DNA of 64,000 nucleotides, from the NCBI RefSeq assembly GCF_015350995.1, contig NZ_JADKRW010000002.1:186001-250000 (forward strand), in the 5' to 3' direction. This DNA comes from Curtobacterium sp. VKM Ac-1393. GTDB lineage: Bacteria > Actinomycetota > Actinomycetes > Actinomycetales > Microbacteriaceae. A program made the position numbers and the translations under genes. The notes beneath the pieces are model-generated. The model saw nothing but the letters and a program-made list of their open reading frames with translations. It was not told the DNA's origin and searched no databases. Below are positions 1 to 64,000 of the stretch, one piece after another. How positions within the stretch are numbered: position 1 is the stretch's first letter; each line of letters opens with the position of its first letter.

Positions 1-1
1 T

Positions 2-589
2 CTGGCCGAGACCGCCACCGGACGGTCGCTCGTCTACCTGTACGTGCCGGAGCTGGACTCGATCGGGCACAAGTCCGGGTGGCAGTCCGACCGGTGGACG
101 GCGACGCTCGAGCTGCTCGACGGCGAACTCGCCCGCCTCGACGCCCGCGGCGCTGCGGACGTCGGGATCCTGGTGACCGCGGACCACGGCGTGCTCGACG
201 TGCCGGACCACGCGAACATCGCCGTCGACCCACTGCTGCTGACGGACGTCGTCGGGGTGGCGGGCGACCCTCGGTGCCGGCAGTTCACGGTCGCACCGGG
301 CACGGACGTGCGCGGGCTGGTCGGGGCGTTCCGCGCGCGCTACGGCAAGAAGGCGTACGTCGCCAGCCGTGACGAGGCGATCGCCGCCGGGTGGTTCGGC
401 GTGGTGTCACCGCAGGTGGTCCCGCGCATCGGCGACGTCATCGTCGTGGCGCGCGGGTCGTGGGCGTTCAACGACGACCGGGCACTCCGTGACGGCGAGG
501 TGCCGAAGCGCATGATCGGCCAGCACGGCGCGATGACGGACGAGGAGACCATCGTGCCGCTGCGGCTCGCCGGCGCGTTCGCGCACTAG
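2..589 (+). CDS. Alkaline phosphatase family / nucleotide pyrophosphatase, C-terminal part
   Basis: The reading frame is open from the first bases of the window and ends at TAG 587-589, so the N-terminus lies outside. The visible part (about 195 residues) contains PELDSIGHKSG and TADHGVLDVP. These match the metal-binding Asp/His and ADHG motifs of the type I phosphodiesterase/nucleotide pyrophosphatase branch of the alkaline phosphatase superfamily, which hydrolyses phosphodiester or pyrophosphate bonds at a two-metal site. The substrate cannot be told from this fragment. It converges on sepH with only 21 bp between the stops. The missing N-terminus should carry the nucleophile Thr/Ser. Confidence 0.85.
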   Translation: MAETATGRSLVYLYVPELDSIGHKSGWQSDRWTATLELLDGELARLDARGAADVGILVTADHGVLDVPDHANIAVDPLLLTDVVGVAGDPRCRQFTVAPGTDVRGLVGAFRARYGKKAYVASRDEAIAAGWFGVVSPQVVPRIGDVIVVARGSWAFNDDRALRDGEVPKRMIGQHGAMTDEETIVPLRLAGAFAH

Positions 590-610
590 CGAGCTGTCCG
601 AGCGGTCGGC

Positions 611-1642
611 TCAGGCCGGGTCCTCCGGGCGGGTGCCGAAGACGATCTCGTCCCAGCTCGGCATCGACCGGCGGTTGCGCTTCTTGCGCTCCGAGCGCCC
701 CTCGGCCTCCGGTGCGGATGCCGGGCGGTCGTCGGCCGACTGCGGAGCGGTGTCGCCGTCCGGTCCGTCCTCGAAGCCCTGCAGCGGGATGTCCACGACG
801 CTGATCGAGGTGCCGCGGGCGGGTTCGTCGCGCTGCTCGCCGAATGACGCCGCCTCGCGCTCCCCTCGGCGACGACGGAGGGCCTCGAGCAGGTCGGCGG
901 TCTCGTTGCCCGGAGCACGTTCCTCGACGGCGGCCTGGCCGATGCGGGGCAGCGGTGCACGGAGGGGCGCGCGCTCGGAGACCTCGGGGTTCGTGACGGC
1001 GTCGTCGTGGTCGTCGACCCGGAAGGCGCCGGAGTCGAAGCGGGTGTCGTCGTCCGTCTGCGCGTACTCCACAGCACGCAGACGGGGTGCGATGCCCTCG
1101 TCCTCGGTGTGCGACAGGCGGTGGGCGTCGCCGTTGTCCGGCACGAGCGTCGCGGTCTTCGGGTCGAACCGCCACTGGGCGTCGTGCTCGACCTCGGCCG
1201 CCGTGTAGCGGACCCGGACCTGCCAGCCGCTCTCCGGGTGCTTCCACGAGCCCCAGCTGATCGCGGTGGCCTCGCCGGCCTCGAGCTTCGCGGTGATCGC
1301 CGCGCCGAACGTGTCGGGGGCCTCGTCGTCGACCGGGGTCACCGGGACGCGGTGCGAGGCGTCGAGCACGAACGCACGCTCGGCCAGCACCGGCCCCTCG
1401 AACCGGCGGACGTACTCGACGTCGACGTCGAGTGCGGCGGCGACCTCGGCTGCGTCGGCACCGCCACGGATGCGTGCCTGGACGTCCTTGGGGGAGACGC
1501 GCTTCTGCGGACCGGAGTCGGGGTTGGCCTGTCGGACCTGCCCCGGCAGCGCGGACGTGACGGGCAACCGGAACTCGGTACCGCCGTCGGTGGCCAGGAG
1601 GATCGCGCCTGCCTCGACTCCGATGACTCTCACGTCTTGCAT
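611..1642 (-). CDS. sepH: Septation protein SepH (DUF3071)
   Basis: 343-residue protein starting MQDVRVIGVEAG and matching the actinobacterial SepH family, which binds FtsZ and supports Z-ring assembly during septation. The N-terminal region has the family pattern of a short beta-rich segment followed by a helix-turn-helix-like stretch (SPKDVQARIRGGADAAEVAA, about residues 50-69). A conserved block around residues 130-145 contains AISWGSWKHPE. The C-terminal half is charged, proline- and arginine-rich and ends EIVFGTRPEDPA, as expected for a disordered FtsZ-interacting tail. A Shine-Dalgarno-like GGGAAGG lies about 8 nt before the ATG. Its neighbour is a divergent DUF4193 gene. Confidence 0.9.
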   Translation of the reverse strand: MQDVRVIGVEAGAILLATDGGTEFRLPVTSALPGQVRQANPDSGPQKRVSPKDVQARIRGGADAAEVAAALDVDVEYVRRFEGPVLAERAFVLDASHRVPVTPVDDEAPDTFGAAITAKLEAGEATAISWGSWKHPESGWQVRVRYTAAEVEHDAQWRFDPKTATLVPDNGDAHRLSHTEDEGIAPRLRAVEYAQTDDDTRFDSGAFRVDDHDDAVTNPEVSERAPLRAPLPRIGQAAVEERAPGNETADLLEALRRRRGEREAASFGEQRDEPARGTSISVVDIPLQGFEDGPDGDTAPQSADDRPASAPEAEGRSERKKRNRRSMPSWDEIVFGTRPEDPA

Positions 1643-1826
1643 GGTCCAGCCTTCCCAGCGTCACGTACGGTCGTGCGTCGTACCCCGTGAGTATGCAGTG
1701 ATCGCCGGCGGTTTCGACGGAGGCACACGGGCGTGCCGCGGAGTCCGTCCCGGGCGAGAACGGCTGTCGGGAATGTCCCGATCGGGTCACGGGTTGCAGC
1801 GCCGTGACGACCCGCCGTAGATCTCG

Positions 1827-1856
1827 GTTTGCACTCTGGCGGGACGTCGTGCAAAC
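1827..1856. promoter_or_regulatory. Operator-like dyad between sepH and the DUF4193 gene
   Basis: Perfect 8-bp arms GTTTGCAC (1827-1834) and GTGCAAAC (1849-1856) are separated by 14 bp inside the 266-bp divergent intergenic region. The arrangement suggests a regulator site affecting one or both genes, but I cannot assign a regulator. Confidence 0.3.
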
Positions 1857-1908
1857 TGTCGCCGCCGATCACCCGGCGACGACCTCTCGATACGAGAAAT
1901 GGATGGGC

Positions 1909-2208
1909 ATGGCCACCGATTACGACGCCCCCCGGAAGACCGATGACAACTCCGATTCGGAGTCGATCGAGGCCCTCAAGGAGCGCGTTCCTGACAAGAT
2001 GTCGGGGGTCGTCGACGATGATTCGGACAACCCCGGCAGCTTCGAACTCGCCGGGCAGGACCTGAGCGACGTCGACCTCGACGTCGTGGTGCTGCCCCCG
2101 CAGGTCGATGAGTTCACCTGCGTCGAGTGCTTCCTCGTGAAGCACCGCTCCCAGCTCGACCACGAGTCGAAACTCGGGCCGGTCTGCATGGAGTGTGCCT
2201 CGCTCTAG
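1909..2208 (+). CDS. DUF4193 domain protein, small zinc-ribbon-like
   Basis: A 99-residue acidic protein that begins MATDYDAPRKTDD, the usual start of the actinobacterial DUF4193 family; ATG 1903 is an in-frame alternative two codons earlier. The N-terminal half is rich in Asp and Ser. The C-terminus has two CxxC pairs (TCVECF and VCMEC) about 22 residues apart, a likely zinc ribbon. Members are conserved across actinobacteria without a firm function. It stands alone between divergent sepH and a strong palindromic terminator. Confidence 0.85.
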   Translation: MATDYDAPRKTDDNSDSESIEALKERVPDKMSGVVDDDSDNPGSFELAGQDLSDVDLDVVVLPPQVDEFTCVECFLVKHRSQLDHESKLGPVCMECASL

Positions 2209-2221
2209 ACGCACCGATCAC

Positions 2222-2257
2222 CGAAGGCCCCGCATCCTGCAGGATGCGGGGCCTTCG
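2222..2257. terminator. Bidirectional terminator hairpin
   Basis: A perfect 36-bp palindrome (18-bp arms beginning CGAAGGCCCCGCATCCTG) starts 13 bp after the DUF4193 stop and lies before the end of the convergent DUF3093 gene. It can fold on either strand, which suits termination of both transcripts. Confidence 0.8.
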
Positions 2258-2329
2258 TCGTGCGCGGGGCCTTCGACGTGCGCAGCGGGGCGGACGCGCC
2301 ACGGGCCTCCCGGCCGCCCGCAGGGTCCG

Positions 2330-2761
2330 TCAGGACCGCAGCGCCTCGACGACCTTGGTGGGCTGCCGGACGCTGACCAGCCAGTAGGGGGTCGGGTCGG
2401 CATCGTCGCGGACCTCGACCTTGACGACCCCGCGGACGTACCCGCGGAAGAGCGTCCAGGCGCGCGCGTCGAGCTTCGGCCCGCGCTGCGTGGTCGCCTC
2501 GGCGCCCTCGAACGCCTCGACGCTGCCGACGAGTGCGCGGGGGAGGTGCGCCTTGCCGGCGCGGAACTCGCTGTCCGTGACCTCGATGGTGGGTGCGAGT
2601 GCCCACAGGAGCACGAGCACGCCGAGCTCCATGCCGATCGCGACGAGCACACCGGCGAGCACGCTGATGGGCAGGAACACGAGCAGGGTGGCGGGGATGA
2701 CGAGCGCCGTCGCCAGGTACAGGGCGGGCGGGGCCCAGAGTCGTTCGCGGTACAGGGTCAC
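2330..2761 (-). CDS. DUF3093 domain membrane protein
   Basis: 143-residue protein read from GTG at 2761 (TLYRERLWAPPALYL). It has two adjacent hydrophobic segments (about residues 10-30 and 32-52) followed by a soluble domain containing RAGKAHLPRALVGSVEAFEG and ending KVVEALRS. This is the layout of DUF3093, a small two-helix actinobacterial membrane protein of unknown role that is often found beside dut. The start is chosen because the conserved YRERLW sequence follows at once; no clear ribosome binding site is visible. It is divergent from dut with a 66-bp gap. Confidence 0.85.
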   Translation of the reverse strand: MTLYRERLWAPPALYLATALVIPATLLVFLPISVLAGVLVAIGMELGVLVLLWALAPTIEVTDSEFRAGKAHLPRALVGSVEAFEGAEATTQRGPKLDARAWTLFRGYVRGVVKVEVRDDADPTPYWLVSVRQPTKVVEALRS

Positions 2762-2815
2762 GAGTCCATTCGACCACGACTCGGGGGAGGTCACGGTCGG
2801 GTCACGTCTCTGCAC

Positions 2816-2821
2816 TACCCT
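2816..2821 (+). promoter_or_regulatory. Minus-10 hexamer of dut, probably a leaderless start
   Basis: TACCCT fits the TANNNT pattern of actinobacterial minus-10 boxes. It is followed by exactly 6 bp and then the GTG start of dut, with no Shine-Dalgarno sequence, so transcription would begin at the start codon. Confidence 0.5.
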
Positions 2822-2827
2822 CGACAC

Positions 2828-3334
2828 GTGACCGAACCAGTCGACGTCCTCTGGACCGGGGAGAACACCCCCGGACACGCCCACCCCGGCGACGCCGGTG
2901 CCGATCTCGTCTCGACCGAGGCCTTCGTGCTGCAGCCGGGCGAGCGACACCTGGCCGGCACGGGCCTGCGGATCGCGCTCCCCGAGGGCTACGCCGCGTT
3001 CGTGGTCCCGCGCAGCGGCCTGGCCGCCAAGCACGGCATCACGATCGTCAACAGCCCGGGCACGGTCGACTCCGGGTACCGCGGCGAGATCAAGGTCTCG
3101 CTGCTCAACACCGACCGGTCCGAGCCGTACGAGGTGCACGTGGGCGACCGCATCGCGCAGCTGATCGTCATGCCCGTGCCGCGGGTGACGTTCTCGCGCG
3201 TCGACGAGCTCCCCGACAGCGTCCGAGGCCAGGGTGGCTTCGGCTCGTCGGGCTACGGTTCGTCGGGCTACGGTGACCGGAGCGGCGCCGTGACCGGTCC
3301 CGCCGATGATGTTCAGGAAGGAACGCACGCATGA
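2828..3334 (+). CDS. dut: Deoxyuridine 5'-triphosphate nucleotidohydrolase (dUTPase)
   Basis: 168-residue trimeric-type dUTPase that hydrolyses dUTP to dUMP and pyrophosphate, keeping uracil out of DNA and feeding dTMP synthesis. The five family motifs are visible in order: HPGDAGADL, PRSGLAAKHG, VNSPGTVDSGYRGE, GDRIAQLIV and the C-terminal RGQGGFGSSGYG. After the last motif the tail repeats GSSGYG and continues about 20 residues, slightly longer than usual. The GTG start at 2828 fits both the family N-terminus and a leaderless promoter. It is coupled to the next gene by an ATGA overlap at 3331-3334, inside a dut-DUF3710-DUF3159 set. Confidence 0.96.
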   Translation: MTEPVDVLWTGENTPGHAHPGDAGADLVSTEAFVLQPGERHLAGTGLRIALPEGYAAFVVPRSGLAAKHGITIVNSPGTVDSGYRGEIKVSLLNTDRSEPYEVHVGDRIAQLIVMPVPRVTFSRVDELPDSVRGQGGFGSSGYGSSGYGDRSGAVTGPADDVQEGTHA

Positions 3335-4068
3335 AGTTCGGTCGACGCAAGCGTGACGAGGGCGAGGTGACCGAGGTCGAGGTGGCCGAGGCCGTCGCCG
3401 ACGAGGTCGAGATCGCGGACACGACCCCCGAGGTCGACATCGCGACGGACGCCGACGCGGACCTCGACGAGGTCGACGGGGTCGCCCCGACGGACAAGTC
3501 CGCGCCGGAGGACCGTGCGGAGAACGGCCCGCACGACGAGACCGAGGCGAACCTGGTCCGCCCGTACGTCGACCTGGGCGGCGTGAAGGTCCTTCCGCGC
3601 GAGGGGCTGCACCTGCGCCTCGAGGTCGAGGAGGGCTCGCAGCGCGTCGTCGCGGTCGGGCTCGACTACGACGACTCCACGCTGCAGGTCCAGCCGTTCG
3701 CCGCACCGCGGTCGACCGGACTGTGGCACGAGATCCGCGCGCAGATCGCCGAGCAGATCGAGCGCCAGGGCGGTGTCGTGACCGAGGTCGACGGCCCGTT
3801 CGGCCCCGAGCTCCGCGCATCCGTTCCGGTCGCGGTCGACGGGGACGGCGGCGCGGCTGGCGTCCGTCCGGCCCGCTTCGTCGGCGTCGACGGCCCCCGG
3901 TGGTTCCTGCGCGGCGTGATCGCCGGCAAGGCCGCCGAGCAGCCGGACGACGCCAGCGAGATCGAGGAGCTGTTCCGCAGCGTCGTCGTCGTGCGCGGCA
4001 CGACGCCGATGCCGCCGCGCGACCTCATCCCGCTGCACATGCCGAAGTCGACGCAGACCGCGATCTGA
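3331..4068 (+). CDS. DUF3710 domain protein
   Basis: 245-residue soluble protein beginning MKFGRRKRDEG. It has an acidic, low-complexity stretch (about residues 10-70) followed by the conserved DUF3710 body with VLPREGLHLRLEVEE, GLWHEIRAQIAEQI and FVGVDGPRWFLRGVIAGKAA. The family is widespread in actinobacteria beside dut, but its function is not established. The start overlaps the dut stop and is preceded by AGGAAGGA, so the pair is translationally coupled. In related genomes a small OB-fold protein often sits between DUF3710 and DUF3159; it is absent here. Confidence 0.9.
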   Translation: MKFGRRKRDEGEVTEVEVAEAVADEVEIADTTPEVDIATDADADLDEVDGVAPTDKSAPEDRAENGPHDETEANLVRPYVDLGGVKVLPREGLHLRLEVEEGSQRVVAVGLDYDDSTLQVQPFAAPRSTGLWHEIRAQIAEQIERQGGVVTEVDGPFGPELRASVPVAVDGDGGAAGVRPARFVGVDGPRWFLRGVIAGKAAEQPDDASEIEELFRSVVVVRGTTPMPPRDLIPLHMPKSTQTAI

Positions 4069-4114
4069 CCAGCGGCCGCCTGACGACCTGACGACCGACC
4101 TGCCTGGAGGCACG

Positions 4115-4906
4115 GTGCCGGAACACGACGACACCCACCGACCCGAGACGGCCGGGTCCGAAGCCGTGCCCGCGTCCGCTGGGATCCCTGACGCTGCGTC
4201 GGCTGCGCCGTCGTTCTCGGCGCAGTTCCGCGACGCGGTGCAGAACGCGGGCATCGCCCGCGTCGCCCCTGGCGAGGCGCCCTCCGGGCGCGCGCTGCTC
4301 GGCGCGGTCGGCGGCATCCGCGGACTCGCCGAGTCGGTGCTGCCCGGGTTCGCGTTCCTGGTCGTCTACGCGATCACGAAGGAGCTCGTGCCGAGCGTCG
4401 TGATCCCGGTCGTCGTCGGACTGGTGTTCGTCGTGCTCCGTCTGGTGCAGCGACAGTCGCTGACGATGTCCTTCGCGGGCATCCTCGGCGTCGCGGTGTC
4501 GGCCGGTCTTGCCCTCATCACCGGACGCGCCGAGAGCAACTTCATCCCGGGGATCATCATCAACTCGGTGTGGTTGGTCGGGCTGCTGGTGTCGCTGGCC
4601 GTCCGCTGGCCGCTCATCGGCCTGGTGGTCGGGTTCCTGCTGCCGGCCAACGAGGACGGCTCGCACGTCGACTGGCGTGCCGACCCGGTCAAGCGCCGGG
4701 TGCTCACGGTCGCGACGTGGATCTGGGTCGGGCTCTTCGCGCTCCGCCTGGCCGTCGAGGTGCCGCTCTACCTGACCGCACAGGTCGAACTGCTCGCCGG
4801 GCTCAAGCTGATCCTCGGCGTCCCGCTGTACGCAGCAGTGCTCTGGGTCACCTGGCTGCTGGTCCGCACGGTGTTCGTGCGGAAGGACGACGCCGCCACG
4901 GTGTAG
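4115..4906 (+). CDS. DUF3159 domain integral membrane protein
   Basis: 263-residue protein from GTG 4115, with CTGGAGG 4-5 nt upstream. The first 65 residues are polar. The rest forms about five to six membrane segments, including FAFLVVYAITKEL, VVIPVVVGLVFVVL, IIINSVWLVGLLVSLAV and LILGVPLYAAVLWVTWLLV. DUF3159 proteins are actinobacterial membrane proteins without a proven function. It lies 46 bp downstream of the DUF3710 gene and is probably the last gene of that operon. Confidence 0.88.
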   Translation: MPEHDDTHRPETAGSEAVPASAGIPDAASAAPSFSAQFRDAVQNAGIARVAPGEAPSGRALLGAVGGIRGLAESVLPGFAFLVVYAITKELVPSVVIPVVVGLVFVVLRLVQRQSLTMSFAGILGVAVSAGLALITGRAESNFIPGIIINSVWLVGLLVSLAVRWPLIGLVVGFLLPANEDGSHVDWRADPVKRRVLTVATWIWVGLFALRLAVEVPLYLTAQVELLAGLKLILGVPLYAAVLWVTWLLVRTVFVRKDDAATV

Positions 4907-4909
4907 AGT

Positions 4910-4927
4910 TGTCTCGACATCGAGACA
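4910..4927. promoter_or_regulatory. Palindromic operator upstream of aconitase
   Basis: TGTCTCGA-CA-TCGAGACA is a perfect dyad (8-bp arms, 2-bp centre) that begins 4 bp after the DUF3159 stop and lies 108 bp before the aconitase start. Its symmetry and place suggest a dimeric regulator of acnA. About 30 bp downstream, 4959-4971 reads TTAGGTTTGCCTT, which resembles one half of a DtxR/IdeR iron box, but the second half is not convincing. Confidence 0.5.
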
Positions 4928-5035
4928 TTTTCTCGTGCGGCGCTCTGACGTCGGCGGGATTAGGTTTGCCTTGCTGGTGGGACGGTCCACGGCCCGCGAA
5001 GATGAGGGCAAACCGATCAGTAGGGAGGCGGCACG

Positions 5036-7852
<2,817 letters not shown>

Positions 7853-7869
7853 CGCGACCCGGATACTGC

Positions 7870-7905
7870 CTGGAGGCGCGGTACCAGCTGGCACCGCGCC
7901 TCCAG
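7870..7905 (+). terminator. Terminator hairpin after acnA
   Basis: 13-bp perfect arms CTGGAGGCGCGGT and ACCGCGCCTCCAG flank a 10-nt loop containing CCAGCTGG, 18 bp after the acnA stop. It is one of six hairpins in the window built on a GGAGGC stem at gene ends. Confidence 0.75.
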
Positions 7906-7926
7906 TCCGTTCTGTCCCCACGCGCA

Positions 7927-7932
7927 TAGAGT
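7927..7932 (+). promoter_or_regulatory. Candidate minus-10 box of dxs
   Basis: TAGAGT fits the TANNNT pattern and lies 29 bp before the dxs GTG, downstream of the acnA terminator. No clear minus-35 element is visible. Confidence 0.35.
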
Positions 7933-7961
7933 GGGCCGACAGCCCCACGAAAGGAGCGCCC

Positions 7962-9893
7962 GTGAGCCTGCTCAGCAGCATCACGTCGCCGCGCGACCTG
8001 AAGCGTCTCTCCGACGCGCAGATGACCGAACTCGCCGCCGAGATCCGACGGTTCCTGGTGGCCGAGGTCGCGAAGACCGGCGGGCACCTCGGGCCGAACC
8101 TCGGGGTCGTGGAGCTGACGCTCGCGATGCACCGGGTCTTCGACTCGCCGAGCGATCCGTTTGTGTTCGACACCGGGCACCAGTCGTACGTGCACAAGCT
8201 CGTCACCGGGCGGCAGGACTTCTCGAAGCTGCGCGAGCGGGGCGGGATCGCGGGGTACCCGCAGCGCAGCGAGTCCGAGCACGACATCGTCGAGTCCTCG
8301 CACGCGTCGTCGTCGTTGTCGTGGGCCGACGGGATCTCCCGCGCGTTCGGGCAGACCGGGCAGACCGACCGCACCGTCGTCGCCGTGGTCGGTGATGGCG
8401 CGCTCACCGGCGGGATGACGTGGGAGGCGCTCAACAACATCTCGGACGACAACGACCGTCGACTCGTCATCGTCGTCAACGACAACGGCCGGTCCTACGC
8501 GCCGACGATCGGTGGCATGGCGCGGTTCCTCAGCTCGATGCGGACCCGCCGCGAGTACCGGGCGCTGTACGAGACCTCCCGGGCGGTGGCCGATCGGTTC
8601 GGTGCCCCCGGGCGAGCGGTGTACCGCGGGATGCGCGGGGGGCTGCACGGGTTCCTGTCGCGCTTCACGAACAACGAGGCGCTGTACTCGAACCTCGACA
8701 TCAAGTACATCGGGCCGGTCAACGGACACGACCAGCGGGCGATGGAAGCGGCGCTCCGGCAGGCGAAGGCCTACGGCGCCCCGACGATCGTGCACGCGAT
8801 CACCGAGAAGGGGCACGGCTTCGAGCCCGCCCTGCGTGACCAGGCCGACCAGTTCCACGCGGTCGGGCACATCGACCCGGAGACGGGGGAGTCGCTCGAC
8901 GCCGCCTCGGGACCGTCGTGGACCTCGGTGTTCGCGTCGACCCTGGCTTCTGTCGGCGATTCGGACCCCCGTGTCGTCGCGATCACGGCTGCGATGCTCC
9001 GGCCGACCGGACTGCATCTGTTCCAGGAGCAGCACCCCGACCGCGTGTACGACGTCGGCATCGCCGAGCAGCACGCCGTGACGACCGCCGCCGGCCTCGC
9101 GTACGGCGGCCTGCACCCGGTCGTGGCGCTCTACGCGACGTTCCTGAACCGGGCGTTCGACCAGGTGCTGATGGACGTCGCCCTGCACCGGGCCGGCGTG
9201 ACGTTCGTGCTCGACCGTGCCGGAATCACCGGGCCGGACGGGCCGTCGCACCACGGCATGTGGGACCTCGCACTGCTGCAGGTCGTGCCCGGCATCCGGA
9301 TCGCGGCACCCCGTGACGCGGTGACCCTGCGCGAGGAGTTCCGCGAGGCGATCGCCGTCGACGACGCCCCCACCGTGCTGCGGTGGTCGAAGGGCCAGGT
9401 CGGACCGGACATCCCCGCGGTTCGTCGTCTCGCCGACGGGGTGGACGTGCTGCACGCCGCTGCGGACGGCGTCGAGGACGTGCTGTTCGTGGCCGTCGGG
9501 TCGATGGTGCCGACGGCTCTCGAAGCCGCGGCGCTGCTCGAGGCGCAGGGCATCGGCGTCACCGTCGTCGACCCGCGCTGGGTGGTCCCGATCCCGGGCT
9601 CGCTCATCGAGCTGTCGCGCACGCACCGCCTGGTCATCACGATCGAGGACGGCGTGCGGGTCGGCGGCGTCGGCACGCGGCTCCGTCAGGACCTGCGGGC
9701 CGCCGGGGTCGACACGGGCGTGAACGAGCTGGGGTTGCCCGATGAGTTCATCGACCACGCGACCCGGTCCCAGATCCTCGCCGACGTGGGGCTGACCGCG
9801 CAGGCGATCGCCCGCGACGTCATCGACCAGGTCGTGGGGACGAAGTTGCCGCAGGCGAAGCCCGCCCGGTCGCGGGAGTCTGCGGACCGCTAG
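7962..9893 (+). CDS. dxs: 1-deoxy-D-xylulose-5-phosphate synthase
   Basis: 643-residue thiamine-diphosphate enzyme that condenses pyruvate and glyceraldehyde 3-phosphate in the first step of the MEP isoprenoid pathway. The N-terminal domain has FDTGHQSYVHKLVTGR and the ThDP/Mg motif GDGALTGGMTWEALNN. The middle domain has the catalytic DVGIAEQHAVT, and the C-terminal transketolase-like domain closes the protein. GTG 7962 is chosen because AAAGGAGC lies 4 nt upstream and the product begins with the family's MSLLSSITSPRDLK. The frame stays open upstream, but that sequence overlaps the acnA end and its terminator. It appears monocistronic. Confidence 0.96.
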   Translation: MSLLSSITSPRDLKRLSDAQMTELAAEIRRFLVAEVAKTGGHLGPNLGVVELTLAMHRVFDSPSDPFVFDTGHQSYVHKLVTGRQDFSKLRERGGIAGYPQRSESEHDIVESSHASSSLSWADGISRAFGQTGQTDRTVVAVVGDGALTGGMTWEALNNISDDNDRRLVIVVNDNGRSYAPTIGGMARFLSSMRTRREYRALYETSRAVADRFGAPGRAVYRGMRGGLHGFLSRFTNNEALYSNLDIKYIGPVNGHDQRAMEAALRQAKAYGAPTIVHAITEKGHGFEPALRDQADQFHAVGHIDPETGESLDAASGPSWTSVFASTLASVGDSDPRVVAITAAMLRPTGLHLFQEQHPDRVYDVGIAEQHAVTTAAGLAYGGLHPVVALYATFLNRAFDQVLMDVALHRAGVTFVLDRAGITGPDGPSHHGMWDLALLQVVPGIRIAAPRDAVTLREEFREAIAVDDAPTVLRWSKGQVGPDIPAVRRLADGVDVLHAAADGVEDVLFVAVGSMVPTALEAAALLEAQGIGVTVVDPRWVVPIPGSLIELSRTHRLVITIEDGVRVGGVGTRLRQDLRAAGVDTGVNELGLPDEFIDHATRSQILADVGLTAQAIARDVIDQVVGTKLPQAKPARSRESADR

Positions 9894-9904
9894 GCGGGTC
9901 GTGC

Positions 9905-9966
9905 GGAACCAGGTTCCGGACACTGCACCACGTTTCTCCGCGGTGCTGTGTCCGGAACGTGGTTCC
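9905..9966. repeat. Imperfect inverted repeat made of two small dyads
   Basis: Arms 9905-9923 and 9948-9966 (19 bp) are reverse complements except at one position. Each arm is itself a dyad: GGAACCAGGTTCC and GGAACGTGGTTCC. The element starts 11 bp after dxs and ends 62 bp before the next gene, so it may be the dxs terminator, a pair of operators for the lipoprotein gene, or both. Confidence 0.6.
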
Positions 9967-10028
9967 AGCGGAAGGCCATCCATGCCGGCAGGGGCATGTC
10001 CCTCGGGAACGTCTGGCAGGATCGCCGC

Positions 10029-10763
10029 ATGCGACGGGGGTTCAGGACAACGGTGGTGGGGTTCGCACTCGCCGTGGTGGCGTTGACTTCGGGGTGTGCG
10101 GCGATGAACGACGGCACGGTCACGCCGGAGCTCGGTGCCGATGTCCGGATCGGCGCCAGACAGACGATGCACCGTGTGGTCGACTGGGAGGGCACCGTCG
10201 CAGTCCACCGGGTCGATGCCACCTGGACCGACTCGTGCGGCCACGCGAGCAACTCCGGGTTCTTCCAGCCCGCTTCGGGCACGACGTGTCGGATCGACGC
10301 CGGAGCGGTCTACACGATCGACGGTGCGACCACACCGGTCGACGCGGTGCGCATCGTCGGTCCGGCGCTGCGCTCCGGGGGCCTGACCGACGAGGACCTC
10401 GTGGCACAGGCGATCCAGCCGGACGGATCGACACCGTACTTGGTCGACATCGGCGGGCAGCAGTCGATTGCCCTCGGCAACGACCTCGGGCAGGACCGGT
10501 TCGCCGTCGTCCGGGTCCGGGGTTGGGACGGGTCACTCGGTCTCTGGCAGTCGGAGGGGGCGTCCGTCGTGCAGTCCGCACCGGGTCTCGGTGTCGATCG
10601 ACGCGATGACGCCGTCCGAGCGAGCGGGGCGGACTACGTGCTCGTCGTGACGCACAGCGCCGCGTACTTCACGTCGTACGACAACGAGCCGCCCGCGCCG
10701 CCGGCACCGCGGCCGTCGGTCCCGCCGTGCTTCAGCGGCAGCAGCGACTGCGTCGGCGGGTGA
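10029..10763 (+). CDS. Putative secreted lipoprotein, unknown function
   Basis: 244-residue protein. Start ATG 10029 gives a short charged N-terminus (MRRGFR), a hydrophobic core and the lipobox-like ALTSGC, so it is probably exported and lipid-anchored at Cys-25. The mature part has several Cys residues (SCGHASN, GTTCRIDAG and CFSGSSDC near the end) and a proline-rich stretch PPAPPAPRP, but no catalytic motif that I recognise. Upstream in-frame ATGs would place a long tail before the signal peptide and are unlikely. CAGGAT-N6-ATG before the start may be a leaderless promoter. The function is unknown. Confidence 0.65.
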   Translation: MRRGFRTTVVGFALAVVALTSGCAAMNDGTVTPELGADVRIGARQTMHRVVDWEGTVAVHRVDATWTDSCGHASNSGFFQPASGTTCRIDAGAVYTIDGATTPVDAVRIVGPALRSGGLTDEDLVAQAIQPDGSTPYLVDIGGQQSIALGNDLGQDRFAVVRVRGWDGSLGLWQSEGASVVQSAPGLGVDRRDDAVRASGADYVLVVTHSAAYFTSYDNEPPAPPAPRPSVPPCFSGSSDCVGG

Positions 10764-10770
10764 TGGCGGC

Positions 10771-11133
10771 TCACGACGGGGGCGCTGCCGGATCTGGTGC
10801 AGCTGCTGACCGCAGCGCAGCGAGGATCGCCCGCGCCATCGGCGTCACCCAGAGGACCTGGCCGTGGTCCAGACCGTCGCGGCCCTCGCGGAGGATCTGG
10901 ACGCGGGACGACGAGGCCGACTCGCGCTGGAAGGTCAGGACGATGTTCTCGGCCCGCAGCGCGAACGACGTCCGGCGGGCGATGACGGCGCCGTCGTCTC
11001 GGATCTCCATGGCCGCAGCCCCCGGAACCGCGTCGACTGCTCGTCGGAGCAGGGCCGGTACAGCGTCGAGCGGGACCGGCAGGACCACGGACGGCCCTGC
11101 GGCGGCCTTCGGTGCCCACCACTCCTGCGTCAT
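10771..11133 (-). CDS. Hypothetical protein, 120 aa
   Basis: Small soluble protein starting MTQEWWAPKAAAGPS and ending AAPDPAAPPS. It contains VPALLRRAVDAVPGAAAMEIRDDG and an arginine-rich beta-type stretch AENIVLTFQRES, with no motif I can name. It converges on the lipoprotein gene with a 7-bp gap. An upstream GTG at 11211 would run the protein through the long inverted repeat at 11186-11245, so the internal ATG is preferred. No function can be inferred. Confidence 0.55.
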   Translation of the reverse strand: MTQEWWAPKAAAGPSVVLPVPLDAVPALLRRAVDAVPGAAAMEIRDDGAVIARRTSFALRAENIVLTFQRESASSSRVQILREGRDGLDHGQVLWVTPMARAILAALRSAAAPDPAAPPS

Positions 11134-11185
11134 CCCTGCACAGTACGCCGGGCGGGCGTTCCTGAGGCCGGGGCTCCATCCCAGC

Positions 11186-11245
11186 GCACAACCAAAGTCA
11201 CCCCGAACCACGGCGATCTGCGGTTCGGGGTGACTTTGGTTGTGC
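11186..11245. repeat. Perfect 24-bp inverted repeat, 12-nt loop
   Basis: Arms 11186-11209 (beginning GCACAACCAAAG) and 11222-11245 are exact reverse complements around the loop ACGGCGATCTGC. The element lies 18 bp beyond the stop of the minus-strand fadJ-like gene, so it can serve as that gene's terminator, but the arms are longer than needed and richer in A/T runs than the other terminators here. Confidence 0.75.
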
Positions 11246-11263
11246 GAAGAGGACCCGCGCCGG

Positions 11264-13402
11264 CTACCGGGAAGCGGGCCCCACGATCAGCGGGTCGTGG
11301 AACGTGCCGCCGAAGACCCGCTCGGACGCACCGCTGCGGTCGAGGTACGGACTGATCCCACCGGCCTGGAACGGGTAGCCCGCACCGAGGATCAGACCGA
11401 GGTCGATCTCCTCGACGTGCTGGACGACCTCGTCGTCGAGCATGCGGTGCAGCTCGTCGGCCAGGGCGTCCTCGAAACGCTGCTGCATCGCGGCGGCGTC
11501 GACGGGCGCTGCTTCCTTCTTCGACGGAGCGACGAGCTTGACGGCGGCGGGGTCGTACCCGGTCGCGTTGCCCTTCTTGTCACGCGTCAGGATGTGCCCG
11601 TACTCGGCGATCTTCTTCAGACCGTCACCGGGGTAGAAGCGCTCCGGCCAGGCGGCGTGGTGCGAGTCGAGCACGTGCGCGCCGACCGGCAGACCGACGA
11701 GCTCGAGCAGTTCGAACGGCGACATCGGCAGCCCGAGCGGCGCGGCACCGGCCGCTACGACGTCGAACGAGGTGCCCTGCTCGACGCCGCGCATCGCCTC
11801 GCCGAGGACCCGTGCGAGCACCCGGTTCACGACGAAGCCCGGCTGGTCGGCGGTGATGATCGCCGTCTTCTTGAGGGTCTTCGCGACGGCCAGAGCGGTG
11901 ACGAGGGTCTCGTCGGAGGTGTCGGCGGTGCGGACGACCTCGAGCAGCGGCATCACGGCGACGGGGTTGAAGAAGTGGAACCCGACCAGACGCGACGGGT
12001 CGGACAGCACCGAGCCCATCTCGGACACCGACAACGACGACGTGTTCGTGGCCAGGATCGCGTCCGGCGAGATGACCTGCTCGATCTTCCGCAAGACCTC
12101 CTGCTTGACGCCCATCTCCTCGAAGACGGCCTCGATCACCCAGTCGGCGTCGGCGAAGGCGTCGTAGGACACCGACCCGCTGACGAGGGCGGTGATGCGG
12201 TTGGCGTCGTCGGGGGAGATCCGGCCCTTCTCGAGCAGCTTGCCCACCTCGCCGCGGATGCGCTCCACACCGGCGTCGACGCGGGACTGGTCGACGTCCG
12301 TGATGACGACGGGGACCCCGAGGCGGCGGGCGAACAGCAGTGCGAACTGCGAGGCCATGAGCCCCGCACCCAGGACGCCGACCTTCGTGATCTTCTTCGG
12401 CTCCACGCCCTCCGGCGCGCCGACGGGCTTCTTCGCGCGCTTCTGGACGAGGTCGAACGCGTACATCGACGCGGCGAACTGGTCGCCGGAGAGCAGGTCG
12501 GCAAGGGCGTCGTCCTCGCCGGCGAACCGCTCGTCGAGCGATCCCGACTTCGCTGCGGCCACGAGGTCGAGCGCACGGAACGGCGACTTCGGCACCGTGC
12601 CGATCTTGGAGGCGACCTGCGCACGGGCGACCTTGACGACGGTGCCCCACGCGGCCTTCTCGAGCATGCCGGGTTCGTGGGGTCGCTTGACCGACACGCG
12701 ACCGGCGATGACGCCGTCCGCCCACGCCACGGCCGACGGCAGGAACGTCACCGACGGGATGAGCGCGTCGCCGATGCCGAGCTCGACCGCGGCGGGCCCG
12801 TCCATCAGGCGGTTGTTCTTGAGCGGGTTCTCGACGATGACGCGCAGCGCGCGCTCCGGACCGATCAGGCGGGGGAGCAGCGTCGCGCCGCCCCAGCCGG
12901 GGATGATGCCGAGGAAGACCTCGGGCAGACCGATGCCCTGCGCAGCAGACGAGAACACCCGGTAGGTGCAGTGCAGGGCGATCTCCAGTCCGCCACCGAG
13001 CGCCAGGGTGTTGACGAACGCGAACGACGGGACGCCGAGGTCCGAGAACTTCCGGAGGGTCGCGTGGCCCAACGCAGCGAGGGCGTGCGCGGCGTCGCGG
13101 GACGGTACAGCGGCGGCCTGCGACAGGTCGGCTCCGGCAGCGAAGCAGTACTCCTTGCCCGTGATCGCGACGCCCTGGATCGCGCCGGCGGTGGCCTCGG
13201 TCTTCAGGGTGTCGAGCACCCCGGAGAGTTCGCGCAGGGTGCGCGGCCCGAGGGTGTTCGGGCGCTTGTAGTCCTTGCCGTTGTCGAGCGTGATGAGCGC
13301 CAGGGTGCCGCCGGAGGGCATCGTGACGTGCTTCACGAACGAGTGCGTGACGATCTCGTCCTCGCTCATGGCGGTCAGCTGGTCGGTGTCGACGGTGGTC
13401 AT
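11264..13402 (-). CDS. 3-hydroxyacyl-CoA dehydrogenase / enoyl-CoA hydratase, FadB/FadJ-like
   Basis: 712-residue bifunctional beta-oxidation enzyme. The N-terminal crotonase domain (about residues 20-230) has the oxyanion-hole regions and ALGGGLEIALHCTYRV with GLPEVFLGIIPGWGG. The central Rossmann domain begins at KVGVLGAGLMASQFALLFAR, and the dehydrogenase signature is VGFHFFNPVAVMPLLEVV. C-terminal 3-hydroxyacyl-CoA dehydrogenase domains follow. It should hydrate enoyl-CoA and oxidise 3-hydroxyacyl-CoA with NAD. ATG 13402 is preferred because GAAGGGGG lies 7-8 nt upstream; ATG 13408, two codons earlier, overlaps the thiolase stop as ATGA. With the upstream thiolase it forms a two-gene fatty-acid oxidation operon. 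Confidence 0.93.
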   Translation of the reverse strand: MTTVDTDQLTAMSEDEIVTHSFVKHVTMPSGGTLALITLDNGKDYKRPNTLGPRTLRELSGVLDTLKTEATAGAIQGVAITGKEYCFAAGADLSQAAAVPSRDAAHALAALGHATLRKFSDLGVPSFAFVNTLALGGGLEIALHCTYRVFSSAAQGIGLPEVFLGIIPGWGGATLLPRLIGPERALRVIVENPLKNNRLMDGPAAVELGIGDALIPSVTFLPSAVAWADGVIAGRVSVKRPHEPGMLEKAAWGTVVKVARAQVASKIGTVPKSPFRALDLVAAAKSGSLDERFAGEDDALADLLSGDQFAASMYAFDLVQKRAKKPVGAPEGVEPKKITKVGVLGAGLMASQFALLFARRLGVPVVITDVDQSRVDAGVERIRGEVGKLLEKGRISPDDANRITALVSGSVSYDAFADADWVIEAVFEEMGVKQEVLRKIEQVISPDAILATNTSSLSVSEMGSVLSDPSRLVGFHFFNPVAVMPLLEVVRTADTSDETLVTALAVAKTLKKTAIITADQPGFVVNRVLARVLGEAMRGVEQGTSFDVVAAGAAPLGLPMSPFELLELVGLPVGAHVLDSHHAAWPERFYPGDGLKKIAEYGHILTRDKKGNATGYDPAAVKLVAPSKKEAAPVDAAAMQQRFEDALADELHRMLDDEVVQHVEEIDLGLILGAGYPFQAGGISPYLDRSGASERVFGGTFHDPLIVGPASR

Positions 13403-13404
13403 GC

Positions 13405-14625
13405 TCATGCCCCCTTCCGAGCCGAACGTGCTGCGGACTTGCTGAAGCCGGGGTTCTCCCAGATGACGGTGCCGCCCTGGCCGAGCCCGATGCACATCGT
13501 GGTGATGCCGTACTGGACGTCAGGACGCTCGGCGAACTGAGCCGCGAGCTGGGTCATCAGCCGGACGCCGCTCGAGGCCAGCGGGTGCCCGACGGCTATC
13601 GCGCCGCCCCACGCGTTGACGTTCGGCGAGTCCTGCTCGATGCCGTAGTTGTCGAGGAACGCGAGGACCTGCACCGCGAACGCCTCGTTGATCTCGAACA
13701 GCCCGATGTCGTCGATCGAGAGCCCGGCCTTCGAGAGCGCCTTGTCGGTGGCGGGGACCGGGCCGACGCCCATGACCTCGGGCTCGACACCGGCGAAGGC
13801 GAACGAGACCATCCGCATCTTCGTGGGCAGTCCGTGCTCCTTGGCACCCTCGGCCGAGGCGAGCAGGCTCATGGTCGCGCCGTCGTTCAGCCCCGCGGCG
13901 TTGCCGGCGGTGACCCGTCCGTGGGGGCGGAACGGCGTCTTCAACGCGGCCAGTGCCTCCAGGGTGGTGCCCGGTCGAGGCGGCTCGTCGGTGCTGACGA
14001 CGTCCCAGCCGTCGCCCTTGTTGACCTCGACCGGGATCATGTCGGGCTGGAGCTTGCCGGCGGCCCAGGCAGCTGCGTAGCGCTGCTGGGACTGGACGGC
14101 GTAGGCGTCCGTGCGGTCCTTCGTGATCGCGGGGAAGCGGTCGTGCAAGCGCTCGGCGGTCGACCCCATCACCAGGGCGTCGCTCGACACCATGCGCTCC
14201 GCGATGAACCGGGGGTTCGGATCGGAGTTGAACCCCATCGGGTGGCGCCCCATGTGCTCGACGCCACCGGCGATCGCGATGTCTGCGGCACCGAAGGCGA
14301 TGGCCCCCGCGAGGGTCGTGACGCTCGTCATGGCACCGGCGCACATCCGGTCGATCGCGTACCCGGGGACCGACTTCGGCAGGCCGGCCAGCATGCCGAC
14401 GGTCCGCCCGAGGGTCAGGCCCTGGTCGCCCTGCTGCGTGGTCGCCGCGACGGCGACGTCGTCGACCGCTGCTCCGTCGAGCGAGGCGTTCCGGTCGAGC
14501 AGCCCGCGCATCGCGTGCACCGCGAGGTCGTCGGACCGGGTCTTCCAGAACACCCCCTTCTCGCCGGCTCGTCCGAACGGTGTCCGTACGCCGTCCACGA
14601 ACACGACGTCTGATGCCTTTGGCAA
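13405..14625 (-). CDS. Acetyl-CoA C-acyltransferase (thiolase), FadA-like
   Basis: 406-residue thiolase that cleaves 3-ketoacyl-CoA with CoA. The active-site Cys lies in DRMCAGAMTSV (about residue 92). The C-terminal His is in AIAVGHPLASSGVR and the second catalytic Cys in MCIGLGQGGTVIWE. The start is TTG 14625, with GGGAGG at the correct distance and the typical opening PKASDVVFVDGVRTPFGR. It is translated first in the operon, and its stop overlaps the start region of the FadJ-like gene, so the two probably act as one beta-oxidation complex. Confidence 0.94.
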   Translation of the reverse strand: MPKASDVVFVDGVRTPFGRAGEKGVFWKTRSDDLAVHAMRGLLDRNASLDGAAVDDVAVAATTQQGDQGLTLGRTVGMLAGLPKSVPGYAIDRMCAGAMTSVTTLAGAIAFGAADIAIAGGVEHMGRHPMGFNSDPNPRFIAERMVSSDALVMGSTAERLHDRFPAITKDRTDAYAVQSQQRYAAAWAAGKLQPDMIPVEVNKGDGWDVVSTDEPPRPGTTLEALAALKTPFRPHGRVTAGNAAGLNDGATMSLLASAEGAKEHGLPTKMRMVSFAFAGVEPEVMGVGPVPATDKALSKAGLSIDDIGLFEINEAFAVQVLAFLDNYGIEQDSPNVNAWGGAIAVGHPLASSGVRLMTQLAAQFAERPDVQYGITTMCIGLGQGGTVIWENPGFSKSAARSARKGA

Positions 14626-14752
14626 TCCGGGCCTCCCAGATCCTCTTCGATCGGGCCGGAACGCTGGTCGCTCCGGCCGGCCGGGCCTCGCCCGGCGACG
14701 CTCCCGACGCTATGCCCCCAGCCTGGGCGGCCGCATGCCGGTTGGGCGGTTC

Positions 14753-16009
14753 CTACGACTCGACGTCATCCGTCGCGGCGGGCTGCTGTGCAGCAGCGAC
14801 AAAGGCCGAGGCGATGATCGAGGCGAGTTCCTCCACCTGCCACGGGCGTGCCTCGTGTCCGGCCAGGGCAGCGCCGACCAGCTCGGTCGACGGCGGCGAC
14901 GGCGGTGCCCACGAGACGACGCGCAGGGTCTCGGGCGTGAGCAGGTTCTCGAGCGGGATGTCGAGCTCCTCGGAACGCTTCGTCACGGCGGCGCGTGCGG
15001 CCTTGTACCGACGGTCGGCCGCGGGGTTGCGGTCGGCCCAGGCCCGAGGCGGGGGCAGCGTGGGCTCGCCGGCTCCACGGAGCTTCGGCAGGTCCTCGGT
15101 CGTCCGTCCTTCCTCGACCGCGGCCCACCAGCGGTCGAGTTCGGAGCGACTGGCCCGGCCGGTGAACGCCTTCAGCCCGCCGAGCTCGGCGCGCGTCGCG
15201 GGTGCGGCGGCCGCAGCGGCGACGATGGCTGCGTCGGGGATCGTGCGCCCCGGGGCGATGTCGGCAGCACGGGCGTACTCGTCACGGGCGACCCAGAGCG
15301 ACCGGGCGATCGCCAGGGCGCGGGCGCCGCGGAGCGCGTGCATGCCGGAGAGCCGGCGCCACGGTTCGGCCCGGACGGGCTTCGGGGCACGGTGGAGCAC
15401 CGCGTCGAACTCCTCTTCCGCGATGCGGGACTTGCCGGCCTCGTCGAGCTTCTCGGACAGGGCATCGCGCAGGTCCGGCAGGAGTTCGACGTCGAGCGAC
15501 GCGTACACCAGCCACGACTGCGGCAGCGGTCGGGTCGACCAGTCGGCTGCCGAGTGCGCCTTCGCCAGGGTGATCCCGAGCAGCTGCTCGACGACCGCCC
15601 CGAGCCCGACGCGGGGGAACCCGGCGATGCGTGCGCCGAGCTCGGTGTCGAAGATCCGGGTCGGGACGAGGCCCACCTCGTGCAGGCAGGGAAGATCCTG
15701 CGAGGCGGCGTGGAACAGCCACTCCTCGTCGACGATGGCGGCCTGCAGTTCCGAGAAGTCGCCGATCGGGATCGGGTCGAACAGGAACGCGCCGGCACCG
15801 CGACGGAACACCTGGATCAGGTAGGCACGCTGCGAGTAGCGGTAGCCGCTGGCGCGCTCGGCGTCGACGGCGACGGGCCCGTGCCCCGCGGCGATCGCGG
15901 CGACCGCTTCGAGGTAGTCGTCGCGCGAGTCGATGACCTTGACGGCCTCGTGCGAGTCCTCGAACGCGGGATCCGGTGCACCGGGGGTCGAACTGGCGGA
16001 GTCGTTCAC
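14753..16009 (-). CDS. Ribonuclease D-like 3'-5' exonuclease with HRDC domain
   Basis: 418-residue protein with a DEDD-type exonuclease domain: GPVAVDAERASGYRYSQRAY carries the first Asp/Glu pair, LFHAASQDLPCL the second acidic residue, and WLVYASLDVELL the last. An HRDC helical domain follows (about residues 210-290), then a C-terminal helical extension common in actinobacterial homologues. It should trim RNA 3' ends. The start GTG 16009 overlaps the DUF3000 stop as GTGA, so the genes are translationally coupled. DUF3000 next to RNase D is a conserved actinobacterial pairing. Confidence 0.9.
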   Translation of the reverse strand: MNDSASSTPGAPDPAFEDSHEAVKVIDSRDDYLEAVAAIAAGHGPVAVDAERASGYRYSQRAYLIQVFRRGAGAFLFDPIPIGDFSELQAAIVDEEWLFHAASQDLPCLHEVGLVPTRIFDTELGARIAGFPRVGLGAVVEQLLGITLAKAHSAADWSTRPLPQSWLVYASLDVELLPDLRDALSEKLDEAGKSRIAEEEFDAVLHRAPKPVRAEPWRRLSGMHALRGARALAIARSLWVARDEYARAADIAPGRTIPDAAIVAAAAAAPATRAELGGLKAFTGRASRSELDRWWAAVEEGRTTEDLPKLRGAGEPTLPPPRAWADRNPAADRRYKAARAAVTKRSEELDIPLENLLTPETLRVVSWAPPSPPSTELVGAALAGHEARPWQVEELASIIASAFVAAAQQPAATDDVES

Positions 16010-16587
16010 TTGGCGAGCCTCCTCGGGGCCAGCAGGGTCACGCCGTCCGAGGCAGGAGGCAGACCGGCGAGCATGGCGACGATGTCCTGCCATGCCGTGA
16101 CGTGTGCGGTGAGGTCGTCACCGCGGGGCGTCCAGGACGCGCGGAGTTCCAGCTGGGCGCCGTCACCCTGGGCGGCGAGGTCGCCGTACCCGCGGGAGAT
16201 GATCTTGGTGGCCGTGCCCGAGGCGTGGTCGTACTCGGCCCCGTGCGTCGCGAGCGCATCGACGAGCCAGCTCCACGTGACGTCGGCGACGAACTCGTCG
16301 ACGCCGATCTCCGGTTCGAGCGGCGCCTGGGCGAACGAGACGACCCGGAAGGCACCGCCCCAGCCCTCGGGTTCTTCGGGGTCGTACAGGGCGATGAACC
16401 GTCCGGTGCCGAGGTCGGACTCGACGCCGTGCGCGGTGCCGGACACGTCCGCCGCGAGGGCGATCGAGAACGGTGCGATCCGCGTGGGCGAAGGGATCTC
16501 GGTGACGGTGGTCTCGGAGCGGCTGCTGCCGGAGGACACGAACGCGCGGAGCCGCGCGAAGGCGTCGGGCTCTCGGGTTTCGGACAC
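16006..16587 (-). CDS. DUF3000 domain protein
   Basis: 193-residue soluble protein of the actinobacterial DUF3000 family. Conserved parts include RIAPFSIALAAD, GRFIALYDPEEPEGWGG and VDEFVADVTWSWLVDAL, followed by a C-terminal region with TAWQDIVAMLAGLPP. No enzymatic motif is evident and no function is established. It is the promoter-proximal gene of a two-gene operon with RNase D. The GTG start at 16587 follows TAGTCT by exactly 6 bp, which suggests a leaderless mRNA. Confidence 0.88.
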   Translation of the reverse strand: MSETREPDAFARLRAFVSSGSSRSETTVTEIPSPTRIAPFSIALAADVSGTAHGVESDLGTGRFIALYDPEEPEGWGGAFRVVSFAQAPLEPEIGVDEFVADVTWSWLVDALATHGAEYDHASGTATKIISRGYGDLAAQGDGAQLELRASWTPRGDDLTAHVTAWQDIVAMLAGLPPASDGVTLLAPRRLAK

Positions 16588-16593
16588 ACATGC

Positions 16594-16603
16594 AGACTAG
16601 GCT
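16594..16603. promoter_or_regulatory. Overlapping divergent minus-10 boxes
   Basis: TAGTCT on the minus strand (16599-16594) is 6 bp before the DUF3000 GTG. TAGGCT on the plus strand (16598-16603) is 7 bp before the hydrolase ATG. The two hexamers overlap by 2 bp and neither gene has a ribosome binding site in the 23-bp gap, so both mRNAs may be leaderless and their promoters mutually exclusive. Confidence 0.5.
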
Positions 16604-16610
16604 CCGGGCC

Positions 16611-17834
16611 ATGTCCCGATCCGCGCGACCCGCCGAGGACGCCGTCCAGGAGACCGCACGATCGGCCGGGTTCATCGCACTCGGCGCCGGTCTGGCCGCC
16701 GCAGCGGTGGGGACGGCCGTCATCGGTGGCTTCGTCGCCGCCGTCGCCCGGGCCGTCGTCACCCCGGACCGCAAACGCTCCGAACGCGTCCCGATCCACG
16801 CCGTCGACCCGGTCCGGATGACGGTCACCATCGAGCGCACCGCCGACACCGAGCTGCAGGGCCGCTACTCGCTCTGGTTCGGCGCCGGCACCGGCCACAT
16901 GCGCATCGGCGAGGTCCTCGGCACCACCGACACCACGGTCACGCGCCGCATCATCGCGATCGACGCCGGCGACCCGACCGCCGCCCGCCGCGGTCGCTGG
17001 GGCGGCTGGTTCTACCTGACCCCCGGCGAGCTCGACGTGCCCGTCGAGGACATCGACATCCCGACACCGAACGGCCCCGCACCGGCCTGGGTCGTCCGCG
17101 CCGACGACCCGGCTGCCCCCTGGGCCGTCCTGGTGCACGGTCGCGGCGTCACCCGCGCTGAGACCATCCGCGCCGTCCCGGTGTTCCGCGCCGCCGGCTA
17201 CTCGGTCGTCCTCGCGTCGTGGCGCAACGACGGCGTCGCCCCGCCGAGCGTCGACGGCCGGTACGGCCTCGGCAGCACCGAGTGGGAGGACATCGACTCC
17301 GTCCTCCGCTGGCTCAGTGCCCAGAATGCGCAGAGCGTCGTGCTGATGGGCTGGTCGATGGGCGGCGCCGTCGTGCTGCAGACCCTGCTGCGATCACGCT
17401 TTGCCGGACTCGTCGACGGAGTGGTGCTCGAGTCGCCCGTGGTCGACTGGCACGCGGTGCTCAAGTCGCAGAGCCAGTTGATGGGGCTGCCGCGCCCGGT
17501 CCGCAAGGTCGCACAGCGCCTGCTCCGCACGCCGGTGCTCTACCGGCTGGCTGGGCTGCAGCGGCCCGTCGACCTGCGCGAGCTCGACATGGTCACCCGG
17601 TCCGCCGAACTCACGGTGCCGATCCTGCTCCTGCACAGCGACGACGACGGATTCGTGCCGTCGTCCGCGTCGCACGACCTGGCACGCGCCCGACCCGACC
17701 TGGTCCGGCTCGAGGTGCAGACCACGGCCCGGCACACCAAGCTGTGGAACCACGACGCCGACTGGTTCGACGCCCGGATCCTTGCGTGGCTCACCGAGGT
17801 GGTCCAGCGGCGCGGGGCGGCCAGCGCGCGGTAG
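16611..17834 (+). CDS. Alpha/beta hydrolase with N-terminal membrane segment
   Basis: 407-residue protein. A hydrophobic segment near residues 19-45 (GFIALGAGLAAAAVGTAV) probably anchors it to the membrane. The catalytic domain has a G-x-S-x-G nucleophile elbow in LMGWSMGGAVVLQ, an HGRG oxyanion motif in AVLVHGRGVTR, an acidic residue in LLLHSDDDGFVP and a late His in TARHTKLWNHD. This is a serine hydrolase (esterase/peptidase-like); the substrate is unknown. ATG 16611 is supported by the adjacent minus-10 box. It is followed by a strong GGGAGGC terminator and is probably monocistronic. Confidence 0.85.
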   Translation: MSRSARPAEDAVQETARSAGFIALGAGLAAAAVGTAVIGGFVAAVARAVVTPDRKRSERVPIHAVDPVRMTVTIERTADTELQGRYSLWFGAGTGHMRIGEVLGTTDTTVTRRIIAIDAGDPTAARRGRWGGWFYLTPGELDVPVEDIDIPTPNGPAPAWVVRADDPAAPWAVLVHGRGVTRAETIRAVPVFRAAGYSVVLASWRNDGVAPPSVDGRYGLGSTEWEDIDSVLRWLSAQNAQSVVLMGWSMGGAVVLQTLLRSRFAGLVDGVVLESPVVDWHAVLKSQSQLMGLPRPVRKVAQRLLRTPVLYRLAGLQRPVDLRELDMVTRSAELTVPILLLHSDDDGFVPSSASHDLARARPDLVRLEVQTTARHTKLWNHDADWFDARILAWLTEVVQRRGAASAR

Positions 17835-17848
17835 ACGCGACCGAAGGG

Positions 17849-17892
17849 CGGACGGGAGGCGCGGTGTCAGCTGGCACCGCGCCTCCCGTCCG
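17849..17892 (+). terminator. Terminator hairpin after the alpha/beta hydrolase
   Basis: 18-bp perfect stem (left arm CGGACGGGAGGCGCGGTG) with an 8-nt loop TCAGCTGG, 15 bp after the hydrolase stop. The stem and loop closely resemble the acnA terminator at 7870-7905. Confidence 0.8.
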
Positions 17893-17921
17893 TCGGTGGT
17901 GCCGTCTGCGACACTCGACCC

Positions 17922-18263
17922 ATGTGGCCGTTCCGCAAGCGCCCCGAGCCGGTGCCCTCGACGCCGACGAATCCCGTGTTGCAGCAGATCGTGCTGCGGG
18001 GCGGGGACTTGTCCCAGCCGCGTGACTGGGTGCACTTCGTGTACTTCCCGGACGAAGGGTCCGCCAAGGCAGCCTCCGAGCGGATCGCCGCCGCCGGGTG
18101 GAACGTCGCAGTCAAGCCGTCCGCTGCGGAGTGGTACGTCGCCGCTGATCAGCAGAACGTGCTCGTCGACGACGCCCGACTGGGCGAGGCGGTGCAGTTC
18201 TTCACGAGCATCGCCGCCGAGACGCCCGGTGCACAGTGGGACGGCTACGAAGCGAGCATCTAG
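17922..18263 (+). CDS. RraB-family (ribonuclease E inhibitor) domain protein
   Basis: 113-residue protein starting MWPFRKRPEPVP. The fold-defining region contains DWVHFVYFPDEGSAKAASE, AAGWNVAVKPS and WYVAADQQNVL, which fits the RraB-like alpha/beta domain found in small bacterial proteins related to the RNase E regulator RraB. Whether it regulates RNase E here is not shown. It overlaps the end of the convergent hypothetical gene by 4 bp at 18260-18263. Confidence 0.75.
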   Translation: MWPFRKRPEPVPSTPTNPVLQQIVLRGGDLSQPRDWVHFVYFPDEGSAKAASERIAAAGWNVAVKPSAAEWYVAADQQNVLVDDARLGEAVQFFTSIAAETPGAQWDGYEASI

Positions 18264-18781
18264 GGCGTCTGCTGCTGGCGCGCCCCGAACTCCTCGAGAC
18301 GAGTCGCCGTTCGGCCGGGCTGGGCTGGGCCGTGCGTCCGGTCGAAGGCATCGCTCATCGTCGTGAGCGGCGGTCGGACCGTGACGGTCCACTCCCCGCT
18401 GTCAAACGCGTCGATCCGGACGACCAGGTTCGACTCGTCGGTGAGGTCCGAGCCGGGGAGGTAGCCGAGGAACTCGCCGTCGATGAGCTGCCAGATGCTG
18501 TCAGCGATCTCCGTCGCCTCGGCCTGGCTGAGGATGAGCCCTGGTTCCTCCGCCGCGTTGACGCGGCGTTCGAGTGGGAGCGCCTCGACCAGCTGGTCGG
18601 GGGACGTGACGGCGTACAGGGTCGTGAGGACCCAGACGAGCTCTGGTGAATGGAGCTCTGGTGTTTCGAGCTCTGGTGTTTCGAGCTCTGAGAAGAACTG
18701 CACCAGGTCGGGCAGCACGATGTGATCAGCGGGGATCGTGTACGTGACCATCTCGAAATCGCTCGGCACTGTCGTGGTCAT
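18260..18781 (-). CDS. Hypothetical protein at the distal end of the toxin-immunity island
   Basis: 173-residue acidic protein of unknown function. It has a short internal repeat, ELETPELETPELHSPEL (about residues 32-48), and a C-terminal beta-rich part with NLVVRIDAFDSGEWTVTVRP. Its start overlaps the stop of the next gene upstream (ATGA at 18778-18781), so it is the last gene of the leftward island operon. Small size, acidity and position are typical of immunity proteins, but I see no nameable domain. Confidence 0.55.
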   Translation of the reverse strand: MTTTVPSDFEMVTYTIPADHIVLPDLVQFFSELETPELETPELHSPELVWVLTTLYAVTSPDQLVEALPLERRVNAAEEPGLILSQAEATEIADSIWQLIDGEFLGYLPGSDLTDESNLVVRIDAFDSGEWTVTVRPPLTTMSDAFDRTHGPAQPGRTATRLEEFGARQQQTP

Positions 18782-19503
18782 CCGTTCTCCTTGGTCGTTC
18801 CTGTCTGGGGCGAGAGCCCGCCCACGCTCATGGCAGCGAGGACGTCGGTCCTGCCGGGCGTGAACGCCGTGATCGCGACCGCGGCGTCAGCCTGCACGGT
18901 GCAGAAACCCGGCTGCTCGTCGCCGAGCGGCACAAGCGCACCTGCGAACCCGTCGAGTCCGCGGACGTCGAAGCCCTTCTCCGCGGCCATCGTGTACTTC
19001 GTCAGGAAGGTCCGTGCCGTCGACAGCGCGCCCTGCTCGAAGATGCGCAGCCGTTCCTCGGCCGGACACTGCGATGCGACCGCGAGCGCCAGTTCGGCCC
19101 CCGGGGCGTCTGATGCGCGGAGGCGCGAGCACAGCTCCTGGACGGTGATGTGGACAAGTCCGACGGATCGGTCGATCGCCGTGGCCGCCACGAGCGTTCG
19201 GTCCGTCGCGCGCAACACGACCGTCACGAGTTCGTGGCCGTGCTCGACCTGACAGATCAGGACGAGCTCGTCGTCGAGGGCTTCGAGTGGGTCGATGAAC
19301 GGCACGAGGTTCGGCGACTGCTGCGAGTAGGTCCGCCGGATGACCGCTGCGAACGAGCGTGCGGACAAGTCGGAGACGAGCACATCAGTGTCCGGACCGA
19401 CAGTGGAAAGGATCTCGACGACACGGTCCGGCAGCTCCAGGGTTGTTTCGTTGGTGACCGCTCGGAGGTGCGTGACCGAGATGTCCTGGGGCGCGCCCGT
19501 CAC
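18778..19503 (-). CDS. Island protein A2, paralogue of the gene next to the RHS toxin
   Basis: 241-residue protein from GTG 19503, whose GTGA overlaps the upstream stop. It is clearly related along its length to the product of 21694-22392. The best-conserved stretches are ARTFLTKYTMAAEKGFDV versus ASTFERKYSAAVQSGVDV, and RTDVLAAMSVGGL versus RSEVLAVLSVRGL. I do not recognise the family. Duplication of a gene adjacent to a polymorphic toxin suggests an immunity or immunity-associated role; this is inference from context. Confidence 0.6.
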   Translation of the reverse strand: MTGAPQDISVTHLRAVTNETTLELPDRVVEILSTVGPDTDVLVSDLSARSFAAVIRRTYSQQSPNLVPFIDPLEALDDELVLICQVEHGHELVTVVLRATDRTLVAATAIDRSVGLVHITVQELCSRLRASDAPGAELALAVASQCPAEERLRIFEQGALSTARTFLTKYTMAAEKGFDVRGLDGFAGALVPLGDEQPGFCTVQADAAVAITAFTPGRTDVLAAMSVGGLSPQTGTTKENG

Positions 19504-19916
19504 CGTCGGATCTCCGCGGACGAAAGGCTGTGTCGGTACCGGACCTCGCCGTCGGTCATGGCGTCGATGTCGACCCGTGCGCGCCCCGGTTCGCTGTAGT
19601 GCCAGGACGGACCTCGGCGGTTCGACCAACCTTCGAGCAACGCACCCGAGGCGAACCGGATTGCGATCCGCGAGCCCGTGACTGCACCGTCCGACACGAC
19701 CTCGGTGTGCAGAGCGAGGAGGGTGAGCAGGGAGGGCTTGTCACCGGGATCGAGGAACGCGTGCTCCCCGTCAGAGCCGGTCAGCGCGAAGTCGGTCTCG
19801 AACCGGAGCGACGCACCGCTCGAGAAGCGGATCGTGACGTCTGATCCAAGGCCGATGAAGTCGACGGTGTCGCCGGCGATGTCCAGCGCGAAGGGCTGGC
19901 GCGGAACGCGGCTCAT
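19500..19916 (-). CDS. Island protein B3, DUF6188-like immunity-type domain
   Basis: 138-residue protein with the pattern FALDIAGDTVDFIGLGSD near its start and a conserved central SLLTLLALHTEVV. The same pattern appears in the products of 19913-20491 and 21306-21671. The C-terminal half has RIAIRFASGALLEGW and a Trp-containing SWHYSEPG. I associate this family with DUF6188, which occurs in toxin immunity clusters, but that name comes from memory of similar sequences and needs a profile search. It is joined to both neighbours by 4-bp overlaps. Confidence 0.6.
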   Translation of the reverse strand: MSRVPRQPFALDIAGDTVDFIGLGSDVTIRFSSGASLRFETDFALTGSDGEHAFLDPGDKPSLLTLLALHTEVVSDGAVTGSRIAIRFASGALLEGWSNRRGPSWHYSEPGRARVDIDAMTDGEVRYRHSLSSAEIRR

Positions 19917-20491
19917 CCTCGATCTCCTTCCGTACCTGTGCTCGTGCTTCCGGTCGGCGGATCGACACGAACCGGGCGCCCCTTCGGCCCAGAGACGTGC
20001 CAGGACTCGAACTCGCCGTCCGGACCGGCGACGAGGGTCTCTCCGTCAGCGAAGACCAGCGTGAGCGTGTAGCCCTCGACCGATCGCCGAACGAGTTGAG
20101 TGCCGAACAGCCGCAGGACGGGCAGCAGCGAATCCTTGCGCTCCGGATCGACGATCACGCTGCCCCGAGATCGGTCCGTGACGGTGAACGCAGATTCGAG
20201 CTGCACGCTTACGCCGTCGGTGAAGCGCAGGTCGAGAAGGAAGTCGACGCCGATGAAGTCGAGCGTGCCCGCGCCCTCGACGGTCGTCGCGAAACCGCTG
20301 GGTTCTGTCGTGTTATGGGTCATGATCATCCACTCGTCCGAAGTCGTGCGCGTCGGTGCCTCGAACAGGAGCTGATCCGTCCGGGGGAGTTCATTCGGCA
20401 TCGCATCTGTGAACCACGGGAGTTCGAGACTGTCGACCTTTCCTTTCTTCATCCAGATCATCATTTCCCCCGGATACTCTAGAATTGTCAT
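19913..20491 (-). CDS. Island protein B2: extra N-terminal module fused to a DUF6188-like domain
   Basis: 192-residue protein. Residues 1-56 (starting MTILEYPGEMMIWMKK, with LELPWFTDAMPNELP) form a module absent from the paralogues. From residue 57 (MTHNTTEPSGF) the sequence matches the DUF6188-like proteins B1 and B3, with GTLDFIGVDFLLDLRF and SLLPVLRLFGTQLV. It ends in a Thr/Ser/Gly tail. This may be a fusion of two once-separate immunity genes. An alternative start at ATG 20323 would give only the second domain. Its stop overlaps the B3 start. Confidence 0.5.
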   Translation of the reverse strand: MTILEYPGEMMIWMKKGKVDSLELPWFTDAMPNELPRTDQLLFEAPTRTTSDEWMIMTHNTTEPSGFATTVEGAGTLDFIGVDFLLDLRFTDGVSVQLESAFTVTDRSRGSVIVDPERKDSLLPVLRLFGTQLVRRSVEGYTLTLVFADGETLVAGPDGEFESWHVSGPKGRPVRVDPPTGSTSTGTEGDRG

Positions 20492-20787
20492 CCAAGTAAA
20501 ATGCTTCAATCGGGAGTGGGGCGTCTGGCAACCTTGCCCGAGGCGAATCATCCAGATCTATCTGCCAGATTCTCGGACCGGTCGGTCGGAATCCTCGGAT
20601 CGCTTGCGCTTGGCTCTGCAACGCCCGTGATTCCGAAGAATTCAGGTGAACGAAACAGATTTTCACCAGATCACGCAGGCGTGATTCGTCTTCCGCCCTC
20701 ATCTTGCCTCTGATTGCATGTACACGTCCTCAACCGTGGATTTCTCCGGGTCCACAAACTGTACTCTCACGTGTTCAGGAGAGCGGA
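20492..20787 (-). other. AT-richer gap inside the immunity array with an orphan frame
   Basis: This 296-bp stretch is visibly richer in A/T than its surroundings. It breaks an otherwise overlapping gene chain. A minus-strand frame from ATG 20702 to 20391 (103 codons, weak GAGG before the ATG) could be a small gene or the remnant of one; its end overlaps the B2 gene in another frame. I see no domain in it and regard it as a possible scar of cassette exchange. Confidence 0.3.
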
Positions 20788-21309
20788 TCAAGGGCCGAAG
20801 AGCTGGCGTGACGTCGGGGTCGGTCGATAGCGCAATTCTTCGAACGCCGGTAACCAGGGCGCGAGGTCTTCGTGTGCACGCACCGCTTGCTCAAGAACCA
20901 TCGGTGACCTGATCTTCCGCCGTGGGATCGACTTGGACTCGTCCTCCGTGGCTGGGCGCTGACGCGATTCGTGGAAGTCAGTCACCCAGACACCGTTCGT
21001 TTCGGCAGCACCGTAGGTGAAAGCAGGAAGGAAATGGTCCGGATCAGGGGGCGAGCTGCCAACGATGGTCCACATTCCTGGTCGAACCCGGGCGTCGAAC
21101 GTCAGGGTTGCGAAGAGAGGGGTCGCCGTCCGTGCTCTCGCGACTTCTTCAGGCGTCGGAGACGCACTGACCGGACAGTCGAACACGACCACGTACAGCG
21201 CGCGCGTGGTTTGGTCCACCACGTGCGCAATGTACGCGCGGCCATCGCCAAGGGGAACGGCGAGGAAGTCACCGGGCTTCACATCATTGGTCGTCGACTG
21301 CCTGCTCAA
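20788..21309 (-). CDS. Immunity 26 (Imm26)-like protein
   Basis: 173-residue protein read from TTG 21309, chosen because a strong AGGAGGA lies 8 nt upstream and TTGA overlaps the previous stop. The N-terminal part, KPGDFLAVPLGDGRAYIAHV, followed by a beta strand ALYVVVFDCPV, matches the pattern of Imm26-type immunity proteins, small beta-rich proteins that neutralise polymorphic toxins. The family assignment is by pattern only. It lies in the leftward gene array downstream of the RHS toxin. Confidence 0.6.
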   Translation of the reverse strand: MSRQSTTNDVKPGDFLAVPLGDGRAYIAHVVDQTTRALYVVVFDCPVSASPTPEEVARARTATPLFATLTFDARVRPGMWTIVGSSPPDPDHFLPAFTYGAAETNGVWVTDFHESRQRPATEDESKSIPRRKIRSPMVLEQAVRAHEDLAPWLPAFEELRYRPTPTSRQLFGP

Positions 21310-21671
21310 TAGGGATCTCCTCCTACTGCGTTGTACCGTTTGTCGCTCATTTGATGCCTCCGATTCGAGAGGAGTCCGTCCGGATTTGATTTGTTCGTCG
21401 GGCCACCCTCGCTGCGGATGTGGAATTCTTCCTTGATCCGGGCCTCGATCACCGTCTCGGTGCGCAGACGCAAGGCTGGAACGAGCGACGCCTTGTCGCC
21501 GTCTGGGATGACTTCGAAAGAGGGTCCACCCGGTTCCCGCACCGTGAACGCGGCTTCGAACGCCGTGCTCGCGTTGTTCGAGAATCGCAATGTCACCATG
21601 TAGTCGACCCCGACGAAGTCCACTGTTTCTCCGGCGAGTGACAGCGCCCTGGGTCGAGGATGCTCGTCCAT
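21306..21671 (-). CDS. Island protein B1, DUF6188-like with divergent C-terminus
   Basis: 121-residue protein. The first 75 residues match B2 and B3 (LSLAGETVDFVGVDYMVTLRF, then SLVPALRLRTETVIEA). The last 45 residues do not resemble the paralogues and end in YNAVGGDPY, whose codons contain the ribosome binding site of the next gene. This could be a frameshifted or recombined C-terminus. ATG 21671 has AGGGGACG just upstream. It sits 22 bp after gene A1. Confidence 0.5.
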   Translation of the reverse strand: MDEHPRPRALSLAGETVDFVGVDYMVTLRFSNNASTAFEAAFTVREPGGPSFEVIPDGDKASLVPALRLRTETVIEARIKEEFHIRSEGGPTNKSNPDGLLSNRRHQMSDKRYNAVGGDPY

Positions 21672-21693
21672 CTCGTCCCCTATCGTGGCCGAC

Positions 21694-22392
21694 TCAACTC
21701 TGGAGGCCGCGGACGCTCAAGACCGCCAGGACCTCCGATCGGTCTTCCCGAACACCGACAACGAGACCTCCGTCCGCCACGGGTAGGTCCAGCAGGAGAA
21801 CTGCCTCGCCGTTCTGTCTTCGCAGGGCGGAAACGAACTCATCGAGCCCATCGACGTCGACGCCGCTCTGCACAGCGGCCGAGTACTTCCGTTCGAAAGT
21901 GCTCGCAGTCCTGACCGCGTCCTGCCGATGGCACGCGAACGTTGCTTCTGGAGAGAGACCGCGGAGCGCATCCAGCGCAACCGCACGATTCGATGACCTC
22001 GATCGGCGCAGGAGCCGTTCGAGCGGCTCGTGTCCGATGGACACTCGCTGCGCGGCTCGATCATGGACGAACACACTGATCACGATGGGCTCAGCTGCTG
22101 CGAGGACCACCAGCAGGACATCCTCGTCCACTTCTGCTCGGCAAAGACGCACCGGGGTGTCCGCAAGTGCACGGACATCGTCTGCCACTCGCGCGAGCCC
22201 GTCCGTCGACTCGGCGTACGTCGTGTCGATCATCCCCGCCAGTGCAACCGCCGGCATCGCGACGACATCGACAGGTGCGTCTGCTTCCACCAGACGGCTG
22301 GCCGTGCGGAGGACACTCCGTGGTAGCGGGTCGCGACCATCGGTGAGCAGCAGCAGAAGCTCGGCTGAGGTCATGGGGGTCACATCTGTCAA
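21694..22392 (-). CDS. Island protein A1, gene immediately downstream of the RHS toxin
   Basis: 232-residue protein from TTG 22392. The TTGA overlaps the RHS stop, and GAGAGG lies 8 nt upstream within the toxin gene, so the two are tightly coupled. ATG 22374 is an alternative start. The product is a paralogue of 18778-19503. Position directly behind the toxin tip makes it the prime candidate for the cognate immunity protein, but its 230-residue length and duplication could also mean a general accessory factor. No known domain is recognisable by eye. Confidence 0.6.
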   Translation of the reverse strand: MTDVTPMTSAELLLLLTDGRDPLPRSVLRTASRLVEADAPVDVVAMPAVALAGMIDTTYAESTDGLARVADDVRALADTPVRLCRAEVDEDVLLVVLAAAEPIVISVFVHDRAAQRVSIGHEPLERLLRRSRSSNRAVALDALRGLSPEATFACHRQDAVRTASTFERKYSAAVQSGVDVDGLDEFVSALRRQNGEAVLLLDLPVADGGLVVGVREDRSEVLAVLSVRGLQS

Positions 22393-25300
22393 TGGCCGAA
22401 CCTCTCTACGTTTGCGTCTGAGACGACGCCTCGGATCAGCACTTCGGATTCCCCAAGGGCATTCGGACCGGGAACGATCCGATGCGCATGTTCTTCCATG
22501 GTCGTACTCAAGATCACTCCGCGTCCTCCAGGAGTGAGGACACCCTGACCGCTTCCATCGGACGCGAAGCGCTCCGCCACCGACCGATCAGTCGTCCAAC
22601 TGGTCAGGTTGCTGTCCTCGGTCATTCCGAGAGCATGTGCTCGGCCATCACTGTGTCCCAAGATGTCTCCGGGCCACGCGGAACCTTCAGTGGCGGCTTC
22701 GTACGCGTGGTGGCTCTCGTTCACGCCCCTGTAGATCGAGGTGGGTGGCGTTGCTGCCTCCTCCCCGAGTTCCCTCACCGCTGAGGGCAAGTGCACCTTC
22801 GACATGGTGCCGCCGGTCGCCGCTGACGTCGCCGCACCCTCGGCAGCGTTCCGGAGCAGACCACCGGGGGTCACCGGCTGGCCGCTCACCGCGTAGTTCG
22901 CGACGTTCTCGGCCGCACCTTCTGCTGCGTTCTTGATCAGCTGCTTGCCGATCAGGGCTCCCGCGCCGCCCCCGACGGCCCCGAAGGCCCCGCTGACGGC
23001 CACCTGGCCCCAGTTGACCTCGCCGGTGGTGGCCTTCTGGATGATGGTGTCGGCACCGGCGCTGATGAGCATCATGCCGACCGGACCGCCGACGCCGGTG
23101 GCGAGGAGCACCCCGCCCGCGACGACCATCGCGCCGCCGGCGACGTACTCCCAGTTGTCGGCGAACCAGTCGCCGGTGGCCGCGGCGGCCCGGGCGAGCG
23201 GACCCTGTTCGGCCGCCGCGTAGGCCTCCAGTTCCGCGTCGGTCACGGGCGCGAGACCGAGCGGGTCGATGGCGTGCAGGGGATCGTTGCCGGCGAACGA
23301 GTACGGGTTGCCGGCCCAGGCTGCTCCGGCGGGAGCGGTGACCGGGTCGACGGACAGGAAGCCGCGCGACGACGAGTCGTAGGCGCGGGCGCCCATCCAC
23401 TCCAGGCCGGCGATCTGCAGCGAACCGTCGGCGCCGAGTGCGACCCCGCCCGGCAGGCCGGAGCCGTCGAGGTCGGCGAGCGTCTTCCACGGATCGGCGT
23501 CGTCGGCTGCTCTGGTGGTGCGCCGACCGCTGGTTGCCCACCCGTCGCCCACCCCGGTGAGACCACCGGGAGCGCGGACGACCGGGGTGTCGCCGACAGC
23601 GAGGAGCGTCGGCGCGAACGCGGCGGTGTCCCAGTCGATCGGGACGCCGTCGACATCGGCGAGTTCACCGAGGGCGTCGACGTGCAGGTCGGTCGTGGTG
23701 CTGCCCGCCGCGGTGGTCTCCGCCACCCCGGTGAGGTGACCCTGCGGGGTCCAGCCGTACGTGGTCGTCACGCCGTCGGCTCGGAGCGCCTGCACCCGAC
23801 GACCAGCTCGGTCGTACGCGTACTCCGCCTCGGGCGCCCCGTCCGGAGCGTCGACCCTGGTCAACTGTCCGGCAGCGTCGTACGAGAACCGTCGGGCCCC
23901 GGAGTCCGTCCCTTCCTCGACCAGACGACCTGCTGCGTCGTACACCCAGTCCGTGCGACCACCGTCGTGGACGGCGGCCACGAGCTGTGCGGCATCGTCG
24001 TGCTCGTAGGAGACGCTTCCCCCGGCGCCGTCGACCCGGGTGATGCGTCCGTCGGCGTCGCGCTCGATCGTGCTGAGGTGCGTGCCGTCTGCGTCGATGC
24101 GCGCGTGCCGGACGACGTGGCCGTTCGCGTACGCCCATGTCTGCATTTGGTCGCCAGCACGGGCTTGCAGCAGCCGACCGGCCGCGTCGTGTTCGTACCG
24201 GGCTTCGCCGAATGCGGAGTGCTCGACCCGGACGACCCGTCCGGTGGCGTCGTGCTCGTACCGGGTCGTGGAACCGTCGGGAGACTGCACCGAGGTGCGG
24301 AGCCCGTCGGCATCGTGGGTCCATCGGGTCTGGCGCGACCCGGTGGAACGGCGGACGAGCTGCCCCAGCCGGCTGAACTCGAGGACGTGGGCGGCGGGGG
24401 AGTCCGGGCGGGTCTCGTCGGTGATCGTCACCGTGCGGGCGCGGGCATCGCGGTCGATGCGGCCGATCAGCCGGTCGCCGGCGTACTGCGCGGATTCCCG
24501 ACCGGCGGCGTCGTACTCCCATCGCAGCACGGTGCCGTCCGGGTCGGTCTGGGTGAGCTGTCGTCCGGCGGCGTCGTATGTCGCCGTCGTCGTGCGCCCG
24601 AGCTGATCCGTGGACGAGGCCACCTTGTCGAGCTGCGTGTACGTCCGGACGGTCACACCGCCCAGCGGATCGACGGTGCGGACGAGTCGTCCACGCTGGT
24701 CGTACTCGTAGCGGGTGGTGCCGCCGAGACCGTTCACCGCGGCGACGAGCTGTCCGGCGGCGTCGTACCGGAAGGTCCGCTGGCCGAAGCGGGTGTCCCG
24801 CGCCGAGACCACGCGACCGACCCGGTCGTACCGGTACCGGACGGTGCCGACCCCGGGGACGTCGGCGTGGACGACCCGACCCTGGCGGTCGTACTCGGTG
24901 CGGGCGACCTCGCCGGTCGGCAGGGTACGCGCGACGACACGCGAATCGGCGTCGTAGGTCAGCGTGGTGCGTGCGCCGGCGGGATCGATCGCGGAGACCG
25001 GCCGGCCGCACGCGTCGTACGCGTACCGGGTGGTGCGGCCCGCCGGGGTGGTGACGGCGACGACGCGTCCGGCCAGGTCGCGCTCGATGCGGGTGAGGCC
25101 GCCGTCTGCGTCGACGAGCTCGACCGGTCGGCCGCAGGCGTCGTACGTCGTCAGCTCAGCAGAGGAATCCGCGTGCTCGAGCCGGGTCGGACGGCCGAAC
25201 TCGTCGGTCGTCACGGACACGGCGTCGAAGGCGTCACGGACCGTGGAGACGCCGTCCGTGCGCGAGCGGCGCACCTCGGTGCGGACACCGGTCGGGTCGA

Positions 25301-27788
25301 CCGTGGCACCGAGGGCTCCGACCGCGTCGTACTCCCGTGTCCAGGTGCCGCCGGCCGGGTCGACCACGGCTTCGAGCCGCGAGAGCGCGTCGTGGACGAA
25401 CGCCCACTCGGCACCGTCGGGCAGGGTCATCGTCGACACGTTGCCGAACGCGTCGAAGTCCTTCGTGACGACGCGACCGAGGGGGTCCGTGGTGGAGACG
25501 ACCTCGCCGTGTGGACCATGGGTGACTTCCGTGCGGGCACCGGTCGGGTCGATCGACGCCGTGACCCGGCCGCCGTCGCCGTGCTCGAACCGCCACAGTC
25601 CGCCGTCCGGGTCCTCGCGCGCGGTGAGCAGCCCGGCGTCGTCGTAGCGGTACCGCGTCTGGTTGCCGAGCGGTGTGACGGCCTCGACGATCCGGCCTCC
25701 GGCGTCGCGGACCAACCGCGCGGTGTCGCCGACGGCGTTCTCGACGCCGACGAGCTCACCGGACGCGTCGTGGTGGAACGTGACGACGACGCCGGTCGGA
25801 TCGGTGGTGCGGACGAGCACGCCGTCCCGCCAGTCGAGCAGCGTGCGGCCGCCGACGGGGTCGACGACGGCCGACGGGTCCCGGTCGTCGCCCGTGTACT
25901 CGTACTCGACGACCCCGCCGTTCGCGGTGACCACCGTGGTCATGCGGTCCTGCTCGTCGTACCCGAAGGTCAGATCGGCGCCCTCCGGCGTCACGGTCCG
26001 GACCCGACGCCCGCGGTCGTCGTACCCGTGGACGGTCACCTGACCATCGCGCTCGGTCACCGAGACGAGGTTGCCGTGCGGGTCGTACGACATCGACTGG
26101 CGCTGCCCGTCGGTGTCGATGATCCCGACGACACGGCCCTTCCGATCGGCGATCCAGGTGTTCGCGTTGACCCCGTCGACGTCCGACACCGAAGTGACCC
26201 GACCGGGCAGGTACGTGAACCGGACCCGTCGTCCGAACGGTGTGCGCTGCTCGACGACCCGGCCGCGGTCGTCGTAGGTGTTCTCGCACTCGACGACCCC
26301 CGTCGCCGCGGTCACCCGGTCGATCAGCCCGTCCGCGTTCCAGCGGTACCCGCGACTGCCGACGGCGTCGGTCGCCCGGACCAGCCGGCGGGCGTCGTCG
26401 TAGTGGTACTCGACGCGTCGCCCGTCCGACGCCGTCACGGACGCCACCTGGTCGCCGCTGTACTCGATGTCGACGAACCGCCCGAACACGTGCGCGAGCC
26501 GCGTGATCCGGTCCTGCTCGTCGCGTCGCACGGTCACGGCGGTGCCCGCTCCACGCGCGCTGCTCAGCCACAGTCCGGACGGCGTGAACGCCCACCGACC
26601 GCCGGCGTTGTCCCGCACGACGAGCGAGTCCTGCTCGGCCCGGAGCCACAGGTCCTCGCCGACGCCGCGGCTCCACCCGTCCCCCTGCCGCGGGAAGTCG
26701 ACCTGCCGGCCGTCGTCCAGCACGACCGAGGCGGCCTCGTCGCTGACCTCGAGCCGGATGTCGAGGATCGAGGACCATCCGATCCCGAACACCCCGACAC
26801 GGCTGTCGAGCGAGTTGTACATGCGGGTGAGCCGCAGCGACGCGGCCTGTCCCGCGAAGGACAGGTCCGTCTCAGGCTCGAGGAAGTTGCCGGTGGCCGT
26901 GTTGACCGGGTCGTCGGCGAACCCGTTGGTCGGGGGCGTCCCCATCGCCGAGAACGGACCGATGGTGAAGTCGTCCCGCCCGGCGTCGATCCCCGCCGAG
27001 GACAGGGCGGCCGCGATCGCCGCGTCCGACAGCGTCGCGGGCCCGGCGCCACCACCTGCGGCCTCGAACTGCGCTGCGACGGTGCCCGCCCAGTCGGCGT
27101 CCTGCCCGTTCGCCGTGAGCCAGTCGTTCACCGCGGTCAACAGCGACTGGGCGTTGAGGGTGCCCCAGCACGGGTTGCACTCGGCCTCGTAGTCGCTCAG
27201 GGCGTTCCGGAACGTGGAGACGGCACCCGACAGATCGGAGTCGAGTGTCCGGGTGGTCGCTTCGAAGGAGCGGAGGTCCGCGGGGACGGCGGACGACGTC
27301 CCACCGCTGGCCCCACCGCCCGCCGGGAACTCCCGCCCCGTGACGCTGACCTCGTCCGCCTGCAGTCGTGGCTCCGGCTCGGGCTCCGGCGGCTTCGGGT
27401 CGTCACCCCCGCCGAACCACGTCGAGACCTCGTGCCCGGCGGCGACGAGGAAGTTCTCCTCGCGTTCACGCTTGCGGGCGTCCCACGCCTTCGCCTGCTT
27501 CCGCCGGTCGTCCTCGTCCTCCGCGGCGTCGCGCAGCTGCTGCACGAACCCCGACAGGCTCTGCAGCGACTCGACGAGCTTCGTCGCGCTGCGCGAACCG
27601 ATGTCGGCGTTGTCCGCGAAGACCTCGGAGAAGTACCCCCGGAACTCCGCACTCGCCGTCGTCACCGATGACGACCGCGACCCCGCCTGTCCGCCGATCG
27701 ACGACGCGAGCGCCGTCGCAGCCGATTTCAGTGCATCCGCCGCGCTGTACGAGTAGCCGGTCGGATCGTTCCCGTGGATCTTCGCCAT
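22389..27788 (-). CDS. RHS/YD-repeat polymorphic toxin with ADP-ribosyltransferase-like tip
   Basis: 1,799-residue protein. Residues 1-130 are helical and Ala/Ser-rich (MAKIHGNDPTGYSYSAADAL), resembling ESX/WXG-type secretion modules. A DUF6531-like segment (PVNTATGNFLEPETDLSF) near residue 280-300 starts the RHS shell, followed by about 1,150 residues of YD repeats (many YEYD, YRYDxxGR units). The shell ends near residue 1511 with NPYSFAGNDPLHAIDPLG. A hydrophobic pretoxin segment spans about 1550-1615. The last 117 residues hold IYRGVNES (Arg 1687), NLTSWTTDRSVAERFA (Ser 1730) and LGESEVLIRG (Glu 1780/1782), the order expected of an R-S-ExE ADP-ribosyltransferase. ATG 27788 is chosen for its spacing from AGGGGGGA. 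Downstream genes look like immunity genes. Confidence 0.85.
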   Translation of the reverse strand: MAKIHGNDPTGYSYSAADALKSAATALASSIGGQAGSRSSSVTTASAEFRGYFSEVFADNADIGSRSATKLVESLQSLSGFVQQLRDAAEDEDDRRKQAKAWDARKREREENFLVAAGHEVSTWFGGGDDPKPPEPEPEPRLQADEVSVTGREFPAGGGASGGTSSAVPADLRSFEATTRTLDSDLSGAVSTFRNALSDYEAECNPCWGTLNAQSLLTAVNDWLTANGQDADWAGTVAAQFEAAGGGAGPATLSDAAIAAALSSAGIDAGRDDFTIGPFSAMGTPPTNGFADDPVNTATGNFLEPETDLSFAGQAASLRLTRMYNSLDSRVGVFGIGWSSILDIRLEVSDEAASVVLDDGRQVDFPRQGDGWSRGVGEDLWLRAEQDSLVVRDNAGGRWAFTPSGLWLSSARGAGTAVTVRRDEQDRITRLAHVFGRFVDIEYSGDQVASVTASDGRRVEYHYDDARRLVRATDAVGSRGYRWNADGLIDRVTAATGVVECENTYDDRGRVVEQRTPFGRRVRFTYLPGRVTSVSDVDGVNANTWIADRKGRVVGIIDTDGQRQSMSYDPHGNLVSVTERDGQVTVHGYDDRGRRVRTVTPEGADLTFGYDEQDRMTTVVTANGGVVEYEYTGDDRDPSAVVDPVGGRTLLDWRDGVLVRTTDPTGVVVTFHHDASGELVGVENAVGDTARLVRDAGGRIVEAVTPLGNQTRYRYDDAGLLTAREDPDGGLWRFEHGDGGRVTASIDPTGARTEVTHGPHGEVVSTTDPLGRVVTKDFDAFGNVSTMTLPDGAEWAFVHDALSRLEAVVDPAGGTWTREYDAVGALGATVDPTGVRTEVRRSRTDGVSTVRDAFDAVSVTTDEFGRPTRLEHADSSAELTTYDACGRPVELVDADGGLTRIERDLAGRVVAVTTPAGRTTRYAYDACGRPVSAIDPAGARTTLTYDADSRVVARTLPTGEVARTEYDRQGRVVHADVPGVGTVRYRYDRVGRVVSARDTRFGQRTFRYDAAGQLVAAVNGLGGTTRYEYDQRGRLVRTVDPLGGVTVRTYTQLDKVASSTDQLGRTTTATYDAAGRQLTQTDPDGTVLRWEYDAAGRESAQYAGDRLIGRIDRDARARTVTITDETRPDSPAAHVLEFSRLGQLVRRSTGSRQTRWTHDADGLRTSVQSPDGSTTRYEHDATGRVVRVEHSAFGEARYEHDAAGRLLQARAGDQMQTWAYANGHVVRHARIDADGTHLSTIERDADGRITRVDGAGGSVSYEHDDAAQLVAAVHDGGRTDWVYDAAGRLVEEGTDSGARRFSYDAAGQLTRVDAPDGAPEAEYAYDRAGRRVQALRADGVTTTYGWTPQGHLTGVAETTAAGSTTTDLHVDALGELADVDGVPIDWDTAAFAPTLLAVGDTPVVRAPGGLTGVGDGWATSGRRTTRAADDADPWKTLADLDGSGLPGGVALGADGSLQIAGLEWMGARAYDSSSRGFLSVDPVTAPAGAAWAGNPYSFAGNDPLHAIDPLGLAPVTDAELEAYAAAEQGPLARAAAATGDWFADNWEYVAGGAMVVAGGVLLATGVGGPVGMMLISAGADTIIQKATTGEVNWGQVAVSGAFGAVGGGAGALIGKQLIKNAAEGAAENVANYAVSGQPVTPGGLLRNAAEGAATSAATGGTMSKVHLPSAVRELGEEAATPPTSIYRGVNESHHAYEAATEGSAWPGDILGHSDGRAHALGMTEDSNLTSWTTDRSVAERFASDGSGQGVLTPGGRGVILSTTMEEHAHRIVPGPNALGESEVLIRGVVSDANVERFGH

Positions 27789-27871
27789 CGTCATTCCCCC
27801 CTGGTGCTGACCGCACCATCCTGGCACGGAACCCCACTGGTATTCCAGAGGACGGCATGCGTGCCGAGGGG

Positions 27872-27923
27872 GAGACGGACGGGAGGCCCGTGGCGGATCC
27901 GCCACGGGCCTCCCGTCCGTCTC
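27872..27923 (-). terminator. Perfect palindromic terminator after sufE
   Basis: Two 26-bp arms (left begins GAGACGGACGGGAGGCCCG) with no loop form a perfect palindrome that overlaps the sufE stop codon and precedes the RHS gene. It should insulate the toxin gene from the sufE operon. It belongs to the GGGAGGC stem family. Confidence 0.8.
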
Positions 27924-28392
27924 AGGGTCGCGTCGACGACACCGCAGCCCGCACCTGACGCTGCACGCGTCCGAGCATGCCCACCATGCCGCGGATGCGC
28001 AGGGGGCTGACCGCCTCGGACAGCCCGATCGTCAGCGGGTAGTCCGCCGGCACGGCGAGCGCCTGCGACACGGTCAGACCGCTCAGGCCCTGCGCCAGGA
28101 TCGAGGCGAAGCCGCGGGTGGTCGGCGCCTCGCGCGGGGCGGTGGCGTGCATCCGGACCACGTCGGGAGCGTCGCCGTCCTCGCCCACCGTCACCGTGAT
28201 GAACACGGGGGACTGGCACTCCTCGACCCGTTCGAGCTCGTCCTCGTGCCCCTGCAGCCGTTCGGGCAACGCGGGCAGCTCGTTCGAGAACTCGAGCAGG
28301 AGCTGCAGGCGGTCCTTCTGGCCCAGCGCGAGGAAGTCGTCGCGGATCTCGGCGAGGGTGGCGGGGAGTGGGACGTCGGTGCTGTCGGTCAT
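27922..28392 (-). CDS. sufE: SufE-family sulfur acceptor protein
   Basis: 156-residue SufE-like protein that accepts persulfide sulfur from a cysteine desulfurase for Fe-S cluster or other sulfur transfer. The helical N-terminus ([20 protein letters not shown]) and the persulfide Cys in [12 protein letters not shown] are the family hallmarks. No cysteine desulfurase gene lies nearby. Instead its start overlaps the stop of a rhodanese-type sulfurtransferase (ATGA at 28389-28392), a pairing common in actinobacteria that suggests the sulfurtransferase is the sulfur donor. Confidence 0.9.
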
Positions 28393-29294
28393 CGGTTCGG
28401 AATCGTACCCGGCTCCGCGCCCTGCACGATCGGGACGCGGACGGCGCTGCCCCACTCGGTCCACGAGCCGTCGTAGTTGCGGACGTTGTCGTAGCCGAGC
28501 AGGTGCTGCAGGACGAACCAGGTGTGGCTCGACCGCTCGCCGATGCGGCAGTACGCGATCACCTCGTCGGCGTCGCCGATGCCTGCGCCCTCGCGGTAGA
28601 TCGCGTCGAGGTCCGCGCGGGACTTGAAGGTGCCGTCCGGTGCGGCGGCAGTGGCCCACGGGATGTTCACGGCGGTGGGGACGTGACCGCCGCGCAGGGC
28701 GCCCTCTTCCGGGTAGTCCGGCGCGGTGGTGCGGGAGCCGTCGTACTCACCGGGGCTGCGGACGTCGATGAGGGGCTTGCCGAGGTGTGCGAGGACGTCG
28801 TCCTTGTACGCGCGGATCTCGGTGTCGATCCGGTCCACGATCGGGTACTCGGCCGGGGTGACGACGGACTCCTCGGTGGTCAGCGCGCGGTCCTCGGCGA
28901 TCCACTTCGCGCGGCCACCGTCGAGCAGCCGGACGTCCTCGTGGCCGAACAGCGAGAACACCCAGAGGGCGTACGCGGCCCACCAGTTGTTCTTGTCGCC
29001 GTAGACCACGACGGTGGTCTCGCGGCCGATGCCCTTCCGGCCGAGCAGTTCGGCGAACGCCTCGCCGTCGATGTAGTCGCGCTGCACCGGGTCGTTGAGG
29101 TCGGTGTGCCAGTCGATCTTGACGGCGCCGGGGATGTGTCCCGTCTCGTAGAGCAGGACGTCCTCGTCGGACTCGACGACGACCAGGTCGGGGGTGCGGG
29201 CGTCCAGCTGTTCCTGCAGCCACTCGGTGGACACGAGTCGCTCCGGGTGGGCGTAGGCGGTGAACTTCTCGGACGGGTCGACCGGTGCGGTCAT
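28389..29294 (-). CDS. Thiosulfate / 3-mercaptopyruvate sulfurtransferase (two rhodanese domains)
   Basis: 301-residue protein with two rhodanese domains. The first (about residues 20-140) is non-catalytic, with [20 protein letters not shown]. The second (about 160-290) has the active loop [16 protein letters not shown] with the catalytic Cys. It transfers sulfane sulfur from thiosulfate or mercaptopyruvate to an acceptor, here probably SufE. A ribosome binding site, TGGAGGT, precedes ATG 29294. It is the first gene of the pair. Confidence 0.92.
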
Positions 29295-29426
29295 GGTGGG
29301 CTACCTCCAGGTGGTCATCCGGCACCGGACTAGGATCGGTCGTCGGTGCCTGTGGCAACGGTACGCGGGCGTGCCGTGCCCCAGCCGCAACGTGACACCG
29401 CACGACAAGCTTCCCGGAGGGGTCCA

Positions 29427-30446
29427 GTGCCTGAAGACCGCGTGCTCACGCACCTCGTCGACCGTGACCCCCAGGTGACGCCGCAGCAGATGGCCGCGGC
29501 CCTCGTCCCACCGCCACAGTTCGCGGACGCCTCGTTCGACTCGTACCGGCCGGACCCCGACTACGCCTCGCAGGCCGACGTGCGCGACGCCGTCGCATCG
29601 TTCGTCGCCTCCGGGCCCGCGGACGCACCCCGCCGCGGGTTGTTCGGTCGCCGCAAGCCGTCGGCCGAGCCGGCAGCGAAGTCGGGCGTGTACCTCGACG
29701 GCGGGTTCGGCGTCGGCAAGACCCACCTGCTCGCCGCGGCGTACCACGCCGCATCAGGACGGAAGACGTTCGGCACCTTCATCGAGTACACGGCCCTGGT
29801 CGGCGCGCTCGGGTTCCAGGGCACGGTCGACCTGCTGCGGGGGACCGCGCTGGTCTGCATCGACGAGTTCGAGCTCGACGACCCGGGCGACACCATGGTC
29901 ATGACCCGCCTGATCAAGGAGCTCACCGAGACCGGAACCCGGTTCGCCGCCACCTCGAACACGCCGCCGGGAGCGCTCGGCGAGGGGCGGTTCGCGGCCC
30001 AGGACTTCCTGCGCGAGATCCAGGCGATGTCCGACCGGTTCGACACCATGCGGATCGACGGGCTCGACTACCGCCGCCGCGCGGTCGACGAGTCTGCCGG
30101 CGTGGTGTCGGACGTCGCCGCGGCCCTGCCTGCCGGAGACGTCACGCTCGACGACTTCTCGGCCGTGGTCGCCCACCTCGGATCGGTGCACCCGTCGAAG
30201 TACGTCGCCCTGGTGGCGGACGTGGACGCCGTCGGACTCACCGACGTCCGGGCGTTCACCGACCAGACCGACGCGCTGCGGTGGGTGGCGCTCGTCGACC
30301 GCCTGTACGACGGCCAGGTCCGGATCGTGGCGTCGGGCACGCCGCTCGACCAGGTGTACCCCGAGGCGATGCTCGAGGGCGGCTACCGCAAGAAGTACCT
30401 GCGCGCGGCGAGCCGCGTGGTCGCGTTGACGCGCGCCCTGGACTGA
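29427..30446 (+). CDS. zapE: Cell division protein ZapE (AFG1-like ATPase)
   Basis: 339-residue AFG1-family P-loop ATPase. Walker A is in GGFGVGKTHLLAAAYH, Walker B in ALVCIDEFELDDPGD, and the arginine-containing region FLREIQAMSDRFDTM follows. In proteobacteria ZapE modulates Z-ring stability; the role in actinobacteria is assumed by homology. GTG 29427 is chosen for its CGGAGGGG ribosome binding site 5 nt upstream and a typical N-terminus. It is divergent from the sulfurtransferase gene and followed by a terminator. Confidence 0.9.
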   Translation: MPEDRVLTHLVDRDPQVTPQQMAAALVPPPQFADASFDSYRPDPDYASQADVRDAVASFVASGPADAPRRGLFGRRKPSAEPAAKSGVYLDGGFGVGKTHLLAAAYHAASGRKTFGTFIEYTALVGALGFQGTVDLLRGTALVCIDEFELDDPGDTMVMTRLIKELTETGTRFAATSNTPPGALGEGRFAAQDFLREIQAMSDRFDTMRIDGLDYRRRAVDESAGVVSDVAAALPAGDVTLDDFSAVVAHLGSVHPSKYVALVADVDAVGLTDVRAFTDQTDALRWVALVDRLYDGQVRIVASGTPLDQVYPEAMLEGGYRKKYLRAASRVVALTRALD

Positions 30447-30455
30447 TCCCCGTTC

Positions 30456-30499
30456 CGGCCGGGAGGCGCGTGACGGCTCCGCCACGCGCCTCCCGGCCG
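30456..30499 (+). terminator. Terminator hairpin after zapE
   Basis: 17-bp perfect arms, CGGCCGGGAGGCGCGTG and its complement, around a 10-nt loop, 10 bp after the zapE stop. It belongs to the GGGAGGC stem family. Confidence 0.8.
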
Positions 30500-30631
30500 T
30501 CCGTGTTCACGTCGAAAACGCGTTGTGCGACGACTGTCGGCCACCGTCCGGACGGACTGCGCTGACGGATGGCCCCTTTCCAGGGGGCTTCGGGGCGCGC
30601 GAAACACGACGTTTACAAACCGCGCCGTCGC

Positions 30632-30669
30632 GTTACATCCGCGAAACACATCGTGTTCCCTCGTGAAAC
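30632..30669 (+). promoter_or_regulatory. GlnR-type nitrogen operator upstream of amt
   Basis: GTTAC-N6-GAAAC at 30632-30647 is followed, in the same 11-bp register, by TGTTC at 30654 and GAAAC at 30665. This fits the four-half-site actinomycete GlnR box gTnAC-n6-GaAAc-n6-GtnAC-n6-GAAAc, with only the third half-site weak. A further GAAAC-N6-TTTAC pair lies at 30601-30616. The location, 70 bp before the amt start, suits nitrogen-responsive activation. Confidence 0.7.
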
Positions 30670-30738
30670 CTCACCTCGCCAGACTCGGTGTCACCCGAGG
30701 CGGTCCAAGAGCCGTTCGTGCAATCGAGAGGTGAACAG

Positions 30739-32013
30739 ATGCTTGATCAGGGCAACACGACCTTCGTGTTGGTCATGGCGGCGCTGGTGTTGTTCATGAC
30801 ACCCGGCCTGGCCTTCTTCTACGGCGGTTTGGTGAAGGCCAAGTCCGTCATCAGCATGATGATGATGTCGTTCGGTGCGATCGCACTCGTGAGCGTCCTG
30901 TGGGTGCTCTACGGCTACGCGATCGCCTTCGCCAACCACGGTGACGGCACGGCGGTCTCCGGTGTCGTCGGGTTCTTCAGCATCGACTGGAACCAGATCG
31001 GCCTCGGCCAGGCCTTCGAAGAGGCGAAGTCCTCGAACATCCAGGCGGCGTACCCGTCGATGGCCTTCGTCGGCTTCCAGGCCACGTTCGCGATCATCAC
31101 GGTCGCGCTCATCTCCGGCGCCATCGCCGACCGCGCCAAGTTCGGCGCGTGGATGGTCTTCGCGGGCATCTGGGTCACGGTCGTCTACTTCCCGGTCGCC
31201 TCGTGGGTCTTCAACCTGACCTCCGGTTGGGCTGCCACGTGGGGCGTCATCGACTTCGCCGGTGGCACCGCGGTGCACATCAACGCCGGTGCAGCGGGTC
31301 TCGCCCTGGCGCTCGTCCTCGGCAAGCGCGTCGGCTTCGCCAAGGGTGCGCACAAGCCGCACAACCCGCCCTTCGTCCTGCTCGGTGCCGCCATCCTGTG
31401 GTTCGGCTGGTTCGGCTTCAACGCCGGCTCCGAGGGTGCTGCTGACGGCATCGCCGCGATCGCCTGGGTCAACACCCTCGCCGCCCCGGCCGCCGCGATC
31501 CTCGGCTGGCTGCTCGTCGAGAAGCTCAAGGACGGCAAGGCCACCTCGGTCGGCGCCGCCTCGGGTGCCGTCACCGGTCTCGTCGCCATCACCCCGGCGT
31601 GTGCCAACCTCACCCCGGGCTGGGGCATCCTGCTCGGCTTCCTCGCCGGCATCGTGTGCTGCTTCGCCATCGACTGGAAGTACCGCCTGGGCTTCGACGA
31701 CTCGCTCGACGTCGTCGGCGTGCACCTGGTCGGCGGCATCTTCGGCACGCTGTACCTCGGCTTCTTCGCCAACGACACCGGCCTGATCTACTCCGGCTCG
31801 TTCGAGCAGCTCGGCAAGCAGGCCGTCGCGGCCCTGGCCGTCGGCATCTACTCGTTCGTCCTGGCGTTCGTCATCGGCTTCCTCATCGAGAAGACGATCG
31901 GCTTCCGCGTCAAGACCGAGGACGAGGTCGCCGGCATCGACACCGCGGTCCACGGTGAAGAGGGCTACGTCCTCTACGAGCAGACCGACGACTCGCCGGT
32001 CTCGGTCCGCTAG
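30739..32013 (+). CDS. amt: Ammonium transporter, Amt/MEP family
   Basis: 424-residue integral membrane protein with about 11 membrane segments. It conducts ammonium into the cell as a trimer. Family signatures include TPGLAFFYGGLVKAKSVI at the first helix, FAGGTAVHINAGAAGLALAL, ILWFGWFGFNAGS, and GVHLVGGIFGTLYLG with the second pore His. The start ATG 30739 has GAGAGGTGA upstream. No glnK or glnD follows, unlike many amt operons; the gene ends at a strong hairpin and appears single. The GlnR-like box indicates control by nitrogen status. Confidence 0.95.
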   Translation: MLDQGNTTFVLVMAALVLFMTPGLAFFYGGLVKAKSVISMMMMSFGAIALVSVLWVLYGYAIAFANHGDGTAVSGVVGFFSIDWNQIGLGQAFEEAKSSNIQAAYPSMAFVGFQATFAIITVALISGAIADRAKFGAWMVFAGIWVTVVYFPVASWVFNLTSGWAATWGVIDFAGGTAVHINAGAAGLALALVLGKRVGFAKGAHKPHNPPFVLLGAAILWFGWFGFNAGSEGAADGIAAIAWVNTLAAPAAAILGWLLVEKLKDGKATSVGAASGAVTGLVAITPACANLTPGWGILLGFLAGIVCCFAIDWKYRLGFDDSLDVVGVHLVGGIFGTLYLGFFANDTGLIYSGSFEQLGKQAVAALAVGIYSFVLAFVIGFLIEKTIGFRVKTEDEVAGIDTAVHGEEGYVLYEQTDDSPVSVR

Positions 32014-32034
32014 CCAGCAGACACCAGCTCCACC

Positions 32035-32087
32035 CGCACGACGACGGGCCCCGCGCACACAGCAAGCGCGGGGCCCGTCGTCGTGCG
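32035..32087 (+). terminator. Terminator hairpin after amt
   Basis: 22-bp perfect arms (left starts CGCACGACGACGGGCCCCGC) with the 9-nt loop ACACAGCAA, 21 bp after the amt stop. Unlike the other terminators here it does not use the GGGAGGC stem. Confidence 0.85.
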
Positions 32088-32092
32088 GTTCT

Positions 32093-32141
32093 GCGGTCCG
32101 CGGTCCGCGGTCCGCGGTCCGGCGTCCGGCGTTCGGCGTTC
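32093..32141. repeat. 7-bp tandem repeat
   Basis: Four exact copies of GCGGTCC are followed by GGCGTCC and two copies of GGCGTTC, seven units in 49 bp. They lie between the amt terminator and the phosphatase start and could vary in number between strains. Confidence 0.75.
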
Positions 32142-32162
32142 GTTCTCTGACAGGGTGGTCGT

Positions 32163-32813
32163 ATGACGACGACGTCGACCCTCACCAACCTGCGCGAGGT
32201 CGGGGGACCGGGCCTGCAGGACGCCCGACCCCGCACCGTGTACCGCGCGAACACCGAGCGCGTCGGTGCCGACGCCTACCCGCCGGGACTGACGACCGTG
32301 GTCGACCTGCGCCGCGACGACGAGGCCGCCCGCGTCCCGCACCCGCTCGCCACGACCGACGGCTACCGGCTCGTCCCGCTGTTCGACCCGTCGACCGTCG
32401 AGTCCGGCGCCCGGGCCGTCCAGCTCGAGGAGCAGTACGTCGACTGGCTCGAACGACACCGCGCCGGGATCGCCGCTGCGTTCCGCGCGATCGCCCGGTC
32501 CGATGGCGATGTCCTCGTCTGCTGCTCGGCCGGCAAGGACCGCACCGGCGTCGTCAGCGGGCTGCTCGCCCGTCTGTGGGGCGCATCGATCTGGGCCGTC
32601 GGCGACGACTACGCCGCCAGTGCCGCCGGCCTGGTCGACCGGTTCGCCGCGGAACGCGCCGCGAGCACCGATCCCGAAGCCACCGCGGTCGCTCAGCGGT
32701 GCGTGCCGGAGACGATGACCACCGTGGTCCGGCACGTCGAGGCGCGCTGGGGGAGCGTCGCCGGGTACCTGCGTTGGCTCGGGGTGACGGACACCGAGGT
32801 CGCCGCGCTCTGA
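32163..32813 (+). CDS. Tyrosine-protein phosphatase (Tyr/Ser, CX5R type)
   Basis: 216-residue phosphatase with the P-loop VCCSAGKDRTGVVSGLLARL (Cys-X5-Arg) at about residues 119-138 and the N-terminal VYRANTERV and TTVVDLRRDDEA blocks typical of actinobacterial protein tyrosine/serine phosphatases of the Y_phosphatase3 group. It should dephosphorylate phosphotyrosine or lipid-like substrates; no secretion signal is seen. No Shine-Dalgarno sequence is present, and CAGGGT-N6-ATG upstream may be a leaderless promoter. It is a single gene ending at a terminator. Confidence 0.88.
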   Translation: MTTTSTLTNLREVGGPGLQDARPRTVYRANTERVGADAYPPGLTTVVDLRRDDEAARVPHPLATTDGYRLVPLFDPSTVESGARAVQLEEQYVDWLERHRAGIAAAFRAIARSDGDVLVCCSAGKDRTGVVSGLLARLWGASIWAVGDDYAASAAGLVDRFAAERAASTDPEATAVAQRCVPETMTTVVRHVEARWGSVAGYLRWLGVTDTEVAAL

Positions 32814-32865
32814 CGGACGTGCGTCGTCCCCGTGGCTCGCCACGTGTTGTGGACGCCACCGCGGA

Positions 32866-32906
32866 CGGGAGGCACGGTGCGCGTCCGACGCGCACCGTGC
32901 CTCCCG
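32866..32906 (+). terminator. Terminator hairpin after the tyrosine phosphatase
   Basis: 20-bp perfect arms beginning CGGGAGGCACGGTGC with a 1-nt centre (so the outer 18 bp can pair around a small loop), about 50 bp after the stop. It belongs to the GGGAGGC stem family. Confidence 0.75.
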
Positions 32907-32932
32907 GTCGTTGCCGGTCTGCGGGCCGCACG

Positions 32933-32989
32933 CGCTTGCGTGGGTCGCTCCCGCTTGCGTGGGTCGCATGCGCCTGCGTGGCCCGGCCG
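32933..32989. repeat. Three-copy 19-bp direct repeat
   Basis: Units start CGCTTGCGTGGGTCGC, CGCTTGCGTGGGTCGC and CGCCTGCGTGGCCCGG. The first two differ only at their last three positions and the third is degenerate. They sit between the phosphatase terminator and the aldo/keto reductase stop. Confidence 0.6.
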
Positions 32990-33003
32990 CTCTATTGGTC
33001 AGC

Positions 33004-33975
33004 TCACCAGGCGTAGTCCTCCGGCGAGGTCTCGTGCCCCGGGAAGATCTCGTCGAGCCGATCCAGCGCACGCTGGTCGAGGCGGATGTCGACGGCGCGG
33101 ACCGCGGACTCCCACTGCTCCATCGTGCGGGGGCCGGTGATCGGCGCGGTCACGCCGGGCTGGTGGAGCAGCCACGCCAGGGCCAGCTCGCCCGGCGTGT
33201 GCCCGAGCTCCTTCGCGAACGACTCGTAGGCCGTCAGCTGGTCGCGGTGCCCCTCGACGTACTCGGCCGAGCGGCCGGACAGGCGACGCGAACCGTTCTC
33301 GGTCTTCTCGATGACGCCACCGAGCAGACCGCCCTGCAGCGGCGACCACGGGATGACGCCGAGGCCGTACTCGCGGGCGGCGGGCAGGACCTCGCGCTCG
33401 ATGTCGCGGACGACGAGGTTGTAGATCGACTGCTCGCTGACGAGGCCGAAGGTGTGCCGGCGCTTCGCGGCCTCTTGCGCCTGGGCGATGTGCCAGCCGG
33501 CGAAGTTCGACGACCCGACGTACAGGACCTTGCCCTGCTGCACGGCGACGTCGATCGCCTGCCAGATCTCGTCCCACGGGGTCGCACGGTCGACGTGGTG
33601 GAACTGGTAGAGATCGATGTGGTCGGTCTGCAGGCGCTGCAGGCTGGCGTCGAGCGCCTGGCGGATGTTGAACGCGCTGAGCTTGCCGCCGTTCGGCCAG
33701 TCGATCATGTCGCCGTAGACCTTGGTCGCCAGGACCGTCTTCTCACGACGGCCGCCGCCCTTCGCGAACCAGCGGCCGATGATCTCCTCGGTGGCACCCT
33801 TGCCCACCGAGCCGCCGTAGCCGTTGGCGGTGTCGAAGAAGTTGACGCCGAGCTCGTGGGCCCGGTCCATGATGGCGTGCGAGTCGTCTTCAGTGGTCTC
33901 CGGGCCGAAGTTCATCGTGCCGAGCACTGCTCGTGAAACCGACAGCCCTGTCCGTCCGAGATGTGTGTAGTCCAT
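33004..33975 (-). CDS. Aldo/keto reductase
   Basis: 323-residue NADPH-dependent oxidoreductase of the AKR superfamily (TIM barrel). The catalytic tetrad is visible: Asp and Tyr in NFFDTANGYGGS, Lys in KTVLATKVYGD, His in DLYQFHHVDRAT. The cofactor loop is in ITGPRTMEQWES. The substrate is unknown; such enzymes reduce small aldehydes or ketones. TAGACC-N6-ATG upstream suggests a leaderless start. It is divergent from fabH and ends alone. Confidence 0.92.
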   Translation of the reverse strand: MDYTHLGRTGLSVSRAVLGTMNFGPETTEDDSHAIMDRAHELGVNFFDTANGYGGSVGKGATEEIIGRWFAKGGGRREKTVLATKVYGDMIDWPNGGKLSAFNIRQALDASLQRLQTDHIDLYQFHHVDRATPWDEIWQAIDVAVQQGKVLYVGSSNFAGWHIAQAQEAAKRRHTFGLVSEQSIYNLVVRDIEREVLPAAREYGLGVIPWSPLQGGLLGGVIEKTENGSRRLSGRSAEYVEGHRDQLTAYESFAKELGHTPGELALAWLLHQPGVTAPITGPRTMEQWESAVRAVDIRLDQRALDRLDEIFPGHETSPEDYAW

Positions 33976-34120
33976 GGGTACGGTCTACGCGCTCCGAGTG
34001 GCACCGTGCCAGGCCCTGGGAGTACCGGTTCTGCATCGTGCAACGGTGCGTTCTGCGTCGCTGCGTCGCTGCGCCGCCGCATGCCGTCGGGGGCATGTTC
34101 TGGTTCGGATGAGGAGTACC

Positions 34121-35098
34121 GTGACGCTGGTGAACACCCCAGCACTCCGTGGCAGCCGGATCCTCGGGTTCGGTCACCACCAGCCCGAACGCATCCTGAC
34201 CAACGACGAGCTCTCGACCATGGTCGACACCAACGACGAGTGGATCCGCACCCGCACCGGTATCCAGACCCGGCACATCATCGGGCCGGACGACACCGTC
34301 ACGTCGATGGCGATCGAGGCGGGCCGCAACGCCCTCGCCGACGCAGGCGTCGCGCCCTCGGCCGTCGGACTCGTCATCGTCGCCTCCACGACCCACCAGG
34401 ACCGCGCGCCGTACACCGCCGGTCGGGTCGCAGCTGCGCTCGGCATGACGAACGGTCCCGCGCCCATCGACATCAACACCGCCTGCAGTGGCTTCGAGTA
34501 CGCGCTCGCCCTCGCCGACCAGTCGATCCGCGTCGGGTCCACCGACGTCGCGCTCGTCATCGGTTCGGAGACCCTGTCCGCGATCGCCGACTGGACGGAC
34601 CGCTCGACGTGCGTGCTCGTCGGCGACGGGGCCGGTGCCGCGGTGCTCGGTGCCGCCGAGACGCCCGAGATCGGCCCGGTGTCGTGGGGCAGCGTGCCGC
34701 ACCTGCTCGACGCGGTGCGGGTCGAGGGATCGCCGGGCCGCTTCAACCAGGAGGGCCGCTCCGTCTACCGCTGGGCCATCACCGAGGCAGAGGGGCACGC
34801 GCGCAAGGTCGTCGAGGCCGCCGGGCTCACCCTCGACGACATCGAGGTCTTCGCGTTCCACCAGGCGAACCTGCGGATCATCGAGCCGCTCGTCACCGCA
34901 CTGGGCGGTGAGTCCAAGTTCGTCATCCGCGACGTCGTCGAGTCCGGGAACACCTCGGCCGCCAGTGTGCCGCTCGGGCTGTCGAAGGCCTGGGCCCGCG
35001 GCGACCTGCCCGAGGGCGTGCCGGCGCTGCTGTTCGGCTTCGGTGGCGGCTTCGCGCACGCTGGGCAGGTGGTCCGGACGCCCGTGCGGTCGTTCTGA
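34121..35098 (+). CDS. Beta-ketoacyl-ACP synthase III (FabH-like)
   Basis: 325-residue thiolase-fold KAS III that condenses an acyl-CoA primer with malonyl-ACP. The active-site Cys is in DINTACSGFEYAL, His in FAFHQANLRIIEP and Asn in ESGNTSAASVPLGL, in the right order. The ending ALLFGFGGGFAHAGQVV is typical. GTG 34121 is supported by GAGGAG 4-5 nt upstream; in-frame GTG 34130 is the alternative. The other type II fatty acid synthesis genes (fabD, acpP, fabF) are not adjacent, so it may be a second, specialised KAS III rather than the housekeeping copy. Confidence 0.88.
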   Translation: MTLVNTPALRGSRILGFGHHQPERILTNDELSTMVDTNDEWIRTRTGIQTRHIIGPDDTVTSMAIEAGRNALADAGVAPSAVGLVIVASTTHQDRAPYTAGRVAAALGMTNGPAPIDINTACSGFEYALALADQSIRVGSTDVALVIGSETLSAIADWTDRSTCVLVGDGAGAAVLGAAETPEIGPVSWGSVPHLLDAVRVEGSPGRFNQEGRSVYRWAITEAEGHARKVVEAAGLTLDDIEVFAFHQANLRIIEPLVTALGGESKFVIRDVVESGNTSAASVPLGLSKAWARGDLPEGVPALLFGFGGGFAHAGQVVRTPVRSF

Positions 35099-35116
35099 GC
35101 GGGCTCGGTCCCCGGC

Positions 35117-36058
35117 TCAGCGTTCGGGGGTCTCCGACCAGAGGTCCTCGTGCTTCGACGAAGCCCGGCGCCTGCCGATTTGCTGCTGCCCGGCCTTGTT
35201 CAGCTGCTTGTCCTTGGACCGCTTGTCCTTCGGCTGCTTTCCCTTGGACCGCTTCTCCTTCGGCTGCTTGTCCTTGGACCGCTTCTCCGGCTTGGGTTCG
35301 AGCACGATCGGGAACTGCGCCGACGGCGGCCCGAACCCGGTCCGTGACGCCTGGATGACCTTCCGCCCGAGGGCGTGGTTCCCGAGACCGCCGACCGCCG
35401 CCCCGATCCCGAACGGCAGGGCACGGCCGAGCACCGACGTGCCCTGACGCACCGCGAAGCGCTTGATGAACTGGTCGCGGACCTGCCCGCCGATGCCGTT
35501 CACCATCTGCTTCGGCAGTGACGAGGTCACCATCTCGCCCCAGAAGGCCGTGCGGACCTGGCCACCGGCGATCTGCCCGCCGAGCTGCTTGATGAGCTGT
35601 GTTCCCGGAGCACCGAGGATCATGGCCATCACCAGGGTCCGCGCCCGCTCGGGGTCGTCCAACGCGATGCCGTGCACCTCGGTCACCGACTGGGCGAACA
35701 GTGCCGTCGTCTCGAGGAAGCCGATCGTCTCCGCACCGCTCAGGCCGAGCGCAGCCACCATCCCCACCCCCGGGATGACGGCGCTCGCCCCGACCGCAGC
35801 GCCACCGGTGGTGACCGCGGTGAGGTACTGCCGCTCGAGGATCTGGATGACCTCGGCCGGAGTCGCGTCCGGCTTGCGGCGACGGATCGCGTTGACGTGC
35901 GCCACGACGACGGGACGCTGCACACTGATCGCACGGTCGAGCCACTTGACCCATCCCGCGGGCTGCTGTGTCTGTGGAGTGCGGGCGTCGTCGGACATGG
36001 GGGAGACCTGGGCGTTCGGCAGGGGCACGATCGCCTGGTCCTTCGGGGAGCGGGCCAT
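35117..36058 (-). CDS. Hypothetical glycine-rich protein with lysine-rich C-terminal repeats (possibly EcsC-like)
   Basis: 313-residue protein. The central part has a small-residue-rich segment (GGAAVGASAVIPGVGMVAALGLSG, about residues 85-108) that could associate with membranes, then ETTALFAQSVTEVHGIAL, loosely reminiscent of EcsC-family proteins. After residue 250 comes a highly basic repeat: KRSKDKQPKEKRSKGKQPKD and further copies, with a unit of about 5-10 residues, before the end SSKHEDLWSETPER. ATG 36058 is supported by TACGGT-N6-ATG, a probable leaderless promoter; ATG 35998 is an alternative. The function is unknown, and the basic tail may bind nucleic acid or anionic polymer. Confidence 0.65.
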   Translation of the reverse strand: MARSPKDQAIVPLPNAQVSPMSDDARTPQTQQPAGWVKWLDRAISVQRPVVVAHVNAIRRRKPDATPAEVIQILERQYLTAVTTGGAAVGASAVIPGVGMVAALGLSGAETIGFLETTALFAQSVTEVHGIALDDPERARTLVMAMILGAPGTQLIKQLGGQIAGGQVRTAFWGEMVTSSLPKQMVNGIGGQVRDQFIKRFAVRQGTSVLGRALPFGIGAAVGGLGNHALGRKVIQASRTGFGPPSAQFPIVLEPKPEKRSKDKQPKEKRSKGKQPKDKRSKDKQLNKAGQQQIGRRRASSKHEDLWSETPER

Positions 36059-36096
36059 ACGCTCACCGTACGCCGGGCATGTGGGAGGCTCGCTGG

Positions 36097-36741
36097 ATGG
36101 ACATCCCCCGTTCTGTCAGTGCGCTCGACGCTGTCCGCCGGGTCGGTGGGTTCCTGCCGGTCGCCGACGTCGTCGACCTGATGCCCGAGGTCCTGGTGCT
36201 GGACCCCTCGTCGGTGCTGATCGGCGCCGACGTCGAACTCGAGCGTGGGGTCGTCCTGTACCCGGGGACCGTGCTCGAGACCCGTGCCGGCGGCTCGATC
36301 TCGGTCGGGGCAGGTTCGCGGCTCGGTCCGGGAGCGGTCGTCATCGTCGCCACGGCGGCTCGGGTGACCATCGGCTCCGGTGTCGAGTTGGGACCGGGCA
36401 CCGTCACGATCACGGCGACGGGTGTCGATGTCGGCGTGGGGGACGGCGCTCGGTTGTCCGGCGGCTGCGTGGTCGAGGGCCCAGCCGTCCTCGGTGCCGG
36501 CTCGCAGGTCCTCGGAGCGGTCAGCGTTCGCGACGCCGTGCTCGGTGCCGGCGGGGACCACGGTGAGCCGGATCCCGATCGCCGTGCCGGGGTGGTGAAG
36601 GGCGTCGGGCGGGTGCACGGCGCGCGGGTGGGGGTCGGCGAGGTGGTCGTCGGAGGAGCGGTCGTGGGACGAGGGACGCCCACGACGTCGCTCGTGGTCG
36701 AACGGCAGCGTGCACACCACCCGGACGCTCCCAGCAACTGA
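36097..36741 (+). CDS. Left-handed beta-helix (hexapeptide-like) protein
   Basis: 214-residue protein. From residue 45 onward it shows regularly spaced short V/I-G-x-G turns (SVLIGADVELERGVVLYPGT, GGSISVGAGSRLGPGAVVIV, VTIGSGVELGPGTVTI), the signature of a left-handed parallel beta-helix as in acyl/nucleotidyl transferases. No catalytic His or nucleotidyltransferase domain is evident, so an enzymatic role is uncertain. It ends VERQRAHHPDAPSN. It is divergent from the lysine-tail gene with 38 bp between starts and no ribosome binding site; GAGGCT-N6-ATG may be a leaderless promoter. Confidence 0.65.
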   Translation: MDIPRSVSALDAVRRVGGFLPVADVVDLMPEVLVLDPSSVLIGADVELERGVVLYPGTVLETRAGGSISVGAGSRLGPGAVVIVATAARVTIGSGVELGPGTVTITATGVDVGVGDGARLSGGCVVEGPAVLGAGSQVLGAVSVRDAVLGAGGDHGEPDPDRRAGVVKGVGRVHGARVGVGEVVVGGAVVGRGTPTTSLVVERQRAHHPDAPSN

Positions 36742-36776
36742 GCTCGAGCCGGCCACCGGGCGGGGGCACCTCCGCC

Positions 36777-37700
36777 TCACCGACACGGCACACCCACCCG
36801 GCGCAGTGCTGCACGGACGCGGTCGGGCTGCATCAGGTCGGTCCATGACAGCCGGACCACGAACCGGACCTCGGGAAACGACCGGATGAAGTCCTCGCGC
36901 CGCTTCTCCCGCCAGTGCGCGTCAGCCGTGGTCCGCCCCTCGAGCATCACCGGGTCCTCGTACTTCGCGCGGCCGTCGACCTCGACCACGACGCCCTGCT
37001 CCGGGAACCAGAAGTCCACGATCGCCGCTCCGCTGTCGGACCGTCGGAACTCGTGCTGCTGCACCGGCTCCGGCGCCCCGATCTGCCGGAAGCGCACCCG
37101 GCACACCGACTCCGCCGGCGACCCCGACAGCCCCGAACCCATCCCGATCGCCACCCCCGCCTTCGTCTGCGCCGAGCCCCGCAGCTCGAGATCAGCGGCC
37201 AGCGCCTCGGGCGTCGTCCGCCGATCGGCGAGCAGTTGGTCCACGACGGGCAGCGACTCGAGCAACGGACGGGTTGCAGCGACGTCCACCGCGCTCCGCG
37301 CCCACCCGGTGGTCCGCAGTCCGCCGGACTCGATGTACGCGTTCGGTGGTCGCGCTGCAGTGCCGTGCCGGACGAACCAGGCGGTCACGCGGGTGTGGGT
37401 CGTCGTCGGATCGGACAGGTGCACCTTCACGGGCACGTCCCCGACCAGTGGGAGCCCGAGCACGGCACATGCCGACTGGTGCGAAACGAGATCGGTAGCG
37501 CGGATGCGGTGGAGTGATGCTCGGACGAGCACGTGGTGTCGTTCACCAGAGTGGAGCTGTTCGAGCGCCCCGGGCCGCACCAGCACGCCCGGTCGGATCC
37601 GCTCGAGGACACCACGGCGGACGTCACGCTCGAGGGCGCGCCGTTCTGCACCCGGGAGCCCGGTCGTGCGGATGAGGTCGATGTCGTGCGCTCTGCCCAT
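36777..37700 (-). CDS. AbiEi-like N-terminal domain with C-terminal DUF559 (Vsr-like) nuclease domain
   Basis: 307-residue protein starting MGRAHDIDLIRTTGLPG. Residues 1-70 form a helix-rich region like the AbiEi antitoxin/transcription-regulator N-terminal domain (ERDVRRGVLERIRPGVLVRP). The C-terminal 100 residues resemble DUF559: IVDFWFPEQGVVVEVDGRAK with the acidic residues of a restriction-endonuclease fold, and EKRREDFIRSFPEVRFVVRL. Many actinobacterial genomes carry such genes singly, with no proven function. ATG 37700 is chosen as the only start placing the AbiEi-like region at the N-terminus. Confidence 0.75.
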   Translation of the reverse strand: MGRAHDIDLIRTTGLPGAERRALERDVRRGVLERIRPGVLVRPGALEQLHSGERHHVLVRASLHRIRATDLVSHQSACAVLGLPLVGDVPVKVHLSDPTTTHTRVTAWFVRHGTAARPPNAYIESGGLRTTGWARSAVDVAATRPLLESLPVVDQLLADRRTTPEALAADLELRGSAQTKAGVAIGMGSGLSGSPAESVCRVRFRQIGAPEPVQQHEFRRSDSGAAIVDFWFPEQGVVVEVDGRAKYEDPVMLEGRTTADAHWREKRREDFIRSFPEVRFVVRLSWTDLMQPDRVRAALRRVGVPCR

Positions 37701-37888
37701 GCCCACAGGCTGGCCGAGGTGAGTCGGCCCGACAGCCCCGCGGCCACGATCTGTGGACAGGCGAGCTGAACCGCAGCGTGTGGAGGAACGGAAGCGATCC
37801 CTTCGTGTGCACCTTGCGACGATGCACGTGTTGATCACCTCGTGCTCTGTCGACTCATGCACACGCAACAGTTGCGTGCGCATGTTCC

Positions 37889-37922
37889 GACGACCCACGA
37901 GCCGATCGACTCGTGGATCGTC
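37889..37922 (-). terminator. Hairpin at the end of the fliW operon
   Basis: CCACGAG and CTCGTGG pair around an 8-nt loop; the stem extends outward with GACGA/TCGTC after a one-base mismatch. It lies 41-74 bp beyond the fliW stop on the minus strand. A separate perfect dyad, CACGCAAC-A-GTTGCGTG, is at 37862-37878. The rest of the 262-bp gap 37701-37962 shows no gene. Confidence 0.55.
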
Positions 37923-37962
37923 GCAAAACGGGTGCGGCCGCCGCCCGGCCGGCCGCCGCCCG

Positions 37963-38331
37963 CTACGCCCGCGCGAGCTCCGCCCGCAGCGGCAGGTCCT
38001 GGTCCTCCAGGATGAGCTGCGCGCCCTCGGCGGTCCGGGCGTTCACGACGATCGGCGCGAGCAGGTTGACCGTGGTGCCCGCGGCGCCGGGGTTCGCCAC
38101 CACGAGCAGCATCGCGTCGGCGGGGTCGGTCAGTCCGAGCCCAGCGGCCTGCTCGTCGGTGAGCTCCGGCGCGTACGACGGCAGGTGCACCGCGGCGTCG
38201 AGCACGAACAAGCGCGAGGAACCCCCGACCAGGGTGAACAGACCATCGGCACCGGACACCGGCGTCAGCGTGAAGGCCGACGCGGGGGACAGGCCGAACG
38301 GCGGGACGGCGAAGGTCAGGGAGATGCTCAT
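37963..38331 (-). CDS. fliW: Flagellar assembly factor FliW
   Basis: 122-residue FliW. The protein starts MSISLTFAVPPFGLSPASAF and contains VLDAAVHLPSYAPELT and DAMLLVVANPG, the beta-barrel core of the family. In Gram-positive bacteria FliW binds flagellin and antagonises CsrA, coupling flagellin synthesis to export; no csrA is present in this window. The start overlaps the flgL stop by 4 bp (ATGA), so it is the last gene of the flgN-flgK-flgL-fliW operon. Confidence 0.9.
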   Translation of the reverse strand: MSISLTFAVPPFGLSPASAFTLTPVSGADGLFTLVGGSSRLFVLDAAVHLPSYAPELTDEQAAGLGLTDPADAMLLVVANPGAAGTTVNLLAPIVVNARTAEGAQLILEDQDLPLRAELARA

Positions 38332-39209
38332 CGGAGGTAGTCCATCAGGGTCGGCTGCAGGACCTTCGCGGTGACGGCGAGGGCTGCCTGGTAGTTGGTC
38401 TGCTGCACCTGCAGGTCGAGGACGGCCTTCGCGAGGTCGAGGTCCTCGATGCCGGCGCGGCGGTTCTCGAGCGAGACGGACGCGGTCTTCAGCGAGTCCT
38501 GGGCTGCCAGCGCGCTGGCGTGCCGGACACCGACGTCGGCCTGGGCGCCGCGGACGGCCCCGAGCGCGCCGTCGACGTCGTTGATCCGCGCGTTCACGTT
38601 CACCCCGTTCTGCAGGTCGCTGACGATGGAGTCGAGCACGCCGAACACCGACGACGCCCCGGTGCCGAACACGTCGGCTCCTGCGGTGTCGACGCGCACG
38701 GTGGTGCCGTCGCCGATCCGGCGGGAGACGTCGGTGCCGGAGGTCGCCCAGCCCGACGCCGGGTCGTACGCGGCGGCGGCGGTCGAGGCCCCGGCGAAGA
38801 CCGAGCGGGTGCCGTACGTGGTGTTCGCCCGTGCCTCGAGGTCGGACTTCAGCGACTGGAACTGCGTGATGAAGGCGTCGCGGTCGGTGTCGCTCATGGT
38901 GCCGGAGTTCGCCGCCTGCACCGTCAGGTCGCGCACGCTGTTCAGCACCGAGTAGACGCTCGACAGCGCGCTGTCGGTCGTCGCGAGCCACGCCACGGCG
39001 TCGTTCGCGTTGCGCGTGTACTGCGCCGCAGCCGCCTGCTCCTTGCGGACCTGCATCGACGAGGCGGTGCCGACCGGGTCGTCGGACGGCTTCTGGATGG
39101 CCTGCAGCGTGGTCGCCTGCTCGGTCAGCTGCGCGACCTTCGCCGCACCGGCCTGCAGTCGTGCCGACGCTGCGGTCATCGACATCTGGGTGGTCACCCG
39201 GGTGATCAC
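38328..39209 (-). CDS. flgL: Flagellar hook-associated protein 3 (FlgL)
   Basis: 293-residue hook-filament junction protein. The N-terminal helical region (VTTQMSMTAASARLQAGAAK, KPSDDPVGTASSMQVRKEQA) and the C-terminal helix ending QTNYQAALAVTAKVLQPTLM are flagellin-like coiled coils, as expected. GTG 39209 is read 2 bp after the flgK stop, with GGAGGGG inside the flgK end as ribosome binding site. It is secreted by the flagellar export apparatus. Confidence 0.93.
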   Translation of the reverse strand: MITRVTTQMSMTAASARLQAGAAKVAQLTEQATTLQAIQKPSDDPVGTASSMQVRKEQAAAAQYTRNANDAVAWLATTDSALSSVYSVLNSVRDLTVQAANSGTMSDTDRDAFITQFQSLKSDLEARANTTYGTRSVFAGASTAAAAYDPASGWATSGTDVSRRIGDGTTVRVDTAGADVFGTGASSVFGVLDSIVSDLQNGVNVNARINDVDGALGAVRGAQADVGVRHASALAAQDSLKTASVSLENRRAGIEDLDLAKAVLDLQVQQTNYQAALAVTAKVLQPTLMDYLR

Positions 39210-39211
39210 GA

Positions 39212-40633
39212 TCAGCCCCTCCCGACGAGTCCGACGCGGTTGATGATGGTGTCGAGCATCTCGTCGACGGCGGTCAGGACGCGTGCCGCGCCCTGGTACG
39301 CGTGCTGGTAGCTCAGCAGGTTCACGTTCTCCTCGTCGAGGTCGACACCGGCGCTCGACTGCTGCTGGGTGCGCGCGTTGGTCAGGGCGAGTCCGGTGAG
39401 CGTCGACTCCGTCGTGGCCGACCGGGAGGCGGTGCCCACGCCCGTCACGAACGTCGCCCAGGCCGCGTCCGCACCACCAGTGCCCGTGCCGAGTCGCGAG
39501 AGCGCGTCGGCGAACGAGTCGTCGAGTTCCCCCGCCGCGTTCCGCGTCGCCAGGCCGCTGCCGTCCGTGGGGACGACGGACAGCCCCTGCGCCGCGGGCA
39601 CACCGGCCGCGAGCGCGAAGAAGGCGGTCCCGGTGGTGCCGGCCGGCGTGGTCCCGGTGGCGTGCACGGCGTTGACCGTGGTCGCGAGCTTCGTCGCGAC
39701 GTCGTCGTACGCGGCCGAGGCCTGGGCGAGTGCGCCGCCGGTGCCGTTCCCGTTCGCGGGGGCGAGGACGGCCAGGGCACCGCCGATCGATCCGCCGGTC
39801 AGGGACACCGCGCCGGCGCTGCCGGAGGTCCAGGTCAGCGTGACCGCGGCGCCGTCGGCGAGTCGTGCCCCGCCACCGAGGGTGACTGCACGGGCATCGG
39901 TGCCCTGGACGAGCGGGTTGCCGCCGAGCAGCACGTCGACCGTGCCGTCCGCGTTCGTGCGGGTGGTCCCGCCGGCGAGCGTCGCGATCTGCTCGGTGAG
40001 CTGGTCGCGCTGGTCGAGCAGCTCGTTCGCGTTCCCGCCGGAGGCCAGCGCGGTGCGGATCCGCCCGTTCAGGTCGGCGACCTGCTTCGCGGCGTCGTTC
40101 AGCTGGGCGACCTGGCCGGCGACGGTGCCGCGGATCGCGGACCACTGGGCGTCGACGGCCTTCGAGCCGGCAGCCAGGGTCGTGCCGACGGTGCCGGCCG
40201 CCGCGAGGACCGCACTGGCGGCACCCGGGTCGTCGGGGTGGCTGGCGAGTTCGCTCCACGACGACCAGAACGCGTCGAGCTTGGTGCTCAGGCCGTCCCC
40301 GCCCGGCTCGTGCAGCCCGGTCTCGAGGGCGGACAGTGCCGTGGCGCGGGCGTCGGCGTACGCCGAGGACCCCGTGGCGACGCGGACCCCGGCGTCGAGG
40401 GTGAGGGAGGCCAGGCGGGCGATGCCGTCGACGGAGACACCCTGACCGGCGAGGGCGGCGGTCCCGCGCATGAAGCCGGTCTGTGTGGCGGGGATCGAGT
40501 TCTGCGTGATGCGCTGGCGTGTGTACCCGGCGGTGCCGGCGTTCGCGATGTTCTGGCCGGTGACGTCGATGCCGGCACGGGCCGCGGCGAGACCGGAGTA
40601 CGCGGTGGCGAGGGAGCCGAAGGTGCTGACCAC
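39212..40633 (-). CDS. flgK: Flagellar hook-associated protein 1 (FlgK)
   Basis: 473-residue hook-filament junction protein. The N-terminus (TFGSLATAYSGLAAARAGID with GQNIANAGTAGYTRQR) carries the conserved flagellar rod/hook motif. The C-terminus ends with the helix VNLLSYQHAYQGAARVLTAV and DEMLDTIINRVG. The middle is Ala/Gly/Thr-rich and variable. The start is GTG 40633, 4 bp after the flgN stop. It should be exported after the hook is complete. Confidence 0.94.
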   Translation of the reverse strand: MVSTFGSLATAYSGLAAARAGIDVTGQNIANAGTAGYTRQRITQNSIPATQTGFMRGTAALAGQGVSVDGIARLASLTLDAGVRVATGSSAYADARATALSALETGLHEPGGDGLSTKLDAFWSSWSELASHPDDPGAASAVLAAAGTVGTTLAAGSKAVDAQWSAIRGTVAGQVAQLNDAAKQVADLNGRIRTALASGGNANELLDQRDQLTEQIATLAGGTTRTNADGTVDVLLGGNPLVQGTDARAVTLGGGARLADGAAVTLTWTSGSAGAVSLTGGSIGGALAVLAPANGNGTGGALAQASAAYDDVATKLATTVNAVHATGTTPAGTTGTAFFALAAGVPAAQGLSVVPTDGSGLATRNAAGELDDSFADALSRLGTGTGGADAAWATFVTGVGTASRSATTESTLTGLALTNARTQQQSSAGVDLDEENVNLLSYQHAYQGAARVLTAVDEMLDTIINRVGLVGRG

Positions 40634-40637
40634 GGGG

Positions 40638-41123
40638 TTACAGGGTCCCCTCGAACAGGCGCGCGCCGTCGGAGCCGGAGCCTGACGTGCCCGAGGCGTC
40701 GTAGGTCGCAGCGTTCGTGACCGTGCCGGCGAGGGTCTCTTCAGTGGCCTGGGCGGCGGTGCGCAGGAAGCGGTCGTTCTCGTCGCGCAGGGCGCCGATC
40801 TGGGTGGTCAGCTCGACCATCGCGGTCAGGTGTGCGGTGAGGATCTCACCCCACGGACCGTTCGGCGCAGCGGCGACGACGTCGCGCAAGGGAGCATCGG
40901 CGGCGACGCCCCACTCCTCCGCGACCTCGGCGCTCGATGCGGCGCGCTCGAGGCCGGTGCTGCGGAGGCGCTCGAGCACCTGCTCGACCTCGCGGCTGGC
41001 GTGCGACACCCAGCGGGAACGGCCGGCGGTGAGCAGGAGCTGCTCCTCCTCGAGCTTGAAGGTGAGCAGCTCGAGCAGTTCGCGTTCGCGCCAGAGCACG
41101 GCAGACAGGTCGTTCACGCTCAT
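40638..41123 (-). CDS. flgN: FlgN-type flagellar export chaperone
   Basis: 161-residue mostly helical protein starting MSVNDLSAVLWRERELLELL, with a long amphipathic coiled-coil region and LTAHLTAMVELTTQIGALRD. Its position directly upstream of flgK and its helical profile match FlgN, the chaperone for FlgK and FlgL. GGGAGGAG lies 6 nt before the ATG. It is the first gene of the leftward flagellar operon, with a FliA-type promoter about 85 bp upstream. Confidence 0.85.
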   Translation of the reverse strand: MSVNDLSAVLWRERELLELLTFKLEEEQLLLTAGRSRWVSHASREVEQVLERLRSTGLERAASSAEVAEEWGVAADAPLRDVVAAAPNGPWGEILTAHLTAMVELTTQIGALRDENDRFLRTAAQATEETLAGTVTNAATYDASGTSGSGSDGARLFEGTL

Positions 41124-41208
41124 CAGCTCCTCCCGTGTGGGTCGTCGTCGGGTGTTCGGGTCGTGGTCGTTCGGTCGTGCGGGTCCACCATCCGGCGGAC
41201 ACCGAGAC

Positions 41209-41236
41209 CTATCGACCCGACGGCGGTGGCCGTAAG
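41209..41236 (-). promoter_or_regulatory. FliA (sigma-28) promoter of flgN-flgK-flgL-fliW
   Basis: On the minus strand CTTACG is followed by 15 bp and TCGATAG. The distance from TAA to the CGATA core equals the enterobacterial sigma-28 spacing (TAAA-N15-GCCGATAA). The same motif precedes flagellin and flgB. Confidence 0.65.
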
Positions 41237-41289
41237 CGGCGGGGGACGCGACAAGCGAGGCGGATGTCCCCCGGGCCTCCCGGAACGCA

Positions 41290-41495
41290 CCCCGTACGGG
41301 GGGCGAGAACGACCGTTCTACTCGGTGGGTCCCCCCAAATGTGGACCGCGAAACACCGCGAATGCCCCCGCACTGGGGACGGATGAACCCCTGTTCAGGG
41401 CTTTGCCAGCCGATACATTCGGAACGCACCACGAGGGCGACCTCGAACCGCCTCTCCGGGGGCGCGGGGTGCACCGTCCGGAGGATCCGGACGGT
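41290..41495. promoter_or_regulatory. Three dyads in the flgN/fliA divergent region
   Basis: The 468-bp gap 41124-41591 has no gene. It holds the perfect palindrome CCCCGTACGGGG (41290-41301), the near-palindrome AGAACGACCGTTCT (41306-41319), and ACCGTCCGGA-GGA-TCCGGACGGT (41473-41495, perfect 10-bp arms). They may be operators of the flagellar master regulator controlling fliA. No sigma-28 motif is seen on the plus strand here, so fliA is probably transcribed by another sigma factor. Confidence 0.4.
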
Positions 41496-41591
41496 TCTTC
41501 GGCGTACGCACCGGCCATCCGAGGCCGGCGTTCGTCGTGCCCAGGGACGGGTGAGTCGAGACAGTCACGTCAGGTCGATCAGGGGATCAGC

Positions 41592-42410
41592 ATGGACCGC
41601 ACCGCACGCAACGCGATGATCGTCGAGCACCTCCCGCTCGTCGGCTACATCGTCGCCGACGTCCGTTCCCGAGCCACGCACCTGGACCGCGACGACCTCG
41701 CTGCCGTCGGCTCCCTCGCCCTCGTCGCCGCTGCCGACGCGTTCGACCCCACCCTCGGCGTGCCGTTCGGCGCCTACGCCCGGACCCGGATCGCGGGGGC
41801 CCTCGCCGACGACATGCGCTCGGCCGACTGGGCGTCGCGTGGGACCCGGAAGCGGATCCGCGAGACCCTCGCCACGCAGGAGGCCCTGTCCGCTCGACTC
41901 GGCCGGAGCGTCGGCGTGCAGGAGATCGCGGACGCGATGGGGGTCGACCGGCAGACCGCCTCGGACGCCATGAGCGACGCGGCCCGCATCGTCGCGCCCC
42001 TGGACGAGACCGTGCACGACCTCGTCGCCGCCGACCTGCCGCTGCCCGGCGACGACCTGCTCGAGACCGAGAAGCGCCGCTACCTGCGTGCCGCCGTCGA
42101 GGCGCTGCCGGAGCGGATGCGGTTCGTCGTCGAGGCCGTGTACTTCGGCGACCGCTCGGTGACCGACGTCGCGGCCGAGCTCGGCATCACGCACTCCGCC
42201 GTCTCGCAGCAGCGCTCCGAGGCGATGCGGCTGCTCCGCGACGGTCTCGCCGCGCACTACGGGGACGGTGGCCCGGTCGCCGAACCCGCATCGCGCACCA
42301 CGGCCGCACGCCGCAGTGCCTACCTCGCCAAGGTCGCCACGAACGCCGCGGCCGGTGTCGCGCGTGCCGTGCACGACGCGACCGCGCCCACGGCGGTCGT
42401 GGCGAGCTGA
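41592..42410 (+). CDS. fliA: RNA polymerase sigma factor FliA (sigma-28)
   Basis: 272-residue sigma-70-family factor. Region 2 contains IVEHLPLVGYIVADVRSRAT and FGAYARTRIAGALADDMRSAD, region 3 contains LGRSVGVQEIADAMGVDRQT, and region 4 contains VTDVAAELGITHSAVSQQRS, the HTH that recognises the minus-35 element. This is the FliA/WhiG/sigma-D group. About 40 residues extend beyond region 4 (ending TAPTAVVAS), more than usual. ATG 41592 has CAGGGGATCAG upstream. It should direct late flagellar promoters; three candidate targets are in this window. Confidence 0.92.
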   Translation: MDRTARNAMIVEHLPLVGYIVADVRSRATHLDRDDLAAVGSLALVAAADAFDPTLGVPFGAYARTRIAGALADDMRSADWASRGTRKRIRETLATQEALSARLGRSVGVQEIADAMGVDRQTASDAMSDAARIVAPLDETVHDLVAADLPLPGDDLLETEKRRYLRAAVEALPERMRFVVEAVYFGDRSVTDVAAELGITHSAVSQQRSEAMRLLRDGLAAHYGDGGPVAEPASRTTAARRSAYLAKVATNAAAGVARAVHDATAPTAVVAS

Positions 42411-42440
42411 GCCGTCGGCGGAAACTTCTCCGCCGATTCC

Positions 42441-42468
42441 CTAACGACTCCCGGCACCCGGTCGAGAG
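42441..42468 (+). promoter_or_regulatory. FliA promoter of flagellin
   Basis: CTAACG (42441-42446), 15 bp, then TCGAGAG (42462-42468), 61 bp before the flagellin start. It matches the flgN and flgB promoter motif, with G replacing T in the minus-10 core. Confidence 0.55.
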
Positions 42469-42529
42469 TCATCCACGTCAGCCCACGGACGGGCTGTAGT
42501 ACGACCCAGAATTCACGGAGGAAACCACC

Positions 42530-43369
42530 ATGGGTATGTCCATCAACACCAACCTCTCGGCACTCAACACGTACCGGAACCTCAACTCGACGCAGAACGA
42601 CCTGTCGAAGTCCCTCGAGAAGCTCTCGTCGGGTCTCCGCATCAACCGTGCTGCCGACGACGCGGCCGGTCTGTCGATCTCCGAGGGGCTGAAGTCCCAG
42701 GTCGGTGGCCTCACGGTCGCCGCCCGCAACGCGCAGGACGGCATCTCCGTCGTGCAGACCGCTGAAGGTGGCCTCACCGAGACCCACTCGATCCTCCAGC
42801 GCATGCGCGACCTGGCCGTCCAGGCCGGTAACGACTCGAACAACGAGGACTCGCGCAAGGCGATCACCACCGAGGTCGGCGAGCTCACCAAGGAGCTCAC
42901 CCGCATCTCGCAGTCGACCAACTTCAACGGCATCAACCTGCTCGACGGCTCCGCCGGCACCGCAGGCGTCCTGAAGTTCCAGGTCGGCGCCAACGGCGAC
43001 GCGGCGAGCCAGATCGACGTCGACCTGTCGAAGTCCAACGTGGAGTCCGTGTCGACCGCGGTCGGCGCGCTCACCTTCGACAGCGCGACGAACGCTCAGG
43101 CCGCCATCACCGCGATCGACGAGCAGATCAAGTACGTGTCCTCGGCACGTTCGAGCATCGGTGCTGTCCAGAACCGCTTCGACCACGCCATCAACGTGAC
43201 GAACGTGGCCAAGGAGAACCTCACCGCTGCCGGTTCGCGCATCACCGACGTCGACATGGCGGAGGAGATGGTCAAGTACACGCGCGACAACATCCTCAGC
43301 CAGGCCGGCACGTCGATGCTCGCACAGGCGAACCAGAGCACGCAGGGTGTGCTCTCGCTCCTGCGCTAG
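42530..43369 (+). CDS. hag: Flagellin
   Basis: 279-residue flagellin, the filament subunit. The N-terminal D0/D1 region (SINTNLSALNTYRNLNSTQN, LSSGLRINRAADDAAGLSIS) and the C-terminal helices (ENLTAAGSRITDVDMAEEMV, ending QSTQGVLSLLR) are both well conserved. The middle is short, so the filament should lack large surface domains. GGAGGAAACC lies 6-8 nt before the ATG. It is followed at once by a terminator and appears as a single-gene transcript of high expression. Confidence 0.96.
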   Translation: MGMSINTNLSALNTYRNLNSTQNDLSKSLEKLSSGLRINRAADDAAGLSISEGLKSQVGGLTVAARNAQDGISVVQTAEGGLTETHSILQRMRDLAVQAGNDSNNEDSRKAITTEVGELTKELTRISQSTNFNGINLLDGSAGTAGVLKFQVGANGDAASQIDVDLSKSNVESVSTAVGALTFDSATNAQAAITAIDEQIKYVSSARSSIGAVQNRFDHAINVTNVAKENLTAAGSRITDVDMAEEMVKYTRDNILSQAGTSMLAQANQSTQGVLSLLR

Positions 43370-43376
43370 CAGTACG

Positions 43377-43421
43377 GACGCCGCCTTCCGGGATCGTTCA
43401 GGTCTCCCGGGAGGCGGCGTC
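43377..43421 (+). terminator. Terminator hairpin after flagellin
   Basis: 17-bp arms (GACGCCGCCTTCCGGGA and its complement with one mismatch) around an 11-nt loop, 7 bp after the flagellin stop. The right arm contains GGGAGGC. Confidence 0.75.
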
Positions 43422-43476
43422 GACCGCATGCGACCTCCGCATCCGACCTCCACCTCGAACCGGCAGGGAGTCCTCG

Positions 43477-44874
43477 ATGTCCTCCGTGTCATCGGCCAGC
43501 AGCCTCGCGATCGACGGCCTCGTCAGCGGCCTCAAGACGACCGACCTCATCAACTCGTTGATGACCGTCGAGGGCGTCCCGCAGACGCTGCTCAAGAACA
43601 AGCTCACCAGCACCAACTCGTTCATCTCGTCACTGCAGACGATGAACGGCCTGGTGCAGGCCCTCGCGACGAAGGCGAAGGACGCCGCGAAGGCGACCTC
43701 GCTCGACGTCTTCACCGCCACCAGCTCGTCCTCCGGCGTCACGGCGGCCACCGGTACGAACGCGAGCGCTGGGTCGGTGACGTTCACCGTCGGCTCGACC
43801 GCCGCCGCACAGGTCGGCGTCACCGCGGCGATGACGACCTGGTCCGCCGCGGCGGAGCCGATCACACTGGTCGGCGCCGACGGCACGAAGACGACGGTCA
43901 CCCCGGCGTCCGGCAGCCTCGACGACACCGTGTCCGCGATCAACAAGTCGGGCGCGGGCATCACCGCCACGAAGGTCGCCGCGGGGACCGACCCCGACGG
44001 CACGAAGCGCTACCGCCTGCAGCTCACGTCCGCGAAGACCGGTGCCGCCGGCGCGTTCGAGGTGTACCGGGGGACCGCCGACCAGGTCGCCGCCGGCACC
44101 GCCACGAACGTCCTGACCGAGATCGGTGCCGCGGTCGTCACGCAGGCGAAGGACGCCAGCGTCACCCTGTGGGCCGGCACCGCCGCCGAACAGACCGTCA
44201 CGAGCGCCTCGAACACGTTCACCGACCTGGTGCCCGGACTGTCGGTCACCGTGTCGAAGACGAGCACGGACCCGGTGACCGTCGGCGTCGCCCAGGACAC
44301 CACGAAGGCCCAGGCCGTCGCCTCCGGACTCGTCGACGCCCTGAACGCCGTCGCCGCCTACTACAAGACGAACACCTCGGTGTCGAGCACGACCAGTGCG
44401 ACGACCGGCAGCACGTCGACCACGGCGGGCATCCTGGTCGGCGACGCGACGACACGTGACGCGACGCAGCGGCTGACGAGCACGATGTCGACGCCGATCA
44501 ACGGCAAGTCGCCGTCGTCGATCGGCATCGTCATCACGAAGGAGGGCAACTTCACCTTCGACGCCGACGTCTTCCAGAAGGCGCTGGCCACCGACCCGCT
44601 CGGCACCCAGTCGATGCTGTCGAGCATCGCCACGAACGTCGGCGCCGCAGCGACCGCGGTGTCCGACAAGTACGACGGCTCCATCACGACGTCGATCGCC
44701 GGCCAGCAGTCGGTCGCGAAGGACCTCACCACCCAGATCGACAGCTGGACCGACCGGTTGACGCAGCGCCGCGCCACCCTGCAGCGCCAGTACTCCGCCC
44801 TCGAGACCAGCCTCAGCAAGCTCCAGTCCCAGTCCAGTTGGCTCGCGAGCCAGCTGGCGTCGACGACGAGCTGA
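43477..44874 (+). CDS. fliD: Flagellar hook-associated protein 2 / filament cap (FliD)
   Basis: 465-residue capping protein needed for flagellin polymerisation. The N-terminus (SLAIDGLVSGLKTTDLINSL) and the C-terminal region (WTDRLTQRRATLQRQYSALE, ending SWLASQLAS) are the conserved coiled-coil parts. The central region is Thr/Ala/Ser-rich with a flagellin hook-IN-like segment. GGCAGGGAG precedes the ATG. It starts a likely fliD-fliS-fliT-position unit. Confidence 0.93.
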   Translation: MSSVSSASSLAIDGLVSGLKTTDLINSLMTVEGVPQTLLKNKLTSTNSFISSLQTMNGLVQALATKAKDAAKATSLDVFTATSSSSGVTAATGTNASAGSVTFTVGSTAAAQVGVTAAMTTWSAAAEPITLVGADGTKTTVTPASGSLDDTVSAINKSGAGITATKVAAGTDPDGTKRYRLQLTSAKTGAAGAFEVYRGTADQVAAGTATNVLTEIGAAVVTQAKDASVTLWAGTAAEQTVTSASNTFTDLVPGLSVTVSKTSTDPVTVGVAQDTTKAQAVASGLVDALNAVAAYYKTNTSVSSTTSATTGSTSTTAGILVGDATTRDATQRLTSTMSTPINGKSPSSIGIVITKEGNFTFDADVFQKALATDPLGTQSMLSSIATNVGAAATAVSDKYDGSITTSIAGQQSVAKDLTTQIDSWTDRLTQRRATLQRQYSALETSLSKLQSQSSWLASQLASTTS

Positions 44875-44884
44875 CGGGAACACC

Positions 44885-45358
44885 ATGACCTTCGACTTCC
44901 AGGCCGCCGCCTTCCGCCAGGCCGCACAGCCCCGCACCGTGACCGACCAACGTCGCGCGCAGTACACGAACGAGGCCGTCCTGTCGGCCACGCCGGCGCA
45001 GCTCGTCACGATGCTCTACGACCGGCTGCTGCTCGACCTGCACCGCGCCGAGGCCGCCCAGACGAACGCCGACTGGGACGCGGCCCGCGAGCAGCTCCTG
45101 CACGCGCAGGCCATCGTCGGAGAGCTGTCGTCGACGCTGCGGATCGACGTGTGGGACGGGGGCGAGGGTCTGCTCGCCGTCTACAACTACGCGTCGACCT
45201 CGCTCATCACCGCGAACGTGCACCGCGACGTGCAGGCCACCCGCGACTGCATCCGGATCCTCGAGCCGCTGCGGCAGTCGTGGCACGAGGCCGCGGCGTC
45301 GCTGCCGGCGACGCCGGCCCGCGAGCAGGCGACGGGCGGAGCCCTCGGTGTCGCCTGA
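44885..45358 (+). CDS. fliS: Flagellar export chaperone FliS
   Basis: 157-residue helical protein with YTNEAVLSATPAQLVTMLYD and LLLDLHRAEAAQ, the FliS signature. It binds flagellin and prevents premature polymerisation in the cytosol. It follows fliD by 10 bp and its 3' end overlaps the next gene by 11 bp. Confidence 0.92.
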   Translation: MTFDFQAAAFRQAAQPRTVTDQRRAQYTNEAVLSATPAQLVTMLYDRLLLDLHRAEAAQTNADWDAAREQLLHAQAIVGELSSTLRIDVWDGGEGLLAVYNYASTSLITANVHRDVQATRDCIRILEPLRQSWHEAAASLPATPAREQATGGALGVA

Positions 45359-45617
45359 CGCCTGGGAGGCGGCACTCGCTTCCCTGGAGCAGGACGTGAC
45401 GCTCGACGACGGCACCGGGTGGTCGGAGCCGGCCGGGCTGGGTCCGGTGCCGCGCGAGTTGGTGGGGCGTGCCTCCCGGCTGCTCGCAGCGCAACGCGAC
45501 CGCATCGCGGAACTCGAGTCGGACCGACGGGCGACGCTCGAGCACCTCGGTGCGCTGCGCGCCGTCGACGCGACCCGCGAGCCGCGCGGCTCGGTGTACC
45601 TCGACGCCTCCGCCTGA
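45348..45617 (+). CDS. Small helical protein in the FliT position
   Basis: 89-residue protein from GTG 45348, overlapping fliS. It has one coiled-coil-prone helix (VGRASRLLAAQRDRIAELES) and an acidic N-terminus. Its position after fliS and its size resemble FliT, the FliD chaperone, but sequence support is weak. GTG is the only start that keeps the N-terminal helix and couples it to fliS. Confidence 0.55.
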   Translation: MSPDAWEAALASLEQDVTLDDGTGWSEPAGLGPVPRELVGRASRLLAAQRDRIAELESDRRATLEHLGALRAVDATREPRGSVYLDASA

Positions 45618-45640
45618 CCCGTCCGCCCCGCTCGACCCGC

Positions 45641-45986
45641 TACGACATGCTCGACGTCGTACGACATCGAGCGTGTCGCTCGCCCGCGCGTGCAACACCG
45701 GGCGGGCGCAAGGTGCGACGGGGTGGTCGTCGTACGACATCGATGCTGTCGTTGCCCGGCGAGCGCAACCGTCCTCAGCGTGAACGGATGGCGTTGGCAA
45801 CGTGCGACGAGGTGGTCGTCGCACGACATCGAGGATGTCGTCCGACCCCGGACGCAACTGTCTGCGCGTGCACGGTGCGTCATCGTCGAAGTCGTACGAC
45901 AACGAGCGTGTCGTCGAGCCGCGCATGCAACGTGACGCGTGAGCACGGTACGACGTGATCGATGTCGTACGACAACGGGGACGTCG
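45641..45986. repeat. Structured repeat array, mostly 73-bp period
   Basis: Five units share a 23-bp core, GTCGTACGACATCGA-N3-TGTCG with variants, starting at 45656, 45729, 45818, 45891 and 45964 (spacing 73, 89, 73, 73 bp). A partial copy precedes them at 45641. Each core contains the palindrome GTCGTACGAC (or GTCGCACGAC) and can form a CGACA...TGTCG hairpin. Between cores GCAAC and GTGCGACG-type segments recur. The 538-bp gap 45618-46155 contains this array, the flgB promoter and no convincing gene. Confidence 0.8.
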
Positions 45987-46030
45987 TTCCACATCGGACG
46001 CCGCCGTGCCACCCCCGTTCGGGGCGATGC

Positions 46031-46059
46031 CTAACGCGGCCGGGGACGGGCACCGATAG
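46031..46059 (+). promoter_or_regulatory. FliA promoter of the flgB operon
   Basis: CTAACG (46031-46036), 16 bp, then CCGATAG (46053-46059), about 97 bp before the flgB start. It has the best minus-10 match to the sigma-28 CCGATA core of the three copies. Confidence 0.6.
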
Positions 46060-46155
46060 CGCCACACGAGCACGGATCGCTCACCAGTTCGGCCACGGAT
46101 CGGCCACCACCGCTTCGGCGACGTCCCCTCGACGACGCCTGACGAGGGGACCACC

Positions 46156-46500
46156 GTGTTCGATTCCGTGACGAGCGTCGCGCTGCAGAGCGCACTCGAC
46201 GGTCTGTCGATGCGCCAGAAGGTGATCGCGAACAACATCGCGAACATCAACACGCCGAACTACCACGCCGAGAAGGTCCAGTTCGAGGACGCCCTGGCGA
46301 AGTCGATCACCGACGGCAGCGGCGACACCGCGCCGACGATCGCCCGCAGCCTCGAGCCGACCAACACGAACGGCAACAACGTCAACCTCGACGAGGAGAC
46401 GCTGTCGAACATCGACACCGTGCTCCGGTACCAGTTCGCCACGCAGGCGATGAACTCCGAGCTCACCAGCGTCCGCGCGGCGATGCGGACCAACTCGTGA
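46156..46500 (+). CDS. flgB: Flagellar basal-body rod protein FlgB
   Basis: 114-residue proximal rod protein. It has the conserved MRQKVIANNIANINTPNY motif near the start and a C-terminal helix (DTVLRYQFATQAMNSELTSV). The start is GTG 46156, with GAGGGGACC upstream. It is the first gene of the long rightward basal-body and hook operon; its stop overlaps the flgC start. Confidence 0.93.
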   Translation: MFDSVTSVALQSALDGLSMRQKVIANNIANINTPNYHAEKVQFEDALAKSITDGSGDTAPTIARSLEPTNTNGNNVNLDEETLSNIDTVLRYQFATQAMNSELTSVRAAMRTNS

Positions 46501-46892
46501 CGACCTTCGACGCGATCGGCATCGCGAGCACCGGCATGACCGTGCACCGGAAGTGGCTCGACGCCGTCTCCGACAACATCGCGAACGCGAACACCGTGAA
46601 GTCGATGGACGACACGGCGTTCCAGGCCCGCTACGTCGAGGTGCAGGAGGGCAACGGTGTGTCCGGCGCCTACGTCAAGGGCGCCGCGTTCGGCAGCGCC
46701 GCCGGCCGCGTGACCTACGACCCGGACAACCCGCTCGCGAACGACGAGGGCTACGTCCGCATGCCGGACATCGACCTCGGGACGCAGATGGCGGACCTCA
46801 TCATGGCCCAGCGCGGCTACCAGGCGAACGCCGCCGTGGTCGACCGTGCGAAGACCGCCTACGAGGCGGCACTGCAGATCGGGAAGAACTGA
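46497..46892 (+). CDS. flgC: Flagellar basal-body rod protein FlgC
   Basis: 131-residue rod protein with FDAIGIASTGMTVHRKWLDA, then VSDNIANANTVKSMDDTAFQ, and the C-terminal LIMAQRGYQANAAVVDRAKT. GTG 46497 overlaps the flgB stop; its own stop shares a base with the fliE start. It assembles with FlgB in the proximal rod. Confidence 0.94.
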   Translation: MTTFDAIGIASTGMTVHRKWLDAVSDNIANANTVKSMDDTAFQARYVEVQEGNGVSGAYVKGAAFGSAAGRVTYDPDNPLANDEGYVRMPDIDLGTQMADLIMAQRGYQANAAVVDRAKTAYEAALQIGKN

Positions 46893-47233
46893 TGCCCATC
46901 GACGCCGTCAACGGTGTGACCACCAACGCGATGACGAACGCGCTGACCAGCGTGTCCGGCACGTCCAGCGACAGCACGAGCGCGATCGGCGCTGCCGGCG
47001 CGACGACCGACGGCAGCGGCTTCGCCGCGAGCCTCGGCAACGCCGTCGACGGGCTGCAGTCGCTGCAGAGCGACTCGAAGACCCTGGCGCTCAAAGCCGT
47101 CACCGGCAACCTCGACGACATCCACGACGCGACCATCGCCGCCACCCGTGCGCAGGTCACGCTCGAACTCGTCTCGGCCGTCCGCAACAAGGGCGTCGAC
47201 GCCTTCAACGAGATCATGAGGATGCAGGCCTGA
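46892..47233 (+). CDS. fliE: Flagellar hook-basal body protein FliE
   Basis: 113-residue MS-ring/rod junction protein. The C-terminal half (DDIHDATIAATRAQVTLELV, VRNKGVDAFNEIMRMQ) carries the family signature; the N-terminal half is Ala/Ser/Thr-rich. ATG 46892 shares its A with the flgC stop. The fliF ATG follows, sharing the A of the fliE TGA, so translation is coupled. Confidence 0.92.
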   Translation: MPIDAVNGVTTNAMTNALTSVSGTSSDSTSAIGAAGATTDGSGFAASLGNAVDGLQSLQSDSKTLALKAVTGNLDDIHDATIAATRAQVTLELVSAVRNKGVDAFNEIMRMQA

Positions 47234-48903
47234 TGCCCGTCGCCGTCAAGAACGTCTTCGCGCGCCTGTCGGCGTACGTCAAGGGCTTCTCCGCCGCACA
47301 GCGCACCATCGCGATCCTGGCGATCGCGGCACTCGTGCTCGGTGGGATCGCGCTGGCGTCGTGGCTCGGCAAGGCCTCGTACGCGCCGCTCTTCACCGGG
47401 CTGGCCGCTGCCGACGCGAGCTCCATCACCGACCAGCTGCAGACCGACGGTGTGCCGTTCCAGCTCACCGACGGCGGGGCGACGATCCTCGTGCCGCAGG
47501 CGCAGGTGTACTCGGAGCGGCTCAAGGCCGCGTCGAACGGCCTGCCGTCGTCGAACGAGGGCGGCTACTCGCTGCTCGACAAGATGGGCGTGACGAGCTC
47601 GGAGTTCCAGCAGGACGTCACGTACAAGCGGGCGATGGAGGGCGAGCTCGCCAAGACCATCGGCGCGATGGACGGCGTGCAGACCGCGACCGTGCAGCTC
47701 GCGATCCCGGAGAAGTCCGTGTTCGTGTCCGAGGAGAAGGACCCGACGGCGTCGGTGTTCATCGCCACCGAGAACGGCACGCAGCTCAGCACCGACCAGG
47801 TGCAGGCGATCGTGCACCTGACCAGCGCCGCGGTCGAGGGCATGCAGCCCACCGACGTCTCCGTCGTCGACGCCAAGGGCCAGACCCTGTCGGCCGTCGG
47901 CACCGGTGCCACCGGCAGCGGTACCGACCAGGCCGCCGACTACGACGCCGCGACGAGCAAGAAGATCCAGGACCTGCTCGACACGACCCTCGGCGTCGGC
48001 AACGCCACCGTCGTGGTGTCCGGCACGATGAACCAGGAGTCCGGCACCCGCACGTCCGAGAGCTTCGCCACCCCGACCTCCGGTCCGGTGGCCCTCAACG
48101 AGTCGAGCACCACCGAGGAGTACGGCGCCGGCTCGGGTGCGTCGAGCGGTGCGACCGGGGTCCTCGGCCCGGACAACATCGCCGTCCCGAACGGCACCGC
48201 CACGACCGGCACCGGCGACGACGGCTACAAGAACGACTCCGCGACGAAGAACAACGCCGTCGACCACACCACCGAGACCACCCAGATCCCGGCGGGGTCC
48301 CTCGACCGGCAGACCATCTCGGTCGCGCTGAACTCGAAGGCCTCTGCGGTGCAGAACGCCAACCTGCAGAGCATCAACGACCTGGTGTCCGCCGCCGCCG
48401 GTGTCGACCAGGCCCGCGGCGACCAGGTCAAGGTCGCGATGATGGACTTCGACACGAGCGGCGCCGACCAGGCCGCGAAGGCCCTCGAGGCGCAGCAGAA
48501 GGCCGACCAGCAGGAGTCGCTGTGGGCCTCGATCCGCACCGCCGGCATCGTCATCGGCAGCCTGCTCGCGCTCATCGCGATCATGTTCGTCATCGCCCGC
48601 CGCAGCCGGAAGCAGGAGCGCGAGGCCGTCGACCTCGGCGAACTCGACGCCTTCGCCGGCGAGACGTTCCAGCTGCCCCTCGCGGTGGACGGCGCGGCCG
48701 ACCGTGCGACCCTCGGAGCCAGCGACGCCCCGACCGCCGTGCTGTCGACGATGCCCGCCGGCGACCCGCCGACCGAGGTGCTGACCACCGAGGAGATCAC
48801 GGCCGAGCGCCGCCGCCAGGACATCTCCGCGCTGGCCGAGCGCGACCCGAAGCGCACGGCCGAGCTCCTCCGCGGGCTCCTCGACGACCGGGCCGGCGTG
48901 TGA
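47233..48903 (+). CDS. fliF: Flagellar MS-ring protein FliF
   Basis: 556-residue membrane ring protein. One membrane segment lies near the N-terminus (AILAIAALVLGGIALASWLG) and one near residue 435 (IVIGSLLALIAIMFVIARRS). Between them are the ring-building motifs (YAPLFTGLAAADASSITDQL, DVTYKRAMEGELAKTIGAMD). The C-terminal cytoplasmic tail should bind FliG. It forms the platform of the basal body in the cytoplasmic membrane. The stop overlaps the fliG start. Confidence 0.95.
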   Translation: MPVAVKNVFARLSAYVKGFSAAQRTIAILAIAALVLGGIALASWLGKASYAPLFTGLAAADASSITDQLQTDGVPFQLTDGGATILVPQAQVYSERLKAASNGLPSSNEGGYSLLDKMGVTSSEFQQDVTYKRAMEGELAKTIGAMDGVQTATVQLAIPEKSVFVSEEKDPTASVFIATENGTQLSTDQVQAIVHLTSAAVEGMQPTDVSVVDAKGQTLSAVGTGATGSGTDQAADYDAATSKKIQDLLDTTLGVGNATVVVSGTMNQESGTRTSESFATPTSGPVALNESSTTEEYGAGSGASSGATGVLGPDNIAVPNGTATTGTGDDGYKNDSATKNNAVDHTTETTQIPAGSLDRQTISVALNSKASAVQNANLQSINDLVSAAAGVDQARGDQVKVAMMDFDTSGADQAAKALEAQQKADQQESLWASIRTAGIVIGSLLALIAIMFVIARRSRKQEREAVDLGELDAFAGETFQLPLAVDGAADRATLGASDAPTAVLSTMPAGDPPTEVLTTEEITAERRRQDISALAERDPKRTAELLRGLLDDRAGV

Positions 48904-49967
48904 GCGGCCTGGTGCCGATGGGCGGCAGCACGGGCGGCAGCAGCGGCGCCGGCGCGAGCGCCCGCGACCTGACCGGCGCCCAGAAGGTCGCGCTCATCCT
49001 GATGCAGATGGACACCGACCGCGCGGCCGAGGTCATGAAGCAGTTCACCGAGATGGAGGCCGAGGAGATCTCGGCCGAGATCGTCCGGATGCGCCGCGTC
49101 GAGGACACCGTCGTCGACCGGACCATGAGCGAGTTCCACCGCCTCACGATGCACGGTCGCACGCAGAAGCGCGGCGGCAAGGAGACCGCCCTCGGGCTGC
49201 TCGAGGCGTCGTTCGGCGCCGAGCGCGCCGCGGGCGTGATGGACCGGCTCGCCTCGAACCTGGCCGGCCAGTCGTTCGACTTCCTCGACGACGCCGAGCC
49301 CGGCCAGGTGATCACCCTGCTCGAGGGCGAGCTGCCGCAGACGATCGCCCTCGTCCTCGCACACCTCGGACCCGGTCAGGCGAGCGCCGTCCTGGCCGGC
49401 GTCGACGAGCGCGTCCGCACCGACGTCGCCCAGGCGTTCGCGACGATGGGCAGCGCGACCCCGGAGGCCGTCGGCATCGTCGCCGGTGTCCTGCGCCAGC
49501 GTGCCGGCGCCGTCGTGTCCCCGCGCGAGAGCGTCGAGGTCGTCGGCGGCATCGCACCACTGGTCGACATCATCAACCGCTCCGACGTCGCCACCGAGAA
49601 GGCCGTGCTCGACGGGCTCGAGGCGCGCGACCCGGAGCTCGCCGAGGACATCCGTTCGCGCATGCTCACGTTCGAGGACATCGTCAAGCTCGAGTCCCGC
49701 GACATCCAGCAGGTGCTGCGCGGCATCGACTCGAAGCTGCTCGCGACCGCCATGAAGGGCGCAGCCGGCGCCGTCGTCGAGACGATCCGCGCGAACGTCT
49801 CCGAGCGCAACCGTTCACTGCTCGACGACGAACTGCAGGCCATGGGCCCGGTCCGGGTGTCGCAGGTCGAGGAGGCGCGCGCCGAGGTGGTCCGCTCCGT
49901 GCGCGAGCTCGAGGCGCAGGGCGTCATCACCGTGCACCGCGCCGAGGAGGACGAGCTCGTTGACTGA
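48900..49967 (+). CDS. fliG: Flagellar motor switch protein FliG
   Basis: 355-residue C-ring protein. A Gly/Ser-rich start precedes the N-terminal domain (AQKVALILMQMDTDRAAEVM). The middle has FLDDAEPGQVITLLEGELPQ with the EHPQ-equivalent region, and the C-terminal domain has DIVKLESRDIQQVLRGIDSK with charged residues for torque generation. GTG 48900 overlaps the fliF stop. FliG needs FliM, FliN and a stator to work; those genes are not in this window. Confidence 0.95.
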   Translation: MSGLVPMGGSTGGSSGAGASARDLTGAQKVALILMQMDTDRAAEVMKQFTEMEAEEISAEIVRMRRVEDTVVDRTMSEFHRLTMHGRTQKRGGKETALGLLEASFGAERAAGVMDRLASNLAGQSFDFLDDAEPGQVITLLEGELPQTIALVLAHLGPGQASAVLAGVDERVRTDVAQAFATMGSATPEAVGIVAGVLRQRAGAVVSPRESVEVVGGIAPLVDIINRSDVATEKAVLDGLEARDPELAEDIRSRMLTFEDIVKLESRDIQQVLRGIDSKLLATAMKGAAGAVVETIRANVSERNRSLLDDELQAMGPVRVSQVEEARAEVVRSVRELEAQGVITVHRAEEDELVD

Positions 49968-50625
49968 CACCAGCACCACCGTGCACCGCGTCGGGTTCCC
50001 CGCCATCGGCGTCCCCGCCGGTCGCGACCTCGCGTCCGCCGCGGACGTCCGCGGGCACGCTGCCGGCTACACCGCGGGGCTCCGCGCCGCACAGGCCGAG
50101 ACGGACGCCCTGCGCGCCCAGCTGCGGGCCGAGCACGACGCACTGACCGCGTCGCTGCGGGCGGACACCGTCCGCCGCATCGCGGTGCTCGACGCCGCGA
50201 CGAACGCCATGCTCTCGACGATCGCACCCGTTCTCGACGACGCGGAGGCCTCCGTCGCCAGCGCGGCCGTCGACCTGGCCGAGGCGATCGTCGGGTACGA
50301 GATCCGCGCCTCCCGTCCGTCGGTCGGTCCCGATGGCGACCGGGAGGCCCGGATCGCGTCCGGCGCCGAGACCACCGTCCGGCGGGCCCTCGCGTCCATC
50401 GACCGCACGGTCCCGGTGGCCGTCCGGCTCAGCCCGGCGGACGCCGCCCGCGTCGCCGACGTCGACCTGCCCGTGCCCGTGGTCGCGGACCCCGCGCTGT
50501 GCGACGGCGACGCCGTCGTCGACCTGCCCCAGGGCATGCTCGACGCGCGCATCGCCACGGCGCTCGACCGTGCCCGCACCGCACTCGGTGTCGAGTCGTC
50601 CGGCACCTCCGGGGGTGCCGCATGA
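49960..50625 (+). CDS. fliH: Flagellar assembly protein FliH
   Basis: 221-residue peripheral export component that binds and regulates the FliI ATPase. It has an Ala/Arg/Glu-rich helical central part (YTAGLRAAQAETDALRAQLR) and a C-terminal domain (LAEAIVGYEIRASRP, then ARIATALDRARTAL). TTG 49960 overlaps the fliG end by 8 bp; the 3' end overlaps fliI by 4 bp. Confidence 0.88.
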   Translation: MTDTSTTVHRVGFPAIGVPAGRDLASAADVRGHAAGYTAGLRAAQAETDALRAQLRAEHDALTASLRADTVRRIAVLDAATNAMLSTIAPVLDDAEASVASAAVDLAEAIVGYEIRASRPSVGPDGDREARIASGAETTVRRALASIDRTVPVAVRLSPADAARVADVDLPVPVVADPALCDGDAVVDLPQGMLDARIATALDRARTALGVESSGTSGGAA

Positions 50626-51965
50626 CCGCCACGCTCCTGCGTCCCCGCGGCCTCGACGACGCCGTGCGCCGGGCCGCTCCGCAGCGCGTCGGTGTCGTCA
50701 CGAGTGCCGTCGGCCTCGGCCTGACGATCTCCGGGCTCGACGCGCACGTCGGCGAACTCGTGTCGGTCGGCCGCGAGGGCTCCGAGTCGACCACAGTCGA
50801 GGTCGTCGCCACCGACGCGACCGGGGTCCGCTGCATGCCGCTCGGCCGCCTGACCGGGATCACCGCCGGGACGCCGGCGCGCACCACCGGCCGCCCGGTG
50901 CTGGTGCCGACCGGTGCCGGTCTGTTCGGCCGCGTGCTCGACGGCCTCGGTCGACCGATCGACGACCGGGGACCGCTCGCCGGTGCCGGTGGCGAGCCGG
51001 TCGACTGGGTGCCGCTCGACCACGCGACACCGAGCGCCATGGCGCGCACCCGGATCGACACCCCGATGCAGCTCGGCGTGCGGGTGCTCGACACGCTCAC
51101 CACCGTCGGTCGCGGCCAGCGCATGGGGCTGTTCGCCGGCTCCGGCGTCGGCAAGTCGTCACTGCTGTCGATGATCGCGCGGGGGAGCGACGCCGCGGTC
51201 AACGTGATCGCGCTGGTCGGGGAGCGTGGTCGAGAGGTACGGGAGTTCCTCGAGGACGACCTCGGACCCGAAGGCCTCGCCCGCTCGATCGTCGTCGTCT
51301 CGACCTCGGACGAGCCCGCGCTCATGCGCCTCCGTGCAGCGTTCGTCGCCACCCGCATCGCCGAGTCGTTCCGCGACGCCGGCCAGGACGTCGTGCTCAT
51401 GATGGACTCGCTCACCCGCGTCGCGATGGCGCAGCGGGAGATCGGGCTGTCCGTGGGGGAGCCGCCGGCCACCCGGGGCTACCCGCCGTCGACCTTCTCG
51501 GTGCTCGCCGGACTGCTCGAGCGTGCCGGTACCGACCGGGTCGGCAGCATCACCGGGATGTACACCGTGCTCGTCGACGGTGACGACCACAACGAACCCA
51601 TCGCCGACGCTGCCCGGAGCATCCTGGACGGTCACGTGGTGCTCGACCGGAAGCTCGCCATCACCGGGCACTTCCCGTCGGTGGACGCCCTCGGCTCGGT
51701 GTCCCGTGTGGCCTCGAAGGTGACGAGCCCGGCGCAGCGCGGTGCCGCGACGACGCTGCGGAAGGTGATGGCCGCGCGCGCCGCCGCCCAGGACCTGCTC
51801 GACGTCGGCGCGTACCAGCGCGGCTCGAACCCGCTCGTCGACGCCGCGGTCGACCACCAGGGCGTGATCGACGCGTTCCTGCGCCAGGGGATGGACGAGC
51901 GGGCGACCGCCGACGCGTCCTGGCAGCACCTCGGTGGCCTCGTGCAGCAGCTGGGGGTGTCGTGA
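50622..51965 (+). CDS. fliI: Flagellum-specific ATPase FliI
   Basis: 447-residue F1-beta-like ATPase of the type III export system. The P-loop is in GLFAGSGVGKSSLLSMIARG (Walker A) and Walker B in DVVLMMDSLTRVAMAQREIG. ATG 50622 overlaps the fliH stop. It should energise substrate delivery with FliH and FliJ; the membrane export gate genes are not in the window. Confidence 0.95.
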   Translation: MTATLLRPRGLDDAVRRAAPQRVGVVTSAVGLGLTISGLDAHVGELVSVGREGSESTTVEVVATDATGVRCMPLGRLTGITAGTPARTTGRPVLVPTGAGLFGRVLDGLGRPIDDRGPLAGAGGEPVDWVPLDHATPSAMARTRIDTPMQLGVRVLDTLTTVGRGQRMGLFAGSGVGKSSLLSMIARGSDAAVNVIALVGERGREVREFLEDDLGPEGLARSIVVVSTSDEPALMRLRAAFVATRIAESFRDAGQDVVLMMDSLTRVAMAQREIGLSVGEPPATRGYPPSTFSVLAGLLERAGTDRVGSITGMYTVLVDGDDHNEPIADAARSILDGHVVLDRKLAITGHFPSVDALGSVSRVASKVTSPAQRGAATTLRKVMAARAAAQDLLDVGAYQRGSNPLVDAAVDHQGVIDAFLRQGMDERATADASWQHLGGLVQQLGVS

Positions 51966-52396
51966 TGGCCCGCCGGTTCCCGCTCGCCGGACTCCTGCGC
52001 CTGCGCCACACCGAACAGGACCGCGCCGCCGCGTCGCTCGCCACCGCGAACGAGCGCGTCCGCGAGGCCGCCGACGCCCGGATCGCCGCACGCCGCAGCC
52101 TCGCCGACGCCGAGGGCGCGCAGCCGATCGAGGACGCCGCGACCCTGAGCGCCGTCGCCGCCGCACGGGCCGCGACCCGCGGGATGCTCGAGGAGCTCGA
52201 CGCCGTGGTCCGCACCCGCCGCGCGGACGCCGACCGGGCACAGGACGAGTACACCGCCGCACGCCGTGCCGCGGTCGGACTCGAGAAGCTCGAGGGCAAG
52301 CACGCCGCCGATCAGACCGCCGAGGAACTCCGCACCGAGCAGAACGCCCTCGACGAGATCGCGGCACGACGCCGCACGGAAAGTGGTGCCCGATGA
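51965..52396 (+). CDS. fliJ: Flagellar export protein FliJ
   Basis: 143-residue coiled-coil protein starting MARRFPLAGLLRLRHTEQDR and almost entirely helical, rich in Ala, Arg and Glu. Position after fliI, size and coiled-coil content identify FliJ, the central stalk of the export ATPase and a general chaperone. GTG 51962 is an alternative start one codon earlier. The stop overlaps the next gene (ATGA). Confidence 0.85.
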   Translation: MARRFPLAGLLRLRHTEQDRAAASLATANERVREAADARIAARRSLADAEGAQPIEDAATLSAVAAARAATRGMLEELDAVVRTRRADADRAQDEYTAARRAAVGLEKLEGKHAADQTAEELRTEQNALDEIAARRRTESGAR

Positions 52397-53121
52397 GCGT
52401 CGAAGCCGTGCTCTCCCGGATCTCCGAGATCCGGTCCCAGATCGACACCCTGCGCGGTGGCTCGGCAGTCGCGACCGCCGGGTCGTCGTCCGCCGGGTCG
52501 TCGGCCGCATCGTCGAGCGCCTTCGCCGATGCCCTGGCCACGGCCACCGGGACCACCGGCACCGGCACCGCGACGGCTGCTGCCGGCGCCGCGGCGACGA
52601 CCGGCACCGTCCCCGCGACCTCGGTCGACGCCGGTGCGGGCACCATCGCCACGGGCAGCGGGGCCACCGGGTCGGACGTCGTCGCGGACGCGAAGAAGTA
52701 CCTCGGCGTGCCGTACGTGTTCGGTGGCACCACGACCGCCGGCATGGACTGCTCGGGCCTGGTGCAGACCGTGTTCAAGGACCTCGGGGTGACCATGCCC
52801 CGGGTCGTGCCGGACCAGGCGAAGATGGGCGTCGAGGTCGGCTCCCTGAAGGACGCGCAGCCCGGCGACCTGATCATCCCGAAGGGCGAGGGCCACGTCG
52901 TCATCTACGTCGGTGACGGGAAGGTGCTGCACGCACCCCGCCCCGGCAAGGACGTCCGCATCGTCGACAACTGGTACTCGGACGCCGACATCGCCACGAT
53001 CCGCCGCATCGTGCCGGCGCAGGCATCGGCCCCGACCGCGGCGACGACGGCCACGAGCAGTGCTACCGACCTGCAGACGGCCGCGCTGCTGTCCATGATG
53101 CAGTCCGGGAGCGCCGCATGA
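52393..53121 (+). CDS. NlpC/P60 (C40) peptidoglycan hydrolase of the flagellar operon
   Basis: 242-residue protein. Residues 1-25 are helical, residues 26-100 are a Ala/Thr/Gly/Ser-rich linker, and the C-terminal domain is C40: DAKKYLGVPYVFGGTTTAGM, DCSGLVQTVFKDLGV with the catalytic Cys, and GHVVIYVGDGKVLHAP with the His. No signal peptide is visible, so export through the flagellar system is likely. It probably opens the wall for the rod, the task done by FlgJ in proteobacteria. It is coupled to fliJ and fliK by ATGA overlaps. Confidence 0.88.
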   Translation: MSVEAVLSRISEIRSQIDTLRGGSAVATAGSSSAGSSAASSSAFADALATATGTTGTGTATAAAGAAATTGTVPATSVDAGAGTIATGSGATGSDVVADAKKYLGVPYVFGGTTTAGMDCSGLVQTVFKDLGVTMPRVVPDQAKMGVEVGSLKDAQPGDLIIPKGEGHVVIYVGDGKVLHAPRPGKDVRIVDNWYSDADIATIRRIVPAQASAPTAATTATSSATDLQTAALLSMMQSGSAA

Positions 53122-54584
53122 GCCTGACCATCGCCACCCAGCCGTCCTCGGCGCCGTCGAAGGCCGCCACCCCGGCCCGTGCGACCGACCCCGCCGGGGC
53201 CGGCTCGTTCGACGCCGCCCTGACCGCCGCCGCCGCCGCCGCGACCGATCGTCGTGCCGGCGACCGGGCGACGGCGCGCACGGACCGTGCCGACACGTCG
53301 ACCGACGACGGCACCACGCCCGAGACGCCGACCACGCCGGTCGCGGACCCGGCCGCCACGGCTCCGGCCGCCGACCCGCAGGCGCTGCTGCTCGCCGGAC
53401 TGGTGCCCACGCTCACGTCCGTGCCCACGCCGTCGACGGCCCCGGCGACGGCCCCGGTCGAGGCGGGCTCCACCGAGGACCCCGCGACGGCGGCCCCGGC
53501 CGCGATCGAGTCCCCGGTGACCGGTGCGGTCGCGGCCCCGGCGAGTGCGAGGGCGAGTGCCACGGCCGCACCGTCCGCGACTCCCGTGCCCCCCGTGCCG
53601 CCGACAGGCGCTGACGCGGCTGCAGGCGCAGCGCCGGTCGAGCCGACCCCGGTGGCGACGACGCCCGCGACGCCCCCGGCCGATGCCGCCCCGATCGCGG
53701 CCGCGCTGCCCGGGGCCGCCACCGCGCAGCCGGGTATGGTCCCGTCCACCCCGGGCGACGTCGGACCGGCCACAGCCACAGCCGCTGCCGCTGCCGCTGC
53801 CGCTGCCGGTGCACCCGCTGCCGCTGCCTCCACGACCGCCGCCGGGACGACCGCCGCACCGACCGCAGCCGCCGCACCGCTGGCGGCGGCGATCCCCGCA
53901 CCGATCGCACCCGCCAACCCGACCGCGCCCACCAACCCGACCGTGGAAGCCGGCCCGGCGAGCGCCACCCCCGTCGTCGTCACCTCCGTCGCAGCGACCG
54001 CCGCACGCGGTGCCCAGACCGGCCACGGGACGGAGCAGCAGGCGTCGACGGCGGGTGATCCGGGCCTCCCGGTCGGCCTGCCCACACGCGGTGGGGAGAC
54101 GCCCTTCGTCCTGCCCACGACGCCGACGACCGCGCCCGCCGCGGCGGCTCCGTCGGCCACGGCCGCACCGCTCACCCAGCAACTCGCGCGGCCGGTGTTC
54201 TCGCTCGCACAGGCCGGCCCCGGCGAGCACGTCGTCACCGTGCAGGTCGTGCCGGACAGCCTCGGACCGGTCACGGTCCGCGCGCACGTCACCGCGCACG
54301 GCATGCACGTTGAGCTGTTCGCGGCGTCCGAAGCGGGCCGCGACGCGGTCCGCCAGGTGTTGCCGGAGCTGCGGCGCGACGCGTCCGGCACCGGGCTGAG
54401 CACGACGCTCGACCTGTCGTCGCAGAACCACCCGGGCGAGTCGCCGGGTCGCGACCAGCGTCCGGCCGACGGCCGCCAGCGTGCGGAGACCGGCCTGGAG
54501 GCGCGACGCACCCCCGCCACGCAGCCCACCTCCGCCACCACCACCTCCACCATCCGCACCGCGGGACTCGACGTCCTCGCCTGA
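53118..54584 (+). CDS. fliK: Flagellar hook-length control protein FliK
   Basis: 488-residue protein. The first 340 residues are low-complexity Ala/Pro/Thr (molecular-ruler-like). The conserved C-terminal domain (about 365-430) contains GEHVVTVQVVPDSLGPVTVR and AGRDAVRQVLPELRRDASGT, the FliK export-switch region. ATG 53118 overlaps the previous stop. It should measure the hook and switch export specificity. Confidence 0.88.
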   Translation: MSLTIATQPSSAPSKAATPARATDPAGAGSFDAALTAAAAAATDRRAGDRATARTDRADTSTDDGTTPETPTTPVADPAATAPAADPQALLLAGLVPTLTSVPTPSTAPATAPVEAGSTEDPATAAPAAIESPVTGAVAAPASARASATAAPSATPVPPVPPTGADAAAGAAPVEPTPVATTPATPPADAAPIAAALPGAATAQPGMVPSTPGDVGPATATAAAAAAAAAGAPAAAASTTAAGTTAAPTAAAAPLAAAIPAPIAPANPTAPTNPTVEAGPASATPVVVTSVAATAARGAQTGHGTEQQASTAGDPGLPVGLPTRGGETPFVLPTTPTTAPAAAAPSATAAPLTQQLARPVFSLAQAGPGEHVVTVQVVPDSLGPVTVRAHVTAHGMHVELFAASEAGRDAVRQVLPELRRDASGTGLSTTLDLSSQNHPGESPGRDQRPADGRQRAETGLEARRTPATQPTSATTTSTIRTAGLDVLA

Positions 54585-54609
54585 CCGGCTCACGAACAGG
54601 AACGCAACC

Positions 54610-55053
54610 ATGCCCATCGACGGCATCACCGGCAGCGTGGACCAGGCTGCACAGGCCGCGGCCCTCGCCGCGACCACGACCGCGAAGAAGTCCCAGACGA
54701 TGGACTCCGAGGTGTTCATGAAGCTGCTCGTCACGCAGCTGCAGAACCAGGACCCGTCGTCGCCGATGGACACCAACCAGATGATCAGCCAGCAGACGCA
54801 GCTCGCGATGATGGAGCAGATCACCAACCAGACCACGACGGGGAACGAGAACTTCTCGCTGCAGATGCGGATCGCCGCCGCGAACCTCGTCGGCAAGCAG
54901 GTCAGCTACACCGACGCCTCCACCGGCACCGCCGTCACCGGCACCGCCTCGGCCGTGTCCTACGCGAAGAGCGTCCCCACGGTCACCGTGAACGGGAAGG
55001 AGGTCGCTCTCGACGTGATCTCCGGCATCACCACCACCGCTCCGGCTTCCTGA
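54610..55053 (+). CDS. flgD: Flagellar hook assembly protein FlgD
   Basis: 147-residue hook scaffold protein, containing DSEVFMKLLVTQLQNQDPSS and PMDTNQMISQQTQLAMMEQI, the FlgD signature. It lacks the larger C-terminal Ig-like domains of enterobacterial FlgD and ends VISGITTTAPAS. GAACAGGAACG precedes the ATG. It lies between fliK and flgE as usual. Confidence 0.92.
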   Translation: MPIDGITGSVDQAAQAAALAATTTAKKSQTMDSEVFMKLLVTQLQNQDPSSPMDTNQMISQQTQLAMMEQITNQTTTGNENFSLQMRIAAANLVGKQVSYTDASTGTAVTGTASAVSYAKSVPTVTVNGKEVALDVISGITTTAPAS

Positions 55054-55061
55054 CCGCGCTG

Positions 55062-55099
55062 CTTCTCCTCCTCCTTCTTCCTGCTCTTCCTGCCTCTCC
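55062..55099 (+). other. Pyrimidine-rich leader before flgE
   Basis: Of 38 bases between flgD and flgE only three are purines (all G); the rest are C or T, in TCC/TTC-type triplets. It is unusual for this genome and precedes the flgE ribosome binding site (GAAAGGA at 55099-55105). It may keep the leader unstructured. Confidence 0.5.
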
Positions 55100-55112
55100 G
55101 AAAGGACGCACC

Positions 55113-56288
55113 ATGCTCCGCTCGCTCTACTCCGGGATCTCCGGCCTCCGCTCGCACCAGCAGATGCTCGACGTCACCGGCAACAACATCGCCAACGTCA
55201 ACACCGTCGGCTTCAAGTCGTCGACCACCGTCTTCCAGGACACCCTGTCGCAGATGACCCAGGGCGCCGGCGGACCGCAGACCGGCATCGGCGGGACCAA
55301 CCCGGCGCAGATCGGCCTCGGCGTCCAGGTCGCCGGTGTCTCGACGAACTTCGCGCAGGGCTCGGCCCAGGCCACTGGCAAGGCCACCGACCTGATGATC
55401 TCCGGTGACGGCTTCTTCGTCACCCGGCTTGGCAACGACACCGTGTACAGCCGCGCGGGCGCGTTCGACTTCGACGCGAACGGCCGCCTCGTCACCGCCG
55501 ACGGCAAGATCGTGCAGGGCTACTCGGCGACCAACGGCGTCGTGAACGACGGCGGGCAGCTGACCGACATCCGACTGCCCCTCGACGCCGCCGCACCCGC
55601 GACCTCGACGACCTCGGCGACGGTCAGCGGCAACCTGCCGTCGGACACCCCGGTCAACGAGACGCTGAACCGCGACGCGACCGTGTACGACCAGTACGGC
55701 ACGAAGCACACCATGTCGCTCGCGTACACCCGCACGAACACCGGGTGGAACGTCTCGGCGTCGAACGGGCAGGGGACCTCTGCCACCGGCACGATCACCT
55801 TCAAGGCCGACGGCTCGATCGCCTCCGGCTCCACCCTCGCCGTCGGCGGCATCACCGTCGACATGACCCAGCTGTCCGGGTTCGCGTCGCTCAACACGGC
55901 GTCGATCTCGTCGCAGAACGGCCACGAGGCCGGCTCCCTGCAGGGTTACTCGATCTCGAAGGACGGCACCGTCACCGGGTCGTTCTCGAACGGCGCCTCG
56001 CTGGCGCTCGGACGGATCGCCCTGGCGACCTTCGCGAACCCCGCAGGCCTCGAGAAGACCGGGGCGTCGGGCTACCGGGCGACCGCGAACTCGGGCCAGG
56101 CATCGGTCGGGACCCCGGGTTCGGCGGGCGTCGGCTCGCTCGCGTCCGGCACGCTCGAGATGTCGAACGTCGACCTGTCGCAGGAGTTCACGAACCTGAT
56201 CGTGGCGCAGCGCGGGTTCCAGGCGAATGCACGCATCATCACGACCTCGGACGAGGTGCTGCAGGAGCTGACGAACCTGAAGCGGTAG
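55113..56288 (+). CDS. flgE: Flagellar hook protein FlgE
   Basis: 391-residue hook subunit. The N-terminal RSLYSGISGLRSHQQMLDVT with GNNIANVNTVGFKSS and the C-terminal FTNLIVAQRGFQANARIITT with DEVLQELTNLKR are the conserved rod/hook motifs. The middle (residues 80-340) is the hook core, with ISGDGFFVTRLGNDTVYSRA. It is the last flagellar gene in the operon here and ends 15 bp before a convergent response regulator. Confidence 0.95.
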   Translation: MLRSLYSGISGLRSHQQMLDVTGNNIANVNTVGFKSSTTVFQDTLSQMTQGAGGPQTGIGGTNPAQIGLGVQVAGVSTNFAQGSAQATGKATDLMISGDGFFVTRLGNDTVYSRAGAFDFDANGRLVTADGKIVQGYSATNGVVNDGGQLTDIRLPLDAAAPATSTTSATVSGNLPSDTPVNETLNRDATVYDQYGTKHTMSLAYTRTNTGWNVSASNGQGTSATGTITFKADGSIASGSTLAVGGITVDMTQLSGFASLNTASISSQNGHEAGSLQGYSISKDGTVTGSFSNGASLALGRIALATFANPAGLEKTGASGYRATANSGQASVGTPGSAGVGSLASGTLEMSNVDLSQEFTNLIVAQRGFQANARIITTSDEVLQELTNLKR

Positions 56289-56303
56289 GCACGCAGCCCT
56301 CGG

Positions 56304-56945
56304 CTACCGACCGCCCGGACCCGTCGGGCGGTTGGTCGCGCCGTAGACCGCGGCCTGGGTTCGTCGTTCCATCCCGAGTTTCGCGAGCAGGCCGGAGACG
56401 TAGTTCTTCACGGTCTTCTCGGCGAGGTCGAGCTGTTCGGCGATCTGGCGGTTCGTGAGCCCCGCGGAGATGAGCGTGAGCACCTGACGTTCCCGCATCG
56501 AGAGATCCGGGTCCGTGCTGGGCAGTGTCCGAGCGAGGCGATCCGCGACGCGGGCTGTCAGCGCTTGCGGGAGGAGCCGTTCACCGGCAGCTGCGCGGCG
56601 GATGTCGCTGACCAGCGACTGGCCGCGGATGTCCTTCACGACGTAGCCGGCGGCTCCGGCGAGCACGGCGCCCTCGGCTGCGGACTCGTCGTCGTAGGCG
56701 GTGAGCACGAGGCACGCGATGTGCGGGAACGCGGAACGGATGTCACGGCACGCGTCGATCCCGCTGCCGTCCGGCAGCCGGACGTCGAGGACGACGACGT
56801 CCGGCTGGGTCGCCGCGACCCTGCCGAAGGTCTGCGCCACGGTCGCGGCCTCGCCGACGACCTCGAGGTCGGGTTCGGCGTTGATGAGTTCGGCGACGCC
56901 GCGGCGCACGATCTCGTGGTCGTCCAGCAGGAACACGGTCGTCAT
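56304..56945 (-). CDS. LuxR-family response regulator (DevR/DosR type)
   Basis: 213-residue regulator. The receiver domain has the acidic pair in VFLLDDHEIVRRGVAELI, the phospho-acceptor Asp in VVVLDVRLPDGSGIDAC, and Thr/Lys in CLVLTAYDDE and GYVVKDIRGQ. The C-terminal HTH is LTNRQIAEQLDLAEKTVKNY. ATG 56945 overlaps the kinase stop (ATGA), so they form one two-component pair. Together with the USP genes upstream it resembles the DosR hypoxia/redox system. Confidence 0.9.
   Translation of the reverse strand: MTTVFLLDDHEIVRRGVAELINAEPDLEVVGEAATVAQTFGRVAATQPDVVVLDVRLPDGSGIDACRDIRSAFPHIACLVLTAYDDESAAEGAVLAGAAGYVVKDIRGQSLVSDIRRAAAGERLLPQALTARVADRLARTLPSTDPDLSMRERQVLTLISAGLTNRQIAEQLDLAEKTVKNYVSGLLAKLGMERRTQAAVYGATNRPTGPGGR
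56310..56332. terminator. Hairpin between convergent flgE and the response regulator
   Basis: ACCGCCCG and CGGGCGGT arms pair around a 7-nt loop, 22 bp after the flgE stop. The hairpin lies inside the last codons of the regulator gene and could end the flagellar transcript. Confidence 0.4.
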
Positions 56946-58543
56946 GACTCGAGCTCGCTTCCGTGGCTCGTCGGCAACGGGACGGTCCAACGGACATCGG
57001 TGCCGCCTCGGTCGCTCGTCGTCACGGAGCACGTCCCGCCGCGGCGGTCGGCGCGGGTGGTGAGGTTGGCGATGCCGCTCCGCCGGGTGGTCGCTCCGGG
57101 GAACGGCCCGGGGCCGTCGTCGGACACGAGGACGGTGAGGGTGCCGCCGGCCGTCGCGATCCGGACCTGGCTGGAAGATCCGGGCGCGTGGCGGGCGATG
57201 TTGGTGACGGATTCGCGGACCACGGCGATCAGGTCGTCCGCGAGCTGGCCGTGGACGTCGAGGTCGACGGGTCCGCTGAACGTCACGGACGGTTGCACCG
57301 TGAGCGCGGTCGCGATCGAGGCGACGGTCGTGAGAACCCGATCGCGCACGGAGTCGGCGCGGGGCCGTTCGATCGCGCCGAGCGCGAAGATGGCGGTGCG
57401 GATCTCGCTGATCGCCTCGTCGATGTTGGTGACCTGTTCCTCGAGTCGTTCGCGGAGCGGCGCGGGGCCGGCCCGGGCGATCGACTGCAGCGCCAGTCCG
57501 GTTCCGAAGAGCCGTTGGACGGCGTGGTCGTGGAGGTCACGGGCGATCCGGCTGCGCTCCTCGGCGCGGTCGAGTGCGCTCCGGTCGTGGCGGCTGCGCG
57601 CGACGGCGAGCACGACGCTCGTCTGGCGACCGAAGTCAGCGGCCATGTCGAGCTCTGATGCGGTGAAGGGTGCGCCGCCCGGGGCACGCGATGCGATCAG
57701 CGCCCCGAGCGCGCCACCGAAGGCGCGGAGCGGGATCGCGATCGTCGGACCGAGTCCTGGCTGCCACTCGGCGACCGTGGGTGACCCGCTGAGGTCGCTG
57801 GAGACCGCCCGCTGCGTGGTCATGGCGTCCCCGGCGAGGGTTCCGACCGCGCTGTACTGCCGGCCGCGGACGTCGTCGGCCCGTCTGCCGGAGGCGGCGG
57901 TGACACGGACGATCTCCGAATCGCCGACTGGTTCGACGATGGAGACCAGCTCGCTGTCGACGAACGCTCCGACGCGGTCGACGACCATGGCGAGGACGTC
58001 CGAGGCGTCGTCGTCGGCGAGGAGGGCCGCGGTCACCTCCGACGTGGTGGTGGTCCATTGTTCGCGGAGGCGGACGTGCTCGAAGAGCTGTGCGTTGTCG
58101 ATGGCGACGCCGGCGGTCGCGGCGAGGGCACCGGCGAGTTCCTGGTCTTCGTCGGTGAACTCCGCCTCGGCCGTCCCGTCGAGTCGCAACGTTCCGTAGA
58201 CGGTGTCACGGACGCGGATCGGGACCGTGATCTGTCGCCCTCGGTCCTCGGCGAGGTCCAGAGGACGATCCTCGCCGGCGTGGACGGAGCGTTCGGTCCC
58301 GCCGATCGCGCTCGAGACGGTCAGCAGACCCGAGCGCGCCGAGACGAGTTCGACCGCGGTCTCGACGACCGCGTGCAGGGTGTCGGCGAGGTCGAGGTGC
58401 TCGACGATGCGCCGGTTCGCGCTGAGGAGGCTCCGCAGTCGCCCCTGTGTCCGGAGGACGGCGTGTGCGTGCTGGACGAGGTCGGCGACGTTGCGTTCGA
58501 GATCTGACCGTGCCACGTCCGGGAAGTGCAGTTGCCGTTCCAT
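56942..58543 (-). CDS. GAF-domain sensor histidine kinase (DevS/DosT type)
   Basis: 533-residue kinase. Two GAF-like regions are about residues 45-190 (LADTLHAVVETAVELVSARS) and 190-340 (VLAMVVDRVGAFVDSELVSI). HisKA_3 has RIARDLHDHAVQRLFGTGLA with the phosphorylated His. The ATPase domain has VRESVTNIARHAPGSS and VSDDGPGPFPG, then RRSGIANLTTRADRRGGTCS. ATG 58543 (MERQLHFPDVARSDLE) gives the usual N-terminus; GTG 58627, overlapping the USP stop as GTGA, is an alternative. It should phosphorylate the adjacent regulator in response to gas or redox; heme binding is not predictable from sequence alone. Confidence 0.88.
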   Translation of the reverse strand: MERQLHFPDVARSDLERNVADLVQHAHAVLRTQGRLRSLLSANRRIVEHLDLADTLHAVVETAVELVSARSGLLTVSSAIGGTERSVHAGEDRPLDLAEDRGRQITVPIRVRDTVYGTLRLDGTAEAEFTDEDQELAGALAATAGVAIDNAQLFEHVRLREQWTTTTSEVTAALLADDDASDVLAMVVDRVGAFVDSELVSIVEPVGDSEIVRVTAASGRRADDVRGRQYSAVGTLAGDAMTTQRAVSSDLSGSPTVAEWQPGLGPTIAIPLRAFGGALGALIASRAPGGAPFTASELDMAADFGRQTSVVLAVARSRHDRSALDRAEERSRIARDLHDHAVQRLFGTGLALQSIARAGPAPLRERLEEQVTNIDEAISEIRTAIFALGAIERPRADSVRDRVLTTVASIATALTVQPSVTFSGPVDLDVHGQLADDLIAVVRESVTNIARHAPGSSSQVRIATAGGTLTVLVSDDGPGPFPGATTRRSGIANLTTRADRRGGTCSVTTSDRGGTDVRWTVPLPTSHGSELES

Positions 58544-58623
58544 GTGGTCCGTCCCGTCCTTGCCGTGCAGGGTATCCCCGCCCGATGCGGACTCGGTCAC
58601 CTTCGGCCGGAGCACGGCCGTCG

Positions 58624-59469
58624 TCACCGGTGGGAACGCCGCCACGTGGGTGGGACGACGCACACCGGTGTGCGGGTGCGGTGGAAGAGATCACGAGCGG
58701 TCGATCCGAACACGGCGCCGCCGATGGTCGTGCGGTGCTTCCGACCGACGACCACGAGCGCCGCCTCGGTCGCCGCTTCCGCGAGCGCCTGTGCCGCCGA
58801 ACGCTCGGCGACGGCAGCGTGGACCACGATGGTCGGAGCCTGTGCGCGCACGATGGCCGTCGCGTCGGTGAGGTCGAGTTCGGCACCTTCGCGGAAGAGC
58901 CCGGGATCCTCGGCGAGGGTGACCGGTCGTGCGCCCATCGGGACCGGCAGCTGCCACGCCGAGACCAGGCTGAGCGCGACGCCGTTTCGTGCCGCCTCGG
59001 CTGCAGCGAACACCACCGCGGCATCCGGTTCTCCCGCGGCGACGCCCAGGACGACGGTGCCGTCACGGATGACCGCGTCATCGGGGACCACGACGACGGG
59101 GACGGCGGCGAGGGTGGCGATCGACTCCGGGAGCGATCCCGCCAGAGCAGAGCGGATGATCCGTGAGCGGTGCGCACCGATGACGAGGAGGTCGCTGCGC
59201 TCGGACGCGTCGAGGAGGACCTGCTTCGGTGAGCCAGCGCGGAGCGTCAGGGTGACGACGGCATCGGGGTCCTCGGCGGTGATCAGCTGCCCGATCTCCT
59301 CGAACCTCGCCCGTGTCGAGGCCCAGTACGCCTCGGTCTCGTACCACTCGATGGCGTGCACGAGCTCGACCTCCATCGGCCCCGATCGGGCTCGGTGTGC
59401 CACCCACTCGACCGCCGCGCGCGCACCGGTGCTGTCGTCGACGCCGACGGTGATCTGCTCGGTGCTCAT
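58624..59469 (-). CDS. Universal stress protein, two UspA domains
   Basis: 281-residue tandem UspA protein. Domain 1 starts ITVGVDDSTGARAAVEWVA and domain 2 near residue 140. The second domain has the ATP-binding VVVGRKHRTTIGGAVFGSTA (G-x2-G-x9-G-S type). Such proteins bind ATP and accumulate under hypoxia or stasis. ATG 59469 overlaps the previous stop. Confidence 0.85.
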   Translation of the reverse strand: MSTEQITVGVDDSTGARAAVEWVAHRARSGPMEVELVHAIEWYETEAYWASTRARFEEIGQLITAEDPDAVVTLTLRAGSPKQVLLDASERSDLLVIGAHRSRIIRSALAGSLPESIATLAAVPVVVVPDDAVIRDGTVVLGVAAGEPDAAVVFAAAEAARNGVALSLVSAWQLPVPMGARPVTLAEDPGLFREGAELDLTDATAIVRAQAPTIVVHAAVAERSAAQALAEAATEAALVVVGRKHRTTIGGAVFGSTARDLFHRTRTPVCVVPPTWRRSHR

Positions 59470-60353
59470 GGTGCGGACCGTTCCAGGGCGTCGGCTTCGG
59501 ACATCTGCGCTCGTTCGTCGGCGGTGGTTCCGGGGACGACGCAGACCGGGGTCCGGCTGTCCTGGATCAGCCGGTGCGCGACCGAACCGCCGAGCGCACC
59601 CCCGAGCGTGGTGCGGTGGTTCCGCCCGATGACGACGAGCGTCGCGGAGACAGCGATCGATGCGAGCACCCTGCCGGGCACGCCTTCGAGCAGCAGCGGC
59701 CGTGTGTGGAGCGTCGGGAACCGGCCGGAGACGATCCGGGCCGCGTCGTCGAGGATCCGACGGCCGTGGTCCTCGTGCCGCGCGGGGTCACCGAGCGCGG
59801 CGAGCATGCCCTCGTCGTCGGCGCTGGGTGCACGCCAGACGCGGACGAGCACCAGCCCGCGACCGAGTCGGAGCGCTGTCCGGGCGGCGGCGTCGAGCGC
59901 TGCGACGGCGATGTCGTCGTCGACGCCGTGGACGACGTCACCGCTTCCGCCGGACCAGTCCGACGGGACCACCACCGTGGGGACCGTCGACCGTGTGGGG
60001 ATGCGCTCGGGCAGCCAGCCGTCGAGTGCCGTGCGGATGGGGTGGTCGCGGCGGGAGCCGATGACGAGCAGCTGTGCGTGACGAGCCGCGTCGACCAGGA
60101 CCGTCGCAGCATCACCGAATCGGAGCTCCGATCGGACCGTCGACCCCGCGCCACCGGCGAGGCGGCGTCGCACCCGTGCGAGTCGTTCCTCGGCTGCGAC
60201 CGGATCCGAGACCATGCTGTCCATCGCGGTGATGAGTTCGATGTCGCACGGGTACGACCGTGCAGCCGCGACGACCCAGTCGACCGCGCGGTCGTTCGCG
60301 GCGTGCGCGTCGATCCCGACCACGATGTGCTGCCGCTCGACGGTCCCGCTCAT
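59466..60353 (-). CDS. Universal stress protein, two UspA domains
   Basis: 295-residue tandem UspA protein. It begins MSGTVERQHIVVGIDAHAAN and contains LLVIGSRRDHPIRTALDGWL in domain 1 and VVIGRNHRTTLGGALGGSVA in domain 2, both nucleotide-binding-like. The start overlaps the preceding USP stop (ATGA). A paralogue lies on each side. Confidence 0.85.
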   Translation of the reverse strand: MSGTVERQHIVVGIDAHAANDRAVDWVVAAARSYPCDIELITAMDSMVSDPVAAEERLARVRRRLAGGAGSTVRSELRFGDAATVLVDAARHAQLLVIGSRRDHPIRTALDGWLPERIPTRSTVPTVVVPSDWSGGSGDVVHGVDDDIAVAALDAAARTALRLGRGLVLVRVWRAPSADDEGMLAALGDPARHEDHGRRILDDAARIVSGRFPTLHTRPLLLEGVPGRVLASIAVSATLVVIGRNHRTTLGGALGGSVAHRLIQDSRTPVCVVPGTTADERAQMSEADALERSAP

Positions 60354-61258
60354 CGTGCACCCGCGGTGGCGACGACCGAGGAGTCGGTGTGCGGTTGATC
60401 GTGCTCGGCGTCTGCAACGACGTGGTGCGGGCCGCTGTGCAGGGTCGCGTCCGGGGGGACGGTCGCCACGGGGATGCCGGATTCGCGCAGCAGCTGCTGC
60501 CCGACCGACCCGAACAGTGCGCCGCCGAGCAGCGTGTGGTGGCGGCGGCCGACGACGAGCAAGGACGCCGCGTCGGACAGTCCGGCGATCACGTGACCGG
60601 CGCGTCCTTCCCGGACGGCGGTCCGGACCCGGAGGCCGGGGAACTGCTCCAGAGCGCGGCGTGCGAACTGGCCGACGAGTTCTTCGGCTTGGTGCGCCCA
60701 GATCTCGCGGTCCTCTTCGACGTAGGCGTACCCGTAGGGCGTCGACACGGTCGGGACCTGCCACGCACGGACGATCGTCAGCTCGCACCCTGCGGCGAGA
60801 GCATGCTCGGCCGCGAACGCGAGTGCGGTGTCCGACGTGTCGGCGTCGATGCCGACGACGATGCTGCCGTGGTGCTCTTCCCAGTGCTCGGGGACAGCGA
60901 TGACGGGGATGCCGGAGTTCGCGGTGACGCGTTCCGGTACCCAGCCGGACAGTGCGCGGGCGACGGACGATGCTTGCCGGACGCCGATCACGAGGACGTC
61001 CGCCTCGACCGTGGGGCCGGTGCCGTCGGAGTGCTCGGGTGCGTGGACCGTGATGTCGAGGCGCGGGTGACGGCGACGCAGTCGCTCTTGCGCGGCGTAC
61101 AGCAGTGCGGCCGGCGAGCCGGCGAGGCCCGCGCGGCGGCGCTGACCGATCATCACGATCTCGACCTGGTCGAGTTCGGAGATGACGTTCGCGTCGATCC
61201 ATGCCAGAGCGTTCTGGCCGGCGACCGTGTCGTCGATGCCGATCCTGTAGCGCGTCAT
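60350..61258 (-). CDS. Universal stress protein, two UspA domains
   Basis: 302-residue tandem UspA protein starting MTRYRIGIDDTVAGQNALAW, with LVVGRRHHTLLGGALFGSVG in the second domain. ATG 61258 has CAAGGAGTC upstream, the best ribosome binding site of the three, so it is probably the first gene of the USP-kinase-regulator operon. Three tandem copies suggest dosage or division of labour under stress. Confidence 0.85.
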   Translation of the reverse strand: MTRYRIGIDDTVAGQNALAWIDANVISELDQVEIVMIGQRRRAGLAGSPAALLYAAQERLRRRHPRLDITVHAPEHSDGTGPTVEADVLVIGVRQASSVARALSGWVPERVTANSGIPVIAVPEHWEEHHGSIVVGIDADTSDTALAFAAEHALAAGCELTIVRAWQVPTVSTPYGYAYVEEDREIWAHQAEELVGQFARRALEQFPGLRVRTAVREGRAGHVIAGLSDAASLLVVGRRHHTLLGGALFGSVGQQLLRESGIPVATVPPDATLHSGPHHVVADAEHDQPHTDSSVVATAGAR

Positions 61259-61334
61259 GCTGTGACTCCTTGCCCCTCCGGCCGGAGGGAGTTCCACCGA
61301 CGCGCATCACGGTATTTCCGTCGGATCGCGCCGG

Positions 61335-62015
61335 TCAGTGCCGAAGGTCCCGAGGACTCGACTGCGTGTGGAGAGCTGTCGGTGTCGGTGTGATCTGTTG
61401 GAGGCCGACCAACTGGGTGAACCCGGCCAGGTTCAGCTCCAGCTCGTTGTGACTGACTGCTGGGCCGCTCACGCCGAGCCAGATCGACCGGTCGTGCCCT
61501 CCGCTGACGAGTCGCTCTCCGCACCGCACCGAGAGGACACCTGCGGGCAGCAGCACGGCGAGCCGTTCGAGGTACTGCACGACGATCGGACCGACCGACC
61601 TGGGGACTCCGAGGGCAACCCTGTTGCCGGCGACGATCGTCGCCGCGAGCTGCAGAGCGAGCACGGGCGCCGGAACCCCGTCGTCGACGATGAGCTCGAC
61701 CGAACCGATCGCCGTCGGATGCACTGCCAGACCGACGCGGCCCGTGATCACGATCGGTGCGACGGCGGTGATCCGGGCGACGTCGTGGAACAGCTGATCG
61801 CTGCGACCGACATCGCGTGCCCCGCGGCGCACGCGGGATCGATCGGGATCGGTGTGGTCGAGGCGTGCGCTGTGGTCAACCGCTCGTTCACTCGTCAGTG
61901 CGAGGAGGCCCGCTCGGTGCTGCACAGCGAGCCGTGCCCACGCCGTGCGGGGCGGCACCCTGGTGACCAGCGGGCGGGCGGCCCGGTCGGTTGCGCTGAC
62001 TGTGCTGGTGGTCAT
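61335..62015 (-). CDS. Degenerate aldehyde dehydrogenase-like protein
   Basis: 226-residue protein. Its second half reads like the nucleotide-binding part of an ALDH (VLALQLAATIVAGNRVALGV, then LLPAGVLSVRCGERLVSGG) but has no catalytic Cys or Glu motif. The N-terminal 60 residues are Arg/Thr-rich and unlike known families. It may be a decaying gene or a small ALDH-derived binding protein. It lies between the alcohol dehydrogenase and the USP genes on the same strand. Assignment is tentative. Confidence 0.5.
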   Translation of the reverse strand: MTTSTVSATDRAARPLVTRVPPRTAWARLAVQHRAGLLALTSERAVDHSARLDHTDPDRSRVRRGARDVGRSDQLFHDVARITAVAPIVITGRVGLAVHPTAIGSVELIVDDGVPAPVLALQLAATIVAGNRVALGVPRSVGPIVVQYLERLAVLLPAGVLSVRCGERLVSGGHDRSIWLGVSGPAVSHNELELNLAGFTQLVGLQQITPTPTALHTQSSPRDLRH

Positions 62016-62097
62016 GTTCGTGCCCTCCGTCGACTCGGTTCCGCAGGCCGCAACCCTGACCGACGACGCGCCGGTGTCCCCGGGTGCACGTCGGCCG

Positions 62098-63168
62098 TCA
62101 CGATGCCGGCCCGGTCGGTGTGACGAGGATCTTGACCGCGGTCTCACGGTGGTCGATCAACGCCTGGAATCCGTCCGGGACGAGTCGCTCGAGCGGGATC
62201 TTCGCGGTGATGAACGGTGCGAGGTCGACCTTGCCCGTCCGGACCAGGTCGATGGTCGCGGGGTGGTCGTCTCGGTAGGCGATGGTGCCGCGCACGTCGA
62301 GCTCCTTGAGGACGACCTTCTGGATGTCGATCGATGCGCGAGAGCTCCAGATCGACACGTTGACGATCACGCCGCCCGGGCGGACCACGTCGACGAGCTG
62401 GTCGAGGACCACCTGGACGCTCGAGCACTCGAAACCGACGTCGGCTCCGCGGCCGTCCGTGAGCTCGAGAACCCGTGCACGGACGTCGTCGGTGGTCGGG
62501 TCGAGGACGTGGTCGGCGACACCGGTGCTCGTGGCCATCGCGTTCCGAGCGGCACCGGGTTCGGAGACGATGACCGTCAGTCCCTCGGCGTGCAGCACGG
62601 CTGCGAGGAGGAGTCCGATCGGTCCGGCTCCACCGACGAAGGCGGTGTCGCCGGACGTCGCACCGCTGCGGATCCAGGCGTGGTGGGCGACGGCGAGCGG
62701 TTCGATGAGCGCGGCCTGGTCCAGCGGGATGTCACCGACCGGATGCACCCAGCGCTGATCGACGACGATGCGCTCGCTGAGCCCGCCGCCGCCTCCGGCG
62801 AGCCCGATGAACCCCATGCTCGTGCACAGGTTGTACCGGCCGGCGACGCACTGCGGGCAGTGACCGCAGACGAAGTAGGGCTCGACGACCACGTGCTCGC
62901 CGACGTGCAGGTCAGCGACGTCGTCACCGACCTGTGTGACGGTGCCGGAGAACTCGTGTCCCATCGTGACGGGTACCTGTTCGCGGGTCAGCGGGTGCGG
63001 GTGCCCGACGGGCGGGATGAAGATCGGTCCGTCGAGGAACTCGTGCAGGTCCGTACCGCAGATGCCGCACCAGGCGACGTCGATCGTCACCGCCCCGCGC
63101 CGGGGTTCGGGTTCTGCGATGTCGTCGATGCGGATGTCGTGCCGTCCGTGGAAACGTGCTGCCTTCAT
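62098..63168 (-). CDS. Zinc-dependent alcohol dehydrogenase (2,3-butanediol dehydrogenase-like)
   Basis: 356-residue medium-chain dehydrogenase. The catalytic zinc ligands are in AWCGICGTDLHEF and TMGHEFSGTVTQ. The structural zinc has four Cys in FVCGHCPQCVAGRYNLC, and the NAD fold is AFVGGAGPIGLLLAAVLHAE. The C-terminus ends ILVTPTGPAS. The family includes butanediol and sorbitol dehydrogenases. ATG 63168 overlaps the stop of the truncated ALDH. Confidence 0.92.
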   Translation of the reverse strand: MKAARFHGRHDIRIDDIAEPEPRRGAVTIDVAWCGICGTDLHEFLDGPIFIPPVGHPHPLTREQVPVTMGHEFSGTVTQVGDDVADLHVGEHVVVEPYFVCGHCPQCVAGRYNLCTSMGFIGLAGGGGGLSERIVVDQRWVHPVGDIPLDQAALIEPLAVAHHAWIRSGATSGDTAFVGGAGPIGLLLAAVLHAEGLTVIVSEPGAARNAMATSTGVADHVLDPTTDDVRARVLELTDGRGADVGFECSSVQVVLDQLVDVVRPGGVIVNVSIWSSRASIDIQKVVLKELDVRGTIAYRDDHPATIDLVRTGKVDLAPFITAKIPLERLVPDGFQALIDHRETAVKILVTPTGPAS

Positions 63169-63419
63169 CGGTTTGCTCTCTCGTCGGTTCGCGTCGGGAC
63201 GGTCGAGTGGGCGTACTCCGCGAACGGTTCGCCCGTCGCGGGCGCGAGGTCCTCGCGGTGGTCGCCGCCGATCTGCGGGAGCCAGGCTCCTCCGATGAAG
63301 TTCTCGTAGCGGGTCTTGAGCGGCACGATGCCGGCGCTCGTGCCGGGAGCCGCGTAGACGGTGGAGTGGTCGTGCGTCGTCGTCGTCGTGGTCGGCAGGT
63401 CGATGGTGCTGGTCATCAT
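63165..63419 (-). pseudogene. Truncated aldehyde dehydrogenase, N-terminal 84 residues only
   Basis: The product starts MMTSTIDLPTTTTTTHDHST, then has TRYENFIGGAWLPQIGGDHR and LAPATGEPFAEYAHSTVPTR, the usual first 80 residues of an ExaC/Adh-type aldehyde dehydrogenase (about 500 residues). The frame then stops at 63165 and the alcohol dehydrogenase begins in the 4-bp overlap, so more than 400 residues, including the catalytic Cys, are absent. A deletion fusing ALDH to ADH is likely. AAGGAAG precedes the ATG, so the fragment may still be translated. Confidence 0.7.
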
Positions 63420-63447
63420 GTCGCTTCCTTCGTCGGTGTTCGAGGGG

Positions 63448-64000
63448 TCACGCGGTGACGTACTGCTTCACGGCGGCGGTGATCGCGGAGAGTCCTTGTT
63501 TCGCGTCGGCGAAGAACATGCCGGTCTTCGCCTCGGTGAACAGCTCGTTCGGGATGCCCGAGTAGCCGGGGCTCATGGACCGCTTGACGACGACGACGGC
63601 CTTGGCGCGGTCGACGTCGAGGATCGGCATGCCCGACACCGCGTTGCCGGGGCGACGGGCGGCGGGGTTGGTGACGTCGTTCGCGCCGACCACCAGTGCC
63701 ACGTCGCACGTCGCGAAGGCCGCGTTGGCCTGGTCGAGCTGCAGCATCTGCGAGTACGGGACGTTCGCCTCGGCGAGCAGGACGTTCATGTGCCCGGGCA
63801 TCCGGCCGGCGACGGGGTGGATCGCGTAGGTCACGGCGATCCCGTGGTCGGTGAGGAGTGTGGCCAGCTCGGCGATCTCGTGTTGCGCCTGCGCAGCGGC
63901 GAGGCCGTAGCCCGGGACGACCATCACGGTCCGTGCGTAGGCGAGCTGCAGTCCGACGTCGTCCGCCGTGACCTGACGGACTGCTGCGACGTCGGCGCCC
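63448..64000 (-). CDS. pntB: NAD(P) transhydrogenase subunit beta, C-terminal part
   Basis: The frame is open to the window end, so the N-terminal part is outside. The visible 183 residues form the NADP(H)-binding domain: VVPGYGLAAAQAQHEIAELA, HPVAGRMPGHMNVLLAEANV, VVGANDVTNPAARRPGNAVS and KRSMSPGYSGIPNELF, the PntB hallmarks. The enzyme couples proton entry to hydride transfer from NADH to NADP. It is upstream of the truncated ALDH in the stress module. Confidence 0.93.
   Translation of the reverse strand, partial: GADVAAVRQVTADDVGLQLAYARTVMVVPGYGLAAAQAQHEIAELATLLTDHGIAVTYAIHPVAGRMPGHMNVLLAEANVPYSQMLQLDQANAAFATCDVALVVGANDVTNPAARRPGNAVSGMPILDVDRAKAVVVVKRSMSPGYSGIPNELFTEAKTGMFFADAKQGLSAITAAVKQYVTA

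Follow-up and report, generated by a model that had tools for sequence, protein, structure and literature searches.

The intergenic region between fliS and flgB in Curtobacterium sp. VKM Ac-1393 contains an array of tandem repeats, which raises the question of whether such an array belongs to the flagellar genes that flank it or to a class of element found well beyond them. In the window, the stretch of 64,000 nucleotides that was analysed, the array lies between the end of an 89-aa ORF and the start of flgB (Table 1), within the gene order fliC-fliD-fliS / flgB-flgC-fliE-fliF. A sequence-only reading had described five 23-bp cores with a 73-bp period, and the sequence positions bear this out: GTCGTACGAC cores are found at 45656, 45729, 45891 and 45964 and a variant, GTCGCACGAC, at 45818, with core-to-core steps of 73, 89, 73 and 73 bp. 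Tandem Repeats Finder agrees, placing a 73-bp period at 45818-45977 with a score of 176, the top of 39 rows for the window. When one mismatch is allowed, the window has 15 GTCGTACGAC sites, compared with 7.48 (sd 2.71) expected, and 1 of 100 shuffles reaches 15; Rfam at its gathering threshold gave no matches across the 64 kb.

A search for half-sites across the whole source genome (G000) showed the cores to be parts of a larger unit, a 36-bp node of the form CGAC-N9-GTCG-NN-CGAC-N9-GTCG in which two 23-bp cores lie head to head in opposite orientation and share 10 bp. With up to two mismatches allowed, this genome has 157 forward and 186 reverse half-sites, and the reversed pattern gives 12 and 15. 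The array is made up of five such nodes (45643-45986) plus degenerate outer arms, a further 'copy 0' noted earlier is apparently node 1's mirror half, and the single 89-bp step arises because one inter-node segment is longer than the others. Isolated nodes carry 11-bp flanking arms (CCGACYCGGAA / TTCCGRGTCGG) that extend them to a 58-bp palindrome, and the 35-37 bp at the centre of paired nodes are often palindromic themselves (GCAACNGTTGC in many copies).

Table 1. Features at the fliS-flgB junction, and a second element in the window (window coordinates).
Feature	Positions	Strand	Tetramers	Centre	RNA fold z	Remarks
Type-B element, two nodes 71 bp apart	37817-37923		37817-37852, 3 mismatches; 37888-37923, 1 mismatch
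fliS	44885-45358	+				Pfam PF02561, E 1e-28
89-aa ORF	45348-45617	+				ends 25 bp short of node 1; Pfam gave no match
Left outer arm, degenerate	45632-45642	+				family consensus CCGACYCGGAA; here TCGACCCGCTA
Node 1	45643-45678		16/16 bases intact	TA	-5.00
Node 2	45716-45751		16/16 bases intact	TA	-1.75
Long inter-node segment	45752-45804					53 bp; usual length 37 bp
Node 3	45805-45840		16/16 bases intact	CA	-1.80
Node 4	45878-45913		1 mismatch	TA	-0.10
Node 5	45951-45986		16/16 bases intact	TA	-1.63
Right outer arm, degenerate	45987-45997	+				family consensus TTCCGRGTCGG; here TTCCACATCGG
Presumed flgB promoter	46031-46058	+				sigma-28-type, CTAA-N18-CCGATA
flgB	46156-46500	+				Pfam PF00460, E 1.1e-08; opens next co-directional cluster

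The CTAA-N18-CCGATA sequence, which we presume to be a sigma-28-type promoter, has close counterparts in the flgB upstream sequences of genus loci, and 46013-46150 is likely the promoter region; within it, CCCCGTTCGGGGCGA followed by CTAAC..CCGATA and CACGGATCG boxes recurs, slightly changed, upstream of genus flgB genes. We can only guess that the 89-aa ORF after fliS encodes a divergent FliT-like chaperone; the sequence encoding its end, TACCTCGACGC, recurs in 18 of the 19 flgB upstream regions inspected.

Nodes also occur as a second, related family (type B), which keeps the same tetramer framework and has a centre of AT, TT or AA, CAC..GTG inside and a 71-bp step, compared with steps of mostly 72-73 bp in type A, the family of the array. 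The type-B pair in the window lies 39 bp from the neighbouring minus-strand gene. Tandem steps measure 71-73 bp in 221 of 266 cases, the next commonest being 89 bp (6 times), with a minority of 56-68 and 78-100 bp. The 279 clusters contain one node in 92 cases, two in 146, three in 19, four in 9, five in 10 and six in 3, although both of these counts are enriched in doubles as many loci were retrieved with the pair pattern; five nodes place the array at the large end of the family's range without making it unique. Mixed arrays (L039, L113 and L155) have neighbouring nodes that are common to type-A and type-B units or centres, and in array L038 two consecutive units are identical.

In the samples searched, the nodes are essentially confined to the genus. 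Exact type-A matches are present in 56 of 66 Curtobacterium genomes, at 0 to 89 per genome, and exact GTCGTACGAC pairs in 39 of the 66; type A is not essential, since 10 of the 66 lack an exact match. Exact nodes of both families number 57, 57 and 81 in three Curtobacterium genomes and 0-2 in each of 107 other genomes of the bacterial family, 11 of which have any node. The GTCGTACGAC pair pattern was found in 7 of 10 genus genomes versus 5 of 388 others in the bacterial family, and on inspection three of the five outside matches are mutually similar and coding-looking, another is a simple repeat and the last (G101) is a different palindrome. The latter, in another genus of the bacterial family (G101:C1:213594-213733 and 513434-513508), has GTCGTACGAC ends around an unrelated CTTCGACARGCTCAG-like interior and is once tandem with a 65-bp step. 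A scan of a named collection gave at least 115 loci, all of them from Curtobacterium among the matches listed. Window positions 45600-46020 had no match in plasmid and phage collections, and spread on plasmids or phages was rejected on this ground.

Within these genomes the nodes favour particular gene junctions. Among 81 clusters, 51 lie between convergent genes, 24 between co-directional ones, 2 between divergent ones and 4 at contig edges; none is inside a gene predicted by codon usage, and 17 of the 24 co-directional clusters sit closer to the preceding stop codon than to the start of the next gene. A count of gaps of 25-1000 bp in the window plus L031-L180 (80 of the at least 115 loci), with genes predicted by a codon-usage script trained on 18 window ORFs rather than by a standard caller, showed that of 145 gaps with elements 84 were convergent, 58 co-directional and 3 divergent, compared with 51, 222 and 137 of the 410 without. 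Another strong hairpin accompanies the element in 30 of 84 convergent gaps and 19 of 58 co-directional ones; in gaps without elements the corresponding counts are 26 of 51 and 39 of 222. The elements mark the ends of transcription units without simply substituting for terminators; the idea that they replace terminators was rejected, since convergent gaps show a mild deficit of other hairpins only and co-directional gaps show the opposite. No T-run follows the palindrome in family copies whose flanks were inspected.

Other palindromes share these positions. Another long hairpin (score at least 13) is present in 9 of the 32 intergenic gaps of the window, and wherever the sequence beyond it is shown, no T-run follows immediately. 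Long, near-perfect hairpins of the form GGAGGC...GCCTCC occur in gaps 7853-7961, 17835-17921, 27795-27921, 30447-30738 and 32814-33003 and in gaps of other genus loci, and apparently constitute a third family of 3'-end palindromes.

What is conserved within a node is chiefly its tetramers. The test set consisted of nodes in GTCGNNCGAC pairs 71-73 bp apart, drawn from the window and L002-L060 and retrieved without using the outer tetramers. All eight outer bases were intact in 70 of 81 nodes, with one mismatch in 9 and two in 2 (29, 4 and 1 among 34 non-redundant nodes). Modal frequencies are 0.31-0.69 at 14 of the 18 N9 positions and 0.78-0.90 at the remaining four, which form the inner CG pairs. 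Tetramer bases thus hardly vary, and most bases between them are nearly free.

The support for base pairing is more uneven. Isolated type-A nodes (37 non-redundant, taken as those with no exact node within 130 bp, some of which may have a decayed partner) have 5.59 of 9 Watson-Crick pairs compared with 4.64 (sd 0.19) in column shuffles, a value that 0 of 1000 shuffles reach; by the same definition 16 isolated type-B nodes have 5.38, against 4.55 (sd 0.28, largest 5.50), and 70 tandem type-A nodes have 4.59, against 4.35 (sd 0.14, largest 4.83). An isolated copy can fold very stably, one example reaching -55.3 kcal/mol (z -10.19). Within the array, however, node 1 alone folds clearly better than shuffles and nodes 2-5 do not clearly do so, and of two longer pieces, 45632-45762 has z -3.59 and 45867-45998 z -0.32. 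The proposal that pairing is kept in the array while bases change fails for most of it, and across the genus it holds for isolated type-A nodes but not for tandem ones.

Changes between species add to this picture. Twenty-seven single-node orthologue pairs, one of them (L067:3163/L274) probably false, contain 4 double Watson-Crick changes, 32 single changes kept by G-T and 67 single changes that switch between pair and mismatch. Observed pairs kept numbered 37, compared with 38.5 (sd 3.7) in a simulation that placed changes at random, and observed pairs broken 29, compared with 68.4 (sd 4.4), a shortage of breaks that favours pairing, although the random placement did not spare the constrained tetramers; double changes were seen 23 times compared with 8.3 expected, a number inflated by some misaligned outer arms. 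Between the two nodes of a doublet, pairing is clearly above shuffles at 2 of 9 pairs in the outer arms and 2 of 9 in the inner arms, three of these four lying at pairs 10-11, which distinguish family A from family B. A single 83-bp hairpin between GTCGTACGAC ends was considered and provisionally set aside, its inner arms clearly exceeding shuffles at only 2 of 9 pairs, both of which differ between A and B. Sequence recognition has better support than RNA structure.

Comparison of orthologous junctions indicates how these elements turn over. Among retrieved copies, the nearest within-genome paralogue of the 109-bp double element reaches a maximum identity of 0.79 in G000, 0.85 in G079, 0.72 in G005 and 0.76 in G011, so no double element among the copies compared seems to have been copied very recently. 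For single nodes the median distance to the nearest paralogue is 3-4 of 18 variable positions, compared with 2 between orthologous single A nodes, and G079 and G011 each contain two nodes with a paralogue identical over those positions; with paralogues only slightly more distant than orthologues, recent copying of some nodes is possible. Junctions also differ between species. G000 and G005 share a single element (L063:6699, junction J1, 11 of 13 loci aligned) that the nine other aligned genomes lack. Junction J2 (10 of 13 loci aligned) has type A in G000 and G011, type B in G005, G002 and G010, nothing in G001, G004 and G017 and another, longer sequence in G012 and G023. At L067:3163 the gap measures 101 bp and contains a node in G000, and is 12 bp long in G005. 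At the few empty sites seen, the flanking bases differ together with the element, so that a target-site duplication is not discernible. A composite element carrying a gene between two nodes (L067) was rejected, as G005 has the same gene with one node.

Among 54 orthologous cluster pairs from G000, G005 and G011, a set that includes the probably false L067:3163/L274 pair (G005 lacks that node) and takes in 50 of the 53 nodes for G011, the family differs in 10, at six junctions, and node number differs in 9 of 40 A-A pairs. For 27 G000 clusters, a retrieved subset of those in the genome, an exact node was not found at the examined locus in 10 cases in G005 and 13 in G011, which may not be empty sites. 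Type B occurs at type-A junctions of G000 above chance (P 0.0002-0.003, assuming an estimated 500-1000 available 3' junctions). The flgB junction itself behaves in the same manner, since its 23 genus loci comprise 4 with type-A arrays (G000, G001, G004 and G008, in each case next to the presumed promoter), 1 with a single degenerate A-like node, 10 with type B and 8 with no node at up to two mismatches. The upstream gap of flgB in L009 (G023) has no nodes and contains tandem units of about 20 bp (GTCGAATCGCGCGTAGG...) instead. A suggestion that the array is prone to recombination gains support from the differences in node number at this junction and among type-A pairs, and from the identical units of L038.

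These observations make it almost certain that the array is one locus of a genus-wide palindrome family of the REP/BIME/REPIN type in Curtobacterium, an assignment based on extragenic palindromes, inverted doublets at a fixed distance, tandem and hybrid arrays and 3'-end location. The expectation of flagellar specificity is refuted by the dispersal of the family over the genome, and we infer that the array is a tandem amplification of a family element, incidental to flagella. On balance it is probable that a REP-like 3'-end family has been tandemly amplified here and is read by a putative sequence-specific factor. More tentatively, and with somewhat less than an even chance of being correct, we propose from these sequence comparisons that it is a maintained 3'-boundary element recognised by a putative protein. 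Each node would carry two adjacent putative recognition sites (CGAC-N9-GTCG) for a protein that may act on DNA or on the transcript 3' end, and the element would form a boundary where transcription units end, through a hairpin, a bound-protein roadblock or both. Such a roadblock would limit read-through and 3' decay, a role proposed for REPs and BIMEs. At the fliS-flgB junction the array would keep the operon of filament genes apart from that of the basal body, its five nodes having presumably arisen through tandem duplication of a 73-bp period that comprises a node and an inter-node segment. The 3'-end bias and the near-invariant tetramers argue for a recognised boundary; weak pairing in the array, mostly non-compensatory changes between orthologues, the coexistence of elements with other strong hairpins and the 10 of 66 genomes that lack an exact type-A match argue against it, and the 3' location could simply reflect purging of insertions elsewhere. 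An array bound by a putative protein, as suggested earlier, is plausible in view of tetramers that hardly change amid mostly variable bases, and a structured RNA leader finds no support, given an array upstream of the presumed flgB promoter and a family located at gene 3' ends.

The main rival to the boundary proposal, which we regard as possible though doubtful, is that these palindromes are mobile, REPIN-like and purely selfish and are tolerated where they lie, at 3' ends, as insertions elsewhere are costly, with tetramers that would be the recognition sites of a putative non-RAYT mobilising enzyme. Mobility of this kind is consistent with the restricted presence of the J1 element, the 101-bp versus 12-bp gap at L067:3163 and the wide range of type-A match numbers, and its odds are raised by the node-level paralogue distances, including the identical paralogues in G079 and G011; the lack of near-identical double elements among the copies compared, the lack of matches to 45600-46020 in plasmid and phage collections and the lack of a Y1 transposase match in the 66 genomes argue against it. 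A related and more speculative proposal, rather unlikely in our estimation, is a RAYT-less REP/REPIN-like system in which families A and B occupy 3' junctions, one replacing the other between sister species, and one putative CGAC-N9-GTCG-binding protein or recombinase recruits, replaces and amplifies nodes in place.

It is unlikely that the elements are ordinary bidirectional intrinsic terminators whose mutual similarity is a terminator consensus. The strong preference for convergent and 3' positions, the stable folds of isolated copies and the other T-run-less hairpins in window gaps would fit such a function, but the inspected copies lack a T-run, the internal tetramers are conserved, pairs keep a fixed 71-73 bp, 30 of 84 convergent element gaps hold another strong hairpin and the hairpins of nodes 2-5 have decayed. 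Similarly improbable is a set of sites for a chromosome-organising protein such as gyrase or a nucleoid protein, for which steps of 71-73 bp, about seven helical turns, would put nodes on one face of the DNA. Positive supercoils meet at the 3' ends of convergent genes, and the palindromic CGAC-N9-GTCG resembles, by inference, a dimer operator. BIME-2 binds gyrase (cited passages of PMC2817692). Against this reading, copying by descent would also give a fixed spacing, many loci were retrieved by the pair pattern and a minority of steps fall outside this range. A flagellum-specific cooperative regulator array controlling flgB is very improbable: it would account for arrays that adjoin the presumed promoter in four genomes, and it is largely refuted by the genome-wide dispersal of the family and the scarcity of type-A arrays at genus flgB junctions (4 of 23). 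More than one of these mechanisms, the boundary proposal included, could apply at once.

Dense in one genus of high-GC actinobacteria in which no RAYT was found, the family lends itself to a comparison of selfish passengers with maintained 3'-end machinery, to which near-invariant tetramers and family replacement at orthologous gene ends add. Match numbers that vary from 0 to 89 among genomes, and the differences between sister species, provide ready-made experiments.

The array had been taken to resemble no described element, yet a described kind exists, and the family shares with REPs and BIMEs its dispersed extragenic copies, its alternating orientation, pairs and tandem arrays and its location at 3' ends, in convergent or unidirectional junctions; its fixed-distance inverted doublets are those of REPINs. 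Its membership of the RAYT-mobilised class is not confirmed, because profiles PF01797 and NF047646 for the RAYT Y1 tyrosine transposase each matched 0 of 66 genus genomes with a positive E. coli control, and a RAYT-driven REP was rejected for the same reason. Among top-ranked open-licence papers no report of such repeats in Curtobacterium was found, although earlier publication is possible; a 2025 mechanical survey lists palindromes in three Actinomycetota, in the cited passages, and its main text does not contain 'Curtobacterium' (PMC12306157).

Like intrinsic terminators, the Curtobacterium elements place a GC-rich hairpin soon after a stop codon; unlike them, they have no T-run in the inspected flanks, fixed-spacing paired nodes and conserved tetramers. 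Tagged REP families are reported mainly from Proteobacteria, the GTAG class being tied to RAYT transposases, in the cited passages of PMC3733652, whose main text has no word beginning 'actinobac'. GTAG- and CGTC-tagged REPs are, as here, short palindromes mostly at convergent or unidirectional junctions near 3' ends, and CGTC-tagged REPs also lack a dedicated transposase (same passages of PMC3733652), but the Curtobacterium consensus and its arms, paired at both ends, have no unpaired GTAG or CGTC tag. BIMEs of E. coli and Stenotrophomonas, as portrayed in the cited passages of PMC2817692, are likewise dispersed extragenic palindromes in alternating orientation, in pairs or tandem arrays, some of them hybrid arrays of two unit families; unlike them, the Curtobacterium family has no RAYT found, a double-palindrome node with four CGAC/GTCG tetramers and a range of essentially one genus in the samples searched. 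Unlike the REPINs of Pseudomonas fluorescens described in the cited passages of PMC3116915, it has a conserved unit that is itself palindromic with variable arms, and no associated RAYT was found; like them, it forms inverted doublets at a fixed distance (71 bp in the GI group), with conserved ends, a less conserved spacer and some tandem clusters.
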